DNA of 41,619 nt from the IMG/VR virus record IMGVR_UViG_3300030419_004698, positions 1 to 41,619 of that record; one strand, written 5' to 3'. The notes under the pieces were generated by a model. The model had not been told where the DNA came from, did no database searches, and saw nothing but the letters and a program-made list of their open reading frames with translations. This DNA is from a virus. Shown piece by piece: positions 1 to 41,619 of the stretch. The position numbers were made by a program, and so were the translations under genes. How positions within the stretch are numbered: position 1 is the first letter of the stretch; each line of letters begins with the position of its first letter.

Positions 1-478
1 CTATGTGCTGGTATTCCGCTTCAATTGCGCCGCTGTTGGCGCTGTTCAAGGCGTCAAGCAAAGCGCCGCTATCAAGCGCCTGAAGTGTTGCATCAATGTT
101 GATCTGCTGGTTTATCTCGCGCTTGTCGATCCACAAGCCGGCAATGTGAGCTAATGAATCCAAAGCCTGACGCGCTGCGCTTAGCTGCCGGTGTTCTTTG
201 CCGAGCGCTACCAATTCGAGATACTGATTGATCAAGAAATCACGATCAATATCCTGTTTCCGCTGCGTAGTTGCTAGGTTTTGTTGTTGTACCTTAACAA
301 GATAATCGCGGACCTTAACATGCCTTAACAATCTGCTTGCTGCGCTATTAACTACGGTTTCCGGTTTGTCGCTGCCGTAGGCGCTGCGATACGCTGCTGA
401 TGCATTCCGGCCATTGTTTAGATAATCATTACAGAACATCAATTGTTTATCGTTTAAATCGTGCTTTATTTCAGCCAT
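1..478 (-). CDS. terS: Terminase small subunit, allele A (partial at window start)
   Basis: Open reading frame from ATG at 478 running off the window start; 159 codons are visible and only the last few residues are missing, judged from the second copy. The N-terminus (LNDKQLMFCNDYLNNGRNAS, then a SRLLR..KVRDYL segment) fits the Terminase_2 family, whose N-terminal helix-turn-helix recognises the packaging site. The C-terminal part (helices rich in Ala, Leu and Gln) would oligomerise and contact TerL. Compared with allele B (40800-41288) it is almost identical after residue 60 but differs at many positions in residues 10-56. It is oriented away from the plus-strand operon that begins at 552. 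Confidence 0.85.
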   Translation of the reverse strand, partial: MAEIKHDLNDKQLMFCNDYLNNGRNASAAYRSAYGSDKPETVVNSAASRLLRHVKVRDYLVKVQQQNLATTQRKQDIDRDFLINQYLELVALGKEHRQLSAARQALDSLAHIAGLWIDKREINQQINIDATLQALDSGALLDALNSANSGAIEAEYQHI

Positions 479-551
479 TTATCACCTCGTATTTATTCCT
501 AAAGTTTAGCATTAGTGGCGGCTGATTCTACAACCAAAGCATAAATAGGTA

Positions 552-580
552 TTGACATATGGTGTCCATTCCACTAAGCT
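552..580 (+). promoter_or_regulatory. Putative sigma70 promoter of the left plus-strand operon
   Basis: A perfect -35 TTGACA lies at 552-557, then a 17-base spacer and TAAGCT at 575-580 (the second copy has the better TAAACT). It sits between the divergent small-terminase gene and the first small gene. The TTG of the -35 box could be misread as a start codon, extending the 50-aa ORF upstream; the SD-supported ATG at 615 argues against that. Confidence 0.55.
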
Positions 581-614
581 TGTGGGAAATAAAAACAAGT
601 TTGAGAGGTGCAAC

Positions 615-767
615 ATGAGCGATTACATCGGCTACAGCAGAAAAGTAACCATCGCAATATTGAACGATCACAACATGAGAATAGAGGACTTTAAAGACTT
701 CATAAAATACGTTGGAATTAAAGACTATTACTCAACGAAAGAATTAAAGAATTTCCTAGGCTATTAA
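615..767 (+). CDS. Small hypothetical protein (50 aa), first gene of left operon
   Basis: ATG at 615 is preceded by GAGAGGTGCAAC, the ribosome-binding pattern used across this operon. The product (MSDYIGYSRKVTIAILNDHN...) is mixed charged, with no membrane segment and no recognised domain. It is almost unchanged in the right-hand copy (41425-41577): two amino-acid differences, Ala to Gly early and Ser to Thr near the end. Conservation between the copies supports a real coding gene. Function unknown; position directly behind the promoter suggests very early expression. Confidence 0.65.
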   Translation: MSDYIGYSRKVTIAILNDHNMRIEDFKDFIKYVGIKDYYSTKELKNFLGY

Positions 768-776
768 TAAACAAGC

Positions 777-792
777 GGCCGCGACACCGGCC
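777..792 (+). promoter_or_regulatory. Intercistronic hairpin 1 with CGACAC loop
   Basis: GGCCG (777-781), loop CGACAC (782-787), CGGCC (788-792), followed by AAAATAAGAGAGGT leading to the GTG at 812. It is preceded by AAGC, as are the hairpins at 1192 and 4190. The same hexaloop recurs in the 4190-4213 hairpin on a different stem. There is no T-tract, so it is not an intrinsic terminator. Likely an RNA element acting on the mRNA or on translation of the next gene. Confidence 0.5.
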
Positions 793-811
793 AAAATAAG
801 AGAGGTACAAA

Positions 812-1180
812 GTGAAGACTTACGAATTTTCCACCAAACTGCACAACCGGAAGAATGCCGCCGGTCAAACTGTAGAGAAAGTGAGAGTATGGCTGGAAGA
901 GTCAACCAATAACCGGTTTCTATCTGATGCCGGATTCAAGCGCGGCGCAGCTGTTGATATTGCCATATTCGCCGCCGGTTTTATCAGAATTGCTTTAATT
1001 GATAATGAAGCGACCGAGATTATCGGCAAACGCGCCAAAGTGGCCGGAAAAGCTGATAGAGCCTTATTTGATATCACAAGGAACAGCGACCAAATGCCGG
1101 CCGCATTCCACCCTAAAAACAATTCAACATTAGTTGCACATATCGAAACTGGATTAATAAGGATCACGATTAAAAGCTAA
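812..1180 (+). CDS. Conserved phage hypothetical protein (122 aa), partner of DUF7227-like gene
   Basis: GTG start at 812 with AGAGAGGTACAAA upstream. The product starts MKTYEFSTKLHNRKNAAGQ and has an alternating beta-rich pattern (VRVWLEE, FIRIALID, LFDITR, GLIRITI), suggesting a small compact beta protein. Gly/Lys-rich turns (GKRAKVAGKADR) lie in the middle. From memory, similar proteins sit next to DUF7227-type genes in other phages; that is a recollection, not a search. No catalytic motif seen. The 75-base gap to the next gene holds a strong hairpin. Confidence 0.75.
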   Translation: MKTYEFSTKLHNRKNAAGQTVEKVRVWLEESTNNRFLSDAGFKRGAAVDIAIFAAGFIRIALIDNEATEIIGKRAKVAGKADRALFDITRNSDQMPAAFHPKNNSTLVAHIETGLIRITIKS

Positions 1181-1191
1181 ATAAATAAAGC

Positions 1192-1225
1192 GGCGCTGCT
1201 TAGAACTGCAATTCTGAGCAGCGCC
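1192..1225 (+). promoter_or_regulatory. Intercistronic hairpin 2 (14-bp stem)
   Basis: GGCGCTGCT (1192-1200) pairs with AGCAGCGCC (1217-1225). The stem continues through T1201-G1216 and AGAA/TTCT to a CTGCAA hexaloop (1206-1211). It is preceded by AAGC, as at 777 and 4190. No T-run follows, so termination is unlikely; the next gene's SD (GAGGTATCTAT) lies about 20 bases downstream. Confidence 0.6.
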
Positions 1226-1254
1226 TAATCAATACAGATATTCGAGGTATCTAT

Positions 1255-1971
1255 ATGACTAATCAAAATTTTACAGGCTCATTATTAACCACCACAAGCG
1301 CAAAAATTCAGCATTCTAATGAATTTGGCAGCGACTACTACACCGCAATTATGTATTTAGCGCCATTCGATCTATCAGGCCGCAATGTTTGCGCTTTTGC
1401 TAGTAGTGGTTGCGCTGCCGGTTGTCTCAACACTGCCGGCCGCGGCAAATTCGATAATATCCAAAAAGCGCGAATCAATCGGACAAATTTCTTTTTTGAA
1501 CACAAAGCGATGTTTAAAGATCAGCTTTTTACAGAAATTTTCAAACACCAAAAGAAATCCTGGAAAAATGATTTAATGCCGGCGGTCCGGTTGAATGGTA
1601 CAAGTGACCTAGTTTGGGAATATATATATCCTGATTTGTTTACTGAATTCAGCGACATAATTTTTTATGACTATACAAAATATCCGATCAACAAAAGGAC
1701 ACGACTACCTCAAAATTACGATCTTACTTTCTCAAGGTCCGAAAGTAATCACGATCAGGTATTACCAAATCTTGAGGCCGGCCGACGTGTTGCGGTCGTA
1801 TTCGATACCAAAAAAGGTCAACCATTGCCGGCGGAATACCTAGGTTATCCGGTCGTTGATGGTGATCTGCACGACATGCGTTTTATTGATCCCGACGGCG
1901 TAATTGTAGGCCTACGCGCAAAAGGATTAGCAGCGAAAGATACAAGCGGATTTGTAGTAAAAGCTAAATAA
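1255..1971 (+). CDS. DUF7227-like phage protein with C-x6-C-x3-C motif (238 aa)
   Basis: ATG at 1255 behind GAGGTATCTAT. The diagnostic block is CAFASSGCAAGCLNTAGRG (about residues 46-64), with Cys46, Cys53 and Cys57, followed by KARINRT, AVRLNGTSD (about 120-128), FYDYTK, LTFSRSE and IVGLRAKG near the C-terminus. I recognise this arrangement as the phage family called DUF7227; its biochemical role is not established. Three close cysteines and a repeated beta/alpha pattern invite comparison with metal- or cluster-binding barrel enzymes, but that is inference. A clear, full-length ORF, likely co-transcribed with the 122-aa gene before it. Confidence 0.8.
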   Translation: MTNQNFTGSLLTTTSAKIQHSNEFGSDYYTAIMYLAPFDLSGRNVCAFASSGCAAGCLNTAGRGKFDNIQKARINRTNFFFEHKAMFKDQLFTEIFKHQKKSWKNDLMPAVRLNGTSDLVWEYIYPDLFTEFSDIIFYDYTKYPINKRTRLPQNYDLTFSRSESNHDQVLPNLEAGRRVAVVFDTKKGQPLPAEYLGYPVVDGDLHDMRFIDPDGVIVGLRAKGLAAKDTSGFVVKAK

Positions 1972-2018
1972 ATAAATAGGTGGGCCGCGCATACCTAACA
2001 CGCGGTAAAGGTAAAACA

Positions 2019-2195
2019 ATGGCAGAAAGTAACGAACAAATAATAGCCATGATTTATACGAATGAAAAAGACTGGATGCAAATTAAATCAGTCGTAGGAA
2101 AAATAAATGTGCAATTTGGCTATGTCGTAAATGATGAGGACGGTTTAGAAATAGATTCACACTTAAATCCAAACAAAAAATATGAGGTGCAGTAA
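2019..2195 (+). CDS. Small hypothetical protein (58 aa)
   Basis: I choose ATG 2019 (MAESNEQIIAMIYTNEKDW) because AAAGGTAAAACA lies at SD distance; the longer frame from 1980 would run through a short inverted repeat (CCGCG 1985-1989 / CGCGG 2001-2005) that looks like leader. Acidic small protein, no recognised domain. Its stop overlaps the next ATG (TAATG), implying translational coupling. Confidence 0.55.
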   Translation: MAESNEQIIAMIYTNEKDWMQIKSVVGKINVQFGYVVNDEDGLEIDSHLNPNKKYEVQ

Positions 2196-2368
2196 TGGCA
2201 ATAGATCTAACAAATAAACCACTAACGCGGACCGAAAAAAGAGCGCTGGAACAAGGGCCAAAGCTGCTTAAAAAAGCGCGGCAGGACCGCAGAAAAAAGC
2301 AGCAGAATAAAAACCTGGATGAGGTGACTGAATGGGCCTATTTTGAAAGTGTATTTTTAGGCGCTTAA
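2195..2368 (+). CDS. Small basic hypothetical protein (57 aa)
   Basis: Starts in the TAATG overlap with the preceding gene, with GAGGTGCA at SD position. Very lysine/arginine-rich centre (KLLKKARQDRRKKQQNK) followed by an acidic/aromatic tail (NLDEVTEWAYFESVF). Could bind nucleic acid; no family recognised. The coding stretch for NKNLDE is repeated, 17 identical bases, in the gene at 2463. Confidence 0.55.
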   Translation: MAIDLTNKPLTRTEKRALEQGPKLLKKARQDRRKKQQNKNLDEVTEWAYFESVFLGA

Positions 2369-2383
2369 TTTCCATCTGATGAT

Positions 2384-2402
2384 GGCCGGTTAGCTACCGG
2401 CC
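2384..2402 (+). promoter_or_regulatory. Intercistronic hairpin 4
   Basis: Perfect inverted repeat GGCCGGT (2384-2390), loop TAGCT, ACCGGCC (2396-2402), in the 94-base gap between two small genes. No T-tract follows. Similar in size and GC-rich stem to the hairpins at 777, 1192 and 4190 in the same operon. Confidence 0.5.
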
Positions 2403-2462
2403 GAAACTCTGCGGATATGAGTCATGGATAGCTAAATTAAACGAATTAATCAAGGGGGAATT

Positions 2463-2660
2463 ATGGATCATAGAGCCGGCGCAGCTTTAACGGCAATATG
2501 TTTTAAGTATGGACCGCTGGAATATAGCCAGCGGCTAAAGCATAAAGGCGCGTCAGATGAACAGGTATATAAAATACTGGCCCAGAGTCAGGATAATAAA
2601 AACCTGGATGAAAAGGCGGAGAAAATAAGAGAGAATGCGCACACAAAGGGGGTGCATTAA
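2463..2660 (+). CDS. Small hypothetical protein (65 aa)
   Basis: ATG 2463 preceded by AAGGGGGAATT. Begins MDHRAGAALTAICFKYGP, ends in a charged helix (NKNLDEKAEKIRENAH). No recognised domain. The TAATG overlap with the next gene at 2660 indicates coupling. It shares a 17-bp direct repeat with the gene at 2195 (2306-2322 and 2595-2611). Confidence 0.6.
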   Translation: MDHRAGAALTAICFKYGPLEYSQRLKHKGASDEQVYKILAQSQDNKNLDEKAEKIRENAHTKGVH

Positions 2661-3034
2661 TGGATAAATATGAACAGCTAGCTACCGATTTCAGCGACGT
2701 AGTACGCAGCTATATATCAGCGAATGATATACATCTGATTCTTGAGGATTTGGGATCAACATTCGACCATTCATCAGGTAATCTCATGGTGAGACTTTCA
2801 AAATATTTTGATTACCATATGACTATGTTTGAAATGGTTGAAGAATATTTCCCTGAGTATAAAGGGAAAGAAATACGCGGCCATGACGCATTCTGGTACA
2901 ACTACAACAAAGAGATCAGAGCATACGAGAAAAAAGGCTATGAAGCTGACAGGCCTATTCACGACCTGATCAGAATAGCTCTCAGGATAGCCGTAGATAA
3001 TAAATTTTTCATAAGTGAAGAGGTGCAGTCATGA
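2660..3034 (+). CDS. Hypothetical acidic protein (124 aa)
   Basis: ATG 2660 in a TAATG overlap, with GGGGGTGCATTA as SD. Predicted mostly helical and acidic (MFEMVEEYFPEYKG, YEKKGYEADRPIHDLIRIALRIAVDNKFF). No membrane segment and no known motif recognised. It overlaps the next gene by 4 bases (ATGA). A cytoplasmic early protein of unknown function. Confidence 0.65.
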   Translation: MDKYEQLATDFSDVVRSYISANDIHLILEDLGSTFDHSSGNLMVRLSKYFDYHMTMFEMVEEYFPEYKGKEIRGHDAFWYNYNKEIRAYEKKGYEADRPIHDLIRIALRIAVDNKFFISEEVQS

Positions 3035-3666
3035 GCGTAGCAGCTAAATTAATAATCGATTTTATAGCTGAGGATTCCGATAAAAGTGATTACAAAATCC
3101 TTGAGGATTTTATGGTCAATAAACTCTCAGCGTGGGATAAGAGAAGCGCTAACGAAATACTGGAAAGTGATCTGCATATAAACCGGTTGCGCGAAGACTT
3201 ACTAACAGCGAAAGAGGCAAAGCCACGCAGTCTTAAAGAGATAGTTACTATCCCTGCTGATAATTTTGAAATGGCCAAACAGGCCGCCACACTTCTCGAT
3301 CTGAATGAGTATCTGTATCAGCGGATATGGTTCACATTTATGGACGATCACGATATACCCGACGACTTTGAGAATACCGCCTATGGTAACGACGCAGCGC
3401 CGAGTATCTCACACAAATCAGGCCGCATTATGGTTTGGTTTCATGATCAGGACACATGGGATGATATCGGTTGGCACGACGAGCTGAAAAAATATCAGGT
3501 TCACTACCACCCAACCGAACAGGCATACGGTGAATATGGTGAAGGATATACCAACAAATCTGTAAATACCTGGGCTGAAGTCCTTGAGATTATTGAAGAG
3601 TGGCGTGCGACTCAGAATAGATTTGAATCGATAGTTAAGAAATTAAAGTGGTTCATAAAGGGGTAA
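3031..3666 (+). CDS. Hypothetical protein (211 aa)
   Basis: ATG 3031 overlaps the preceding stop; SD GAGGTGCAGTC. The N-terminal half is helical and charged. The middle holds an aromatic/histidine-rich segment (WFHDQDTWDDIGWHDELKKY, about residues 137-156) and the C-terminus a helix (WAEVLEIIEEW). The clustered Trp, His and Asp residues could be a metal or ligand site, but I recognise no family. Only 4 bases separate it from the next gene. Confidence 0.65.
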   Translation: MSVAAKLIIDFIAEDSDKSDYKILEDFMVNKLSAWDKRSANEILESDLHINRLREDLLTAKEAKPRSLKEIVTIPADNFEMAKQAATLLDLNEYLYQRIWFTFMDDHDIPDDFENTAYGNDAAPSISHKSGRIMVWFHDQDTWDDIGWHDELKKYQVHYHPTEQAYGEYGEGYTNKSVNTWAEVLEIIEEWRATQNRFESIVKKLKWFIKG

Positions 3667-3670
3667 TGGT

Positions 3671-4174
3671 ATGGAAATAGAAGTGAAAAACGTAAAATTT
3701 GTTGAAGCATTTAGTGAAGAAACTTTTTGTTTCACCGCATCAATTTGGGTTGACGGCAAGAAGGTTGGGGAAGCATCCAACAGAGGACACGGAGGACAAA
3801 CAGACCTTATATATAACGACGGCTACCCACACAAATCAGCGACCCATAAAGCTATAAAAGAATACTGCGAAACGCTCCCTCCAATGCAATCGGACATGGA
3901 AGTAATAACCTTGGAAGATGGCGAGGAAATTGACCGCAGTTGGACGATGGAATATGACCCTTATATCTTGATCGATGAATTGATAGGGGAGGAATATGAG
4001 AGGCAACAAAACAAGAAACTCTGCCGAGGCAAAACCGCCTTCCGAATGCCGAACCATGAATACGAAAGCAAGTATGAATACCACATCTTAAACCACAAAT
4101 ATACGCCTGCCGTAAAAGCGGAATTAATAAAAAGATATGGAGAGGAGGTATACATCTTGAACGAACATATTTAG
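3671..4174 (+). CDS. Conserved phage hypothetical protein (167 aa)
   Basis: ATG 3671 with AAGGGGTAATGGT upstream. The N-terminal domain is beta-rich (FCFTASIWVDGKKVGEASNRGHGGQTDLIY); the GHGGQTD stretch resembles small hypothetical proteins of large phages that I recall by pattern only. The second half is charged and helical and ends VYILNEHI. Function unknown. A strong hairpin (4190-4213) follows the stop. Confidence 0.65.
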   Translation: MEIEVKNVKFVEAFSEETFCFTASIWVDGKKVGEASNRGHGGQTDLIYNDGYPHKSATHKAIKEYCETLPPMQSDMEVITLEDGEEIDRSWTMEYDPYILIDELIGEEYERQQNKKLCRGKTAFRMPNHEYESKYEYHILNHKYTPAVKAELIKRYGEEVYILNEHI

Positions 4175-4189
4175 GTCGGGAAACTAAGC

Positions 4190-4213
4190 GGCCTCGGGCG
4201 ACACCCCGAGGCC
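4190..4213 (+). promoter_or_regulatory. Intercistronic hairpin 5 with CGACAC loop
   Basis: GGCCTCGGG (4190-4198), loop CGACAC (4199-4204), CCCGAGGCC (4205-4213): a perfect 9-bp stem with the same hexaloop as the hairpin at 777-792 but a different, compensated stem. It is preceded by AAGC and followed by TTGCGGACATAAGAGAGGTCC and an ATG at 4236. The shared loop and downstream ATAAGAGAGGT suggest a repeated RNA element. Confidence 0.6.
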
Positions 4214-4235
4214 TTGCGGACATAAGAGAGGTCCA

Positions 4236-4388
4236 ATGTCCAAATTGATTATACAACTAATAAATAAATTCCGCGGTAAGCGCGAACTAACAACCGATGA
4301 GATCATGCTGGGTATGCTGCTGATGAGCCTGACCAAAGGTGATCCGAATAAGAAAATAATTATTGGTGAGGTGATTAACAATGAGTGA
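4236..4388 (+). CDS. Small hypothetical protein (50 aa)
   Basis: ATG 4236 preceded by AGAGAGGTCCA. Sequence MSKLIIQLINKFRGKRELTT followed by a hydrophobic methionine-rich helix (EIMLGMLLMSLTKG). Overlaps the next gene by 8 bases, and its own 3' end (GGTGAGGTGATTAACA) supplies the next gene's SD. No family recognised; too polar for a clear membrane protein. Confidence 0.55.
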   Translation: MSKLIIQLINKFRGKRELTTDEIMLGMLLMSLTKGDPNKKIIIGEVINNE

Positions 4389-4791
4389 ATTAATAGACTT
4401 GCTCAAGGAAATTAAATCAAATAAAGAGGCGGCTGCGTTCTATCGTGACGAGGCCAACCGCCTTGAATATGAAGCGATCAAAGAACTCCAGGAAATGGGG
4501 ATTAAAAAGGCGGACCTCGGAGATTCCGAGGCTACACTTGTACCATCCAAAGCAGATGTCAATTCTGATATGCTGCGGCCCTTACTGGAGCATCCATTGA
4601 TCGCAGATAAGCTGATCGATAGCGGCGCTTATACACCGGCGCATACCAAAGAGATCGATGTTCCTGAGAAATGGAATCTGACTCACCTCAAAGGCCTTAA
4701 ACAGTACGGCGGCAACGAGGTTGAAGAGACAATTGATAACGCTACAACGCGACGATATACAATTAAGTTTAAGGACAAAGGTGCATCATGA
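4381..4791 (+). CDS. Hypothetical protein (136 aa), host-nuclease-inhibitor-like size and helices
   Basis: ATG 4381 with GGTGAGGTGATTAACA upstream. N-terminal amphipathic helix (MSELIDLLKEIKSNKEAAAFYRDEANRLEYEAIKELQEMG), then a mixed alpha/beta region ending RRYTIKFKDKGAS. The pattern of an N-terminal coiled helix followed by a short beta domain is common in phage early proteins, but I cannot assign a family. ATGA overlap with the next gene. Confidence 0.6.
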   Translation: MSELIDLLKEIKSNKEAAAFYRDEANRLEYEAIKELQEMGIKKADLGDSEATLVPSKADVNSDMLRPLLEHPLIADKLIDSGAYTPAHTKEIDVPEKWNLTHLKGLKQYGGNEVEETIDNATTRRYTIKFKDKGAS

Positions 4792-5051
4792 ATGAAGGAA
4801 TATTCAGAACAATGGATGAAGAGGATCAAGATAATCACTTGAACAAATTCTTCACTGAAGATACATATATTCCTGGAGAATATGTAGAACGTGACTGGCG
4901 CTTTGAAGATCATCATGAGTTCTGCCGATACCCGAACACCGCCAAGTCTCACTATTGCTACCACGCGACCGGACATTGTGATCAATGTGAACTTTTAAAA
5001 ACAAGAAATCACTGTCCACTAAAACCAATAACGCAACGAGGTGCATCATGA
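4788..5051 (+). CDS. Cysteine/histidine-rich small protein (87 aa)
   Basis: ATG 4788 overlaps the previous stop; SD AAGGTGCATC. The C-terminal half holds CRYPNTAKSHYCYH and CDQCELLKTRNHC: six Cys and several His in about 40 residues, consistent with a zinc-binding knuckle. The N-terminus is acidic. Function unknown. ATGA overlap with the following gene. Confidence 0.6.
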   Translation: MNEGIFRTMDEEDQDNHLNKFFTEDTYIPGEYVERDWRFEDHHEFCRYPNTAKSHYCYHATGHCDQCELLKTRNHCPLKPITQRGAS

Positions 5052-5422
5052 CTGTTAAATCCAGGTCCTACGGACATGAACACGAGGGGAAATATGTCAC
5101 GTATGATATATATCCCCACGAGGACAACATCCACGCGAAAGTAGAATGGAATGAATACGAAAACCAGTACGTCTTACAGAGCTACGGCGTATGGCGAAGA
5201 ATGTTTCAACTGGAAGGCACATCGAACTATCTTTTGCTTGGAGACTACGAGGACATTGATGTCCTAAAGGGTATTAATTTTATATCCGAGCAAGAGTTCC
5301 AGTCAGCTATTAACAACACGACATTCGCCGATCTGAAACTGTTAAATGTTCCCCTCTCAAAGTACCACTACTCGGATGCAGATATAGCAGAAATAAACAA
5401 AGGCATCGGGGAAGGTCCATGA
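5048..5422 (+). CDS. Hypothetical protein (124 aa)
   Basis: ATG 5048 overlaps the previous stop; SD CGAGGTGCATC. N-terminus rich in His and Tyr (YGHEHEGKYVTYDIYPHEDN), then beta-like segments (YVLQSYGVW, NYLLLGDYEDID) and a helical C-terminus. No recognised domain or membrane segment. Overlaps the excisionase-like gene by 4 bases, so both are probably translated together. Confidence 0.6.
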   Translation: MTVKSRSYGHEHEGKYVTYDIYPHEDNIHAKVEWNEYENQYVLQSYGVWRRMFQLEGTSNYLLLGDYEDIDVLKGINFISEQEFQSAINNTTFADLKLLNVPLSKYHYSDADIAEINKGIGEGP

Positions 5423-5754
5423 CCGAACAATTCTTTAACGCACGAGAGGCCGCCGATTATCTTAACCTGAGCCGACGCCAGGTAGACAGGTACATTGAGG
5501 CCGGCAAACTCGTCGCTGTCAAAAAGGGTGTGACTTGGCAGATAGCCAAGTCCGCCCTCGATAATATCCAACGCCCTCAGAGAGGCGGACACGACCGCGT
5601 CATGGTAGGTAGACTCATCAAGTCCCGAAAGAACGCGGAAAAACTGCTTGATGACAAGATGGATTCAGATTCCTGGACTGAGGCCGAGCGTGAAATTGTA
5701 CGAGGTGAGAGATCGGCATTTGATGAGGTGGCTAGAAAGTCTGGGTGGCAGTAG
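5419..5754 (+). CDS. xis: Excisionase-family HTH DNA-binding protein (111 aa)
   Basis: ATG 5419 in an ATGA overlap. Residues 1-50 (FFNAREAADYLNLSRRQVDRYIEAGKLVAVKKG...W.I...ALD) are a classic HTH_17/MerR-like winged helix used by phage excisionases: AREAADYLN is helix 1-2, SRRQVDRYIEAG the recognition helix, VTWQI the wing. The C-terminal half is a charged helix that could mediate cooperative binding. It is the last plus-strand gene before the attachment region and converges on the integrase, which is the expected place for a directionality factor. A regulator of the operon is the alternative. Confidence 0.75.
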   Translation: MTEQFFNAREAADYLNLSRRQVDRYIEAGKLVAVKKGVTWQIAKSALDNIQRPQRGGHDRVMVGRLIKSRKNAEKLLDDKMDSDSWTEAEREIVRGERSAFDEVARKSGWQ

Positions 5755-5769
5755 CTTGTGGTGTACAAA

Positions 5770-5794
5770 TGGGGTACATTTTTCATGTACCCCA
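5770..5794 (+). terminator. Intrinsic terminator of left operon
   Basis: Perfect 10-bp inverted repeat TGGGGTACAT / ATGTACCCCA with a 5-base loop (TTTTC), then GTGTTTTTGTAATTTTT. It lies 15 bases after the last plus-strand stop. The GTACAT arms also match the repeat motif found around the integrase end, so the structure may double as an integrase arm site. Confidence 0.7.
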
Positions 5795-5911
5795 GTGTTT
5801 TTGTAATTTTTACCCGATTAAATTCCGAACCTAAATTTCCTGTTTTATAACTAGATGGCGGTTGTCATGTCGTCTAGTGTGGCGGAATGTACATCCATGC
5901 AGGTGGATTGT

Positions 5912-5953
5912 AGGTTTTGGAGACCTTCGCTCTACCAACTGAGCTACACCCCT
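5912..5953 (-). pseudogene. 5' half of tRNA-Trp(CCA): putative attP core
   Basis: Read on the minus strand from 5953: acceptor arm AGGGGTG, TA, D-arm GCTC-AGTTGGTA-GAGC, then AAGGT, anticodon loop CTCCAAA (anticodon CCA at 5920-5918) and ACCT. After the anticodon arm the similarity stops: there is no TTC-containing T-arm and no matching acceptor 3' strand. It is therefore a fragment, not a functional tRNA. Homology to the start of a tRNA rather than its 3' end is uncommon for an attachment core; integration here would make the phage supply the 5' half and its transcription. Confidence 0.75.
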
Positions 5954-6009
5954 GTGATCAATGATTTAGCTACGAATTTACTTGTTTGGTCCACTCATCG
6001 GTTCCGAGT

Positions 6010-6033
6010 GGTGTACATTTTGGTGTACATTTT
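6010..6033. repeat. Tandem 12-bp repeat, probable integrase arm sites
   Basis: GGTGTACATTTT occurs twice without a gap, the second copy overlapping the integrase stop codon (6032-6034 on the minus strand). The same TGTACA core recurs across the tRNA fragment at 5760-5793. Arm-type sites bound by the N-terminal domain of lambda-type integrases are short direct repeats at such positions. Confidence 0.65.
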
Positions 6034-7354
6034 ACGCTCCGCGTGCATTCCTCAAGTCAAATTCACCCATCGCTGTATCCATTTTACTTGCAACACTCGC
6101 AACTTTTATATCTCTCACGTTGTCATATATTAACATTGTAGTTGATAGCTCTGTATGACCAAGCATTCTCATGATTACTTTCGGATCAACACCCTGTTCT
6201 GCTAACAGCGAAGTATATGCGTGTCGTAACTTCCTTAAAGTCATATCAGGGCGACCCATAGAGGAGCAAATAGTGCGGACAGTATCTGCAACCTTGTCGG
6301 GGTTTAGAAACTCTCCAATTTCGTTAGCAAAGACAAGTGATTCTTCAGTCCAGTTGTACTCGGCATTATCTTTTTGATATTGACGATGGTGGTCAAGAAA
6401 TATTTTTAATTTCGGAGATATAGCAGACCGTTCTCCGACACTTCCCTCGGTCTTTCCCCACGGTCTGATGTAATGTCCGACTCCCCTTTCCTTTGAGCGG
6501 ACGACAGTCTGATTAACTGAGACTATCTGTTGACCGTGCTTTTCTTTAATGTCCGACCATCTCAACCCCAAAACTTCACTGCGACGCAGACCGGTATATA
6601 TGGAAGTAATGATAGGACCTGCATGACGATTTGATCCAAGTAGTTTGATCAATTCCCTTAAATCAGAAGCGGATATTTCTTTTTCATTTCCAGGTCTGGG
6701 AACTTTCGGTGGTCTGATTTTATTTTGGCCATGCTGGTCAGCAAAAAGATGATACTTCAATATTCCCTGTTCAACACCGTACTCAATCGCTGCATGGTAA
6801 GAACGATAGTGATGCTTTACGGTTAATGGTTTCAGTCCATGACCACCTTCACTGACAGGCTTTTGCAACTCGGAAAAGAACGCCCCAAACATATGCTTGT
6901 TGTTTTCTAAATGGTGAAGAGTAGCAGCACCGAGTGGATGTGGATATTCCATAGTCATGTTGTCTTGATTTCTGACAGCTAGTTTTCTGATGTGTCCACG
7001 ATATCCAGAAGTCGTACTCCACTCAAGCAGTGAAACATAATTGTCATACCAGTAGTATAAAAATTCCCCAAAGGTCATCGTCGAATCACGCGGACTGATC
7101 TTCAGCTTTGCCTGCTCTTCAACTTCATCCTGTAATCTTTGACGTTCCCTTCTGGCACGTTCAATAAACTTACTATCCGCCTCGCGTTTACCGTCGATAT
7201 ACAGTCGCTTAATAGATATTGATCTCCCTTTGGTAATCCTGTTGCCGTACTCGTCTTTCCCCAATTCCAGATTCATTTTTATAGCGTCATCATGACGGTG
7301 ATAGGCAAGGTGCTTTGTAGCGTGGACCTTTTCTTTGAATGTCTGTTTTGCCAT
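6032..7354 (-). CDS. int: Tyrosine-family site-specific integrase (440 aa)
   Basis: ATG at 7354 with a strong SD (AAGGAGAGGACG). N-terminal arm-binding/linker part (residues 1-90), SAM-like core-binding domain (about 91-215) and C-terminal catalytic domain (about 225-415). Visible catalytic residues: Arg257 in TGLRRSEVLGLRW, a candidate beta-hairpin Lys at 301, Arg377 in LRKLRHAYTSLL, His400 in MLGHTELSTT and nucleophile Tyr410 in LIYDNV. The usual first His of the HxxR box is Arg374. It would recombine attP (just downstream) with a host tRNA-Trp gene. Ten bases separate it from the upstream regulator gene, so the two are co-transcribed. Confidence 0.93.
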   Translation of the reverse strand: MAKQTFKEKVHATKHLAYHRHDDAIKMNLELGKDEYGNRITKGRSISIKRLYIDGKREADSKFIERARRERQRLQDEVEEQAKLKISPRDSTMTFGEFLYYWYDNYVSLLEWSTTSGYRGHIRKLAVRNQDNMTMEYPHPLGAATLHHLENNKHMFGAFFSELQKPVSEGGHGLKPLTVKHHYRSYHAAIEYGVEQGILKYHLFADQHGQNKIRPPKVPRPGNEKEISASDLRELIKLLGSNRHAGPIITSIYTGLRRSEVLGLRWSDIKEKHGQQIVSVNQTVVRSKERGVGHYIRPWGKTEGSVGERSAISPKLKIFLDHHRQYQKDNAEYNWTEESLVFANEIGEFLNPDKVADTVRTICSSMGRPDMTLRKLRHAYTSLLAEQGVDPKVIMRMLGHTELSTTMLIYDNVRDIKVASVASKMDTAMGEFDLRNARGA

Positions 7355-7364
7355 CGTCCTCTCC

Positions 7365-8297
7365 TTAGTTCCTTAATGTCTCGTTGAGCTGATCTATTTC
7401 GGCAAAGAAAAACTGGACCTCGTTGCGTACTATCTCCCAGTCATCTGAAGTGAATGGTTCTTTACGATACAGAACGACCTTGACCGTGCCTCTCAGCTCT
7501 TCACCACCACTTGTAAGCCGTCTGTTTCTTTCAAGGTTGATCATCATGATTTGCTGGTGAAGATCATCACCTTTATCTATCGAGTTCTTTATTTCCTCTT
7601 TCAAATCATTAAGATCAAACACACCACCCACGGTCACCGCATAATCACCGTACTTATTATTCAACGCCTGAGTTAAATAGATGAGATAACTGGTATCACC
7701 CTGCACATATGTCTCAGGATATTCCTTGACCTCTGATCCATGCCTTACATACAGTGTCCGCTGAACCGTGAGCCGATCCCATCGAACCTCTCTGCGTAGT
7801 TTGTTGTACAAATGCGTTGCGAATGGCCTCATCTGCCACTGCCATTCATTGTTGGGGACGTAGACCCCTTCATTATTGGTTGGTTCTATATATATAGTGG
7901 GATCTATGTGATCGAGCGCCAACAAAAAACTCTTGTCCAAAAATTCAATTGCACTTGCGGGCATGGTAGCCCCATGCTTTTGAAGCATCTCAATTATTCT
8001 TTTTAATTTCGGGGAAAGTTCATCCTCTTGAAAAGTCTCAGGTGATGGCAGGTCAAGGTATTCAAACAGTTCTTTCATCAACAGGGGATCAAACTTTCGG
8101 ATCTTCCCATTCTCCATACGACTCAACTGCTGACGGCTGAGTTGAGTGCCATCGGCAACCTCTTGTTGGGACAACCCAAGCCTTCGGCGAGCCTGCACAA
8201 CAGCCCTTCCGACACTGCTAGGCACGGACTCCCCATATTGCTCAAAATGTTCATCTAAAAGATGGTCATCTGGTACAGACTTAGCAGTATTTATCAT
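7365..8297 (-). CDS. XRE-type HTH regulator with long C-terminal domain (310 aa)
   Basis: ATG at 8297. Residues about 28-75 form an XRE/Cro-CI helix-turn-helix (VVQARRRLGLSQQEVADGTQLSRQQLSRMENGKI). The remaining 230 residues do not show the Ala-Gly / Ser-Lys S24 peptidase arrangement of CI repressors; they contain an alpha/beta domain (TLYVRHGSEVKEYPETYV, VKVVLYRKEPF). It lies between integrase and a second HTH gene in the minus-strand lysogeny block, so a maintenance repressor or integration regulator is likely. The missing autocleavage domain implies an induction route other than RecA-stimulated cleavage, if it is the repressor. Confidence 0.75.
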   Translation of the reverse strand: MINTAKSVPDDHLLDEHFEQYGESVPSSVGRAVVQARRRLGLSQQEVADGTQLSRQQLSRMENGKIRKFDPLLMKELFEYLDLPSPETFQEDELSPKLKRIIEMLQKHGATMPASAIEFLDKSFLLALDHIDPTIYIEPTNNEGVYVPNNEWQWQMRPFATHLYNKLRREVRWDRLTVQRTLYVRHGSEVKEYPETYVQGDTSYLIYLTQALNNKYGDYAVTVGGVFDLNDLKEEIKNSIDKGDDLHQQIMMINLERNRRLTSGGEELRGTVKVVLYRKEPFTSDDWEIVRNEVQFFFAEIDQLNETLRN

Positions 8298-8418
8298 GGT
8301 ATGTTATCCCCCCTTAACATGGGACTTGTGACTGTGATTACGTTGTATAAGAAATGGGTGAGCAGTATGATCAACAGAAAAGCTGACGGTACTAAGAAAG
8401 TCATGGTAAGTATGGAGC

Positions 8419-8820
8419 TTACGCTTCCTGCGGAGTGTCCAGTTGCTGAACGGTGGACTCTCGATCAGTATTCCTCTTTAATTGCAGTTCGATTGAATCA
8501 AACACAAAATCTTGTTGCACTTCTTGAAGACGCCGAAGACCTGATACAAACAGCCATTCCCTCTCGGAAAGATCACCTGGAACTTCGTCAGCTCGGAGAC
8601 AGCCATGAGCTATCAGAGCCTCGATAACATCAAGACCGGCAACCCTTGCCAGATCGGCAACGGTATCAGCTCCGGTTCGGCCTTTATCTATAAGGTCCGT
8701 AACACAATGGGTGTGTTTGTTGGCCTCGATAGACCACCTTCTCGGACTCGAAAACCCTGACTTCTTGAGGCCGTCTTTGGCCCACTGAATCAGAGCCGTA
8801 TTCTTCTTGGATACGCTCAC
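8419..8820 (-). CDS. HTH DNA-binding regulator (133 aa), GTG start
   Basis: The minus-strand frame stays open to 9255, but the sensible start is GTG at 8820, preceded by AGAGAGGTGCAAT, the same SD motif as elsewhere. Residues 7-70 read as a repressor-type HTH (ALIQWAKDGLKKSGFS, then a recognition segment, GADTVADLARVAGLDVIEALI). The C-terminal half is helical and polar. Its promoter (8878-8906) is back to back with that of the replication operon, the typical place for the early-switch repressor. It is the strongest candidate for the prophage repressor. Confidence 0.7.
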   Translation of the reverse strand: MSVSKKNTALIQWAKDGLKKSGFSSPRRWSIEANKHTHCVTDLIDKGRTGADTVADLARVAGLDVIEALIAHGCLRADEVPGDLSEREWLFVSGLRRLQEVQQDFVFDSIELQLKRNTDRESTVQQLDTPQEA

Positions 8821-8877
8821 ATTGCACCTCTCTAATCCCTGACATTCAGAGACATTTGTCTGCGTCTTAGTGCATAC

Positions 8878-8906
8878 AGCATAGACCACAATGGTAGATT
8901 TGACAA
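8878..8906 (-). promoter_or_regulatory. Leftward promoter of the lysogeny block
   Basis: On the minus strand: -35 TTGTCA (8906-8901), 17-base spacer, -10 TATGCT (8883-8878), upstream of the GTG at 8820. Its -35 box occupies almost the same bases as the -35 of the rightward promoter, so polymerase can occupy only one at a time. Confidence 0.55.
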
Positions 8907-8928
8907 CCATAAACAATATGTGTATTCT
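8900..8928 (+). promoter_or_regulatory. Rightward promoter of the replication operon
   Basis: Perfect -35 TTGACA (8900-8905), 17-base spacer, -10 TATTCT (8923-8928), 60 bases before the ATG at 8989. A short inverted repeat AGACA-TT-TGTCT (8850-8861) nearby is a possible operator for one of the HTH proteins. Confidence 0.65.
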
Positions 8929-8988
8929 CTTGGTATAGCAGTTGGAACAGCCATGATGGCAGAACAAACACCGGCTAAGGAGTAGAGA

Positions 8989-9273
8989 ATGCAGGAGATC
9001 ACACCAGATTTCTGGGATCTTAAAGAAGTCGCTGAAGAGAGGATGCAGATCGATTACAGAACCTTCAAGAAAATGATTGAAGACGGTGAAGTCACCGGTG
9101 ATCGAGTACCGCACAAACATCTCGGCGACAAGACAGTAAAGATTCCAATAGAACAATATCTGATGTGGCTCAAAGGCGACTTTACACCCGACCAATGTAA
9201 GACCTGCCATACCAATAGAACAGAGGCTGAACCAATAGTTAAACCACTCCGACAAGTGGTATCAAACAAGTAG
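8989..9273 (+). CDS. Excisionase/Cro-like HTH protein (94 aa)
   Basis: ATG 8989 after AAGGAGTAGAGA. Residues 9-60 (DLKEVAEERMQIDYRTFKKMIEDGEVTG...KTVKIPIEQYLMWL) look like a winged HTH of the excisionase/HTH_17 type, with a CKTC motif at about residues 67-70. First gene of the rightward operon, directly opposite the repressor-like gene, so a Cro-like role or control of excision is plausible. The gene at 5419 is the other excisionase candidate. Confidence 0.65.
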   Translation: MQEITPDFWDLKEVAEERMQIDYRTFKKMIEDGEVTGDRVPHKHLGDKTVKIPIEQYLMWLKGDFTPDQCKTCHTNRTEAEPIVKPLRQVVSNK

Positions 9274-9292
9274 TAGCAAAGAGAGGTGCATT

Positions 9293-9445
9293 ATGCAGGC
9301 TACTGAATGGCTCGACGAGAAGGCGACTGAGGTTTTTGAGAAAGCCTTGGTTCCAGCAGAACAGAAAAGGTTGGGAGAGATGTTTCCAGATGCAGACTGG
9401 ACTCCAGATCAACCTAAATGTTCGGGGGGTGTAAGCGATGAGTAG
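9293..9445 (+). CDS. Small hypothetical protein (50 aa)
   Basis: ATG 9293 with GAGAGGTGCATT. Starts MQATEWLDEKATEVFEKALV, acidic and helical, ends GGVSDE. It overlaps the next gene by 8 bases, and its GGGGGGTGTAAGC carries that gene's SD. Start signal and overlap support it as real. No family recognised. Confidence 0.55.
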   Translation: MQATEWLDEKATEVFEKALVPAEQKRLGEMFPDADWTPDQPKCSGGVSDE

Positions 9446-9623
9446 CGAACACTTCGACAGGTGGGTTGAATCCTACATTGAATATGTTACCGAGGTACTC
9501 GGCGAATACAAAGCTGATGAATACCTCAGTAACCTCAGAGATGAGGATCTCCGCACTATATACAACGATTCACACGGTACGACACCGGCAGAGATTAAAT
9601 CTCTTGAAGGAGCGTCCGTATGA
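9438..9623 (+). CDS. Small acidic hypothetical protein (61 aa)
   Basis: ATG 9438 inside the end of the previous gene, with GGGGGGTGTAAGC as SD. MSSEHFDRWVESYIEYVTEVLGEYKADEYL...: acidic, helical, no recognised domain. Its TGA overlaps the next ATG by 4 bases. Confidence 0.55.
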   Translation: MSSEHFDRWVESYIEYVTEVLGEYKADEYLSNLRDEDLRTIYNDSHGTTPAEIKSLEGASV

Positions 9624-9799
9624 ATCTCGCAGAATACAAGATAAGAGAACAAATGTTGGAAGAGGTCAAGACAAGACTTGAAGAGCGTATGAACGGTGAT
9701 GAATACGAGCCAGGAATACGCAAAGCAAGAGTCTTGACCTACGAAATGCTTGCAGAAAACACAACCAAATTTTATGCAACAGCACATAAGGATAGATAA
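9620..9799 (+). CDS. Small hypothetical protein (59 aa)
   Basis: ATG 9620 in an ATGA overlap, with GAAGGAGCGTCC as SD. Helical and charged (MNLAEYKIREQMLEEVKTRLEERMNGDEY). No family recognised. Ten bases separate its stop from the annealing-protein gene. Confidence 0.55.
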   Translation: MNLAEYKIREQMLEEVKTRLEERMNGDEYEPGIRKARVLTYEMLAENTTKFYATAHKDR

Positions 9800-9809
9800 G
9801 GAAAATATT

Positions 9810-10352
9810 ATGACTTTCAATTTAGAAAACTACGTCGAAGTTAAAGACCGAATACCTTTGTTCAAAAAACAATTTGAGGATGCTCGGATTACCACTCAGG
9901 TAATTCATCAGGATGCAGACAGCATCACCATCATGGCATTTCTATGGCGTGATGGTATCGATCAGGCTGCCAACACTCCGCTTGCCACTGGCATAGCGAA
10001 AGAGAAGGACGGTGGGTACATCGATAAGTATGTCGAGAACTGTGAGACCTCAGCCATTGGCCGCGCCCTTGCTAACTACGACATTCTCGGGGACAGCTCT
10101 GAGCGCCCAAGCAGGGAAGAGATGAGGTCCGCTCAGTCCATGCAGCAGGTTAAAGAAAACAGACCTGCTCCATCAGCCCCTGAGCCATCAGCTCCTGCCC
10201 AGTCGAGTGAAGTAGCGAGTATGAAGCAGATTAATTTCCTGCAAAAGCTAGGCTACCAAAAAGACCCCACGGGTCTGACCAAGAGAGAGGCTTCCTCTTT
10301 GATATCTGAGCTGCAAGAAGAGCAGGATCAGTTAAGTACGAGCCGAAGATAA
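9810..10352 (+). CDS. ERF/Sak-like single-strand annealing or replication accessory protein (180 aa)
   Basis: ATG 9810 preceded by AAGGAAAATATT; the upstream ATG at 9750 lies inside another gene and is rejected. The N-terminal domain has a beta pattern (YVEVKDRIPLF, SITIMAFLWRDG, PLATGIAKEKDGG) ending in NCETSAIGRALANYDI, the motif shape of ERF-type and related phage ssDNA proteins. A Pro/Ala/Ser linker (about 125-145) leads to MKQINFLQKLGYQKDPTGLTKREASSLISEL, a small C-terminal module often found on phage recombination proteins. Position ahead of the RecA-like ATPase supports a recombination/replication role. Confidence 0.65.
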   Translation: MTFNLENYVEVKDRIPLFKKQFEDARITTQVIHQDADSITIMAFLWRDGIDQAANTPLATGIAKEKDGGYIDKYVENCETSAIGRALANYDILGDSSERPSREEMRSAQSMQQVKENRPAPSAPEPSAPAQSSEVASMKQINFLQKLGYQKDPTGLTKREASSLISELQEEQDQLSTSRR

Positions 10353-10357
10353 CAGCT

Positions 10358-10387
10358 AGGGTAGCGGATTCTTTCCGCTGCCCTTTT
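10358..10387 (+). terminator. Putative terminator/attenuator after annealing-protein gene
   Basis: AGGGTAGCGG (10358-10367) pairs with CCGCTGCCCT (10375-10384), with one T-G wobble and a 7-base loop, followed by TTTTC. The short T-run suggests partial termination that lowers expression of the genes downstream. Confidence 0.5.
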
Positions 10388-10410
10388 CATTCACAACTAC
10401 GGAGACAACT

Positions 10411-10674
10411 ATGCAAAAGGAACTGTACTGCAATCCAAACGGATGCAATGAACATGACTTTAAGACAGCCAGCATCTGGTGTGCATACCAGGATCATTTA
10501 TCGCGTGAAGAACGGAAGATACAGGCAATGAATAAGATCGCTGAGTCTATGAATAAACCTATTGCATCAGCAGTCCAGACTCCTCAAGCAGATATTCCAC
10601 AGAGACAGACAAGACCCGCAAGGACAGTTGTGAATGGCACAAGAAGAACTTTTGGGGACGTTAGAGTACCCTGA
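10411..10674 (+). CDS. Small hypothetical protein (87 aa), Cys-containing
   Basis: ATG 10411 after ACGGAGACAACT. N-terminus holds CNPNGCNEHDFKTASIWC, possibly a metal knuckle; the C-terminus is Pro/Thr/Arg-rich and likely disordered (QRQTRPARTVV). Overlaps the ATPase gene by 41 bases in another frame. Function unknown. Confidence 0.55.
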   Translation: MQKELYCNPNGCNEHDFKTASIWCAYQDHLSREERKIQAMNKIAESMNKPIASAVQTPQADIPQRQTRPARTVVNGTRRTFGDVRVP

Positions 10675-11755
10675 ATTAGATCCAGTTTTAAATACATACG
10701 GCGAAGTAGAAGCACACAGAACAGTATTCGATGGACTCAATTCCACAATTAGTTTTGTCGGATACGATCTAGAACAGAAACCCACCGGACTTCATGGAAT
10801 CATTGAAGTCTATCTCGATTCCACACAGGTCGCGTGGGACAACATCAACTACACCAAGTCAACCCAGCGCAAGGCCGTTGCCGGTGACGCTTACAGCGAT
10901 GGCGACCTCGATTTCGTTGCCAAGTTTTATCCCAGAAAACATATGCACAAGGACCTTGCTGTCTTTGCAAAGAAGGCATATCCAATTTATCTCGGCAAGG
11001 TCGAAGTCGATATGGTTCACGGCGATCCAATGCTTGAGATCAGGGAATATATAAAGGGACTTATTCCTATGGGAACCGGAGTCATTGTTAACTCAAGACC
11101 TGGCATGGGAAAGAGCTGGATTGTAATGCTCATAGCAGTCACCGTCGATTCGGGTAGCACAACTCTATGGAATGCAGAGCAGGGGAATGTCCTTTATATA
11201 AACCTCGAGAGATCCGAGTCATCAATGAGGCGGCGTCTCGGCGGAGTCAACACTTCACTCGGCCTCGATTACAACAGGCCACTCAGGTTCCTTAACGTCC
11301 GCGGAAGATCACTGGTGGATATCAGGGACTCGGTTAAGAAGATTGTCGAGAAAGAGGATATTAAATTAATTGTCGTCGATTCAATTTCCCGAGCCGGTAT
11401 GGGTTCTCTCATAGAAGATAACGTAGCAATGAAGATCACTGATCTTCTAAACAATCTCGTTGAGGAAACCGATAGAGCATGGCTTGGAATTGCACACCGC
11501 GGTCATACAAACCAGAACGTATTCGGGTCTATACACTTCATCGCTGCTGCCGATGTCGTAGTCAAACTTGAATCAGCCCGTAACCTCAGTAAAGAACTCG
11601 GCATAAAGCTGACGGTGGAAAAGCAGAACGATCTTCCACCATCGATGCCAACACTGGTCGGCCTTTCTTTTGACTCTATGGGAATCAACAACGTCTGGCG
11701 CCCATACGAATACGAATTTCCTGACCTCATAGAAGAAGACGAATCAACAAAGTAG
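10634..11755 (+). CDS. RecA/RepA-like replicative ATPase (AAA_25 type, 373 aa)
   Basis: ATG 10634 with AAGGACAGTTGTGA upstream. Walker A is NSRPGMGKSW (about residues 153-162); Walker B is IKLIVVDSISRAG (about 243-255). These, with GNVLYINLERSE between them, fit the RecA-fold hexameric family including RepA-like helicases and phage replication ATPases. A beta-rich 140-residue N-terminal domain (IEVYLDSTQVAWDNI) may bind DNA or a loader. It is the only recognisable replication motor in the genome; no polymerase or primase is seen, so replication relies on host enzymes. Confidence 0.8.
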   Translation: MAQEELLGTLEYPELDPVLNTYGEVEAHRTVFDGLNSTISFVGYDLEQKPTGLHGIIEVYLDSTQVAWDNINYTKSTQRKAVAGDAYSDGDLDFVAKFYPRKHMHKDLAVFAKKAYPIYLGKVEVDMVHGDPMLEIREYIKGLIPMGTGVIVNSRPGMGKSWIVMLIAVTVDSGSTTLWNAEQGNVLYINLERSESSMRRRLGGVNTSLGLDYNRPLRFLNVRGRSLVDIRDSVKKIVEKEDIKLIVVDSISRAGMGSLIEDNVAMKITDLLNNLVEETDRAWLGIAHRGHTNQNVFGSIHFIAAADVVVKLESARNLSKELGIKLTVEKQNDLPPSMPTLVGLSFDSMGINNVWRPYEYEFPDLIEEDESTK

Positions 11756-11757
11756 GT

Positions 11758-12162
11758 ATGAGAGATGCACCAAACATATGTGACAAATGCCACAGTACAT
11801 TTATCGAATCTGTCGATGAGGCAGAATTCCGATGCGCCCTTTGTGGCAGGCGGTTTTACCTGCCTCTCGGAAGGATTGAGAAAAGGCCATTTAAATTGCA
11901 GATCCGCTACAAGGGATTCGCAATCAAAGGAAAGAGAACACCTCTTACAGTCGGCATCGACGACAACGATAACGAGCCGAACAGGGTTATGAAATACCAG
12001 GTCTATTGCCCCGAGTGTTTTGAGATGACAAAGCAGGGGCCAAGAACAAGAAGGGACGATAAAAATGGATTCCACTACGACATCAGAATGAAGTGCGACA
12101 ACCACCACATTACTACTCTAATGGAATCAAGTCACAACGGAGATTTATTTGGCTGGAGATAA
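11758..12162 (+). CDS. Zinc-ribbon protein (134 aa)
   Basis: ATG 11758, two bases after the ATPase stop. Two CxxC pairs close together (ICDKCHSTF and CALCGRRF) form a zinc ribbon in residues 8-33; a second set (YCPECFEMT ... MKCDNHH) lies at the C-terminal end. The middle is basic and beta-rich. Zinc ribbons of this sort bind nucleic acid or proteins; position suggests a replication or transcription accessory factor. Confidence 0.65.
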   Translation: MRDAPNICDKCHSTFIESVDEAEFRCALCGRRFYLPLGRIEKRPFKLQIRYKGFAIKGKRTPLTVGIDDNDNEPNRVMKYQVYCPECFEMTKQGPRTRRDDKNGFHYDIRMKCDNHHITTLMESSHNGDLFGWR

Positions 12163-12190
12163 CGACACCATACCAATAGAAGAAGCGATC

Positions 12191-12484
12191 ATGCTTTCCT
12201 ACAACAGCATGAAGGAAAAGGAATTTCAGTCGATGGTTGAACAAATTGCGGAGCTGCGTGGCTGGACCTTTTACCACACCCGTAACAGCATAGGATCTCA
12301 AAAAGGATTTCCTGATCTTGTAATGCTCAGAGGCGAAAGAGAAGTAGTAGCTGAACTCAAGTCACAAAAAGGGAAGATAAGCGAAGAACAGAAAGACTGG
12401 CTGGAAAAATATAAATTGGTAGGAGCTGAGGTCTTCCTCTGGAGACCATCGGATATAAGAGAGATCGAGGAGATTCTGAGCTAG
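12191..12484 (+). CDS. VRR-NUC family nuclease / Holliday-junction-resolvase-like (97 aa)
   Basis: I use ATG 12191 (MLSYNSMKEKEFQSMVEQIAE); a TTG at 12149 would add 14 residues inside the preceding gene. The PD-(D/E)xK core is visible: GFPDLVMLR (about residues 52-60), then VVAELKSQKGKISEEQKDWL, with the Asp, the Glu-x-Lys pair and the conserved Gln/Trp-Leu helix of VRR-NUC domains. About 100 residues is normal for standalone VRR-NUC proteins. Expected to cut branched or single-strand/duplex junction DNA during replication. Confidence 0.8.
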   Translation: MLSYNSMKEKEFQSMVEQIAELRGWTFYHTRNSIGSQKGFPDLVMLRGEREVVAELKSQKGKISEEQKDWLEKYKLVGAEVFLWRPSDIREIEEILS

Positions 12485-12493
12485 GGAAATTAA

Positions 12494-13273
12494 ATGTGGA
12501 TACACGTACCTACAACGCTATTAGTCTCTGCTCAGGATACGACGGAATCCAGCTTGGACTCCGAGAGGTTATCCATGTTAGAACAGTCTGCTACGTGGAA
12601 AACGAAGTATCTGTCGCCCGAATCCTGGCAGCGCGTATGGAAGAGGGATACCTCGATAAGGCGCCTGTCTGGTCTGACGTCAAAGACTTCGACCCTGAAC
12701 CGTGGTGTGGAAAAGTGGATATCCTCTTTGGAGGATTTCCCTGTCAGCCCTTTTCAGTGGCAGGAGAAAAGCTCGGAGAAGATGACCCGAGAAATCTCTG
12801 GCCAGATACAGCCAGACTTATACGGGGACTTGGGGTATCAGTCGTCTTTCTGGAAAATGTCAGCGGACCCGAGTTCCTCAGATACTACTACTCTCGAATA
12901 CGACCTGAACTGGTCGAGATGGATTTTAAAGTTGAGGAGGGATTATTCTCGGCGGCTGAAGTCGGCGCCTCGCACCGAAGGCGTCGAACCTTCATACTGG
13001 CCCACTCCAATGCACAGAGACTACAAGGGGATGGATGGCCCTGGAAAAAAGAACGCCCTGAAGGACCCCCGACTGTACCTCTCTATCCCCCAGGTCCCAA
13101 GGACAAACAGGGATGGACACAACTGCTCTCGGTTCTGCCAGAGGCTCAACCCAGTTGGTGCCGAACACTTGATGGGCCTGCCCCTGAAATGGACATACGC
13201 CTCAGAGCCATTGGCAACGGAGTCGTTCCGGCAGTGGCGGCTAGGGCTTTTAGGATACTTGCGGAGAAATTGA
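12494..13273 (+). CDS. Overprinted +1-frame ORF inside the cytosine methyltransferase gene (259 aa)
   Basis: A complete ORF with its own ATG at 12494, reading +1 relative to the methyltransferase, whose GTG (12496) overlaps it in ATGTG. It stops 5 bases before the methyltransferase does. Recognisable stretches: GVEKWISSLEDFPVSP (about 71-86), PRTEGVEPSYWPTPMHRDYK (about 159-178), LNPVGAEHLMGLPLKWT (about 218-234) and ATESFRQW (about 241-248). These resemble, from memory, phage proteins with WPTP...EWLMGxPxGWT motifs that are annotated as hypothetical or methyltransferase-associated. Those motifs sit over methyltransferase motifs VIII and X. It may be a true second gene or a frame kept open by the methyltransferase sequence. 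Confidence 0.5.
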   Translation: MWIHVPTTLLVSAQDTTESSLDSERLSMLEQSATWKTKYLSPESWQRVWKRDTSIRRLSGLTSKTSTLNRGVEKWISSLEDFPVSPFQWQEKSSEKMTREISGQIQPDLYGDLGYQSSFWKMSADPSSSDTTTLEYDLNWSRWILKLRRDYSRRLKSAPRTEGVEPSYWPTPMHRDYKGMDGPGKKNALKDPRLYLSIPQVPRTNRDGHNCSRFCQRLNPVGAEHLMGLPLKWTYASEPLATESFRQWRLGLLGYLRRN

Positions 13274-13278
13274 AATGA
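12496..13278 (+). CDS. C5-cytosine DNA methyltransferase (Dcm-like, 260 aa)
   Basis: GTG start at 12496, sharing SD AGGG with an ATG two bases earlier. Motifs in order: I SLCSGYDGIQLGLR (about 10-23), IV GGFPCQPFSVAG with catalytic Cys83, VI VVFLENV (116-122), VIII GASHRRRRTFILA (157-169), and X AIGNGVVPAVAARAF (238-252). The target-recognition segment between VIII and IX/X is short (about 55 residues), so specificity is probably for a small site. Likely protects phage DNA from host restriction or marks it for regulation. No cognate restriction enzyme is seen. The ATGA overlap couples it to the next gene. Confidence 0.9.
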   Translation: MDTRTYNAISLCSGYDGIQLGLREVIHVRTVCYVENEVSVARILAARMEEGYLDKAPVWSDVKDFDPEPWCGKVDILFGGFPCQPFSVAGEKLGEDDPRNLWPDTARLIRGLGVSVVFLENVSGPEFLRYYYSRIRPELVEMDFKVEEGLFSAAEVGASHRRRRTFILAHSNAQRLQGDGWPWKKERPEGPPTVPLYPPGPKDKQGWTQLLSVLPEAQPSWCRTLDGPAPEMDIRLRAIGNGVVPAVAARAFRILAEKLK

Positions 13279-13484
13279 CAGATAAATGCGTGCATCACTA
13301 CATCCTCGAGGAACCTGGTGGAGTTAACTCTCTCGGGGTCTGCAAGAAATGCGGTGCGAAAAAGATTCACTCAAATGAACTCGGCAAAAAAGTCGTCGCA
13401 AGAGAGACTTCTGCTGGCTTCGTCCAAAGGGTCGTGGAATTTTCGTTGAATAACAGGGGAACGCTAAAGGAGAAGGATGATTAG
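13275..13484 (+). CDS. Small zinc-finger-like protein (69 aa)
   Basis: ATG 13275 overlaps the methyltransferase stop. The N-terminal CVHHYILEEPGGVNSLGVCKKCG has CxxH and CxxC pairs, a small zinc knuckle seen in many phage proteins of unknown role. The C-terminus is basic. It overlaps the next gene by 8 bases. Confidence 0.65.
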   Translation: MTDKCVHHYILEEPGGVNSLGVCKKCGAKKIHSNELGKKVVARETSAGFVQRVVEFSLNNRGTLKEKDD

Positions 13485-13692
13485 AACAAGTCCAAAATAT
13501 CGTCCTCAAATAGAACTGCTATTGGCAAGGCATTATCAAGGATGGAAAACATCAAAAATCCTAAATGAATTGGTAGAGAAATTCGATAAGCCAATTGGAC
13601 TCAGGCAAATACAGAGAATACGGAAGGATTGGGGTCGATACGAAACAATAGATACCCACCCATTAGCCAAACAGTTCAATTGGACAAAATAA
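13477..13692 (+). CDS. Small HTH-like protein (71 aa), last gene of the replication operon
   Basis: ATG 13477 with AAAGGAGAAGG directly upstream. The segment LLARHYQGWKTSKILNELVEKFDKPIGLRQIQRIRKDWG has the shape of a homeodomain/resolvase-type HTH with a basic recognition helix. Could bind DNA as a late regulator or terminase-like accessory. No specific family assigned. Confidence 0.55.
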   Translation: MIRTSPKYRPQIELLLARHYQGWKTSKILNELVEKFDKPIGLRQIQRIRKDWGRYETIDTHPLAKQFNWTK

Positions 13693-13802
13693 ATCGTCAG
13701 TTGAAAAAACCAAGACGACCTAGGACATAGGTCACTCTATTTAAAACGCTCTATGAGCCTCTGAGAGGGGTGCTAGTCACGGACTGAGTTGTTGATCCGT
13801 GC
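13693..13802. terminator. Convergent gap with short hairpins (weak terminators)
   Basis: The plus-strand replication operon and minus-strand late operon meet here. Hairpins: GACCTA (13717-13722)/TAGGTC (13728-13733), followed by ACTCTATTTAAAA; CACGGA (13778-13783)/TCCGTG (13796-13801); and the near-palindrome CCTCTGAGAGG between them. No long T-run is present, so the assignment as terminators is tentative. Confidence 0.35.
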
Positions 13803-13988
13803 CTACGCTGCTTTCTTTGCGGTCTGAATTGACTTGACGAGCGCCCAGAACCTCGACATCAATTTGCTTCTTTCCTTCTGGGAAATTGAAAAGTCATCTC
13901 TCATCGATAATTCGATCTCTTGTATCAGGTCCACGGCAAGAGGCAAACTGTCCTTGTACTGCATCGCTAACTTAATTGCTGCAAACAT
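13803..13988 (-). CDS. Small hypothetical protein (61 aa), end of late operon
   Basis: ATG at 13988 with AAGGAGTTTTT upstream. MFAAIKLAMQYKDSLPLAVDLIQEIELSMRDD...: helical, amphipathic, with a basic C-terminus. No true membrane segment. Last gene of the late transcript, next to the putative lysis genes. Confidence 0.55.
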   Translation of the reverse strand: MFAAIKLAMQYKDSLPLAVDLIQEIELSMRDDFSISQKERSKLMSRFWALVKSIQTAKKAA

Positions 13989-13997
13989 AAAAACTCC

Positions 13998-14174
13998 TTA
14001 TTCGTTTTCCAATACTTTTAGACTGACCCCGCCTAAAAAGCCGAAGAGGCCACCGATAATTGCGGTGATGATCTCTATGGCTTCTAGCTGAAGTCCAATC
14101 CATAAACCTAGGCAACTGAATATCGTGGCACATACAATGCCGAGAGCTATCTGTGGTCTAAATCTTCCCATCAT
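13998..14174 (-). CDS. Two-segment small membrane protein (58 aa), holin candidate
   Basis: Start at ATG 14174, which overlaps the stop of the preceding small gene (ATGA); the longer in-frame start at 14279 would place a polar extension over that gene and is rejected. Two hydrophobic helices (IALGIVCATIFSCLGLWIGL and IITAIIGGLFGFLGGVSL) separated by a short acidic turn, with a basic N-terminus. Size and topology fit a class II holin, though any small inner-membrane protein is possible. Confidence 0.6.
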   Translation of the reverse strand: MMGRFRPQIALGIVCATIFSCLGLWIGLQLEAIEIITAIIGGLFGFLGGVSLKVLENE

Positions 14175-14305
14175 GCCTTCTTTTTTCCGTGGTATATTTG
14201 CCGATGGTCCAATAGCGCCTTGGTAAGAGCTATGGACACCTCGGTCATCTTTGTATTCTTCTCCTGATTTTTGAGCCATTTGCAGGTATCACATTCCCTT
14301 GTCAT
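14171..14305 (-). CDS. Small CxxC protein (44 aa)
   Basis: ATG 14305 lies in a TAATG overlap with the 453-aa gene, and the stop overlaps the next gene's ATG. MTRECDTCKWLKNQEKNTKM, then a helix and a basic tail (HGKKKA). The CxxC pair could bind metal with a partner. Both overlaps support this frame over the competing longer one. Confidence 0.6.
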   Translation of the reverse strand: MTRECDTCKWLKNQEKNTKMTEVSIALTKALLDHRQIYHGKKKA

Positions 14306-15666
14306 TATGGATTAGCTTCCTCTATCGTTGGCTCTGACATAATCAATTCTACGTTGTCAGTTACAGTCCAGTTACTTCCGAGTACAGTATTAAGAATCTG
14401 GAACTCCTTGGTAAGCAAACTACTATCGTGACCAACCTCGTTCTCAATAATCTTTAATACTCCTATGTCCAAATTTTTAAATTGGCAGGAGCTTCCTTTG
14501 GAATATACGTTGCTTAACGTAAGTGAGCCTATATCTCCGTCTACCCCAGAATTAGGAGCTACTATAAGCACCCTATCGTAGGTACCTCCACTAGTCACCA
14601 TAGCTTCAGCCTGATGATGCCCTCCCATAGCTGTTCTACGCGGGGCATTTCCTGGTTGTTGGTATATAGATAACCCATCGGCTACATTATATTCAACCTG
14701 TATTGTATGAGCGTCAATATCGGAGAACGACATACTCTTACAGCGACTACGTTCCACCGTTAAGGTGCCTATGTTTAACCTGGTGGCTACCTGTGCAGGA
14801 GTGTCACCCTGTGCTGCTATTGCAGGGATACCAGTAACGAGTATCGCAGGACACTTGGCGTTACCAGACTTGGCAGGATCAGTAGCATCACAGGCAGAAG
14901 GAATTACAGACCCATCGTTGTTGCCTGTACCACCTTTATATATTTCACCTACCGATACGTTCTCAAGTGTAATTGCTCTGACTGGAATATTTCCCAGATT
15001 GATAGCTAACGTATTGTCTCTGTCATCAAATGAAGTAGGGATATCAGAAGGTGCCAGATACACTCCTGAGTCTCCGTTTGAGAATGAGCGTTCGGCAAGC
15101 ACAGTCTCATTCACGACCACCCCTGTCCCGGCCGTACTGGTCACCGCTAATATTCCCACGGCAGCCTGTGGACTTAGGCCACAAGCACGCAATAAGCTAT
15201 AGGGGGATTTAAGTACGTTGAAAGTTCTACGCCACTTGGCACTCTCACCATTTAAATATTCAATCTTTGCAAATACCCAGTCTCTCCAGACACATACCCT
15301 TCTGTATGCTGCAACCATCTTTGAAGGGAAGGACCGTATACCTCTGCGTACCTCGGGCTGAAGTATGCCAAGCACAAATAGTCCGACCGATACTGAAACC
15401 GTATACAACATATAGTTGTTTAGCGTTCCAATGATTCCATCGATGTATGCAAGAGCCGGGTGAATCCAGCACCCTGTGGTAATGATGTAGTTAAAGCAGT
15501 CGGGGGAATTTGCCATAATGTAAGCAATAGGGTTGTAAAAAGAAATTGCAAGTCCAACGGCACCGGAGAGGATAAGAAAGAAAGTAAGCAGATATTGAAG
15601 CGGGGTTCTCGGATCAGGCACCTTAACGTCAGGTGGCTTAAAGTCAGGGAACTTTATTTTATTCAT
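14305..15666 (-). CDS. Membrane-anchored protein with large ectodomain (453 aa)
   Basis: ATG 15666 with AGGAGATGATGTC. A proline/lysine-rich N-terminus (FPDFKPPDVKVPDPRTP) precedes a hydrophobic helix (YLLTFFLILSGAVGLAISF), a loop with Cys, and two further helices (LYTVSVSVGLFVLGIL; about residues 90-105; and a weaker AAVGILAVTSTAGTGVVV, about 170). Residues 190-453 are a polar, beta-rich domain with paired cysteines. I do not recognise the family. Location among small membrane proteins suggests a role in lysis or envelope modification; a virion protein is possible. Confidence 0.6.
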   Translation of the reverse strand: MNKIKFPDFKPPDVKVPDPRTPLQYLLTFFLILSGAVGLAISFYNPIAYIMANSPDCFNYIITTGCWIHPALAYIDGIIGTLNNYMLYTVSVSVGLFVLGILQPEVRRGIRSFPSKMVAAYRRVCVWRDWVFAKIEYLNGESAKWRRTFNVLKSPYSLLRACGLSPQAAVGILAVTSTAGTGVVVNETVLAERSFSNGDSGVYLAPSDIPTSFDDRDNTLAINLGNIPVRAITLENVSVGEIYKGGTGNNDGSVIPSACDATDPAKSGNAKCPAILVTGIPAIAAQGDTPAQVATRLNIGTLTVERSRCKSMSFSDIDAHTIQVEYNVADGLSIYQQPGNAPRRTAMGGHHQAEAMVTSGGTYDRVLIVAPNSGVDGDIGSLTLSNVYSKGSSCQFKNLDIGVLKIIENEVGHDSSLLTKEFQILNTVLGSNWTVTDNVELIMSEPTIEEANP

Positions 15667-15681
15667 GACATCATCTCCTCT

Positions 15682-15897
15682 TCAGTATCCGTACTTATCC
15701 AGAATTTTCCATGCGATATAAGCGCCGACACTCACTCCAAGGCCAGCTAGAATTCCGCCTGCCCACCACGTCTTTTTCTCTATTCCCTTTTGCACTGCTT
15801 CTAATCTCCTTGTCTGCGCTCTTAGGTCATCGACCAAATTTTTCAACCTGATTATTTCGGTCGTCATCCATTCACGACCGTCTTTATTTGAAGACAT
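15682..15897 (-). CDS. Coiled coil plus C-terminal membrane helix (71 aa), XhlA-like
   Basis: Start ATG 15897. Residues 10-42 form a heptad-rich coil (EIIRLKNLVDDLRAQTRRLEAV), followed by a basic stretch and a membrane helix (WWAGGILAGLGVSVGAYIAW, about 45-64). This is the arrangement of XhlA-type haemolysin/holin-associated proteins. Probably part of the lysis cassette. Confidence 0.6.
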   Translation of the reverse strand: MSSNKDGREWMTTEIIRLKNLVDDLRAQTRRLEAVQKGIEKKTWWAGGILAGLGVSVGAYIAWKILDKYGY

Positions 15898-15907
15898 TTG
15901 CTTCTAT

Positions 15908-16234
15908 CTAGGAACTACCCGGAGCAACTATCTTCGCCTGCCGCCTTCTCTTTACATTGAGAAGTGCGCTCTTTCTATGGGGATCAAAGCCTCCGATCCC
16001 TGAATTCATATAATCACTGAACGAGGACTTGCCCTTGCCAACTCCCTGCTCTCTCCAGTCTGCCGCCCATTTCCTCATGTGGTTGTTCACAATTTTCATG
16101 ACGGTTTCGGGGTTGTCGTGACGCGCAAGCATTTCGTTCATTGCCGTCGTAATTTTGGCCAGAGATTGCTCCTGCTGCTTATCGTCCTTGACGAGCTGCG
16201 CTAGGGGCATTCGCCCTTCTTTCATAACAGCCAT
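15908..16234 (-). CDS. Hypothetical late protein (108 aa)
   Basis: ATG 16234 overlaps the stop of the upstream small gene (TAATG); SD AAGGAGGAAAAAG. Helical and polar (MPLAQLVKDDKQQEQSLAKITT), then a basic C-terminus (RKSALLNVKRRRQAK). A glycine/serine segment (GKGKSSFSDYMNSGIGGFDP) lies between. No family recognised; could be a virion or lysis accessory. Confidence 0.55.
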   Translation of the reverse strand: MAVMKEGRMPLAQLVKDDKQQEQSLAKITTAMNEMLARHDNPETVMKIVNNHMRKWAADWREQGVGKGKSSFSDYMNSGIGGFDPHRKSALLNVKRRRQAKIVAPGSS

Positions 16235-16368
16235 TACTTTTTCCTCCTTGCCTGACTTGCTTTAATAGCACGCTCCTGCCTTCTGGCCTGAGCTTTCGTC
16301 TTGTGAGTTCCAAGTACCTTGCCTCTGCCCGATACGAGGACCATCTTGTTACCTCTCTTAACTATCAT
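16234..16368 (-). CDS. Small basic protein (44 aa)
   Basis: Start ATG 16368 overlaps the tail-protein stop (ATGA) and the stop overlaps the next ATG (TAATG). MIVKRGNKMVLVSGRGKVLG, then THKTKAQARRQERAIK: the VVS..GK.LGTHKTKAQA pattern is common in tiny phage structural-region proteins. Strongly basic; role unknown. Confidence 0.65.
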   Translation of the reverse strand: MIVKRGNKMVLVSGRGKVLGTHKTKAQARRQERAIKASQARRKK

Positions 16369-19037
16369 GAAGCCACCTTCTCAACGAGAACGCAGTTGAA
16401 TGTTCCCGTCCTTTCCGCCAGAGCATTCGGCGCACCGGCTGCGTCCCATGAATTAACACCAAAACTAAAGCCCGATCTTTCACGATCAAGCGTTACGTAC
16501 TTTGATACGGATCCAAACTTGAACTGGGTCTGAATTACACTCTCAACGAGTGACTCTATGTTGGAGATAACCGTCTCGATACTCTGTCCTGTATCCTCTG
16601 CCGTCTGCTCGATATCGATAGTCATCTGGTGTTCGTATAGAATGCCCGGCACCACGGCACCCTCGATAATGATGTCCTTTATCTTGGGGGTGTTTGTATT
16701 GGTTGAATCGTTCCGGTTGAGCTTTAGCATTATTCCGATATCTTTTGCGCTAACGCCAGCTCCCGATGCGAAATCTATTTTGCTCACAGATGATGTGAAA
16801 TCACCTAGGTCTACATCATCCCTGTCACCCCCATTAATCCCGTAGTGAAATTCAACTGTCTCATGTGATGCAGTCAGATCGTCTGCTGACAGATGAGCCG
16901 TAAGGAAATTCTTACTATTATGTGGCATACCAAGGTCGTAGTAGGGAAGCTCGATAAACTGACCATCTGCTGCACGTTTGATAGATACGCCTGATCTTGG
17001 GTTAACTAAGGGTTGTTCCAGAAACTCTGCATCACAGGTATTTGTACCTGTTCTCATAGAGAAGTGAAGCCTTGGAACGCCGTCATCACCGGAGCCAACA
17101 TCTATCCAGTCTATTGGCTGATCGGCAGTTGTGTTCTTATACATATGGTGCCAGCCCTTACCATTCCAGGCTAAAATTCTGGCATTTCTGTTCGCAGCTC
17201 CACCGCCGAGCGATATAAATAACTGGTCTCCTGAGCTTTTCATCCACCTCACGGGGCCAAGCATGTCGGATGGAACCCCGTCTCCATATGAAAGGCCGAA
17301 GCCCGATTCTATTATTCTTGAATTACCCTGAACGGTCATCTTGTAGATTGGAGCAGGGCTGTCATTATCAACGCCCTGTGCAAACCACAGACTACCTTCA
17401 TGAACTGTCATCCTTCTTCCGTTATGATCGCTTCCAGTCATGGGAAGGATTAATTGGTAAGTCCATGTTGATGGAGCGGTATCAATCTCATAGATACCTT
17501 CATGGGTAGCAAGGTAAAGTTTCTCTTCAGAGTCAATTCCCGGGTAAGTTGCCAGACCCTGTGGGCCATTACTTGATCGAATACTTATTTCCGCTGCCCA
17601 TACAACCCCTCCGTCAGTTGACGACACAAAATCAATTGTCCCATCATCTTCGTCCCACACTGCTGCTACGAGTTCTCCACCAACACTTCCAAACAAACCC
17701 GCATCAAACGGATCGGTAGTACCAAAATCAGCAGCCTTGTCGCTTGCCAGTTTGCCTTTTGCGATTATGGTACTTGATTCAGACCAACTTGCACCATCAG
17801 ATGACGTATAAGTTCGGTGGTCATCTCCCTGTACAACCATTGCAACAAGTCCCGCTGTGCTTGTTGTTATATCTACTGGGGTTACCGGATCTATTGCAAA
17901 AGCTGCCGCAGCAGAAAGGAAATCACCAGATATACTTGATGCCAGGGTATGGCTCATTGTTGTTGTCGTGCCTGTTGCAATCCTATAGGATGACTTATGG
18001 CTACGAGTGATACCTGTCCCTGTAGCAGCCATGCCTGATTGCTGTCCAGTGCCACTTGAAGATACTGCAATATTGTCATCACCTGCAAAGCCGTCGACAA
18101 CAAAATCACCGGCAGCAGTAGATACCGCATTAGATATAGTTGTACCGCTTGAATCTACTGAATTCGCAGTAGCCAGGCTTAGAGTGCCAGTATTAACTCC
18201 TCTAATATGGTAGGCTACAGCACTGATTTCATCGACAGCAGACCCGCTAACACTATTTAAACGACAGAAGAAGTAGTTGTCAGACCCTGAAGAAGCAGTT
18301 GGGTTTACTTTGTAAAATATACCCACTCCAGTATCAGCGTTATAAACATTTACCGCAGCATCCATAGATGTCCCGCCGCTACCGTTGGATGCAGCATTAT
18401 ATGCCATTCCAGTAATAGCATTTCCAATATTTGCGCCATCGGTATAAGTAACCACAACTACTAATAGATCAGTATTAGCCGTTACATTTACAACTGCTGC
18501 ATATTCGGTTTCATCTTCACCTGCTGCCATTGATGTCACAGTAGCAGATTGTGACAGGTACCCACCGTTTTCCCATGCGTCGGTTGAAGCTCCTGTAAAA
18601 AGCCTGTTAACCGCTCCTCTATTCGTTGCACCAGACCCACCAGCATCTGATCCAATGGTTTGACTCCATAGTGAATGCAATTCACCTTTATATGAAGCTG
18701 AACATTTAACTACATTAAGTCCTGACTGAGTGGCATTCTCAGCAAGGATCGGCAGATAAATCCTGTCCATCCATCTCGTATCACACGTTGAGTTAAAGAA
18801 CCTTCTGTATTCCTTGGGGTCAAAAGCAACGTCCGAATTTATCCTTGCCCTGCCAAACCCGTATGCAAGGTTCGGAACAACAAAAGATTCGTATGCAGCT
18901 ACGTCCTCCGGCCTCGTTCTTCCTGTATCCCTGATCGGCTGAACAAACTGCTGAACGGGGCGCGTGCTTACTTTCGTACCATCGCCACCGGGTACAAGGC
19001 TGTACTGCTTGGAGTTTATCTCGACATCGAGACTCAT
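16365..19037 (-). CDS. Large tail/receptor-binding protein with beta-propeller-like domain (890 aa)
   Basis: Start at 19037, immediately after the connector-like gene. Residues 1-125 look like an attachment domain. Residues 130-390 are Gly/Ser/Thr-rich beta sandwich (lectin-like). Residues 390-650 have repeats reminiscent of sialidase/BNR blades (YTSSDGASWSES, FVSSTDGGVVWAAE, LYLATHEGIYEID). The C-terminal 240 residues are beta-rich, ending in a helix-containing cap. Most likely a tail spike or adhesin contacting host surface sugars. Confidence 0.65.
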   Translation of the reverse strand: MSLDVEINSKQYSLVPGGDGTKVSTRPVQQFVQPIRDTGRTRPEDVAAYESFVVPNLAYGFGRARINSDVAFDPKEYRRFFNSTCDTRWMDRIYLPILAENATQSGLNVVKCSASYKGELHSLWSQTIGSDAGGSGATNRGAVNRLFTGASTDAWENGGYLSQSATVTSMAAGEDETEYAAVVNVTANTDLLVVVVTYTDGANIGNAITGMAYNAASNGSGGTSMDAAVNVYNADTGVGIFYKVNPTASSGSDNYFFCRLNSVSGSAVDEISAVAYHIRGVNTGTLSLATANSVDSSGTTISNAVSTAAGDFVVDGFAGDDNIAVSSSGTGQQSGMAATGTGITRSHKSSYRIATGTTTTMSHTLASSISGDFLSAAAAFAIDPVTPVDITTSTAGLVAMVVQGDDHRTYTSSDGASWSESSTIIAKGKLASDKAADFGTTDPFDAGLFGSVGGELVAAVWDEDDGTIDFVSSTDGGVVWAAEISIRSSNGPQGLATYPGIDSEEKLYLATHEGIYEIDTAPSTWTYQLILPMTGSDHNGRRMTVHEGSLWFAQGVDNDSPAPIYKMTVQGNSRIIESGFGLSYGDGVPSDMLGPVRWMKSSGDQLFISLGGGAANRNARILAWNGKGWHHMYKNTTADQPIDWIDVGSGDDGVPRLHFSMRTGTNTCDAEFLEQPLVNPRSGVSIKRAADGQFIELPYYDLGMPHNSKNFLTAHLSADDLTASHETVEFHYGINGGDRDDVDLGDFTSSVSKIDFASGAGVSAKDIGIMLKLNRNDSTNTNTPKIKDIIIEGAVVPGILYEHQMTIDIEQTAEDTGQSIETVISNIESLVESVIQTQFKFGSVSKYVTLDRERSGFSFGVNSWDAAGAPNALAERTGTFNCVLVEKVAS

Positions 19038-20390
19038 CTAGAACACCATTCTTGGAACTGCAACTGGGGGAGTCTTTATCTTTACAAGATCACCCTCAAC
19101 AGCCCGCACATAGCTTGCCTCAAACTGCCTTGCCATCTCGGTCCAGTTGGAGTCGGGATTTCCCGCAGCCATCCTCAGACACAGGAGCTGTCTTGTCTTG
19201 TCGTAGACCGGATGTAGTAATTCGCCGTCAATTTCCACCGTGCCAGCATCAGTCGATGCCGCAGTCAGAAGGTCTCTTCCGACAATCCTAATCCTGTATT
19301 TATCGGGTAGGGTTTCCTGGAATCGTATAACCCCGCCATTGGATGCACCCTCTGCCGGTGGAACATGATCCCAGTTCCGAAGTTCGTTATACGGAACATC
19401 GATCATCTCGCTCTGGCCGAGAGTCATCCATATCTCATCGATATAGGCAGCCATAGCAGCAGTAGAACCATCTGTAGTCGTACTTAATCCAACAACGGCT
19501 GTAGTAGCATTGTAGGCAAGAGTTGCGCTTGCCTTCATCAGTTCCCATCCAGTTCCACCATGATAGGAACCAACTTCTGCTCCAATATAAAGTTTCAATC
19601 TTCCTGATATATTGGAATATACCCATGCAGACAGGTTAACTTCCTGACCTTCAGTAGGTAATGTCGTATAAGACGATGATGCAGGAGTAAAAGTTTGTAA
19701 AAGTGTTACTGTAGTATTTGCAGGGACATGTAATCTTCCTGAATTATTTCCATGAAGAACTGCATAGTTTTCTGGATTGGTTGTCTGTGCTTCCTTATTG
19801 AAAGTTGCCCCTGATCCGGCAAGTGTCCAGTTGTTCTGTGAACCTGGAGTTAATTGATCTGCGTCCCAGTCCTCAAAGTCCCCATTTAATAAAAGGTTAT
19901 CGCCCGAATCTGCGTTCCTTCTGTTGCCACGATATACGCGGTCAACTCTCCTGATAGTGGAGGGTAAGGTATAGGTGTGCTGGTTGAGGCCCGTTACGAT
20001 GGTCTCGATATCTCTTACCATCGATATATCTGGAAATACTAATTCCCTCGCCTCGTTGTAGGCATCTTTAACATCATCGGGATGAAAGGTGGAAAGCTCA
20101 AAGTTAATGCTTCCACTTTCGTTATCGCCCCAGTTGGCACCGCCGCCTGTGATAGTTCCAGAGGATTGCGCATAATCGGTTACCCTTCTGATATCTCCAG
20201 AATTAGTTCCCGATGTCAGGTGAACGTACCACCTGTTATTGAAATAGTCGTCTACTGGAAAGCGCTTGGTTAACTTTGTATCGAGGACGTTTACGTTTCC
20301 GTCTGAGATGTTCGTCGTTGTAGAGCCGGTGATAAGACCAAGAGGTCTGAGTATATCCTGGCGCATCGTAGACCATGCAGTTGTCGGCAT
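19038..20390 (-). CDS. Neck/tail connector-like protein with inserted carbohydrate-binding-like domain (450 aa)
   Basis: ATG 20390. The outer parts (DDYFNNRWYVHLTSGTNSG, DVKDAYNEARELVFPDI, and after residue 330 VIRFQETLPDKYRIRIVGRD, LCLRMAAGNPDSNW) resemble phage head-tail connector or tail-tubular proteins. Between about 165 and 330 lies a separate beta sandwich beginning LLLNGDFEDWD and containing VNLSAWVYSNISGRLKLYIG, a CBM4/9-like signature. An inserted lectin-like jelly roll would decorate the neck. Assignment is by pattern only. Confidence 0.6.
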   Translation of the reverse strand: MPTTAWSTMRQDILRPLGLITGSTTTNISDGNVNVLDTKLTKRFPVDDYFNNRWYVHLTSGTNSGDIRRVTDYAQSSGTITGGGANWGDNESGSINFELSTFHPDDVKDAYNEARELVFPDISMVRDIETIVTGLNQHTYTLPSTIRRVDRVYRGNRRNADSGDNLLLNGDFEDWDADQLTPGSQNNWTLAGSGATFNKEAQTTNPENYAVLHGNNSGRLHVPANTTVTLLQTFTPASSSYTTLPTEGQEVNLSAWVYSNISGRLKLYIGAEVGSYHGGTGWELMKASATLAYNATTAVVGLSTTTDGSTAAMAAYIDEIWMTLGQSEMIDVPYNELRNWDHVPPAEGASNGGVIRFQETLPDKYRIRIVGRDLLTAASTDAGTVEIDGELLHPVYDKTRQLLCLRMAAGNPDSNWTEMARQFEASYVRAVEGDLVKIKTPPVAVPRMVF

Positions 20391-20391
20391 A

Positions 20392-20571
20392 TTACACCCC
20401 TGCTTTTACTTTCTTCATACCCTTTAAATTGTTCTTGGCCATCTCTAGGTTCTGGTCCCGCAGCTCTTTAATCATCCTTTCCTGTGCGATTATGATTGCC
20501 TCTCGCTTGGCCTCGGGCATCCTTAAAAAGAGTTCTGCTATGTCCTGATCTTTGAGCTGTATGTCGTCCAT
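20392..20571 (-). CDS. Small helical hypothetical protein (59 aa)
   Basis: ATG 20571 in a TAATG overlap with the 92-aa gene. MDDIQLKDQDIAELFLRMPE, then a charged helix (AIIIAQERMIKELRDQNLEM) and a Lys-rich C-terminus. Heptad-like spacing suggests a coiled coil. Function unknown; probably a minor structural protein. Confidence 0.6.
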   Translation of the reverse strand: MDDIQLKDQDIAELFLRMPEAKREAIIIAQERMIKELRDQNLEMAKNNLKGMKKVKAGV

Positions 20572-20849
20572 TACGATATTCCTTTATAACTACACCATTC
20601 GTTAGCCATTGCAGTCTTCTCTGCATCTGTAGCTTTTGGAGTATGGGAACTTGGGTCAGCTGGTAAATCAAGCGATTTAACATATTCTATAAATTCTGAC
20701 TTTGTTAGCACTGTTCCACCACTTGTTCCTATTCCAATAGCAAAATCATTCGCTACGTCATGGAAGTAATTTCCATCCGTTACACCAGAAGGAACAGGCG
20801 CTCTACCTGTTGCTGTATTCAATACTGTCGAATATTTAATGATAGCCAT
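20571..20849 (-). CDS. Hypothetical protein (92 aa)
   Basis: ATG 20849, overlapping the previous gene's stop region by one base. MAIIKYSTVLNTATGRAPVP, then GGTVLTKSEFIEYVKSLDLP and a helical end (AEKTAMANEWCSY). Neither membrane nor known domain. Sits in the fibre region; likely small structural or assembly protein. Confidence 0.55.
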   Translation of the reverse strand: MAIIKYSTVLNTATGRAPVPSGVTDGNYFHDVANDFAIGIGTSGGTVLTKSEFIEYVKSLDLPADPSSHTPKATDAEKTAMANEWCSYKGIS

Positions 20850-21658
20850 TACTTGGTTGACCTATATAAGTATTCATTTCTTACCAGTGTATTAATACCA
20901 ATATGTTTCATAACGTGTTCATATTCCTTACCGAATACTTCCACGCAACTATCTAAAAATTCATAGAGGTGGCTAATGTTAGGCATCTGCCCATCTTCAT
21001 CAATAACCCTCTGGCATTCAGCAATATATTTATTAATGACATTTTGGGCTGTATGGATGTGTATCCCATACTGCTCTAGGTACTCTGCATTACCTTGAGA
21101 AATTGAACCTTGATGAAGGGTATCCCTGTGAGCCTGTCGGAATGCCTGTCGTATGTGATGGCGTATCTCGTCCATCTCCGCATCCCTTTCATCCCATTCT
21201 TCTGGAATATTGTTGTTCCTTCTTATCTCCTCATATGCTTCTTGAAATACAGCAATCTCTTTAAAGGCACCTTCTATGTAAATTAATGACTGTTGTTTTC
21301 CCAGTTCTGCTTCGGCAATCTTGATGTTAGATAACTCGTCACCCTTTTCCTTCCATTGTTTTATTCGTAATTCTGTTTTTAAATTCTTAAAATATTGAGC
21401 TTCTATTGCGTTTCTTTTCTTTTGTATCTGAGTAAGACACTGCCTTAATCTCCTGTAAGGAGAATCAGTCAGCATAGTTAAAGTCATTAATTGATTTGTT
21501 GTCTGGGTTTGAGAGCGTCCAAGAGTTTTGTTTGCCCTGTCCATCTCAACCATTCTTTCGCTTATCTTGGCGAGTTTATCAGGAGTCATAGTTGGCAAAT
21601 TGTTTGCAAACTGCTCGTTAATTGTTGATAGTTCTGTATTGGTCTTTGATAATTCCAT
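20849..21658 (-). CDS. Conserved marine-phage helical protein (269 aa)
   Basis: I choose ATG 21658 (MELSKTNTELSTINEQFANN) with AGGAAAGACT as SD; an upstream GTG at 21679 overlaps the preceding gene. Almost entirely helical: MTPDKLAKISERMVEMDRANKT, SPYRRLRQCLTQIQKKRNAI, EMDEIRHHIRQAFRQAHRD, EYLEQYGIHIHTAQ. I recall near-identical patterns in genes near fibre clusters of marine T4-like phages; no function is known to me. Could be a fibre-assembly chaperone or virion component. Confidence 0.7.
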   Translation of the reverse strand: MELSKTNTELSTINEQFANNLPTMTPDKLAKISERMVEMDRANKTLGRSQTQTTNQLMTLTMLTDSPYRRLRQCLTQIQKKRNAIEAQYFKNLKTELRIKQWKEKGDELSNIKIAEAELGKQQSLIYIEGAFKEIAVFQEAYEEIRRNNNIPEEWDERDAEMDEIRHHIRQAFRQAHRDTLHQGSISQGNAEYLEQYGIHIHTAQNVINKYIAECQRVIDEDGQMPNISHLYEFLDSCVEVFGKEYEHVMKHIGINTLVRNEYLYRSTK

Positions 21659-21666
21659 AGTCTTTC

Positions 21667-22743
21667 CTATGCTGCCCACCCGGCAGCATCTCTTTTGTGG
21701 TGAGGTAAATCATTCATTGTGGAAGCGTTACCTGTTGATGCAATTGTTATGTACTCACACTCTCCTGAATTTGTATCATCAGATCCACCAGAGTTTCCAC
21801 CTCCAAATCTCTGTCCTCTAATATTGTCCGATGAAGTAGCTGCTGGATATCTTCGTTGAACATTTTGGTCACCAAAATCTGAAGAATTCGCTGTAGAAGT
21901 TGGATTTACGTAGTCTATTTCTGAGGCTGCTGTACTACCAGATGTTCCTTCCATTCCATAGCCACCCCACCTGAGAATAACTCTTGACTCAGTAGAAGGA
22001 CAACTTGAACTACCATAATTACTTTTATCTGTTAAGTCACCGAAATCAGACGCATCACCAGGACTAGACATATCTATATAACCAATATCATTTCTGTAAT
22101 AAGCACCACCAGCATATATAAACCCGGCAGCATGGATTCCCCTGCTTAATGTAGAGGTGCCAGAAGGACCATTACCGGTAACGGTTGCATCTCCTACATC
22201 TGATGCGTTACCAGTAGAGGCAATCGTTATACGGTCAAGATGGTCTACGTTTGAACCTTTATAACCCATAGCCGATATTGCTATAGTTCCATTGCTAATC
22301 CCTGCACAGTTTTTAGAATACGAACCTGTTAAATCACCAAAGGATGAACTACCACCACTGTAGGAAGCAGGGGTAAAATAATCTATATCTATAAAATTTG
22401 ACCAACCACCTACGTTAGTCTCGCCACCACCTAAAACTATACGATTACCGTTGCTTACATTGGAACCACCTACGAAATGTGCTTCTCTAGCTGTCCCTAA
22501 ATCACCTGCATCACTGGCAGTTCCCGTAGACGTTGTAGATAAAGTGAATACTTCCTCACTAGAAGTATCAACATTACCAGAAGTTCCAAATCCACCAATT
22601 AGAAAACTTGTTAATCCCTGATATGCTTTTAGGGATGCTGGTATTTCTACCCCCATTATCTTTTCGATGTCACCTTTGTCTATGCCCATAATCTTTTCTA
22701 TATCATCGGCACTGACACCCATAACTTTTTCTGCTTCAGCCAT
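21667..22743 (-). CDS. Kelch/beta-propeller fibre-like protein (358 aa)
   Basis: ATG 22743 in a TAATG overlap. N-terminus has three short repeats around EKVMGV/EKIMGI/EKIMGV (residues 4-33). The rest contains about six blades of the pattern xIxxASTGNASDFGDLT...SNGxRxxxGGG (e.g. ITIASTGNASDVGDATV, YIDMSSPGDASDFGDLT, YITIASTGNASTMNDL). Such propellers are typical of marine phage tail fibres and probably form the receptor-contacting head. Confidence 0.75.
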   Translation of the reverse strand: MAEAEKVMGVSADDIEKIMGIDKGDIEKIMGVEIPASLKAYQGLTSFLIGGFGTSGNVDTSSEEVFTLSTTSTGTASDAGDLGTAREAHFVGGSNVSNGNRIVLGGGETNVGGWSNFIDIDYFTPASYSGGSSSFGDLTGSYSKNCAGISNGTIAISAMGYKGSNVDHLDRITIASTGNASDVGDATVTGNGPSGTSTLSRGIHAAGFIYAGGAYYRNDIGYIDMSSPGDASDFGDLTDKSNYGSSSCPSTESRVILRWGGYGMEGTSGSTAASEIDYVNPTSTANSSDFGDQNVQRRYPAATSSDNIRGQRFGGGNSGGSDDTNSGECEYITIASTGNASTMNDLPHHKRDAAGWAA

Positions 22744-24629
22744 TATGCAATCTCCACAATAGCTAGGTCTGGCATTACCAACAAAACATCATCGGTTACA
22801 GCTACCCCTACCCTTTGTACATAGTCTCCATCATCTGACGGAGCAGTTTTAGTAAGTGCGCCAGCCGATTCACCTAGATAAACTGGGTCACCAGCATCAA
22901 ATGCTTCAGCATCCATTCTCCAAATACCATGTGTTAATACATAACAATCATCACCATCACTACCAGCAGCATTTGTGGCTATTCCGATGCAGGGTTCTGT
23001 TATACTTCCTGCTGCTGCATTTGCTTGAGCAGCTTTTCCACTACTATTTATACAAACAGCATCTCCAGCAGCAATACTGCCAGCACTATCAATACCTATA
23101 ACTATTCCATAACCTGAAGTGTTACTGCCAGGTTCGGCAGTAGCCATAGTTGAACCACCCAACTTTATCCATTTACCATCAGTCGTTGAGATATCTTGAG
23201 CAAACGTAACTCCACCACCATCAGCTACGGTCATAGCATCATCGCCATCGGTATAGCTAACCTTGGTTGTCATGACTTCACCAGGAACAACAATTCCCGC
23301 AGCAGCATCCTTGATCGTTAGGCCAGTAGCATCACCGTTATCTGTGAAGATGAGGTCTTTAGCGTTGGTAACCAATTTAATCGTCACATCGCCTGAGTTA
23401 CCCTCAGTAATCCTGAGAACTTCTGTGTTTGCATCTTGGAAAATAAAGATGCCCGTGTGTGCGTCGAGTGTGATGTTTCCACCGGAGTCAACCTCAAATG
23501 GATTTGCAGCTACAGTAAGACCTGTAGTGCCATCGTGTGTGAGGGTGACATCATCATCTGCACCCATTTTGATTACAGCACTATCTGTGTTTAATAGAAC
23601 ATCATTTCCAAATGTTGCATTTAAATCATCTTCAATGGTTAAAGCTGTTGCAAGACTGTTCAAACCACTTCCCGAAACATCAGCATTTGCAGTCTGGAAT
23701 ATAATACTTCCACCAGCCCCAGAACCTTTACCCTGTCCACCCTGAAAGGTTAATGCTCCACCTGCAATATTGTTTGTAGTACCAGCAGTAGTTGAACCAG
23801 CAGATATAGTTAGATTTCTACCCGCAGCATCGTGTGCTGTTGCCGTCACAGAAGCTGTTGCGTTCTGTCCGTTTCCGTAAACTATATCGCCACCCGATAC
23901 CGTAAGGTCAGTTGATACAGTAACTGCACCCGTTACAGCTAAAGTAGAACCATCAAACGTAAGGTTGGCTTCCCCTGCTAACGCATTAGCCCCAGTGACA
24001 GTAGCTACTGTGTTGTCTGTACTTCCTGTTAATGCTGCTCCACCTATATCCGAAAGCACCTCGGAAGTTGATCTGCTTTCTAATCCATTAGCTGTAAACC
24101 TAGCGTATTCATCGTCAGCTACTGATGCTGAATCAATCTTTACAGCGTTAGTGTTTGAAATACCAAAAGTTAAAGATGCCTGACCTCCTATATCTGAAAG
24201 TACCTCTGACGCACTTCTTCCTTCTACGACTGTACCGTCAATTCTAAGAAAATCGTCGTCCGCTACCCCTGATGTAAATTGTGCGACATCGTGTTGGCTA
24301 ATCCCCTTGGCTATCTGCAACTTGTTGCTAGATATTTCTAGTCCGGGGTTTGTGCCTAAATCGACTGTCATTACAGCATCTGTAGCAGTAAGTCCATCTC
24401 CAGCAAACAATGTCGCAAGAGCGTCAGTTGTCGTTAACTGTTCGTTGGCCTCGTCTGAGTCCAGCGTAGCAAACCAGTCCCCACTGGTAGGAACTACAGC
24501 ACTAAGTTCAGATAAATCAAGCGTTAAAGTAACGCCTGAACTATCTCCACCACCTGACAGGCCAACGCCCGCAGTGACTCCGGTTATGTCACCACCCTTA
24601 GAACTTCCGGGTAGAAATACGCCCGCCAT
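22743..24629 (-). CDS. Tail fibre / structural protein with repeats (628 aa)
   Basis: ATG 24629 after AGGAATGAACTAAG. Low-complexity Gly/Ala/Thr/Asp-rich beta protein. Two similar units end ASEVLSDIGGQ and TSEVLSDIGGA (about residues 138-200), a pattern found in trimeric fibre shafts. The C-terminal 130 residues (GIVIGIDSAGSIAAGDAVCI, CYVLTHGIWRM, PVYLGESAGALT) resemble a DUF2190-like capsid-decoration or fibre-tip domain. No peptidase or chaperone domain seen at the end. Confidence 0.7.
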   Translation of the reverse strand: MAGVFLPGSSKGGDITGVTAGVGLSGGGDSSGVTLTLDLSELSAVVPTSGDWFATLDSDEANEQLTTTDALATLFAGDGLTATDAVMTVDLGTNPGLEISSNKLQIAKGISQHDVAQFTSGVADDDFLRIDGTVVEGRSASEVLSDIGGQASLTFGISNTNAVKIDSASVADDEYARFTANGLESRSTSEVLSDIGGAALTGSTDNTVATVTGANALAGEANLTFDGSTLAVTGAVTVSTDLTVSGGDIVYGNGQNATASVTATAHDAAGRNLTISAGSTTAGTTNNIAGGALTFQGGQGKGSGAGGSIIFQTANADVSGSGLNSLATALTIEDDLNATFGNDVLLNTDSAVIKMGADDDVTLTHDGTTGLTVAANPFEVDSGGNITLDAHTGIFIFQDANTEVLRITEGNSGDVTIKLVTNAKDLIFTDNGDATGLTIKDAAAGIVVPGEVMTTKVSYTDGDDAMTVADGGGVTFAQDISTTDGKWIKLGGSTMATAEPGSNTSGYGIVIGIDSAGSIAAGDAVCINSSGKAAQANAAAGSITEPCIGIATNAAGSDGDDCYVLTHGIWRMDAEAFDAGDPVYLGESAGALTKTAPSDDGDYVQRVGVAVTDDVLLVMPDLAIVEIA

Positions 24630-24630
24630 C

Positions 24631-24939
24631 TTAGTTCATTCCTGGAACTTTGTTGTAGAACTGGAAGTCGATGGTCGCAGCGTTTGATGCGTTCTCCCTT
24701 ATGACCTGAAAGCCCGTAACTTCATCTCTCGATCTGAGTGTGATGATATCGCCTGCTGCCCACTGGGTTCCCTTGCTGGTCGTCGGGGCAGTTCCATCTC
24801 GCGTTTCTACAACGCTGTTTGTTCTAACGTAGCCTTCTGCGTAGTTTGCCGTCGAAGGTACTGTCAATGATGTTGCAGAGTCCGTTACCGCATGGGTAAC
24901 AAGTGCATTTTGTATTGGAGAAAAGTTATTTCTTGGCAT
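24631..24939 (-). CDS. Small structural protein (102 aa)
   Basis: Start ATG 24939 with GGGAGAAACAATA; the longer frame (24996) lies in the neighbour gene. MPRNNFSPIQNALVTHAVTD followed by beta-rich repeats (SLTVPSTANYAEGYVRTNSV, IITLRSRDEVTGFQVI). Similar small beta proteins accompany fibre genes in marine phages. Role uncertain. Confidence 0.55.
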   Translation of the reverse strand: MPRNNFSPIQNALVTHAVTDSATSLTVPSTANYAEGYVRTNSVVETRDGTAPTTSKGTQWAAGDIITLRSRDEVTGFQVIRENASNAATIDFQFYNKVPGMN

Positions 24940-25492
24940 TATTGTTTCTCCCGTTATTGATATTCGCATTACTTTCAGCAAGAAGCCTGATAGCATCAGC
25001 TAACTGGTTCTCGCGCTCTAGTTCTTTCACTCTTTCTTCTTCTTTCCTCTCACCGTCTATCGTGGCCCATTCCCTGCGATGTCTTTTTTCCATGTGGATT
25101 CTTAGATCATGGAGTGCGTGTATGGTTGCTTTTCTGCACACAGGAAGTCCCATCTGATCGTAAAGTTTTCTGTTAGGGTCATCCTTGTGAAGAAGGCATT
25201 TAATTTTGCCCCTCACTGGTTCAATTCCCTCGGGTTTTCTTGTGCTGAAAGCAAAAGTTCCGTCTTCAAATTTTTTCTGGAGCTGTTGTTCAAGCATATT
25301 TCTGTTGACAGTGCTTCTATCACCGGTCCGCACGTTATAAACATAGACCCAGCCAGCACTGCTTAATTCACTTGTTGTCATGGTCATACCATTGGTATTA
25401 CCAACAATAGATCCAGGTTTTATGTTTCCTGGTTCTTCGGCTGCTTCTGCGTCTCTTAACATCTCTTGTACGGATTCCTTGTTCTCTGCCAT
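24926..25492 (-). CDS. C2H2-finger-like hypothetical protein (188 aa)
   Basis: ATG 25492, overlapping the next gene's first codon region by one base. Residues about 98-136 contain CLLHKDDPN...LPVCRKATIHALHDLRIHMEKRH, with two Cys followed by several His as in a zinc finger. The N-terminus is acidic; the C-terminus is a Glu/Arg-rich helix ending NNGRNNNAKK. Position among structural genes suggests a virion-associated or assembly protein. Confidence 0.6.
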   Translation of the reverse strand: MAENKESVQEMLRDAEAAEEPGNIKPGSIVGNTNGMTMTTSELSSAGWVYVYNVRTGDRSTVNRNMLEQQLQKKFEDGTFAFSTRKPEGIEPVRGKIKCLLHKDDPNRKLYDQMGLPVCRKATIHALHDLRIHMEKRHRREWATIDGERKEEERVKELERENQLADAIRLLAESNANINNGRNNNAKK

Positions 25493-25911
25493 CAGGTTCG
25501 CTCCTTCTTATAGTTGGGGCCAAATATGCTCTGACCCTTCATCCACTTGTTTTTTTCTTCGACGTTATCCCAGAAGATTTTTTTCCAGTCTTTTGGCTTA
25601 ACCTCGGTTTTAGGGGGCGGTTTAAGGTTCATGTCCTGTGCCATTCGTATAGCCTCATCGACGGTATAGAGAGCTTCACCACCACCTTTGCCATCGGGAA
25701 CTCCGCATATGAGCTGGAACTCCTCGCCAAACAGACGGGCATCGCCGATATCTCTTTCAAGTTTTACTCTCCGGTCATTTCTTATGACCGTGATCGTCTG
25801 GTACCTTCTGACGCTCTTAGAATCAGGAGCCGGTCGGTTAATCTCTGAGACATACCAACACGGCTCATGACCCCATATATCTGTTGTGGCCAGTTCAACA
25901 AGTGCAGCCAT
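25492..25911 (-). CDS. Hypothetical structural-region protein (139 aa)
   Basis: ATG 25911. MAALVELATTDIWGHEPCWY, then basic and mixed alpha/beta segments; the C-terminal third is Lys/Pro/Trp-rich (KPPPKTEVKPKDWKKIFWDN). No recognised domain. One-base overlap with the next gene implies coupled translation. Confidence 0.55.
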   Translation of the reverse strand: MAALVELATTDIWGHEPCWYVSEINRPAPDSKSVRRYQTITVIRNDRRVKLERDIGDARLFGEEFQLICGVPDGKGGGEALYTVDEAIRMAQDMNLKPPPKTEVKPKDWKKIFWDNVEEKNKWMKGQSIFGPNYKKERT

Positions 25912-25919
25912 CTAAAGTC

Positions 25920-26675
25920 CTATGCAGTCCAGTCTCGGAAACCTCTGGCGTAAACGTAGTCAACTTCAAATTCTTTCGCTGCCGCCTCTCTGTTTTCAAT
26001 CATAAGTACAGCAAAGAATAAGTCTGAAGCAGTAATTGCTCCAGTAATAGACTCAACCTGTGTCAACTCTGTGTCAGCAGCCAGTGAATAATCGATTCGT
26101 CCGCTTGGGCTGATTTCGACTCTGGCTACGACAAATTTGTCGGCAGTAATTGTTTGACCGGATGCGGTTGTTGTGGTCGCCGTTATAGCTGTGCCATTTT
26201 TGTTTGTGCCTGTAACAGCACCTCCGTCACCTGACGCAGCTCTAAAGAAGTCTGTAGTCCCGTCCAAGTCATACTGTAATCCTGCAACTCCGCCTGATCC
26301 ATTAATACTCATGGTTGCTGTTGCGTACTCAGCAGGCATAACGGGAGTACCGCTTGCCATTGTTTCAGAAAAGCCCGCAAAAAGAGCTACATTTAAATCG
26401 TCAGCTACTTTAAACCTTGCTTCCATAGCACAACCACCATTGGATGGTTTAAACGGCCCTGCTACCAGAGCAGCATTGTCATTGTCGCCGGTGTCGGTAA
26501 GAAGCTGGATTATTCCACCTTCCTCATCGGTAACATCCTGAATGGTCCCTTCATTGACAGAGTAAAGACCCCATCCCCCGCCGAGTTCGACGGTTGAAGC
26601 AGCCCAGGTTACGTCTTCGTAAATTCCTGTAAAGTCGTTAAAGGCTCTAATTTCTCCAAAATTTCCTCGTGGCAT
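25920..26675 (-). CDS. Beta-sandwich structural protein, capsid decoration/fibre candidate (251 aa)
   Basis: ATG 26675 with a consensus SD (AGGAGGATAAA). Beta-rich, ConA/lectin-like pattern: CAMEARFKVADDLNVALFAGF, ATATMSINGSGGVAGLQYDL, FVVARVEISPSGRIDYSLAAD, LFFAVLMIENREA. Directly downstream of the capsid gene, a usual place for a head-decoration protein. The strong SD suggests many copies. Confidence 0.6.
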   Translation of the reverse strand: MPRGNFGEIRAFNDFTGIYEDVTWAASTVELGGGWGLYSVNEGTIQDVTDEEGGIIQLLTDTGDNDNAALVAGPFKPSNGGCAMEARFKVADDLNVALFAGFSETMASGTPVMPAEYATATMSINGSGGVAGLQYDLDGTTDFFRAASGDGGAVTGTNKNGTAITATTTTASGQTITADKFVVARVEISPSGRIDYSLAADTELTQVESITGAITASDLFFAVLMIENREAAAKEFEVDYVYARGFRDWTA

Positions 26676-26719
26676 TTTATCCTCCTCAAATAAAAAGATT
26701 AATTGCCATATTTATTAAT

Positions 26720-27619
26720 TTAGCTAGTTGGTGCAGTAGCGTCTGCTATTACTTCATAAAGCCAGTTGCCACTGCTGCGTTCAGCATATGCATACTCATC
26801 ATAGTGATACAGTGCTGTGGCTCCGCCGCCTAATTCAGGCATTCTCTTGGTCTCTACATATGGAGAGCGGCCCTCGACTAATACCAGAGCCATCTGTGAG
26901 AAAACCCCGCCTTTAGCGTCGTCTAAGCTATCAATAGTCAGGTTGCCATCCTCATACAAACGGGCGCCAGCAATGGTTCCCCTGTACCGATTCTGGTAGG
27001 CATCTACCGCTACACCTGAAGTTAGCAATGCGCCTTCTCCGGTAGTTATTCCAATACCGGCATTAATCAGTTCATCATCGATGTCCTTTAAGCAAAAGCC
27101 GTGGTGGACAGCGTTGATTGGAGCATTGGCAGGAGCTGGCTCAGTTGTGTTTGAGGTAATCCTGTATGCTGCCGCTGCAATTTCACCTGAGTCCAGAGCG
27201 TTACCAGCCGCTCCTAATTGCTCTGTTGCGCCGTCAATAGCGGTCAGTCCGTCCTCATCTTTCTTTCTTTCAATAGCGTTCTGTGCAAGTGACCCTGTCT
27301 GGGCATATGCGTTTGCGCTGATTCTCAGGGCAACCCTGTCGGTGATGACGGTGTGAACTCCGATAACCGTAGGGGTCACCGAAAACAGCGTGTCTTCCAT
27401 CTGCTGAGGGTTGTCTAATTCTGTACTTTCGGTAACGGCCTGAGCTGCAAGTTTCGACATTGAAACTTCATTCCAAGTCGTCCCAGTATTTTCGTCGAGC
27501 CTTTGCCTATCGACGAGGTTAGGCATAACACCAGCGAACTCTCTCACAATTCTTGCCGAGGCAATCATCGTGGGAATAGAGTCGGCTAGTGAATCAGTTA
27601 CTGTATTTCCTGCTGCCAT
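26720..27619 (-). CDS. Major capsid protein, HK97-fold type (299 aa)
   Basis: ATG 27619 with GGGAGATTAAGAA. The order scaffold then capsid, the length (about 300 residues) and segments such as IVREFAGVMPNLVDRQRLDE, TVIGVHTVITDRVALRIS, GLTAIDGATEQLGAAGNALD and YAERSSGNWLYEVIADAT fit an HK97-fold major capsid protein of the type found in many podoviruses and marine phages. It would assemble the procapsid with the 279-aa scaffold and portal. Confidence 0.8.
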   Translation of the reverse strand: MAAGNTVTDSLADSIPTMIASARIVREFAGVMPNLVDRQRLDENTGTTWNEVSMSKLAAQAVTESTELDNPQQMEDTLFSVTPTVIGVHTVITDRVALRISANAYAQTGSLAQNAIERKKDEDGLTAIDGATEQLGAAGNALDSGEIAAAAYRITSNTTEPAPANAPINAVHHGFCLKDIDDELINAGIGITTGEGALLTSGVAVDAYQNRYRGTIAGARLYEDGNLTIDSLDDAKGGVFSQMALVLVEGRSPYVETKRMPELGGGATALYHYDEYAYAERSSGNWLYEVIADATAPTS

Positions 27620-27634
27620 TTCTTAATCTCCCAA

Positions 27635-28474
27635 TTAAAAGCGGATACCGAGTTTTGACATCTGCTCCGCTGCTTGTGCTATTTCATCTCTTGATACCGA
27701 CGCACCCGTATCGCCAAGGCGGGAAAGAAGAGAGTTGGAGTTCATCGCGGTGGGAATTCCCGGTCCCGAATCGAGATCGTTAATTCCGAGTTCCTCGTTT
27801 TGCTGCCTTCTCTGTTCTTCTGCTGCGCTCTGGGCGTTAGCAAGGTCTGACTCACGCTTGTCCCTTTCAAGTCGGCGTGCCGTCTTGAGGAAATCTGCGT
27901 AAGCGTCATATAACCCTGCGAGATCAGATGCCTGATAGGCCGGAGTCCATTTTTCCCTGAAGGAGCGGAGTTCTTCCGAGCGTTCAAGGTCTAGGTCCAG
28001 TTCGTCAGTAATCTCCTGTATCTCACGGATCATGTCGGATGAAGCGTTTGTAAAAGACCGATTGGTAGTGCGGCTTTGCGTCTCTGCCTGAACCTTCTCA
28101 AGCTCCTCTGCAAGTACCTGTTCGTCCTGAGTTGCCTGATGGCGGATCAGGGCGTTTGTGGTACCTGATAGAGCAGCAATCGAGTCGGCTATTTCATCGA
28201 GCGTTGACTTCTCCTCTACGGCTCGCCTGTAGCGTCCGTTAAGTGAATTAAAGTCGTTTCTCGATTTCTCAAGCTGCGCCTGCTGGTCTGCAAACTGCTT
28301 CTTCATTTCGGCTAAATCAGCCTGGAGTGTTTCTACTGTGGGAGGTTGACCAGGATTCTCGGCCGGTTGCGCTTGCGCGGGCGCGGCCTCTGTCTCTGGT
28401 GCAAGGCTGCCAGTTCCATTCACTCTTTCTTCTGGCGGGTTTTCAAAACCTGCCGTCTGGTTCTGTAATGTCAT
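27635..28474 (-). CDS. Scaffolding protein (279 aa)
   Basis: ATG 28474 with AAGGGGTAGTGC. Acidic and Gln/Glu/Ala-rich. A disordered Pro/Ala N-terminus (APETEAAPAQAQPAENPGQP) precedes a long coiled coil (TLQADLAEMKKQFADQQAQLEKS), further helices and a C-terminal segment ending LGIRF that could bind the capsid. Its composition and its place immediately before the capsid gene are diagnostic. Confidence 0.8.
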   Translation of the reverse strand: MTLQNQTAGFENPPEERVNGTGSLAPETEAAPAQAQPAENPGQPPTVETLQADLAEMKKQFADQQAQLEKSRNDFNSLNGRYRRAVEEKSTLDEIADSIAALSGTTNALIRHQATQDEQVLAEELEKVQAETQSRTTNRSFTNASSDMIREIQEITDELDLDLERSEELRSFREKWTPAYQASDLAGLYDAYADFLKTARRLERDKRESDLANAQSAAEEQRRQQNEELGINDLDSGPGIPTAMNSNSLLSRLGDTGASVSRDEIAQAAEQMSKLGIRF

Positions 28475-28487
28475 GCACTACCCCTTA

Positions 28488-28526
28488 AAATAAAAAAAGC
28501 CGCCGAGAGAATTAATCTCTGGCGAC
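28488..28526 (-). terminator. Rho-independent terminator upstream of the scaffold gene
   Basis: On the minus strand: CGCC-AGAGA, short loop TTAAT, TCTCT-C-GGCG (bases 28524-28501; one bulged C), then GCTTTTTTTATTTT. A strong stem plus a seven-T run. It lies inside the late region, after the zinc-ribbon gene and before the scaffold gene, so scaffold/capsid transcription must read through or start from a separate promoter. Confidence 0.75.
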
Positions 28527-28561
28527 TGAACCGCACTTACACTATATGTTTAAGTTAGCGT

Positions 28562-28729
28562 CTAGTTTAGATTTTTTAATCGTCCTTTGTCAAAGATAAG
28601 ATGAAGATCCGATTTACACTTGGAGCATCTAACCCACATTTCCCCGATAAGTTTCTGGGCAACTTTTCTTCCGCAGTGCGGACACCTTACTCCCTGAAAC
28701 CCATATTCCTTCTTTGCCGTGGTTGTCAT
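28562..28729 (-). CDS. Com-like zinc-ribbon protein (55 aa)
   Basis: ATG 28729 overlaps the stop of the 1648-aa gene (TAATG). RCPHCGRKVAQKLIGEMWVR then CSKCKSDLHL: two CxxC pairs spaced like the Mu Com translational regulator and other small phage zinc ribbons. By analogy it could bind mRNA, possibly the leader just downstream with the terminator hairpin; that is inference. Confidence 0.65.
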   Translation of the reverse strand: MTTTAKKEYGFQGVRCPHCGRKVAQKLIGEMWVRCSKCKSDLHLIFDKGRLKNLN

Positions 28730-31700
28730 TACTGTCCTACAAAAAGCCTGTCGATGTATTCCTGAATATTATTCAGGTCTACGACTCCCGTCTGTCCTGC
28801 GTCACGCTGATCTTTCCTGATCTGTTCGACCATTCCTACAACAATAGGATTCATAGGACTTGTGATCGATCCCCTCTTGAGAAGTACCGCTTCTAGATGA
28901 GGATTTCTCATCCTGATATATTCCTTCTGCTTGCGTGCTTCTTTCTCGAGTCCCTTGATTATTTTTTTGTGCTTGCCATTTTTTTTGTAATCGGCTTTGT
29001 TTGTGGACTTGAGGTACTCTTTGTATTCATCCTCAACGCCGTGAACCTTTGCTATCCTCATCGTTACGTCCCAGTATTCACGCATTATCTGAACGTCATT
29101 GTCGTACTCTTCAATGGCAGCCCTTACCCTCGGGTCCTCGTATCTTTCACCCCTGAATGTGCCAAGCCCTCTTCCGGTAATGTATTCACCGAATTCAGGG
29201 TTTTCCTTGTTGGCAGCAGCAATGATTTCCTCGCGTTCCTCTTCAAAACTGTCGAAGTCCATGTATCCGCTTTTCTCGTCAATATCAAGCTCGAGGTTAA
29301 AGTATTTCTGCGCCCAGTAATCAGCCCGATTCACATCGTCCGGATCGCCTGCTATTTCGGCAAGTGTCTCCTTGTTCTCGTCTTCAAATAATTCATACTC
29401 CTGCGCCCGTTGACGTTTCAAGTTTTTTATTGCTGTACCGACATCTTCAGGTGACGCACCGCTGTTGAGCTTGGATATCAGATCCTGTTCAAATTCAACA
29501 AATCTATTGCTCAACCGTTCAAAGGCAAGCCCGAGATCGTCTTTCTTCTTGGCCTTGAGCCTGTCAATATATTCAACCATTCGAGGATCTTTTTTAATGA
29601 TATCGAGTTCACCTTCAGAGAGATTATCGGGGTCCCATCCAGCCTCATCACCAACTCTCGCGGTCGGGCTTTTTACACCCGCGGCAATCTTTTCACCTGT
29701 GATTTCCTGAAGAAGATCATTCCATGAGAGGGGAGCTGACTTAGTTCCCCAAATCTCACCTGCCGCAAGTGAGATTGCACCACCGATATCTCCCTCGGCG
29801 ACCCTTTCCCCAGCCTGTGGTATTTCGTCTGCGGCAAAGGGAATATGCTGTTCAAGAAAATAACCTGCCCGTTTCAACAGATCGTCTCCGGGAAGCCATT
29901 CGGGATCATTCGGCGCCCATCCTGCTTTGGTTTCCTCTCCTTCAAATGTTTCACCTGTACGCCAATCCCATCCAAGTGCTATCGGACCTGACGCGACTCC
30001 CCTGAAAGCATCAAGGGGAAGTTGCCCCTGCGGCGGGCCTGCCATTAACGTAACCATCATTCTCAGCATTGAATCGTATGGACCGAAAATACTGTAGTCC
30101 CTGCCCTTAAACCTTATCCGCATAAAGTTTGAGTTATAGTTCCACCTACCTTGCTTATCTTTGACCATTACCCTGAAATCGGTTTCGTTACCAAGCGCCC
30201 AGTTAGCACCAACCGTTAGAAGAGTTCCCTGCGATATCATTCTGAGCATTGAACGACGGGCAATTCGTTCCTGTATAGAAGTTTCCATAATCTTTCCCTG
30301 ACCACCCATCATGGCTCTTCGCGCTCTCCCGCCACCCGGAACAATATCGGCAACTGCGCCAATCGGGTCCTTTACCGTACCCTTGGCAGCCCGTCCCATG
30401 CTCTCAAGTCTTGCCTGAAAAAAGCGTGGGGCAAAAAGCAAAAAATCACCAAGGTTTCCCCCGAACTTTTTGCTTCCGTGTCCGGTGGCTGAATTAACTG
30501 CATCACCTATCTCGCGGCCAAGATCCGTACCTTTTATTTCATCCAGCGTGCGACCTTCCGCTAAAAGTTCCTGAACTATATCGTCGGCCCATTCGATTCT
30601 CATCCTCACACCAAGAACACCAAAGGCCCTGTTCGCCTGTTTGATTCCAGGTATCATTCCGATAGTTTTTTGAGCGCCGATAGTGAACTCGTTGTCAATT
30701 TCAATATTGACCCCAAGAGCGCCAAGCTCATCACTTGTAAGTCGTCCGTTAATTCTTGCCTTTTTATTGAAATCACTCAGAAAACTACCGAGAAGTTTAT
30801 CTCCTTTACGAAAGTCAGAAACTTCCAATTCTCTTTTCAAAAGACTATCTGATTCTTTAAGTTTTACATTAGGTAGCCCCCATGCCCGAAAATGCCAGAT
30901 AAATGCTTTAGTGGCCATTACCGGATTGTCATGAAGTCTCAGCAGTCCCTGAATCATCATTGCACTATCGTCAAGAGTTGCCCTGAGAGATCTATATTGA
31001 CTAGCGTGCCACTGATAAATATTAGGGAAGATTGCCCCTGCGCCAGTAGTTGGTTTTTCCGACTCGATTACTTTGTTAATGGTACGGGCAAGTTCTGCCG
31101 GAAAAGATGTTCCGCTCAACTGGGGTAAATTACTGTCGATATAGGAATAACCTCTTGGAGGTTCCTCGGCAAGAGCTTTTACATAACTAAGCTCACCTTT
31201 CAACAACTGGTATTCATCCTTTAGCCCTTTCAATGCGTCCTGTGAATCATAAAGGTTGATCAGAGACCTGATGGCGTTATCATCCATCGTGGCAGCGTCA
31301 CCGTGCGCTTTCTTGATCTGACCTTTTATTCTGTTTATATCTCGCTGTTCGACCTTATCGAGAAGTTTTATGACTCTTGCCTCTTCTTTCTCAAAAGCCC
31401 TGTAAGCATCATCCAAACGCTCCTCGGTTCTTTTCACCTTTAGCAAGGCTCGTTCCTCGTTAATCATGTCACGGCGAGCCTGTATCGCCATTTTGTCCAT
31501 ACCGGCAAGACGGTCTGCCTCGTCTGCCATATCCTGGACCCTGTCCTCAAGGTTGATCTGGTCATCGGTGACCTTATCAACTCTTTCTCTCAGGCTTTCC
31601 GTTCTACGAACCATCTTGTCGTAAACCTCACCGATGCCACCTGCTCTTTCGTATGCGGCGGGATCTGACTCTACAGCACGAGCGAGGTTTCCAAGATCAT

Positions 31701-33675
31701 CTATATCTTTCTGAAGTTTATCGGTAAGGCGGGTCCACTTTTTATCGCTGGTGCGTACCTTTGCTTTACCGCGTTTTAGCTTTTCGTTATTTCTGAGAAT
31801 CTTTCTTACAAGTTCTCTGCCCTCGGTGACTGCCTGCCCTGCAAGAAGTCGGGCCTCCTTTAGGTCTGCCGCGCTGTATTTTCCTGCGACGGCATCCTGT
31901 CTACCCTTGGCTCTTTGAGTGCGTTCCATTGCCTCCGCACCAGCACGCGTTGTTCTGCCGCGGACTCTTTCCATTTCGGCAGCACCTTTCTCAGCGGCTC
32001 TTTCCGCCCGTCTTGCAGCCCTGTCTGCGACCTGTCTGAGAGTCGTGGACCGTACCATTCTGCCCAGAACAGTATTTTTCTTTGAAAGAATTTTCTTTGC
32101 GAGCTTATCGCTTTTCAAGACAATAGGATTGGTTGCAAGGCGACTCGCTTTGGTGGATCTAATAAGATTGCCGTCAAGATCTCTTGCTTCCTTGAGAACC
32201 TTTGCCATGAAAGTATTCCCAACATCAACCCCTGACTTTCTTACATAGGCTTCAACCGCATTTCTGAAACTGTCGTATTTAAATCCTTTTAATATACCTT
32301 CAGACTGACTTGAGAATTTCGCGGTCTTCTTGTGAGTTGCTCCACCTCTTCCAATCCCGGCCTGTGCTGTTTCTTCAATAAATTCACTTTCGGCTCCTCC
32401 TCTTGGAATATAGAACCCACCTTCAGTGATGTCATGTCTGGTACTGAGATCGACCTCAAGTTCGTTGAGGGTATCCTCTATTGGCTTGAGTCTTCTCCTT
32501 ACTTCCTGAAGAGCCGTATGTTGTTCATTGGTCAGAAATTTGCTGTAAGCGGGATAATTTGCCGCAACGTCTGCTATCGTAGGGGGCAATTTCATCCCCT
32601 TAACAGGAGGCAGATTGGGAATAGTTCCGTTATCTGCAATTTGAAAAGCGTCATCAATAAGGTAATCGACTTCAGACGAAATCGATGCAGCAACATTTTC
32701 CCCACTGTCAATTGCTCTTGCCCTTGCGTCTATGGCATTGTCAACCAAATCGTCGTAGACAGAGTTTGTTCCTCCAACCATTTCGATAAGATTGGTTAAA
32801 AGGCTTTCTTTTTTTGTGATGTTTACCTTTACATCTTTGACATTAAAAATGTTCGATTCGGGTGCCTTGATTGTCTGGACCACATCGGGAACTGCACCAG
32901 GTACATCATCTCCACCGCTTCTGCGAAACAACTTTCCACCAACCCAGCTAATTCCATCTGGCACGGCCTTGAATCCCCAGCCAAGCGTCTTACCAGTCAC
33001 ATGCCCGAGCGCACCTTCAAACCCTATAGCAGGAAGAGTCATTTCATAAGCTATCGACTCTGCGGTCCTCATCTTTCCCCTTTCAAAACTTTGGTTCCAG
33101 AGATCCTGACGTTCAAAGTAATCAAGATCTCTTCCAAGTTCATTTCTTTTTTTGGCCAACTGGTTAAGAAAAAACTGCTCGTCTTCTTTATCCAAACCAA
33201 ACAGTCTCTGTGAAATTTGCTCTCTACCGTAGGTTGCACCTTTCCCATACTGTTCTGCGGCCGAAAAAGCTGTAGCCGTAAATGCACCGGGAGGTGTCGC
33301 CATTAGGAAATTTTTTACCGTCTGACGTTCTTTTTTCAGATAGTCCATAAATTCCGGCGTAGGCTGGTACTTCAATCTTCCGTCGGTATGACGAATGAGT
33401 GATGGATCGGCCTTTTCTAGTGCAATCAGTTCCTCGGTTGTCGGGTTTCTGTGTTCAAAACGTGCCATGTATCCCGGATCTGTGACCCTTTCAGGTATCA
33501 GTCCGAAGACAGGGCCTCCGACATCGGTAAGCCAGTTTGATTTTTTGGGCGCGGGGTTTTCAAAATCCTCCGGAAGCTGCGGGAATACGGGTCCCGCAGG
33601 GACTGTTTCGGATTCCTCTCCCTCTGCAAGATTGGGATTTTGCCTGAGCCATGCTTCTGCTGTGTGATGTGACAT
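28729..33675 (-). CDS. Very large internal virion / ejection protein (1648 aa)
   Basis: ATG 33675 in a TAATG overlap with the 859-aa gene. Regions: N-terminal polar part (1-300), an acidic region with an ISSEVDYLIDDAFQIADNG helix, a very basic/acidic coiled coil (about 540-830; RAARRAERAAEKGAAEME, DMADEADRLAGMDKMAI), then a mixed, partly hydrophobic domain (about 900-1260; FGVLGVRMRIEWADDIV, LLFAPRFFQARLESM, GTLLTVGANWALG) and a charged helical C-terminus. No transglycosylase or protease motif recognised. Size and location between portal and scaffold fit the large internal proteins that short-tailed phages eject. Confidence 0.65.
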   Translation of the reverse strand: MSHHTAEAWLRQNPNLAEGEESETVPAGPVFPQLPEDFENPAPKKSNWLTDVGGPVFGLIPERVTDPGYMARFEHRNPTTEELIALEKADPSLIRHTDGRLKYQPTPEFMDYLKKERQTVKNFLMATPPGAFTATAFSAAEQYGKGATYGREQISQRLFGLDKEDEQFFLNQLAKKRNELGRDLDYFERQDLWNQSFERGKMRTAESIAYEMTLPAIGFEGALGHVTGKTLGWGFKAVPDGISWVGGKLFRRSGGDDVPGAVPDVVQTIKAPESNIFNVKDVKVNITKKESLLTNLIEMVGGTNSVYDDLVDNAIDARARAIDSGENVAASISSEVDYLIDDAFQIADNGTIPNLPPVKGMKLPPTIADVAANYPAYSKFLTNEQHTALQEVRRRLKPIEDTLNELEVDLSTRHDITEGGFYIPRGGAESEFIEETAQAGIGRGGATHKKTAKFSSQSEGILKGFKYDSFRNAVEAYVRKSGVDVGNTFMAKVLKEARDLDGNLIRSTKASRLATNPIVLKSDKLAKKILSKKNTVLGRMVRSTTLRQVADRAARRAERAAEKGAAEMERVRGRTTRAGAEAMERTQRAKGRQDAVAGKYSAADLKEARLLAGQAVTEGRELVRKILRNNEKLKRGKAKVRTSDKKWTRLTDKLQKDIDDLGNLARAVESDPAAYERAGGIGEVYDKMVRRTESLRERVDKVTDDQINLEDRVQDMADEADRLAGMDKMAIQARRDMINEERALLKVKRTEERLDDAYRAFEKEEARVIKLLDKVEQRDINRIKGQIKKAHGDAATMDDNAIRSLINLYDSQDALKGLKDEYQLLKGELSYVKALAEEPPRGYSYIDSNLPQLSGTSFPAELARTINKVIESEKPTTGAGAIFPNIYQWHASQYRSLRATLDDSAMMIQGLLRLHDNPVMATKAFIWHFRAWGLPNVKLKESDSLLKRELEVSDFRKGDKLLGSFLSDFNKKARINGRLTSDELGALGVNIEIDNEFTIGAQKTIGMIPGIKQANRAFGVLGVRMRIEWADDIVQELLAEGRTLDEIKGTDLGREIGDAVNSATGHGSKKFGGNLGDFLLFAPRFFQARLESMGRAAKGTVKDPIGAVADIVPGGGRARRAMMGGQGKIMETSIQERIARRSMLRMISQGTLLTVGANWALGNETDFRVMVKDKQGRWNYNSNFMRIRFKGRDYSIFGPYDSMLRMMVTLMAGPPQGQLPLDAFRGVASGPIALGWDWRTGETFEGEETKAGWAPNDPEWLPGDDLLKRAGYFLEQHIPFAADEIPQAGERVAEGDIGGAISLAAGEIWGTKSAPLSWNDLLQEITGEKIAAGVKSPTARVGDEAGWDPDNLSEGELDIIKKDPRMVEYIDRLKAKKKDDLGLAFERLSNRFVEFEQDLISKLNSGASPEDVGTAIKNLKRQRAQEYELFEDENKETLAEIAGDPDDVNRADYWAQKYFNLELDIDEKSGYMDFDSFEEEREEIIAAANKENPEFGEYITGRGLGTFRGERYEDPRVRAAIEEYDNDVQIMREYWDVTMRIAKVHGVEDEYKEYLKSTNKADYKKNGKHKKIIKGLEKEARKQKEYIRMRNPHLEAVLLKRGSITSPMNPIVVGMVEQIRKDQRDAGQTGVVDLNNIQEYIDRLFVGQ

Positions 33676-36254
33676 TATGCTCTGCCTCTGGTAATTATCG
33701 TTCTACCTCTGGTTCCGGTTCCGCTTCTCAGTCTTCTTCTTCTTTCAGATTCAAGTCGTCTTTCCTCAGCGGTTTGCCTTGCAACGTCGGCTTCCTTTTC
33801 TCTTTCAATTCTTTCCTGCTCAAGCCTGAAGAAAGGACTTTGCTCAAAGCGTTTTTCAAATCCCGGAAGTTTTGATTCAAAGAACTGCTGTGAAGTCTGT
33901 GCCGGTGTTGTGGCAGCTTGGACCATAAGTTGTTTATGCCCGCCGCCGGTCATGAATTCTTTATCTACTACTCTTGAAGCCTCTGATTCCCGTCTTTCTT
34001 CCTGTAATTGCGCTCGGGCCGCATCATAGGCTGCCTCGGCTGCTGCCACTGCCCTTTGATCCGTGCCAGCCTTGGCAAGTTGAGCCTGAAAAACTCTCTC
34101 AGCCTCAGCCTCTTTTTGTTCAAATCCTGTTATCCATTCGTCATAACCCAGATCAAACTGATCACTGATTGCCGCTGAATCCACCTGCGGAACCGAGACA
34201 TCCCTGTAGGCCTGTTCAAATCCGGGAAGTTTAATTTGATCACTCAGCCACTTTGTAAATTCAGGCCTGTCTAATGCCATTTCCTGTAACTGTGGGATGA
34301 TTGGTGTCAGGTCGAAATCTTTCGGCTGTGGTGCGGACGGCGCACCCCATGAAGGCATGGCTGGAATGTCGTAATCCTTGCCGTCCCACGTAAAACTTGT
34401 CGGGGCCGGTGGAGGTCCTGTCGGATCAATCTGTGCTTTATAACCTTTTTCACTTTGCTGATAAACGGGAAGTGATTCAAAATATCCTTCGTAAAGATCG
34501 TTGATTGCCGAACTGCCCTCGACGTCGGTCAGTCCAGCCTTAGCCGACAGTCCCGGAACAACATTATTTTTAAAGTAGGCAATAAATTTGGGATCTGTAT
34601 CCGCATCGATAATCCCTTTTTCAATTGCCATTGCCATTAATCGGGCCTGACGATTACTATCGTCAGAAAATTCAAGGCCTGCAACGGCTGCATCGAGGTC
34701 ACCCTCAATCAAAGCCAGAGCGTCTTCGGGACTGTTATTTGCAAAAATGTCACGATACCTTTGCCATTCCATATCTGAGACTCTTTTATTATCGACAGGC
34801 TGATTATTGATCCACAGAGACCTGTCTTTAAACAGAGCCGTTTTAAGGTCCTTATCAAGAGCCGAATTGTTATCTGCGTATGCAGAGCGGCGAGAAACTT
34901 CAGTTTGCTGCTTTGTGAATTCATCGTATGGACTCATGCCTGTTTCGGGGTTAAAGGCCATGAACCCTTTAACGATATTAAAAGCAGCGTTTGTAAACCA
35001 CTGCTCGGGAGTCATATTGGTCTGATGCGCCTCATCTTTACCGGCAGGTGTAATTTCTCCGTTTTTAATAAAACTATTTTTAAAATTCTTGATCTGATCC
35101 CTGATCAGCCGGTTCGTTTCTCCGTGTCCGCTTTTCTCATATTTATTAAAGGGTTCATTAGTATTGGGATCTAAATAAGTGCTGGGGTTTTCAACTCCCC
35201 CCGCATCACCGATCCATCCAAAGACAGTGTCGTTGAGGTATTCGGCATCGGAATCAAACTTTTCAATATCGACAGGTGTTTGTTCAAAAAGAATTTCCGG
35301 TACCCCAAAAAAGGCAGGACCTTCTTTTTCTGCTTCGCCGGAAAGAAACTGCCCGAAGTCGCCTTTGTTCGTTCTTGTCCCGTCGAAATAATCAAGGAAA
35401 TAATCACCGGTTACCTGGTTATATACAGAATCAAAAGCGTTTTCGATATTCTGTCTGTGGCGTAAAAGATCGGTGACAGCAGCGTATTCAAGGCTTGATT
35501 CGTCTTCGTATTCAAGTGTCGAAAAATATTCCAGCCGGTCTTCAAGATCCTTCATTTTCTTTGTGCCAAGAAGGGTTATGACCAGAGGCTCGGAAATGTT
35601 TCCGTTTTTAGCTCCCTGCAAAAGAACCGGTTCCATCATGTGTTCAACGAGAGGCATAGTAGGGTCCACCCTGAGCTGATTGCCTTTCGCGTTCAGAACC
35701 CTGTTCAGAATATTCTTTGATACGCTGTCTGTTGCCTGATCAAAAATATTCGCTTCAAAAACGAGTTTTCCTGCCTCTTCGTCAACCGAAACACCAAGGT
35801 ACATATTTTTAAGAACGTCATTTTTCGTTGCTTCCCTGAGAGTCAGCCCGCTTTCCATGAGCATATCGCCGTTGAGCGTTGTTGAATTTTCGATCTGGGA
35901 AATGACCTGATCGGTCGTTTGATCTATCAGAAGCCTCACCGTCCCATCATCAAACTGGCGTGGCTTTGTTATCAGACCCGCACGTTTCATGCCTGCCTTC
36001 TCGGCCTCATCCTCTATCCACAATCCCTGTTCTTTCATTTTTTCGATTGCTTCAGGGTCTTTCACCTGATCCATACCGAAATCAATAGCGTCGTCTTCCT
36101 CAAGTTCCTCTTCGCCGATCTCTGCCTTAACGTGTGCCATGTTGGCGAAATTCAATATTTCGAGGATTTCCTTAACGCGTCTTGCTTCTATCCTATCGGG
36201 ACTAGCTGTGTAAACAGGAGCCTCAAATTGCAATTCGGGTATTTCAGGTGGCAT
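33675..36254 (-). CDS. Large internal virion protein (859 aa)
   Basis: ATG 36254, with AGGAGACCCTA and overlapping the upstream stop. Acidic, mostly helical N-terminal two thirds; a Pro-rich linker (about 615-655; PTGPPPAPTSFTWDGKDYDI); then a coiled-coil C-terminus (QKEAEAERVFQAQLAKAG, LEQERIEREKEADVARQ) ending in an Arg/Gly tail (RRRRLRSGTGTRGRT). No enzyme motif seen. Together with the 1648-aa neighbour it probably forms the internal core or ejection channel. Confidence 0.6.
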   Translation of the reverse strand: MPPEIPELQFEAPVYTASPDRIEARRVKEILEILNFANMAHVKAEIGEEELEEDDAIDFGMDQVKDPEAIEKMKEQGLWIEDEAEKAGMKRAGLITKPRQFDDGTVRLLIDQTTDQVISQIENSTTLNGDMLMESGLTLREATKNDVLKNMYLGVSVDEEAGKLVFEANIFDQATDSVSKNILNRVLNAKGNQLRVDPTMPLVEHMMEPVLLQGAKNGNISEPLVITLLGTKKMKDLEDRLEYFSTLEYEDESSLEYAAVTDLLRHRQNIENAFDSVYNQVTGDYFLDYFDGTRTNKGDFGQFLSGEAEKEGPAFFGVPEILFEQTPVDIEKFDSDAEYLNDTVFGWIGDAGGVENPSTYLDPNTNEPFNKYEKSGHGETNRLIRDQIKNFKNSFIKNGEITPAGKDEAHQTNMTPEQWFTNAAFNIVKGFMAFNPETGMSPYDEFTKQQTEVSRRSAYADNNSALDKDLKTALFKDRSLWINNQPVDNKRVSDMEWQRYRDIFANNSPEDALALIEGDLDAAVAGLEFSDDSNRQARLMAMAIEKGIIDADTDPKFIAYFKNNVVPGLSAKAGLTDVEGSSAINDLYEGYFESLPVYQQSEKGYKAQIDPTGPPPAPTSFTWDGKDYDIPAMPSWGAPSAPQPKDFDLTPIIPQLQEMALDRPEFTKWLSDQIKLPGFEQAYRDVSVPQVDSAAISDQFDLGYDEWITGFEQKEAEAERVFQAQLAKAGTDQRAVAAAEAAYDAARAQLQEERRESEASRVVDKEFMTGGGHKQLMVQAATTPAQTSQQFFESKLPGFEKRFEQSPFFRLEQERIEREKEADVARQTAEERRLESERRRRLRSGTGTRGRTIITRGRA

Positions 36255-36442
36255 TAGGGTCTCCTGAATTCATCGATCGAAAGATTGTTTTTAGCAAGCA
36301 TTTTTTCAAGAAGCGCCTGACTTTCACCGGCAGGAGAAATTCTCGGAGTCCGGTTTTCTTTTTTGGCCGATTCCTTAACCAAAAGTTTATATTCATCTAT
36401 AACGCTTGTAATAGCTTCTGTGACTGGGTTTTTACTGGGCAA
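36254..36442 (-). CDS. Small hypothetical protein (62 aa), TTG start
   Basis: Starts at TTG 36442, eight bases after GAGGA, and overlaps the portal gene's 3' end by 11 bases. Helical (EAITSVIDEYKLLVKESAKK) with a Lys/Arg-rich middle. The unusual start relies on the SD and operon packing. Function unknown, probably an assembly factor. Confidence 0.55.
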   Translation of the reverse strand: MPSKNPVTEAITSVIDEYKLLVKESAKKENRTPRISPAGESQALLEKMLAKNNLSIDEFRRP

Positions 36443-38228
36443 GGTTAATCCTCGGTGGTGTTACTGTGTCAGGTGTAAGCGGAGTATTTAAATCAGGCAT
36501 AGCTGGAGCGGGTCCACCTGGCATCTGAGGCTGCATACCCTGTTGACGCTGTGCGATTTCGCTCATGGCAGTTTCCTGATTTTCTTCGTCAACGAGTCCC
36601 ATCTGCTGTGCGATGGTCTGTTCGATTCTTTCCCTGACCGATGGTAGTTGCCTGATACCTTCTTCAATCAGTCTCTGTCTTATCTCGGTTCCGTTTTCGT
36701 ATCCTGCGGCCTCGTAATATGTCTGCGGATCGATCAGGCCCGCACCGTATTCGCTCATTGCGACCTGTCTGTTCTGCATCTCCATGACTGGTTCAGAGTG
36801 AGGGAATGCGACCTGAACGCCGTAGACGCTGTGGACCTGTGACTTCCTTAGAAGTTTCCCGTTGGCACCGATTCCGCCTGAGAGTTCGGATACGTTATCG
36901 ACGAGCTGGAGAATTCTTCCCGCGACTATCGATGCCATGTGTTCTCTCTGCATGGCGAGTCCTGCGAATATCCTCATACCCGCGGTATTTAAAATTGCCT
37001 GCTGGCCGACGGTTGTAACGCCTGACTGCCTCTGGCCTGCGAGCGCCGATGAATACGTCCCGAGTTCGAGCGTATTATCGGTACCCATTCTCACGTTCTG
37101 CATCCAGCCAGGAATGTCTCCCGTGTTCATGACCCAGTAGTCCTGCGGGTCTCCTTCTAGGATTCCCTCGTTCTGGATTGCCTGAGCGAGAGTCATCGGA
37201 TCGCGTGACGTTCCCATCGGTGCGAAGGCAGTCCTTAAAAGCATCTGGTGAGATGCCGAAATTTCCTGCGTTCTTTTCCTGATGGTCTCTTTATTGGGAG
37301 TTAAGATCCCCTGTGCAAAGTTATAGGGATCTCCGCCCGCATCTGCGATATCCATTCCTGAAAGTCCTGCGAAAGCGTGTACAAAAGGAACAAATCCCCA
37401 CGTATTTCTCTCCATGTAGATGGGAGTTGCGGCTTTCGAGCTTGGCGAACCGTAAGTTGGTGCGGGATTAGCGAGCATTTTAACGTGCCAGTACGGAGTC
37501 CAGTAGTCCCAGACCTCGATTTCATCCCACGGGTCCTTATCACCCATGTCAAAAATCTCTGCGTACTTTCTTCTCTGCGTTCTTTTCTTCATAACCGACT
37601 GTTCATGAAGGTCCTGCGCTGTCATCTTCGATGCCTTGATGGCGATCTGCGGAATTTTCTCCGTAGGATTCATCAGAACTGTCGAAGGGTGGGGGACTCT
37701 TATGCGAATCGGGTTAAACTCCCTGCTTTGAGCGCGGTAAATTGCATTTTCCTGCTCGTAAGCATCGTCATCGGGAAAGTTTTCACGCTTCGGCGGGGAC
37801 GGTTTCTCTGATAATCCGGTCAAAACGGGGGCTTCAATGACTCCGTAGCCGTGGGCCACAAGGTATTGTGCGACCATTTTCCACGGAAGGTTGGGTTCAT
37901 GCAGTGCGGCGTTCTCCATTACGGCTTTTAGGCCGTGTTCGAGTGCGGTTGCATCGAGTTTGTGCTGCTCAGTGTCGCCGACAGGCTCCCTGTGGATTCT
38001 CGGTGAGAAGCTCATGAGAGTTGCGACGGCGTGATCGACCAGGTGCGTCGGCGTCGAGTCGTAAAATACGGGCCTTCCCTGGTAATTTGCGTTCCATACG
38101 CGGAATTTCCTCTGGTAATACGCATCGTTATCGCGGAATTCCTCGTGCGCCCTTGACCATAGTTCGGTCATCTTTGAATGAAATCGTGTTATCTGTTCTG
38201 CTTCGGGCCTTTCCCTTAAATCAGCCAT
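36432..38228 (-). CDS. Portal protein (598 aa)
   Basis: ATG 38228 with AGGAAATATTT, ten bases after the terminase stop. About 600 residues, as expected for a podovirus-type portal. The N-terminal ring domain (ELWSRAHEEFRDNDAYYQRK, TPTHLVDHAVATLMSFSP), the wing (EIEVWDYWTPYWHVKMLA), the long helical segment (GQRQSGVTTVGQQAILN) and a Gln/Pro-rich C-terminal tail are visible. It forms the dodecameric vertex through which DNA is packaged and to which TerL docks. Confidence 0.85.
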   Translation of the reverse strand: MADLRERPEAEQITRFHSKMTELWSRAHEEFRDNDAYYQRKFRVWNANYQGRPVFYDSTPTHLVDHAVATLMSFSPRIHREPVGDTEQHKLDATALEHGLKAVMENAALHEPNLPWKMVAQYLVAHGYGVIEAPVLTGLSEKPSPPKRENFPDDDAYEQENAIYRAQSREFNPIRIRVPHPSTVLMNPTEKIPQIAIKASKMTAQDLHEQSVMKKRTQRRKYAEIFDMGDKDPWDEIEVWDYWTPYWHVKMLANPAPTYGSPSSKAATPIYMERNTWGFVPFVHAFAGLSGMDIADAGGDPYNFAQGILTPNKETIRKRTQEISASHQMLLRTAFAPMGTSRDPMTLAQAIQNEGILEGDPQDYWVMNTGDIPGWMQNVRMGTDNTLELGTYSSALAGQRQSGVTTVGQQAILNTAGMRIFAGLAMQREHMASIVAGRILQLVDNVSELSGGIGANGKLLRKSQVHSVYGVQVAFPHSEPVMEMQNRQVAMSEYGAGLIDPQTYYEAAGYENGTEIRQRLIEEGIRQLPSVRERIEQTIAQQMGLVDEENQETAMSEIAQRQQGMQPQMPGGPAPAMPDLNTPLTPDTVTPPRINLAQ

Positions 38229-38237
38229 AAATATTTC

Positions 38238-39746
38238 CTATGCAAACGCCGGTAGGCGGATAATTTTTCCGTGGCTCTGTATGCCCCTGTTCTTTTTACA
38301 CATCAGAGCGATGCCGAGTGCCATGACGTAATCGTCGTGAGCGCCGCCCATCGCCTGCGGTTTTTCGCCGGGAGCTGCAATGATCGTTGAGAATTCATCG
38401 AGTCCCTGTTTGTTGGGAATCGTTAAGTGTCCGTCATTGAAAGTCTGGCGAAGTTCGTCAAAAAGGTTCTGGCGGCTCATCCTGTCGGTTCGCCACCCGT
38501 GTTCGCGCCGTGCAGTCTTTCCCCGACCGACGGTCCGTCTGTAGAGTTTCGGATAGTTTTCGTCACGCGCTACCGTAAGAACGGTATCCGAAAAGTTATT
38601 TTCAATTGCCCAGTCGGGGTTGTCATATACCTCGAGCAGATTCATTGATGCCACCGAAAAGTCCTCGGGGGCAAGTGCATTTGTCACAAGGTCAGCAACA
38701 ACATACCCCGAGTTAACATCGAGAATTACGGTCACCGAGTAGTCAAGGCCCACACCGGAGGCAACGTCAGTGCCTGCAACGTACCTTCTTCCGACCCGTG
38801 GCTCCTGGTATATATTAGCGGGTCCCACCTGCCTGATCGGCGCCTTACATTCCTCTGCCATTCCGATAATCATGTCTCTGTCAAAGATGCTTTGAGCTTT
38901 AGGTGGTGCGAGTGCTTCTGTTTCCTCGCCGGGATACTCCTGCTCCATGTACTGTTCGGGACTCATTCCCTCAAGGTCGAGTACCGGAACCGAATCCATC
39001 GTCCTCTCGTACCACTTTTCATCTCTTCCGGGTCTTGCGTGCCACGGAACGAAGAGGGTTTTCCACCCGTTGTCGGGAGCTGCGCGGTAGAGTTCCTTAA
39101 ACAGCGAACCCATCTCTCTTTTATTTGACGTTGATCCCATGATCATCTGGCCACCGCCGTCAATCGTGGGCTTTACTGCCGTGTAATTCTGTGCGTGGTA
39201 CTCATGAAAGTCCGCCTCGTCCTGTATAACGACCGATGCCGTCTCTGATCTTCCCGCATCTTCGGTCGAAGGAAGGGCTAACACCTTTGAATCACGCTCT
39301 GGTATACCTATCTCACTCCTTGAATCGGGGGATAGCGGAGCCTGCCAGTCCTCGGGCAGGTTCTTAAGTATGAAGCGTACTTTGTCAAGAAGTGAGAAGG
39401 CCTCAGTCTGTCCCTTTGAAATCATCAGGACGTTCGTCCCGTGATTAAACGTAAGAAGCCACGCCGCATACGCAGCACACGTCCATGAAAAACCAAGCTG
39501 CCTTGCCTTTAATACCGAAACAAGACGGTTATCAACTATCGCATTCGCAAGATCAACGATGTAATCCCACTTCTGAAAAGGAGCGGCACCACCGGATATA
39601 CCCGAATGTATCTGCGCCCTTTCGAGGATCTTCACATGATCAAGGAAATCAGGTTCCTCCCCAGACGAAATGAAATTTCTTCGGGCGAATTCCTTTTTAA
39701 TTCTCCGAACTGCTTCCTTTCTGTGAGATTCCGGTATAGCAACCAT
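38238..39746 (-). CDS. terL: Terminase large subunit (502 aa)
   Basis: ATG 39746 with AAAGGTAGATTA. N-terminal ATPase: deviant Walker A KARQLGFSWT (about residues 79-88), Walker B VVIQDEADFHEY (about 171-182) and coupling motif GSTSNKREMG (about 203-212). C-terminal RNase H-like nuclease: YVAGTDVASGVGLDYSVTVI (first Asp), IENNFSDTVL and the HDDYVMALGIAL helix with acidic residues. It packages DNA into the procapsid through the portal. The small subunit lies 1 kb upstream rather than next to it. Confidence 0.93.
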   Translation of the reverse strand: MVAIPESHRKEAVRRIKKEFARRNFISSGEEPDFLDHVKILERAQIHSGISGGAAPFQKWDYIVDLANAIVDNRLVSVLKARQLGFSWTCAAYAAWLLTFNHGTNVLMISKGQTEAFSLLDKVRFILKNLPEDWQAPLSPDSRSEIGIPERDSKVLALPSTEDAGRSETASVVIQDEADFHEYHAQNYTAVKPTIDGGGQMIMGSTSNKREMGSLFKELYRAAPDNGWKTLFVPWHARPGRDEKWYERTMDSVPVLDLEGMSPEQYMEQEYPGEETEALAPPKAQSIFDRDMIIGMAEECKAPIRQVGPANIYQEPRVGRRYVAGTDVASGVGLDYSVTVILDVNSGYVVADLVTNALAPEDFSVASMNLLEVYDNPDWAIENNFSDTVLTVARDENYPKLYRRTVGRGKTARREHGWRTDRMSRQNLFDELRQTFNDGHLTIPNKQGLDEFSTIIAAPGEKPQAMGGAHDDYVMALGIALMCKKNRGIQSHGKIIRLPAFA

Positions 39747-39795
39747 TTAATCTACCTTTTGCATTTGTAATAATGTTGCCCTGTAATCATTTTCC

Positions 39796-40149
39796 TTAAA
39801 ATCCTTCTCCGTTTTGTAACCTTTTCTCTGCCTCATAATTTCTATACGCGTGATAACGTTGAATATTTGGTGTATGACCTCTTAACTCTTCAACTGGTTC
39901 GTTGTACATGACAGCGGTAATCGACGTTAGAGGCCCTGATATTTTGAGGTTTGTATCAGCATCAAAAAACGTAAACCCCGTCGCACATATACCTCCCTCC
40001 CCACCGCCATGTAAAAGAAGCGAACCATTTAGGAATTCATAGGAATCAAGTGCAAAACTACTTCGGCCATCTTTGTAGCGATTAACGTCATGCCAGGTAC
40101 CGCTGATGTTAACCTTAACAACGTCATCGACTTCTATGGCCAGCGACAT
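39796..40149 (-). CDS. Hypothetical protein (117 aa) upstream of terminase
   Basis: ATG 40149 overlaps the preceding small gene's stop (TAATG). Beta-rich N-terminus (IEVDDVVKVNISGTWHDV), Gly-rich centre (LLLHGGGEGGICATGFTFFD) and a charged helical C-terminus. Not recognised. Being first in the late operon with terminase, it may be packaging-related. Confidence 0.55.
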   Translation of the reverse strand: MSLAIEVDDVVKVNISGTWHDVNRYKDGRSSFALDSYEFLNGSLLLHGGGEGGICATGFTFFDADTNLKISGPLTSITAVMYNEPVEELRGHTPNIQRYHAYRNYEAEKRLQNGEGF

Positions 40150-40220
40150 TACTTCTTGCCTTTCTTGGACTTTCGGGGCTTCATGGGTTTTTTCTTGCCG
40201 TAACCAACACCTTTGGGCAT
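40149..40220 (-). CDS. Tiny Lys-rich protein MPKGVGYGKKK (23 aa)
   Basis: ATG 40220 with a perfect AGGAGG at SD spacing. MPKGVGYGKKKPMKPRKSKK plus a short tail; ends in a TAATG overlap with the next gene. Tiny MPK..GYG.KK-type proteins are frequent in marine phage structural regions. Strong SD and overlap argue that it is translated. Confidence 0.65.
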   Translation of the reverse strand: MPKGVGYGKKKPMKPRKSKKGKK

Positions 40221-40306
40221 TTCTTCCTCCTGAGAACTCGGTGGAAAACGATAGGGGAGATATGATTGCGAGAGGTGCATCAAACCCAATACATATCCCC
40301 TAATTT

Positions 40307-40335
40307 AAAATAGCAAAATAAAGCGGTCGTTTCAA
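40307..40335 (-). promoter_or_regulatory. Putative late-operon promoter
   Basis: On the minus strand: -35 TTGAAA (40335-40330), 17-base spacer, -10 TATTTT (40312-40307), about 90 bases before the first late gene. It is AT-rich downstream. A host-type promoter for terminase, portal and virion genes. Confidence 0.5.
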
Positions 40336-40385
40336 CCACCATAAACAAAAAACAACAGCAAGAAAGAAAGAAGCAAAGAAAGAAT

Positions 40386-40416
40386 ACCCATATATATATA
40401 TAAAATATATATGGGT
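40386..40416. repeat. AT-rich 11-bp inverted repeat
   Basis: Arms ACCCATATATA and TATATATGGGT are exact reverse complements around a 9-base AT loop. Easily melted or extruded DNA. No T-tract suggests it is not a plain terminator. Confidence 0.6.
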
Positions 40417-40608
40417 AAATTCATTAATATAAATACTAAGATACCTCCCCTCCCCAGAAGATTCCGTCCAGGCTTTTATGGCCTTACCGTCATCTTCTAT
40501 GACACCCCTAAAAGAAACACACAGATCCCAGAGCAAAGGAGCTGGGTAGCAGATACCGAATAGCTACAAAAACGGTTGCGAGACGTACCCTCTCCGGAAC
40601 GCGCGTGC

Positions 40609-40635
40609 GGGTGGGCCGCGGGTTGGGTGCGCGGG
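40609..40635 (+). other. G-quadruplex-type motif (five GGG tracts)
   Basis: GGG tracts at 40609-40611, 40613-40615, 40620-40622, 40625-40627 and 40633-40635, separated by loops of 1, 4, 2 and 5 bases: a canonical G4 pattern with a spare tract. The local GC content is far above the AT-rich DNA around it. Confidence 0.6.
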
Positions 40636-40799
40636 CTGCGAGCGTGACACCCCTGCGCGTCTTTATTCCAGGCGCACACGAGCCTATATTATTTTTAGCG
40701 CTTGCGCTTTCCTTTGGCTGCCTCGGTGGTCTGAATTTTTCACTGTTGCTGCTGATTCAGAGAAATAATGCGGCGCTGAAATTCGCAGTATGTCCGCTT

Positions 40800-41288
40800 T
40801 TAATCGTCGTCTATGTGCTGGTATTCCGCTTCAATTGCGCCGCTGTTGGCGCTGTTCAAGGCGTCAAGCAAAGCGCCGCTGTCGAGCGCCTGAAGTGTTG
40901 CATCAATGTTGATCTGCTGGTTTATCTCGCGTTTGTCGATCCACAAGCCGGCAATGTGAGCTAATGAATCCAGCGCCTGACGCGCTGCGCTTAGCTGCCG
41001 ATGTTCTTTCCCAAGCGCTACCAATTCCAGATACTGATTAATCAAGAAATCGCGGTCAATATCCTGTTTTCGCTGCGTAGTTGCTAGGTTTTGTTGTTGT
41101 ACCTTGACAAGATAATCACGGACCTTGTCATTTCGCAACAATCTTGAAGCGCTGCTGTTAATGTGCGCTTCACTTTGGGTACTTCCGTATGCCTGACGAT
41201 ACGCGCCGGATGCATTCCGTCCATTGTCAAGGTATACATTGCAAAACATCAATTGCTTTTCGTTTAGATCGTGTTTTATTTCAGCCAT
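40800..41288 (-). CDS. terS: Terminase small subunit, allele B (complete, 162 aa)
   Basis: ATG 41288 with CAGGAGT upstream. LNEKQLMFCNVYLDNGRNAS, then ASRLLRNDKVRDYLVK, is the Terminase_2 HTH region (residues 8-60). The C-terminal two thirds (TTQRKQDIDRDFLINQYLEL, RQLSAARQALDSLAHIAG) are helical for ring formation, ending EYQHIDDD. Differs from allele A (1-478) mainly in residues 10-56, the DNA-recognition part. It should bind the packaging site and deliver DNA to TerL. Confidence 0.85.
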   Translation of the reverse strand: MAEIKHDLNEKQLMFCNVYLDNGRNASGAYRQAYGSTQSEAHINSSASRLLRNDKVRDYLVKVQQQNLATTQRKQDIDRDFLINQYLELVALGKEHRQLSAARQALDSLAHIAGLWIDKREINQQINIDATLQALDSGALLDALNSANSGAIEAEYQHIDDD

Positions 41289-41361
41289 TTTTTACTCCTG
41301 ATTTATTCCTAAAGTTTAGCATTAGTGGCGGCTGATTCTACAACCAAAGCATAAATAGATA

Positions 41362-41390
41362 TTGACATATGGTGTCTATTCCACTAAACT
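41362..41390 (+). promoter_or_regulatory. Rightward promoter, second copy
   Basis: TTGACA at 41362-41367, 17-base spacer, TAAACT at 41385-41390. The -10 is one base nearer to consensus than in the left copy (TAAGCT). Confidence 0.5.
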
Positions 41391-41424
41391 TGTGGGAAAT
41401 AAAAACAAGTTTGAGGGGTGCAAC

Positions 41425-41577
41425 ATGAGCGATTACATCGGCTACAGCAGAAAAGTAACCATCGGAATATTGAATGATCACAACATGAGAATAGAAGACT
41501 TTAAAGACTTCATAAAATACGTTGGAATTAAAGACTATTACACAACGAAAGAATTAAAGAATTTCCTAGGCTATTAA
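41425..41577 (+). CDS. Small hypothetical protein (50 aa), second copy
   Basis: ATG 41425 behind GAGGGGTGCAAC. Same protein as at 615-767 with two amino-acid changes (Gly for Ala, Thr for Ser), while several nucleotide differences are silent. This supports purifying selection on a real gene. Function unknown. Confidence 0.65.
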   Translation: MSDYIGYSRKVTIGILNDHNMRIEDFKDFIKYVGIKDYYTTKELKNFLGY

Positions 41578-41586
41578 TAAACAAGC

Positions 41587-41602
41587 GGCCGCGACACCGG
41601 CC
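41587..41602 (+). promoter_or_regulatory. Intercistronic hairpin 1, second copy
   Basis: GGCCG-CGACAC-CGGCC, identical to 777-792, followed by AAAATAAGAGAGGTACA at the window end. Its identity in an otherwise diverged repeat is consistent with constraint. Confidence 0.5.
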
Positions 41603-41619
41603 AAAATAAGAGAGGTACA

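Follow-up and report, generated by a model that had tools for sequence, protein, structure and literature searches.

Diverged small terminase alleles at the two ends of an uncultured phage contig probably reflect one circular locus assembled from two strains and an exchanged DNA-binding-domain tract

The packaging site (pac) of SPP1 overlaps the ribosome-binding site (RBS) and the DNA-binding-domain codons of gene 1 (PMC6316719). In P22, pac lies inside gene 3, the small terminase gene (terS) of that phage, and TerS proteins are poorly conserved between phages (PMC9611059). Lambda, 21 and N15 use the same motor with different TerS recognition helices and cognate R sites, and each packages its own DNA (PMC4669245). 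Exchange of TerS specificity is of a known kind; the present locus shows clearly which unit is exchanged, here inside the gene and in uncultured phages. The locus occupies both ends of the window, the whole stretch of DNA that was analysed, which at 41,619 bases is the entire virus record of that length (IMG/VR record IMGVR_UViG_3300030419_004698). Compared with gp1 of SPP1 and SF6, the TerS of the window is alike in its predicted DNA-binding fold, in the position of terS near terL and in the correspondence between the pac tract and the tract exchanged here, but identity within the domain is only 23%. Lambda, 21 and N15 are cos phages with winged-helix TerS proteins and cosB sites, whereas the TerS of the window is of the Terminase_2 type, and, unlike in those phages, the exchange lies within terS and between near-identical strains. 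For P22 gp3 the likeness is confined to the position of pac inside terS, relative to the site proposed below.

Two terS alleles are encoded on the minus strand, one at each end of the window. Allele A (2–478) has 159 codons, with its 3' end cut by the window start, and matches PF03592 (Terminase_2; E = 9e-11) and phrog_51 (E = 2e-17), and allele B (40800–41288) is complete at 162 aa, with matches to the same two families (PF03592, E = 1e-10; phrog_51, E = 6e-17). Both alleles score ~43 bits against the curated PF03592 cut-off of 26.1. The large terminase gene, terL (38238–39746, minus strand; phrog_2, E = 8e-29), is near terS, with two small ORFs between them; these ORFs (39796–40536) lack family matches, and the interval that they occupy is variable among relatives. 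A small divergent ORF (615–767, plus strand; 50 aa from ATG) without a family match is found next to terS in both copies.

The TerS encoded by allele B was modelled with AlphaFold2; the model is confident over residues 10–60 and of low confidence in the C-terminal part, and predicts an N-terminal HTH fold of the SPP1/SF6 type. Residues 7–67 of the model (pLDDT ~90) align with the DNA-binding domain of SF6 TerS (4zc3) at a Z-score of 9.9 and an rmsd of 1.3, and the same model compares with 2cmp (Z 9.7) and 3zqq (Z 8.4). A sequence search of solved structures returned the Pam5 small terminase (E = 5.5e-6). Amongst phage records, TBLASTN of TerS identified two Synechococcus phages (34%), TBLASTN of TerL identified only relatives with ~25% identity and BLASTN of window positions 1–3000 had no match, while none of the GTDB genomes encodes the TerS of the window.

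The left end of the window (1–809) aligns to the right end (40811–41619) without gaps, with 77 mismatches and 90.5% identity, reproducing the imperfect overlap of 809 bp (about 90% identity, 77 substitutions and no net indel) reported in the preliminary description. The mismatches are strongly clustered, with 44 in the densest 120-bp stretch, a count reached in none of 20,000 shuffles. The preliminary description had also assigned about 40 changes to positions 301–420, and exactly 40 are present there, but 420 does not hold as the limit of the tract, as positions 421–490 contain another 15 mismatches and extend the divergence to about 301–490, up to the terS RBS. This tract holds 55 of the 77 mismatches. 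To one side, a shallower shoulder of divergence occurs at 122–300 (12 mismatches) and the window edge (1–70) is identical between both copies; to the other, the region upstream of terS (491–809) has 8 mismatches (about 3%), with the non-coding upstream part likewise ~3% different. The ends do not represent a true direct terminal repeat, the halves of which would be identical, with exact agreement limited to the first 70 and the last 77 bases.

The best explanation as a whole, to which we assign a probability of roughly 0.86, is a circular overlap of two strains combined with an exchanged tract in terS that spans the RBS and the DNA-binding domain. The genome would then be that of a temperate phage from a mixed population, assembled as a circle of ~40,810 bp that the window traverses once and overruns by 809 bp. 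The contig would open on one strain's terS allele (strain A; the first reading of the locus, 1–809) and close on the allele of a second, conspecific strain (strain B; the second reading, 40811–41619). One locus would appear twice because the contig starts and ends in alleles of different strains, and the alleles would differ because the tract carrying the RBS and the DNA-binding domain was exchanged, the strains remaining nearly identical in the C-terminal codons, upstream of terS and at the genome edge.

Loci with a related TerS were collected from viral contigs (n = 16, 15 of them near enough for comparison), and the TerS N-termini of the window and its close relatives fall into two classes; distinct sequences of classes A and B number only about eight. 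Class A comprises the left copy and the loci L004, L005, L008, L010 and L011 (motif ..SDKPETVVNSAASRLLRHVKVRD..), and class B the right copy and L003, L006, L007 and L009 (motif ..STQSEAHINSSASRLLRNDKVRD..). Between copies A and B, synonymous divergence (pS) is 0.71, 0.73, 0.31 and 0.10 for codons 1–17, 18–58, 59–110 and 111–159, respectively, or 0.72 for codons 1–58 together, and pN for the same four segments is 0.02, 0.24, 0 and 0. Thirteen of the 14 amino-acid differences between the alleles are in codons 18–58. In trees of codons 1–58, copy A groups with L004, L008 and L010 and copy B with L003, L006 and L009, and the two copies as sisters are rejected (p-AU 2.5e-52), while from codon 59 onward the window copies group together and it is the class A and class B clades that are rejected (AU tests, p 0.006 and 0.008). 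The N- and C-terminal segments of terS have conflicting trees, with AU tests in both directions, as in an intragenic recombinant, and the allele exchange in the recognition domain that had been proposed from the mosaic pattern of substitutions is supported.

The exchanged tract consists of the RBS and codons 1 to ~60 and is located on the minus strand at 301–490 in copy A, which groups with L004, L005, L008 and L010, and at 41111–41300 in copy B, which groups with L003, L006, L007 and L009. Over codons 18–58, copy A is 94% identical to L004 and copy B 81% identical to L003, while exact 38-base patterns from each allele had no match in any other contig of a viral collection from which very close records may be missing. 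A comparison of N-terminal TerS divergence in relatives, which the preliminary description had put forward as a check, recovers swaps of this kind elsewhere: in metagenome 3300025282, the class B locus L007 and the class A locus L011 share 96% identity in terL over the shared part and 54% in codons 18–58 of terS, and L006 and L007 are 91% identical to L008 in the upstream region and 49% identical in the DNA-binding domain. The RBS and DNA-binding-domain part of terS has been swapped between two old allele classes that are also found in related phages, and recombination in the conserved flanks (the upstream region and codons 60 onward) would move the tract.

Nine of the 14 residue differences fall within residues 37–54, which in the model include the turn, the recognition helix (40–52) and the positions just after it, and the changed residues in the HTH domain suggest that packaging specificity may be altered between the alleles. 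A competing possibility, which appears doubtful and concerns only the specificity part of the reading, is that strains were joined and terS sequence was exchanged as described, but that the exchange is ordinary phage mosaicism at a variable locus and leaves packaging specificity unaffected, the coincidence of the crossovers with the domain being due to chance. The surroundings of terS are generally variable, with 47–76% identity in the non-coding upstream region between most lineages and 55–89% identity in the terS–terL interval in most cross-lineage pairs with terL at 84–97%, but the tract is bounded by the RBS and, approximately, by the point at which the DNA-binding domain ends, close relatives carry two recurring classes and no continuum, and the differing residues are gathered in the turn and recognition helix.

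The DNA exchanged would carry the recognition helix along with its pac-like target, as in SPP1. Since the pac of SPP1 overlaps the corresponding DNA, the tract may constitute a cassette of recognition domain and target, and because both helix and target would be in the tract, a swap could change specificity in a single step with self-recognition kept intact; we advance this cassette tentatively, by analogy, and at somewhat below even odds. If true, a single crossover could change packaging specificity, which would explain the fast divergence of TerS beside a conserved TerL. A candidate element for the target, to be regarded as a lead only, is located on the minus strand of each copy, at 292–320 in copy A (two GTTAAGG boxes with a spacing of 21 bp in codons 54–63, a form that occurs a single time in the window) and at 41102–41130 in copy B (boxes GACAAGG and GTCAAGG at the same spacing). 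Within the window, the direct repeat (GTTAAGG in class A, G[A/T]CAAGG in class B) occurs only in the two terS copies. There is little synonymous change at codons 53–55 and 60–62, which form the 21-bp spaced repeat, and signs of constraint extend over codons 60–66. The conservation is strong only with the spacing fixed after the fact (p 0.0004–0.014) and modest with free spacing (p 0.01–0.12, the value being 0.12 with thinned sequences and free spacing). Among 5,380 codon pairs, codons 54 and 61 come eighth in third-base agreement, which is suggestive but confounded by shared descent. A search with a broader TerS alignment identified no further close TerS beyond the class A and class B set. It is conceivable, though unlikely, that two or more specificity types are kept through exchange of a ~190-bp cassette (recognition domain and target, with GTTAAGG as type A and G[A/T]CAAGG as type B) under negative frequency-dependent selection, for example through escape from packaging parasites or from packaging by a co-infecting relative.

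Evidence that the two window ends are a single locus comes from the arrangement of terS in relatives. In L005, L006 and L007, one terS is positioned between homologues of window positions 5748–756 and of 40384–36410, and the gene order of the more distant L012–L017 is consistent with this arrangement. Exactly one TerS is present in each of 52 TerS-bearing loci, a set that includes some overlapping stretches from a single contig. Further, the left terS copy (478–2) leaves the window three codons and the stop codon early, while the right copy (41288–40800) is complete. Because relatives link both window ends through a single terS and the left copy is without its last codons, the window can be read as a circular genome with ends from two strains, and these relatives, together with the end signatures, point to two strains having been joined in one contig. 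Of the two options offered in the preliminary description, the relatives favour the joining of strains over a diverged terminal duplication. A true long duplication with two maintained terS paralogues would account for a copy at either end of the record, as observed, but is highly improbable given that same truncated left copy, the absence of a second copy in each of the 52 loci and the single terS that joins both flanks in relatives; moreover, the terminal redundancy of headful and direct-terminal-repeat phages is identical, as the ends are copied from one concatemer. The repeated ends are an assembly effect, and the domain exchange behind them is real.

Two further explanations address the divergence of the N-terminus itself. 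Rapid positive selection in one lineage, in place of the import of an old allele, would be in line with the concentration of 13 of the 14 amino-acid changes in codons 18–58, but is about as improbable as a terminal duplication, as pS there (~0.72) is near saturation and declines to 0.10 in the same gene, pN is lower than pS and the same two versions are present in other lineages; after import, selection may still maintain both terS versions. Errors of sequencing or assembly in a single allele, for which the position of the copies at the contig ends, where assembly is weakest, could be invoked, have a negligible probability and are refuted by the recurrence of each version in independent contigs (L004 and L003, at the identities above), with both frames open, no indel and all but one of the changes outside the HTH synonymous, and neither errors nor recent selection would raise synonymous change in one domain only.

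The ends of the contig also carry a signature compatible with the joining of two strains. Strain variants break and mix contigs in de Bruijn metagenome assembly, in which variants spaced beyond k are impossible to phase (PMC11443906). Near-identical terminal repeats that arise from strain mixture are a close parallel, with the difference that a single functional domain is exposed at the breakpoint in the window. At the right end, the final 77 bases (41543–41619) have an exact counterpart at 733–809; no longer 3' suffix recurs in the window, and this is the only exact run of >70 bases common to both copies. The longest recurring 5' prefix is 70 bases and the remaining exact runs common to both copies are ≤58 bases. 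A k of 77 is customary in SPAdes. In a k = 77 graph, the two passes would have no common node before the final 77-mer, at which the path would meet itself and stop. This account of the contig end is supporting evidence only and fits the right end alone, the left match being 70 bases. Failed circular closure of a viral contig can reveal functional polymorphism, in this case in a packaging-recognition domain too different between strains to merge, and IMG/VR records whose ends nearly match should not be labelled as having terminal repeats on that account.

Across this group of phages, terL is about 71–98% identical in most relatives and the TerS profile score falls from >300 to <70 bits. Within L012–L017, L019–L025 and L033–L062, terL is 77–84% identical to that of the window and TerS scores extend from >300 down to ~60 bits; in this group of relatives TerS changes far faster than TerL.

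Elsewhere in the window, the phage looks temperate based on genes for a tyrosine integrase (6032–7354, minus strand), an HTH repressor-like protein (7365–8297, minus strand) and an excisionase-like HTH_17 protein (5419–5754, plus strand). A GP88 family protein (1255–1971, plus strand; PF17338, E = 2e-43; phrog_1617) is encoded near terS. A C-5 cytosine DNA methylase (PF00145; 12496–13278, plus strand) is almost fully overlapped by a 259-codon open frame on the same strand in another frame (12494–13273), which is probably a by-product of composition. The late gene block includes a 1,648-aa protein (28729–33675, minus strand) with no Pfam match, which is perhaps an internal virion protein.

Follow-up and report, generated by a model that had tools for sequence, protein, structure and literature searches.

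Positions 5760 to 6033 of the marine phage record IMGVR_UViG_3300030419_004698, analyzed here over its whole length of 41,619 bases (the window), very probably serve as the attP for a temperate phage of Chloroflexota from the SAR202 group, which integrates by way of a host tRNA gene and has the 5' half of that gene. In most phages that target tRNA genes, it is the 3' half that is carried, and the host gene regains its own promoter. The reading proposed here is carried by what was observed in silico, namely, the tRNA half itself, its exact match in a host genome, the products of joining the two sequences, and a like layout in integrated relatives. The integrase would recombine the anticodon region of the host tRNA-Trp gene and, because the attP carries bases 1 to 42, integration would split that gene. 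The attL, at the excisionase end, would receive the displaced host promoter and host 5' half, and joining of the phage 5' half to the host 3' half would make a complete tRNA-Trp in the attR, at the integrase end. Since the rebuilt tRNA-Trp would lie directly behind the repressor and integrase genes, the layout implies that its transcription would have to come from phage DNA.

The attachment region and the host tRNA gene

The putative attP core is the 5' half of a tRNA-Trp(CCA) at 5912 to 5953 on the minus strand (5953 down to 5912, AGGGGTGTAGCTCAGTTGGTAGAGCGAAGGTCTCCAAAACCT). It comprises bases 1 to 42 of the tRNA, and crossover would be expected in its anticodon region. The Rfam tRNA model scored 27.4 bits at 5882 to 5953 (minus), below the gathering score of 29, with a good fit in the 5' part only, and alignment of the window with the host tRNA-Trp gene showed no tRNA-like sequence 3' of the anticodon stem. 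On one side lies the gene of a tyrosine integrase (int) of 440 amino acids (6032 to 7354, minus; PF00589, E value of 7.5e-16), whose 3' end faces the attP. It is preceded by 10 bases and a codirectional gene for a repressor-like HTH protein (7365 to 8297, minus; PF01381, E value of 5.6e-10), with which it likely shares one operon. From the other side, an HTH_17 protein (5419 to 5754, plus; PF12728, E value of 1.3e-9) that we take as a putative excisionase converges on the attP. No terminal repeat was present at window ends 1 and 41619. The gene order of relatives (e.g., L012) joins both ends, so that the record is probably a cut circle or a permuted genome.

Six GTAC motifs were found between 5700 and 6100 (at 5763, 5774, 5787, 5889, 6013, and 6025), which are putative arm-type sites with a tandem beside int and a copy on the opposite arm. 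The integrase-side arm (6010 to 6033, minus) is a perfect 12-bp tandem of AAAATGTACACC (6010 to 6021 and 6022 to 6033), not reached in any of 200 shuffles, and overlaps the int stop codon by 2 bases. In the excisionase-side arm (5760 to 5794), AAAATGTACCCC (minus, 5771 to 5782) matches the tandem unit at 11 of 12 positions, and a single motif (5886 to 5896) lies between this arm and the core. The excisionase-side arm is less regular than the arms of relatives, which counts against the proposed reading. The preliminary description had already recognized the tRNA-Trp(CCA) 5' half, the six TGTAC/GGTAC motifs with their perfect tandem, and the limits of the region, and all of these were borne out. 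It had missed two features: a plus-strand terminator-like hairpin at 5770 to 5794, formed by the motifs of the excisionase-side arm, and the box TTCGTAGCTAAA at 5965 to 5976 (minus), a candidate accessory site that is conserved in related phages and has its center 51.5 nt from the center of the anticodon loop.

The host link comes from G587, a genome of the SAR202 order (Chloroflexota), whose tRNA-Trp gene is identical to the window over all 42 bases (43 with the preceding C), after which identity ends. A 37-base core of this gene was present in 6 of 247 genomes, G587 among them. When the window and the G587 gene were joined in silico at the anticodon, a complete tRNA-Trp appeared at the integrase-side junction (attR) only, and neither the other junction nor the attP held one. 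The most probable target is a G587-like tRNA-Trp, as judged from sequence identity. A search for prophages carrying this exact integrase at tRNA-Trp, suggested by the preliminary description, found none in the viral and genome contig collections, which counts against the proposed reading. Neither collection held a close relative of the integrase; remote relatives, with about 25% identity, were found among the phage records. Megablast of the att region against the phage records gave no match, and an exact 26-base tRNA pattern was absent from the viral contigs. The terminase had many relatives there (at least 80), and some of these contigs extend into the integrase region.

Related phages and integrated relatives

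A common plan was found in the attPs of a group of nine phages, the window included, in the order int, tandem repeats, box TTCGTAGCTAAA, 9 to 11 bases, and tRNA 5' half. The tRNAs are Trp, Arg, Leu, or Ile (among them, Arg(CCT) in L008 and L009, Leu(TAA) in L074, and Ile(GAT) in L038 and L054), and eight of the nine attPs hold the 5' half only. The type of L084 (box at 3466 to 3503, minus) is uncertain, because its attP carries a whole chimeric tRNA, with an Arg(CCT) 5' part and a Trp-like 3' part. All nine have a tandem repeat with a period of 11 to 12, located 79 to 92 bases before the tRNA half (equaled in 0 of 200 shuffles). Its unit varies between phages and recurs on the far side with 10 to 12 matching bases. 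A pattern combining the box with the start of a tRNA was found in 10 viral contigs and in 4 stretches of the genome collection, all titled Chloroflexi or SAR202. The near copies L008 and L009 differ in their arm repeats (TTTGTCGGTGTT versus TTTGCCACTAAT) and are alike in the other parts of the attP, suggesting that arm specificity may change fast.

To look for integrated relatives, we used a profile built from nine such integrases; at a threshold of 1e-20, 70 of 250 SAR202-order genomes had a match. The 80 int loci examined (20 plus 60) were picked from the better-scoring matches with a complete C-terminal end and are not all of the matches. A complete tRNA lay within 400 nt of the int 3' end at 46 of them, codirectional with int at 13 (5' type) and convergent at 33 (3' type). 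The first 20 loci contributed 10 to this count (8 convergent and 2 codirectional); the others were left out, as the tRNA was farther away at L297, L305, and L308, and no complete tRNA was found at L298, L299, L301, L302, L303, L310, and L312. In the second set, 24 of 60 had no complete tRNA within 400 nt. Tandem arms between int and tRNA (shuffling, ≤0.05) were present in 11 of the 13 5'-type and 26 of the 33 3'-type loci. Ten of the 13 5'-type loci are robust, and the doubtful ones either have no arms (L329 and L344) or lie among other tRNA genes (L344 and L357).

The clearest integrated case is contig 55 of G434, where an element of 14.6 kb begins at an orphaned 5' half of tRNA-Thr and continues through int (17320 to 18240) and arm repeats to a complete tRNA-Thr (18349 to 18423). 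The displaced half (3755 to 3795, same strand) has 41 bases that match the tRNA-Thr at 98%, the first 37 being identical; it is preceded by different DNA with a TAGAAT hexamer and has no 3' half. Near-identical arm repeats (GTTGTCGTCAAA and similar) mark both ends of the element. In G469, the rebuilt tRNA and the displaced half are split over two contigs. Displaced halves were not found for L300 (within 60 kb) or L315 (on its contig), and a candidate fragment of G527 at C39 was not confirmed as one. Comparison of attL and attR in the relatives showed the tRNA half in both, with the related integrases at tRNA genes, so that neither of the findings named in the preliminary description as refuting it was made. 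The arrangement that it put forward, in which phage DNA comes to lie before the rebuilt tRNA, is supported by the in silico junctions, the eight related attPs, and these two genomes.

Several elements and remnants were seen beside tRNA genes. Three stretches of G003 (L144 1 to 1750, C10; L181 1 to 900, C7; L182 12700 to 13500, C5) are short, have att-like ends, and lie beside tRNA-Trp, with the box, tandem arms, hybrid Lys/Trp tRNA remnants, and small cargo genes, without an integrase; they are possibly an array of integrase-less satellite cassettes. Two contigs of this genome (L144 end, C10, and L145 end, C8) terminate in the same tRNA-Lys(CTT). Upstream of one of these tRNAs, where no int gene is present, there are arm repeats and 18 bases that correspond to the end of an int like that of L084, resembling the scar of a lost 5'-type element. 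In G001, a 1.7-kb integrase-less element (L183 7000 to 9700, C8) lies at tRNA-Glu; the tRNA 3' half is present twice, each time with arm repeats GCCGTGTTTTT and the inverted box. In G002 (L188 12430 to 13462, C22), a tRNA-Ala 5' half has a promoter-like TATAAT and an inverted box, and a small codirectional tyrosine recombinase is found within about 200 bases past it.

Transcription of the rebuilt tRNA and the role of the box

For the phage of the window, our first choice is that reading through the repressor and int genes would transcribe the rebuilt tRNA. No minus-strand terminator-like site lies between int and the tRNA half. A scan of the minus strand from 5750 to 8400 gave no sigma-70-like promoter, including the interval from 5954 to 6031 where the preliminary description had proposed to look for one, and read-through is thereby favored over a promoter in that interval. 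No promoter was recognized before the repressor gene either (8200 to 8800), so that the read-through step stands on the layout. In the SAR202 genomes, moreover, a missing promoter match means little, because the native signal is weak: -10 hexamers with 5 or 6 matches precede 56 of 85 tRNAs, versus about 42 in shuffles, too weak for a promoter test. Some relatives (L083, L084, and L089) have a perfect TATAAT about 125 bases upstream, and in these a TATAAT behind int may replace read-through.

The alternative for this step, which we consider possible if rather unlikely, is a local promoter between 5954 and 6031 that includes the box. It would agree with the position of the box, which precedes the tRNA half by 9 to 11 bases in every record in which its distance was measured, and with native tRNA-Gly(CCC) genes in four genomes, where the box is found upstream beside TATAATG. 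In addition, the tRNA-Arg(CCT) of SAR202 genome G001 agrees with phage L008 in its first 39 bases and in 57 of the 60 bases upstream. No other gene of this kind was among the 30 tRNAs read in G001, and no related integrase adjoins the G001 gene; this suggests that an upstream region of this kind may work in a living host, whichever direction the sequence moved. Against a local promoter, the best -10 match in the 60 bases upstream of the half in the window is 4 of 6, and in 3'-type sites the box is downstream of the tRNA with its distance to the anticodon kept, unlike a promoter.

This distance, from the center of the box to that of the anticodon loop, is 50.5 to 53.5 nt in 11 phage records, which include near copies, and 50.5 to 51.5 nt in three SAR202 host loci. 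The mirror layout was found in one phage contig, L287, with a tRNA-Glu 3' half, an inverted box at 51.5 nt from the anticodon, and an int (7020 to 8318) ending alongside. It was the only one of the 10 stretches found with the 3'-type pattern to have a related integrase. Inverted boxes at 51.5 nt also lie behind tRNA-Trp and tRNA-Glu in G001. The presence of the box on whichever side carries the half argues for an accessory site of recombination, not a promoter, and we propose it as a candidate for this role, although its occurrence at the native tRNA-Gly(CCC) genes counts against this, as does the enrichment of TAGCTA on both sides of tRNAs in G001 to G003 (7 of 101 on the upstream side and 9 of 100 on the downstream side, with about 1 expected in each case). 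We did not retain the idea that the box serves native tRNA genes in general as a promoter element, because it precedes a tRNA of the pattern in 3 of 250 genomes of the order and is near 8 of the 103 tRNAs read in G001 to G003. With a wider box pattern, 36 further stretches were found; they had no related integrase within 1.5 kb and were dropped as chance matches. A second box on the excisionase side was inconsistent between phages.

A tree of 40 integrases required 8 changes between the 5' and 3' types, versus 13.6 on average when the type labels were shuffled. At least 6 of them are forced by well-supported branches; the doubtful L344 and L329 (rows L386 and L384) and L084 are included, each of which could remove one change, and the phage rows drew a warning about long branches from the program. 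Given the near symmetry of the anticodon stem-loop, one int-arm-box module might be able to dock on either half of a tRNA, and the repeated switching in the tree would then be accounted for. Tentatively, and with more doubt than confidence, one may imagine a SAR202 integrase family that docks symmetrically on the anticodon and flips between halves, the box being mirrored at 51 to 52 nt. In its 5' form, the repressor-int operon would transcribe an essential tRNA, so that tRNA supply would be tied to lysogeny and decay of the front end of the prophage would be punished.

We consider it very unlikely that the tRNA-like stretch is a decoy or a leftover of a tRNA gene and that the true crossover lies elsewhere. 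Remnants linked to att sites do exist, as G003 has degenerate hybrid tRNAs between boxes and arm repeats, but the 42 bases of the window are all intact, identical to the gene of a living host, and placed exactly between arm sites as in the eight related attPs. A tRNA-dependent lysogeny, as known from mycobacteriophages (PMC10865867, in the part available), in which the host tRNA is destroyed and a whole phage-borne tRNA takes over, is extremely improbable, as ARAGORN found no complete tRNA gene in the 41.6-kb window and the in silico junction rebuilds one.

Comparison with known integration systems

Integration through a 5' half, the reading preferred here, is of a known but rare kind. In the accessible part of a review that cites Williams 2002, it is described as seldom met in bacteria (PMC8371274). 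In a search mostly of literature open without subscription, we found no printed account of the 5' form as the main form of SAR202 phages, of the mirrored box, or of repeated switching, and the literature listings gave no dedicated study of SAR202 phages. The present analysis provides host links and attachment sites for these phages and raises two testable questions: what determines whether an integrase element has the 5' or the 3' half of a tRNA, and how prophage DNA can stand in for the promoter of an essential tRNA gene.

Among islands, the available portion of the Islander report gives 159 of 3,919 (4%) with a 5' tDNA fragment (PMC4383910). The window shares with these a tyrosine integrase beside the att, a tRNA target, and an attP with a 5' tRNA fragment only. 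It would also share a rebuilt tRNA at one end and a displaced 5' fragment at the other, as predicted by the in silico junctions and as seen in the chromosomes of relatives G434 and G469. The 5' form, a minority in Islander as far as that portion goes, is the main form in the phage group of the window and makes up more than one-fourth of the tRNA-linked int loci examined in one bacterial order (13 of 46), a comparison that may be flattered because the profile was built from 5'-type integrases and one uncertain one.

The sections consulted on the pTN3-like archaeal integrases describe an attB in the tRNA 5' half with 41 bp shared, and a rebuilt tRNA that has lost its own promoter and is placed downstream of that of the integrase (PMC8371274, PMC5495485). 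The phage of the window is like them, on that description, in using the 5' half and in that its rebuilt tRNA would lie behind int. However, the archaeal att is within int, which is disrupted on integration, whereas the attP of the window (5912 to 5953) is outside int (6032 to 7354). In the tRNA-dependent lysogeny of mycobacteriophages, the prophage rather than the host likewise secures an essential tRNA, but, as the part seen of that study has it, a whole phage tRNA gene is needed and no tRNA is rebuilt at a junction, unlike in the in silico junction of the window (PMC10865867). With classical 3'-half prophages, the window has in common the class of enzyme, the arm repeats, and the expected crossover at the anticodon, and its relative L287 is of this form. 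There the gene is rebuilt with its own promoter, whereas the attP of the window has no tRNA 3' part and would rebuild the gene with phage DNA upstream.

Follow-up and report, generated by a model that had tools for sequence, protein, structure and literature searches.

A phage C5-cytosine methyltransferase locus predicted to encode two subunits in two overlapping reading frames

The stretch of DNA analysed here (the window; 41,619 nucleotides, IMG/VR record IMGVR_UViG_3300030419_004698) contains a locus which we interpret, with a probability of about 0.83, as a single C5-cytosine methyltransferase made as two polypeptides from two reading frames, an enzyme of the M.EcoHK31I type in which the second subunit, beta, is encoded wholly out of frame. 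Comparison with relatives shows, at the sequence level, two co-selected frames with coupled starts, frame 0 (alpha) holding methyltransferase motifs I-VIII and X, and the +1 frame (beta) holding motif IX together with a region of WPTP cassettes. From this arrangement we infer that both frames are translated, that the products form a heterodimer and that the DNA target is read by the cassettes; beta is most likely the target-recognising part of the enzyme. The integrase (6032-7354, minus strand) and the terminase large subunit (38238-39746, minus strand) indicate that the record belongs to a temperate tailed phage.

Both genes lie on the plus strand, alpha (12496..13278, 260 amino acids, PF00145) starting from the GTG at 12496-12498 and the putative recognition-type subunit beta (12494..13273, 259 amino acids, distinguished by its match to PHROG 1008 and by stop avoidance) from the ATG at 12494-12496; the coordinates of the two ORFs, including the 259 codons of the second, were already exact in the initial annotation. 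The genes are co-extensive over 259 of 260 codons and their start codons, two bases apart, overlap as ATGTG. Neither start can be shifted upstream, because each is the first start codon past the previous in-frame stop, and the Shine-Dalgarno-like sequence AGGGA (12483..12487, plus strand) precedes both, by 6 nt in the case of the beta ATG and 8 nt in that of the alpha GTG, such that the proposed overlapping starts with one common ribosome site are upheld. This AGGGA overlaps the stop codon of the VRR-NUC gene upstream. At the other end of the locus a 69-aa ORF (13275-13484) begins within the region of the alpha stop codon, the ATGA overlap suggesting coupled translation. Elsewhere in the window an antisense ORF of 201 codons (11503-12108, minus strand) lies over 10634-11755 and 11758-12162.

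The coupling of the starts is widespread among relatives. In 194 distinct loci of a first class (class A) the alpha start lies predominantly at +2 nt (96 loci), -4 nt (64) or +5 nt (17) relative to the beta start, the two being at most 5 nt apart in 177 (91%). In a second class (class B), found in Bacillota, Bacteroidota, actinobacteria and many phages, beta begins within alpha just 5' of motif IV, and in many Clostridia AAAGGAGG precedes its ATG or TTG. Internal Shine-Dalgarno sequences occur in class B 20 times against 13.6 expected when the encoded amino acids are allowed for, a modest excess, which we take as supporting rather than decisive.

Conservation of the predicted +1 gene extends to hundreds of relatives, in phages and in bacteria of several phyla. 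Three viral contigs encode +1 products 58-62% identical to that of the window over residues 1-179, and relatives have in common a start in MWIHVP and, C-terminally, RRLNPLFAEHLMGLPLGWT. Scans with the +1 alignments found 160 further viral loci, and in every one the +1 homologue is overlapped by a methyltransferase with the two frames offset alike. A search for a standalone beta among phages, plasmids and viral contigs found none: each of the 160 loci had an overlapping alpha, and the same held for the phage and plasmid matches examined. The initial annotation had feared precisely such an absence of homologues outside methylase overlaps, as the mark of an artefact; no such homologue was found in these sets, and we read this as the mark of a functional partner.

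Strong evidence that the +1 frame is maintained comes from its avoidance of stop codons. Synonymous-codon shuffling within the window gene gives an expectation of 5.4 stops in the +1 frame and a probability of 0.0004 that it should be open; in the third frame 15 stops occur for 12.75 expected. Tests on the family as a whole are much stronger than this single-gene result. In a sample of 79 distinct viral methyltransferase genes (about 170 codons each), collected by a scan with the methylase frame alone, there are 3 stops in the +1 frame versus 147 expected and 76 of the 79 genes are fully open, the third frame having 398 stops for 448 expected. The view that an accidental frame of 259 codons is unlikely is thus borne out for both gene and family, and the suggested search for +1 stops in relatives found the frame unbroken. 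Importantly, the genomes themselves provide a control. In 25 genomes (G001-G025) the complete set of PF00145 matches, amounting to 64 methylases scored from motif IV to motif VIII, fall in two sets, matching the profile either over its full length or only as far as about profile position 165. The 26 canonical methylases, which cover the whole profile, have 138 stops in the +1 frame against 134.2 expected and none is open, whereas the 38 of split type, whose match ends at motif VIII, have 1 against 29.9 expected and 37 are open; in the third frame of the latter the count (119) equals expectation (118.7). As the 25 genomes were picked for holding such a gene, the ratio of 38 in 64 is no census.

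The substitution pattern indicates that the selected frame differs between regions. Over motifs I-VIII (635 pairs) the largest fraction of changes falls at frame-0 third positions (0.49) and amino-acid identity is 0.77 in frame 0, 0.65 in the +1 frame and 0.60 in the third frame; by these measures frame 0 is the main selected frame, and the +1 frame a second and less constrained one. In the cassette region (748 module pairs) changes are distributed over the three +1 codon positions as.25,.21 and.55 (0.545 for the third), with identities of 0.74 for the +1 frame and 0.46 for both frame 0 and the third frame. Selection in this region acts in the +1 frame, which implies that between motif VIII and motif IX it is beta that holds the constrained sequence, the alpha reading there being spacer. 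Synonymous sites of the methylase, which the initial annotation had proposed to inspect, are restrained as well, moderately: fourfold-site divergence is 0.18 in the methylase and 0.32 in flanking non-overlapping genes, at 90-97% amino-acid identity. So moderate a restraint on third positions implies that the +1 protein evolves faster than alpha, and the argument consequently rests on stop avoidance and the codon-position tests.

The division of the motifs between the two frames accords with these patterns. Alpha matches PF00145 with E=2.3e-28 (100 bits, cut-off 22), but only through its residues 7-177 and profile positions 2-168 of 324, the match ending at motif VIII. It possesses motifs I, II, III, IV (PCQ), VI (ENV), VIII and X, motif IX being the sole canonical motif missing from frame 0. 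On the plus strand motif IV, GGFPCQPFS with the catalytic cysteine, occupies 12721..12765, motif VI (ENV) 12841..12861, motif VIII 12940..13002 and motif X (RLRAIGNGVVPAVAARAF) 13198..13251. The final residues of motif VIII overlap the first WPTP motif of beta, and that is the full extent of the overlap there: the initial annotation placed the +1 sequence SYWPTP (12992-13009) over motif VIII, of which it covers the last residues only, and was right in placing ATESFRQW over motif X.

Beta comprises an N-terminal half (12494..12997, plus strand; MWIHVP...RLSG...WISSL..., alignments A1 and A5) lying over alpha motifs I-VIII, a WPTP cassette region with a single cassette (12998..13111, plus strand; 0-9 cassettes in relatives) and a motif-IX-like sequence, RLNPVGAEHLMGLPLKWT (13142..13195, plus strand), assigned through the match of the relatives' profile to canonical motif IX. 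Its residues 73-184 match the PHROG 1008 profile (E=3.5e-14), so that the resemblance to a separately annotated phage family, suspected earlier from short motifs, proves correct. The same profile is matched by gp35 of the Streptomyces phage RemusLoopin (1.6e-44) and by the +1 ORF of Zerg (7e-48); PHROG 1008 is thus the family of beta, and its label, DNA methyltransferase, is silent on members lying out of frame inside another methyltransferase gene. No Pfam family matches beta at E<=1, nor does any in NCBIfam. AlphaFold models of beta alone, from the window (111-row alignment) and from locus L317 (70 rows), are of low confidence (pLDDT 63 and 62, pTM 0.27 and 0.23) and have no fold match in the PDB, for which reasons we claim no fold. 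For the N-terminal half neither a known homologue nor homology to methylases was found; this half is probably truly overprinted and may serve for contact with alpha.

That the +1 frame contains motif IX is indicated by the pattern RxLNPxFVExLMGxPxGWT, the counterpart of canonical motif IX, to which the window's 'RLNP..LMGLP..W', in a beta with one WPTP motif, also corresponds. Since phmmer with an actinobacterial methylase carrying motif IX in frame aligned only up to motif VIII, profile-profile comparison was used. Six betas that hold motif X as well (L263, L285, L317, L327, L343 and RemusLoopin gp35) match the canonical IX-X region with E=5e-6, LNPDWVEWLMGFP being aligned with the consensus of motif IX, and GNAVVP with motif X. 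When motif IX is compared by itself, E is 4e-4 over 20 columns and the probability 35%, a short match and weak by that probability. In these six systems motifs IX and X are both in the +1 frame and alpha ends past motif VIII, while in the actinobacterial loci L240, L243, L246 and L247 both are in frame 0 and the +1 frame keeps its PTP cassettes, ending before motif IX. The existence of three layouts suggests that a single ancestral order of motifs has exchanged frames repeatedly. Frame 0 terminates past motif VIII in L006, L007, L008 and L016, where the +1 frame is intact over 389-474 codons (452 from stop to stop in L016). The same loci have a separate ORF containing motif X and starting MADT (L006:3556-3951, L007:3379-3693, L008:3379-3693, L016:3428-3805), with GAGGAGG or GGAGG-like sites upstream, and are possibly methyltransferases of three polypeptides.

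In the multispecific phage C5 methyltransferases SPR, phi3T and rho11s, exchangeable modules are arrayed in tandem from motif VIII to motif IX, in frame and on one polypeptide. The present family likewise appears to have exchangeable modules between these motifs, one WPTP motif in the window and from none to nine in relatives, although here they lie in the +1 frame, as part of a second protein, with a presumed role in recognition. In a survey of 1066 modules from 351 betas (0-9 per beta), 425 pairs of modules are at least 60% identical despite N-terminal cores that are less than 42% identical or unalignable over 60 residues, and in 336 of the 425 the similar modules sit at different positions. 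Such likeness between modules of distant betas implies that they move as cassettes.

In M.EcoHK31I the small ORF lies within the large ORF in another frame. The window's second ORF similarly lies within the methylase gene in another frame, but its start is within two bases of that of the first and the two are co-extensive. According to PMC3404938, which cites Lee et al. 1995, the large subunit of M.EcoHK31I has motifs I-VIII and X, the small subunit has motif IX and both polypeptides are needed, the predicted recognition domain being placed in the large subunit; in M.AquI, another split C5 methyltransferase described there, alpha has motifs I-VIII and the small subunit IX-X. Compared by motif layout, the window agrees with M.EcoHK31I (YGGCCR) in having I-VIII and X in alpha and motif IX in beta, an agreement of moderate weight as the profile match is short, and differs in that its WPTP cassette is in beta. 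From M.AquI (CYCGRG) it differs in having motif X in alpha and in the complete overlap of the genes, the M.AquI layout being instead that of L263, L285, L317, L327, L343 and RemusLoopin gp34/gp35.

A first alternative is that the +1 frame is open through chance or composition, with the methyltransferase as the only product. In its favour, the third frame is stop-poor too in GC-rich relatives, and many single GC-rich genes have less than one expected +1 stop. Yet the family has 3 stops where 147 are expected, stops are not avoided in the canonical methylases of the 25 genomes, the coupled starts are forced, the cassettes are under selection in +1 codons and in L006, L007, L008 and L016 it is frame 0 that is broken and the +1 frame that is intact. 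Chance is refuted at the level of the family and we regard it as very improbable overall. Ribosomal frameshifting, yielding one full-length methyltransferase with motifs I-VIII from frame 0, the recognition region and motif IX from the +1 frame and motif X again from frame 0, would agree with the order of motifs in the DNA, which is that of the canonical enzyme divided between frames. This explanation, which we consider improbable though less remote than chance, requires two shifts of opposite sense per molecule and leaves unexplained both the openness and conservation of the +1 frame over motifs I-VIII and the dedicated starts.

That the +1 product is not a subunit but a separate overprinted protein with its own function, for example in anti-restriction or regulation of the methylase, is the least improbable of the alternatives and still unlikely. 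Beta has no Pfam match, and its N-terminal half overlaps the catalytic domain and is devoid of detected methylase homology, which favours this reading; on the other hand, beta has the motif IX missing in alpha, in relatives can hold motif X too and was accompanied by alpha at every locus examined. A homing endonuclease that sits out of frame as an insertion in the methylase gene has a precedent in the mycobacteriophage ShiLan, where an HNH endonuclease, a mobile insertion, is hidden out of frame in a methylase (PMC11855218). The window shares with ShiLan a phage methylase gene that conceals an out-of-frame protein, and departs from it in that the hidden protein would be a partner subunit. As the overlap spans the whole gene there is no insertion, and the hidden frame contains no HNH or other Pfam domain (E<=1), which contradicts an endonuclease of this type and leaves it a negligible likelihood.

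On the preferred reading of one enzyme in two polypeptides, ribosomes would load at one shared site and initiate at either the ATG or the GTG, providing both subunits in cis. Alpha would constitute the catalytic domain (I-VIII and X), beta would supply the recognition region with the WPTP cassette and the motif IX that alpha is without, and their pairing would generate an active sequence-specific enzyme, which probably protects or marks the phage DNA. The proposal in the initial annotation that the family arose by overprinting of methyltransferases can be retained for the N-terminal half of beta, which lies over motifs I-VIII. It does not fit the C-terminal half, which, given the match to motif IX and the cassettes selected in the +1 frame, looks like the recognition region of the methylase displaced out of frame; motif X is best seen as having stayed in the alpha frame or gone back to it.

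The two-polypeptide kind of enzyme is already known and the two-frame layout is described before for few enzymes only, while novelty appears to lie in the breadth of the family, in the start common to both genes and in the cassettes being out of frame. Our literature search for overlapping or nested methylase genes, which covered few subscription papers, found ShiLan only and no account of the overlap as a general feature; a search on split methylases led to M.AquI and M.EcoHK31I. Existing annotations are nevertheless instructive. In Paenibacillus phage Leyra nested genes in different frames (L423:741-1778 and 925-1629) are both annotated DNA methyltransferase, and in Acidovorax phage Alfacinha3 the deposited 'cytosine-specific methyltransferase' (L004:1501-2667) is the +1 partner, the true catalytic frame being unannotated.

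In bacteria and their phages it is rare, and a matter of dispute, for two conserved proteins to share a long overlap on one strand; this case has both a clean internal control, provided by the canonical methylases that the 25 genomes also contain, and a biochemical precedent. A PF00145 match that ends at about position 165 provides a simple marker for split C5 methyltransferases in any genome. We think it somewhat better than an even chance that the gene class is very common, that its specificity resides in a hidden +1 subunit of interchangeable cassettes over which the alpha reading is unconstrained spacer, that shuffling of +1 cassettes retargets the enzyme and that L006, L007, L008 and L016, which look tripartite, carry motif X on a third polypeptide with its own start. 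If the two-subunit reading is true, some 38 of the 64 C5 methylases in the comparison, from 25 genomes each chosen for such a gene, need a second and mostly unannotated protein. Attempts to clone or predict specificity with nothing but the methylase frame would in that case fail, and many entries that databases list as methyltransferase would be the partner protein. The locus would then offer a tractable case of a split gene and an overprinted extension evolving together.
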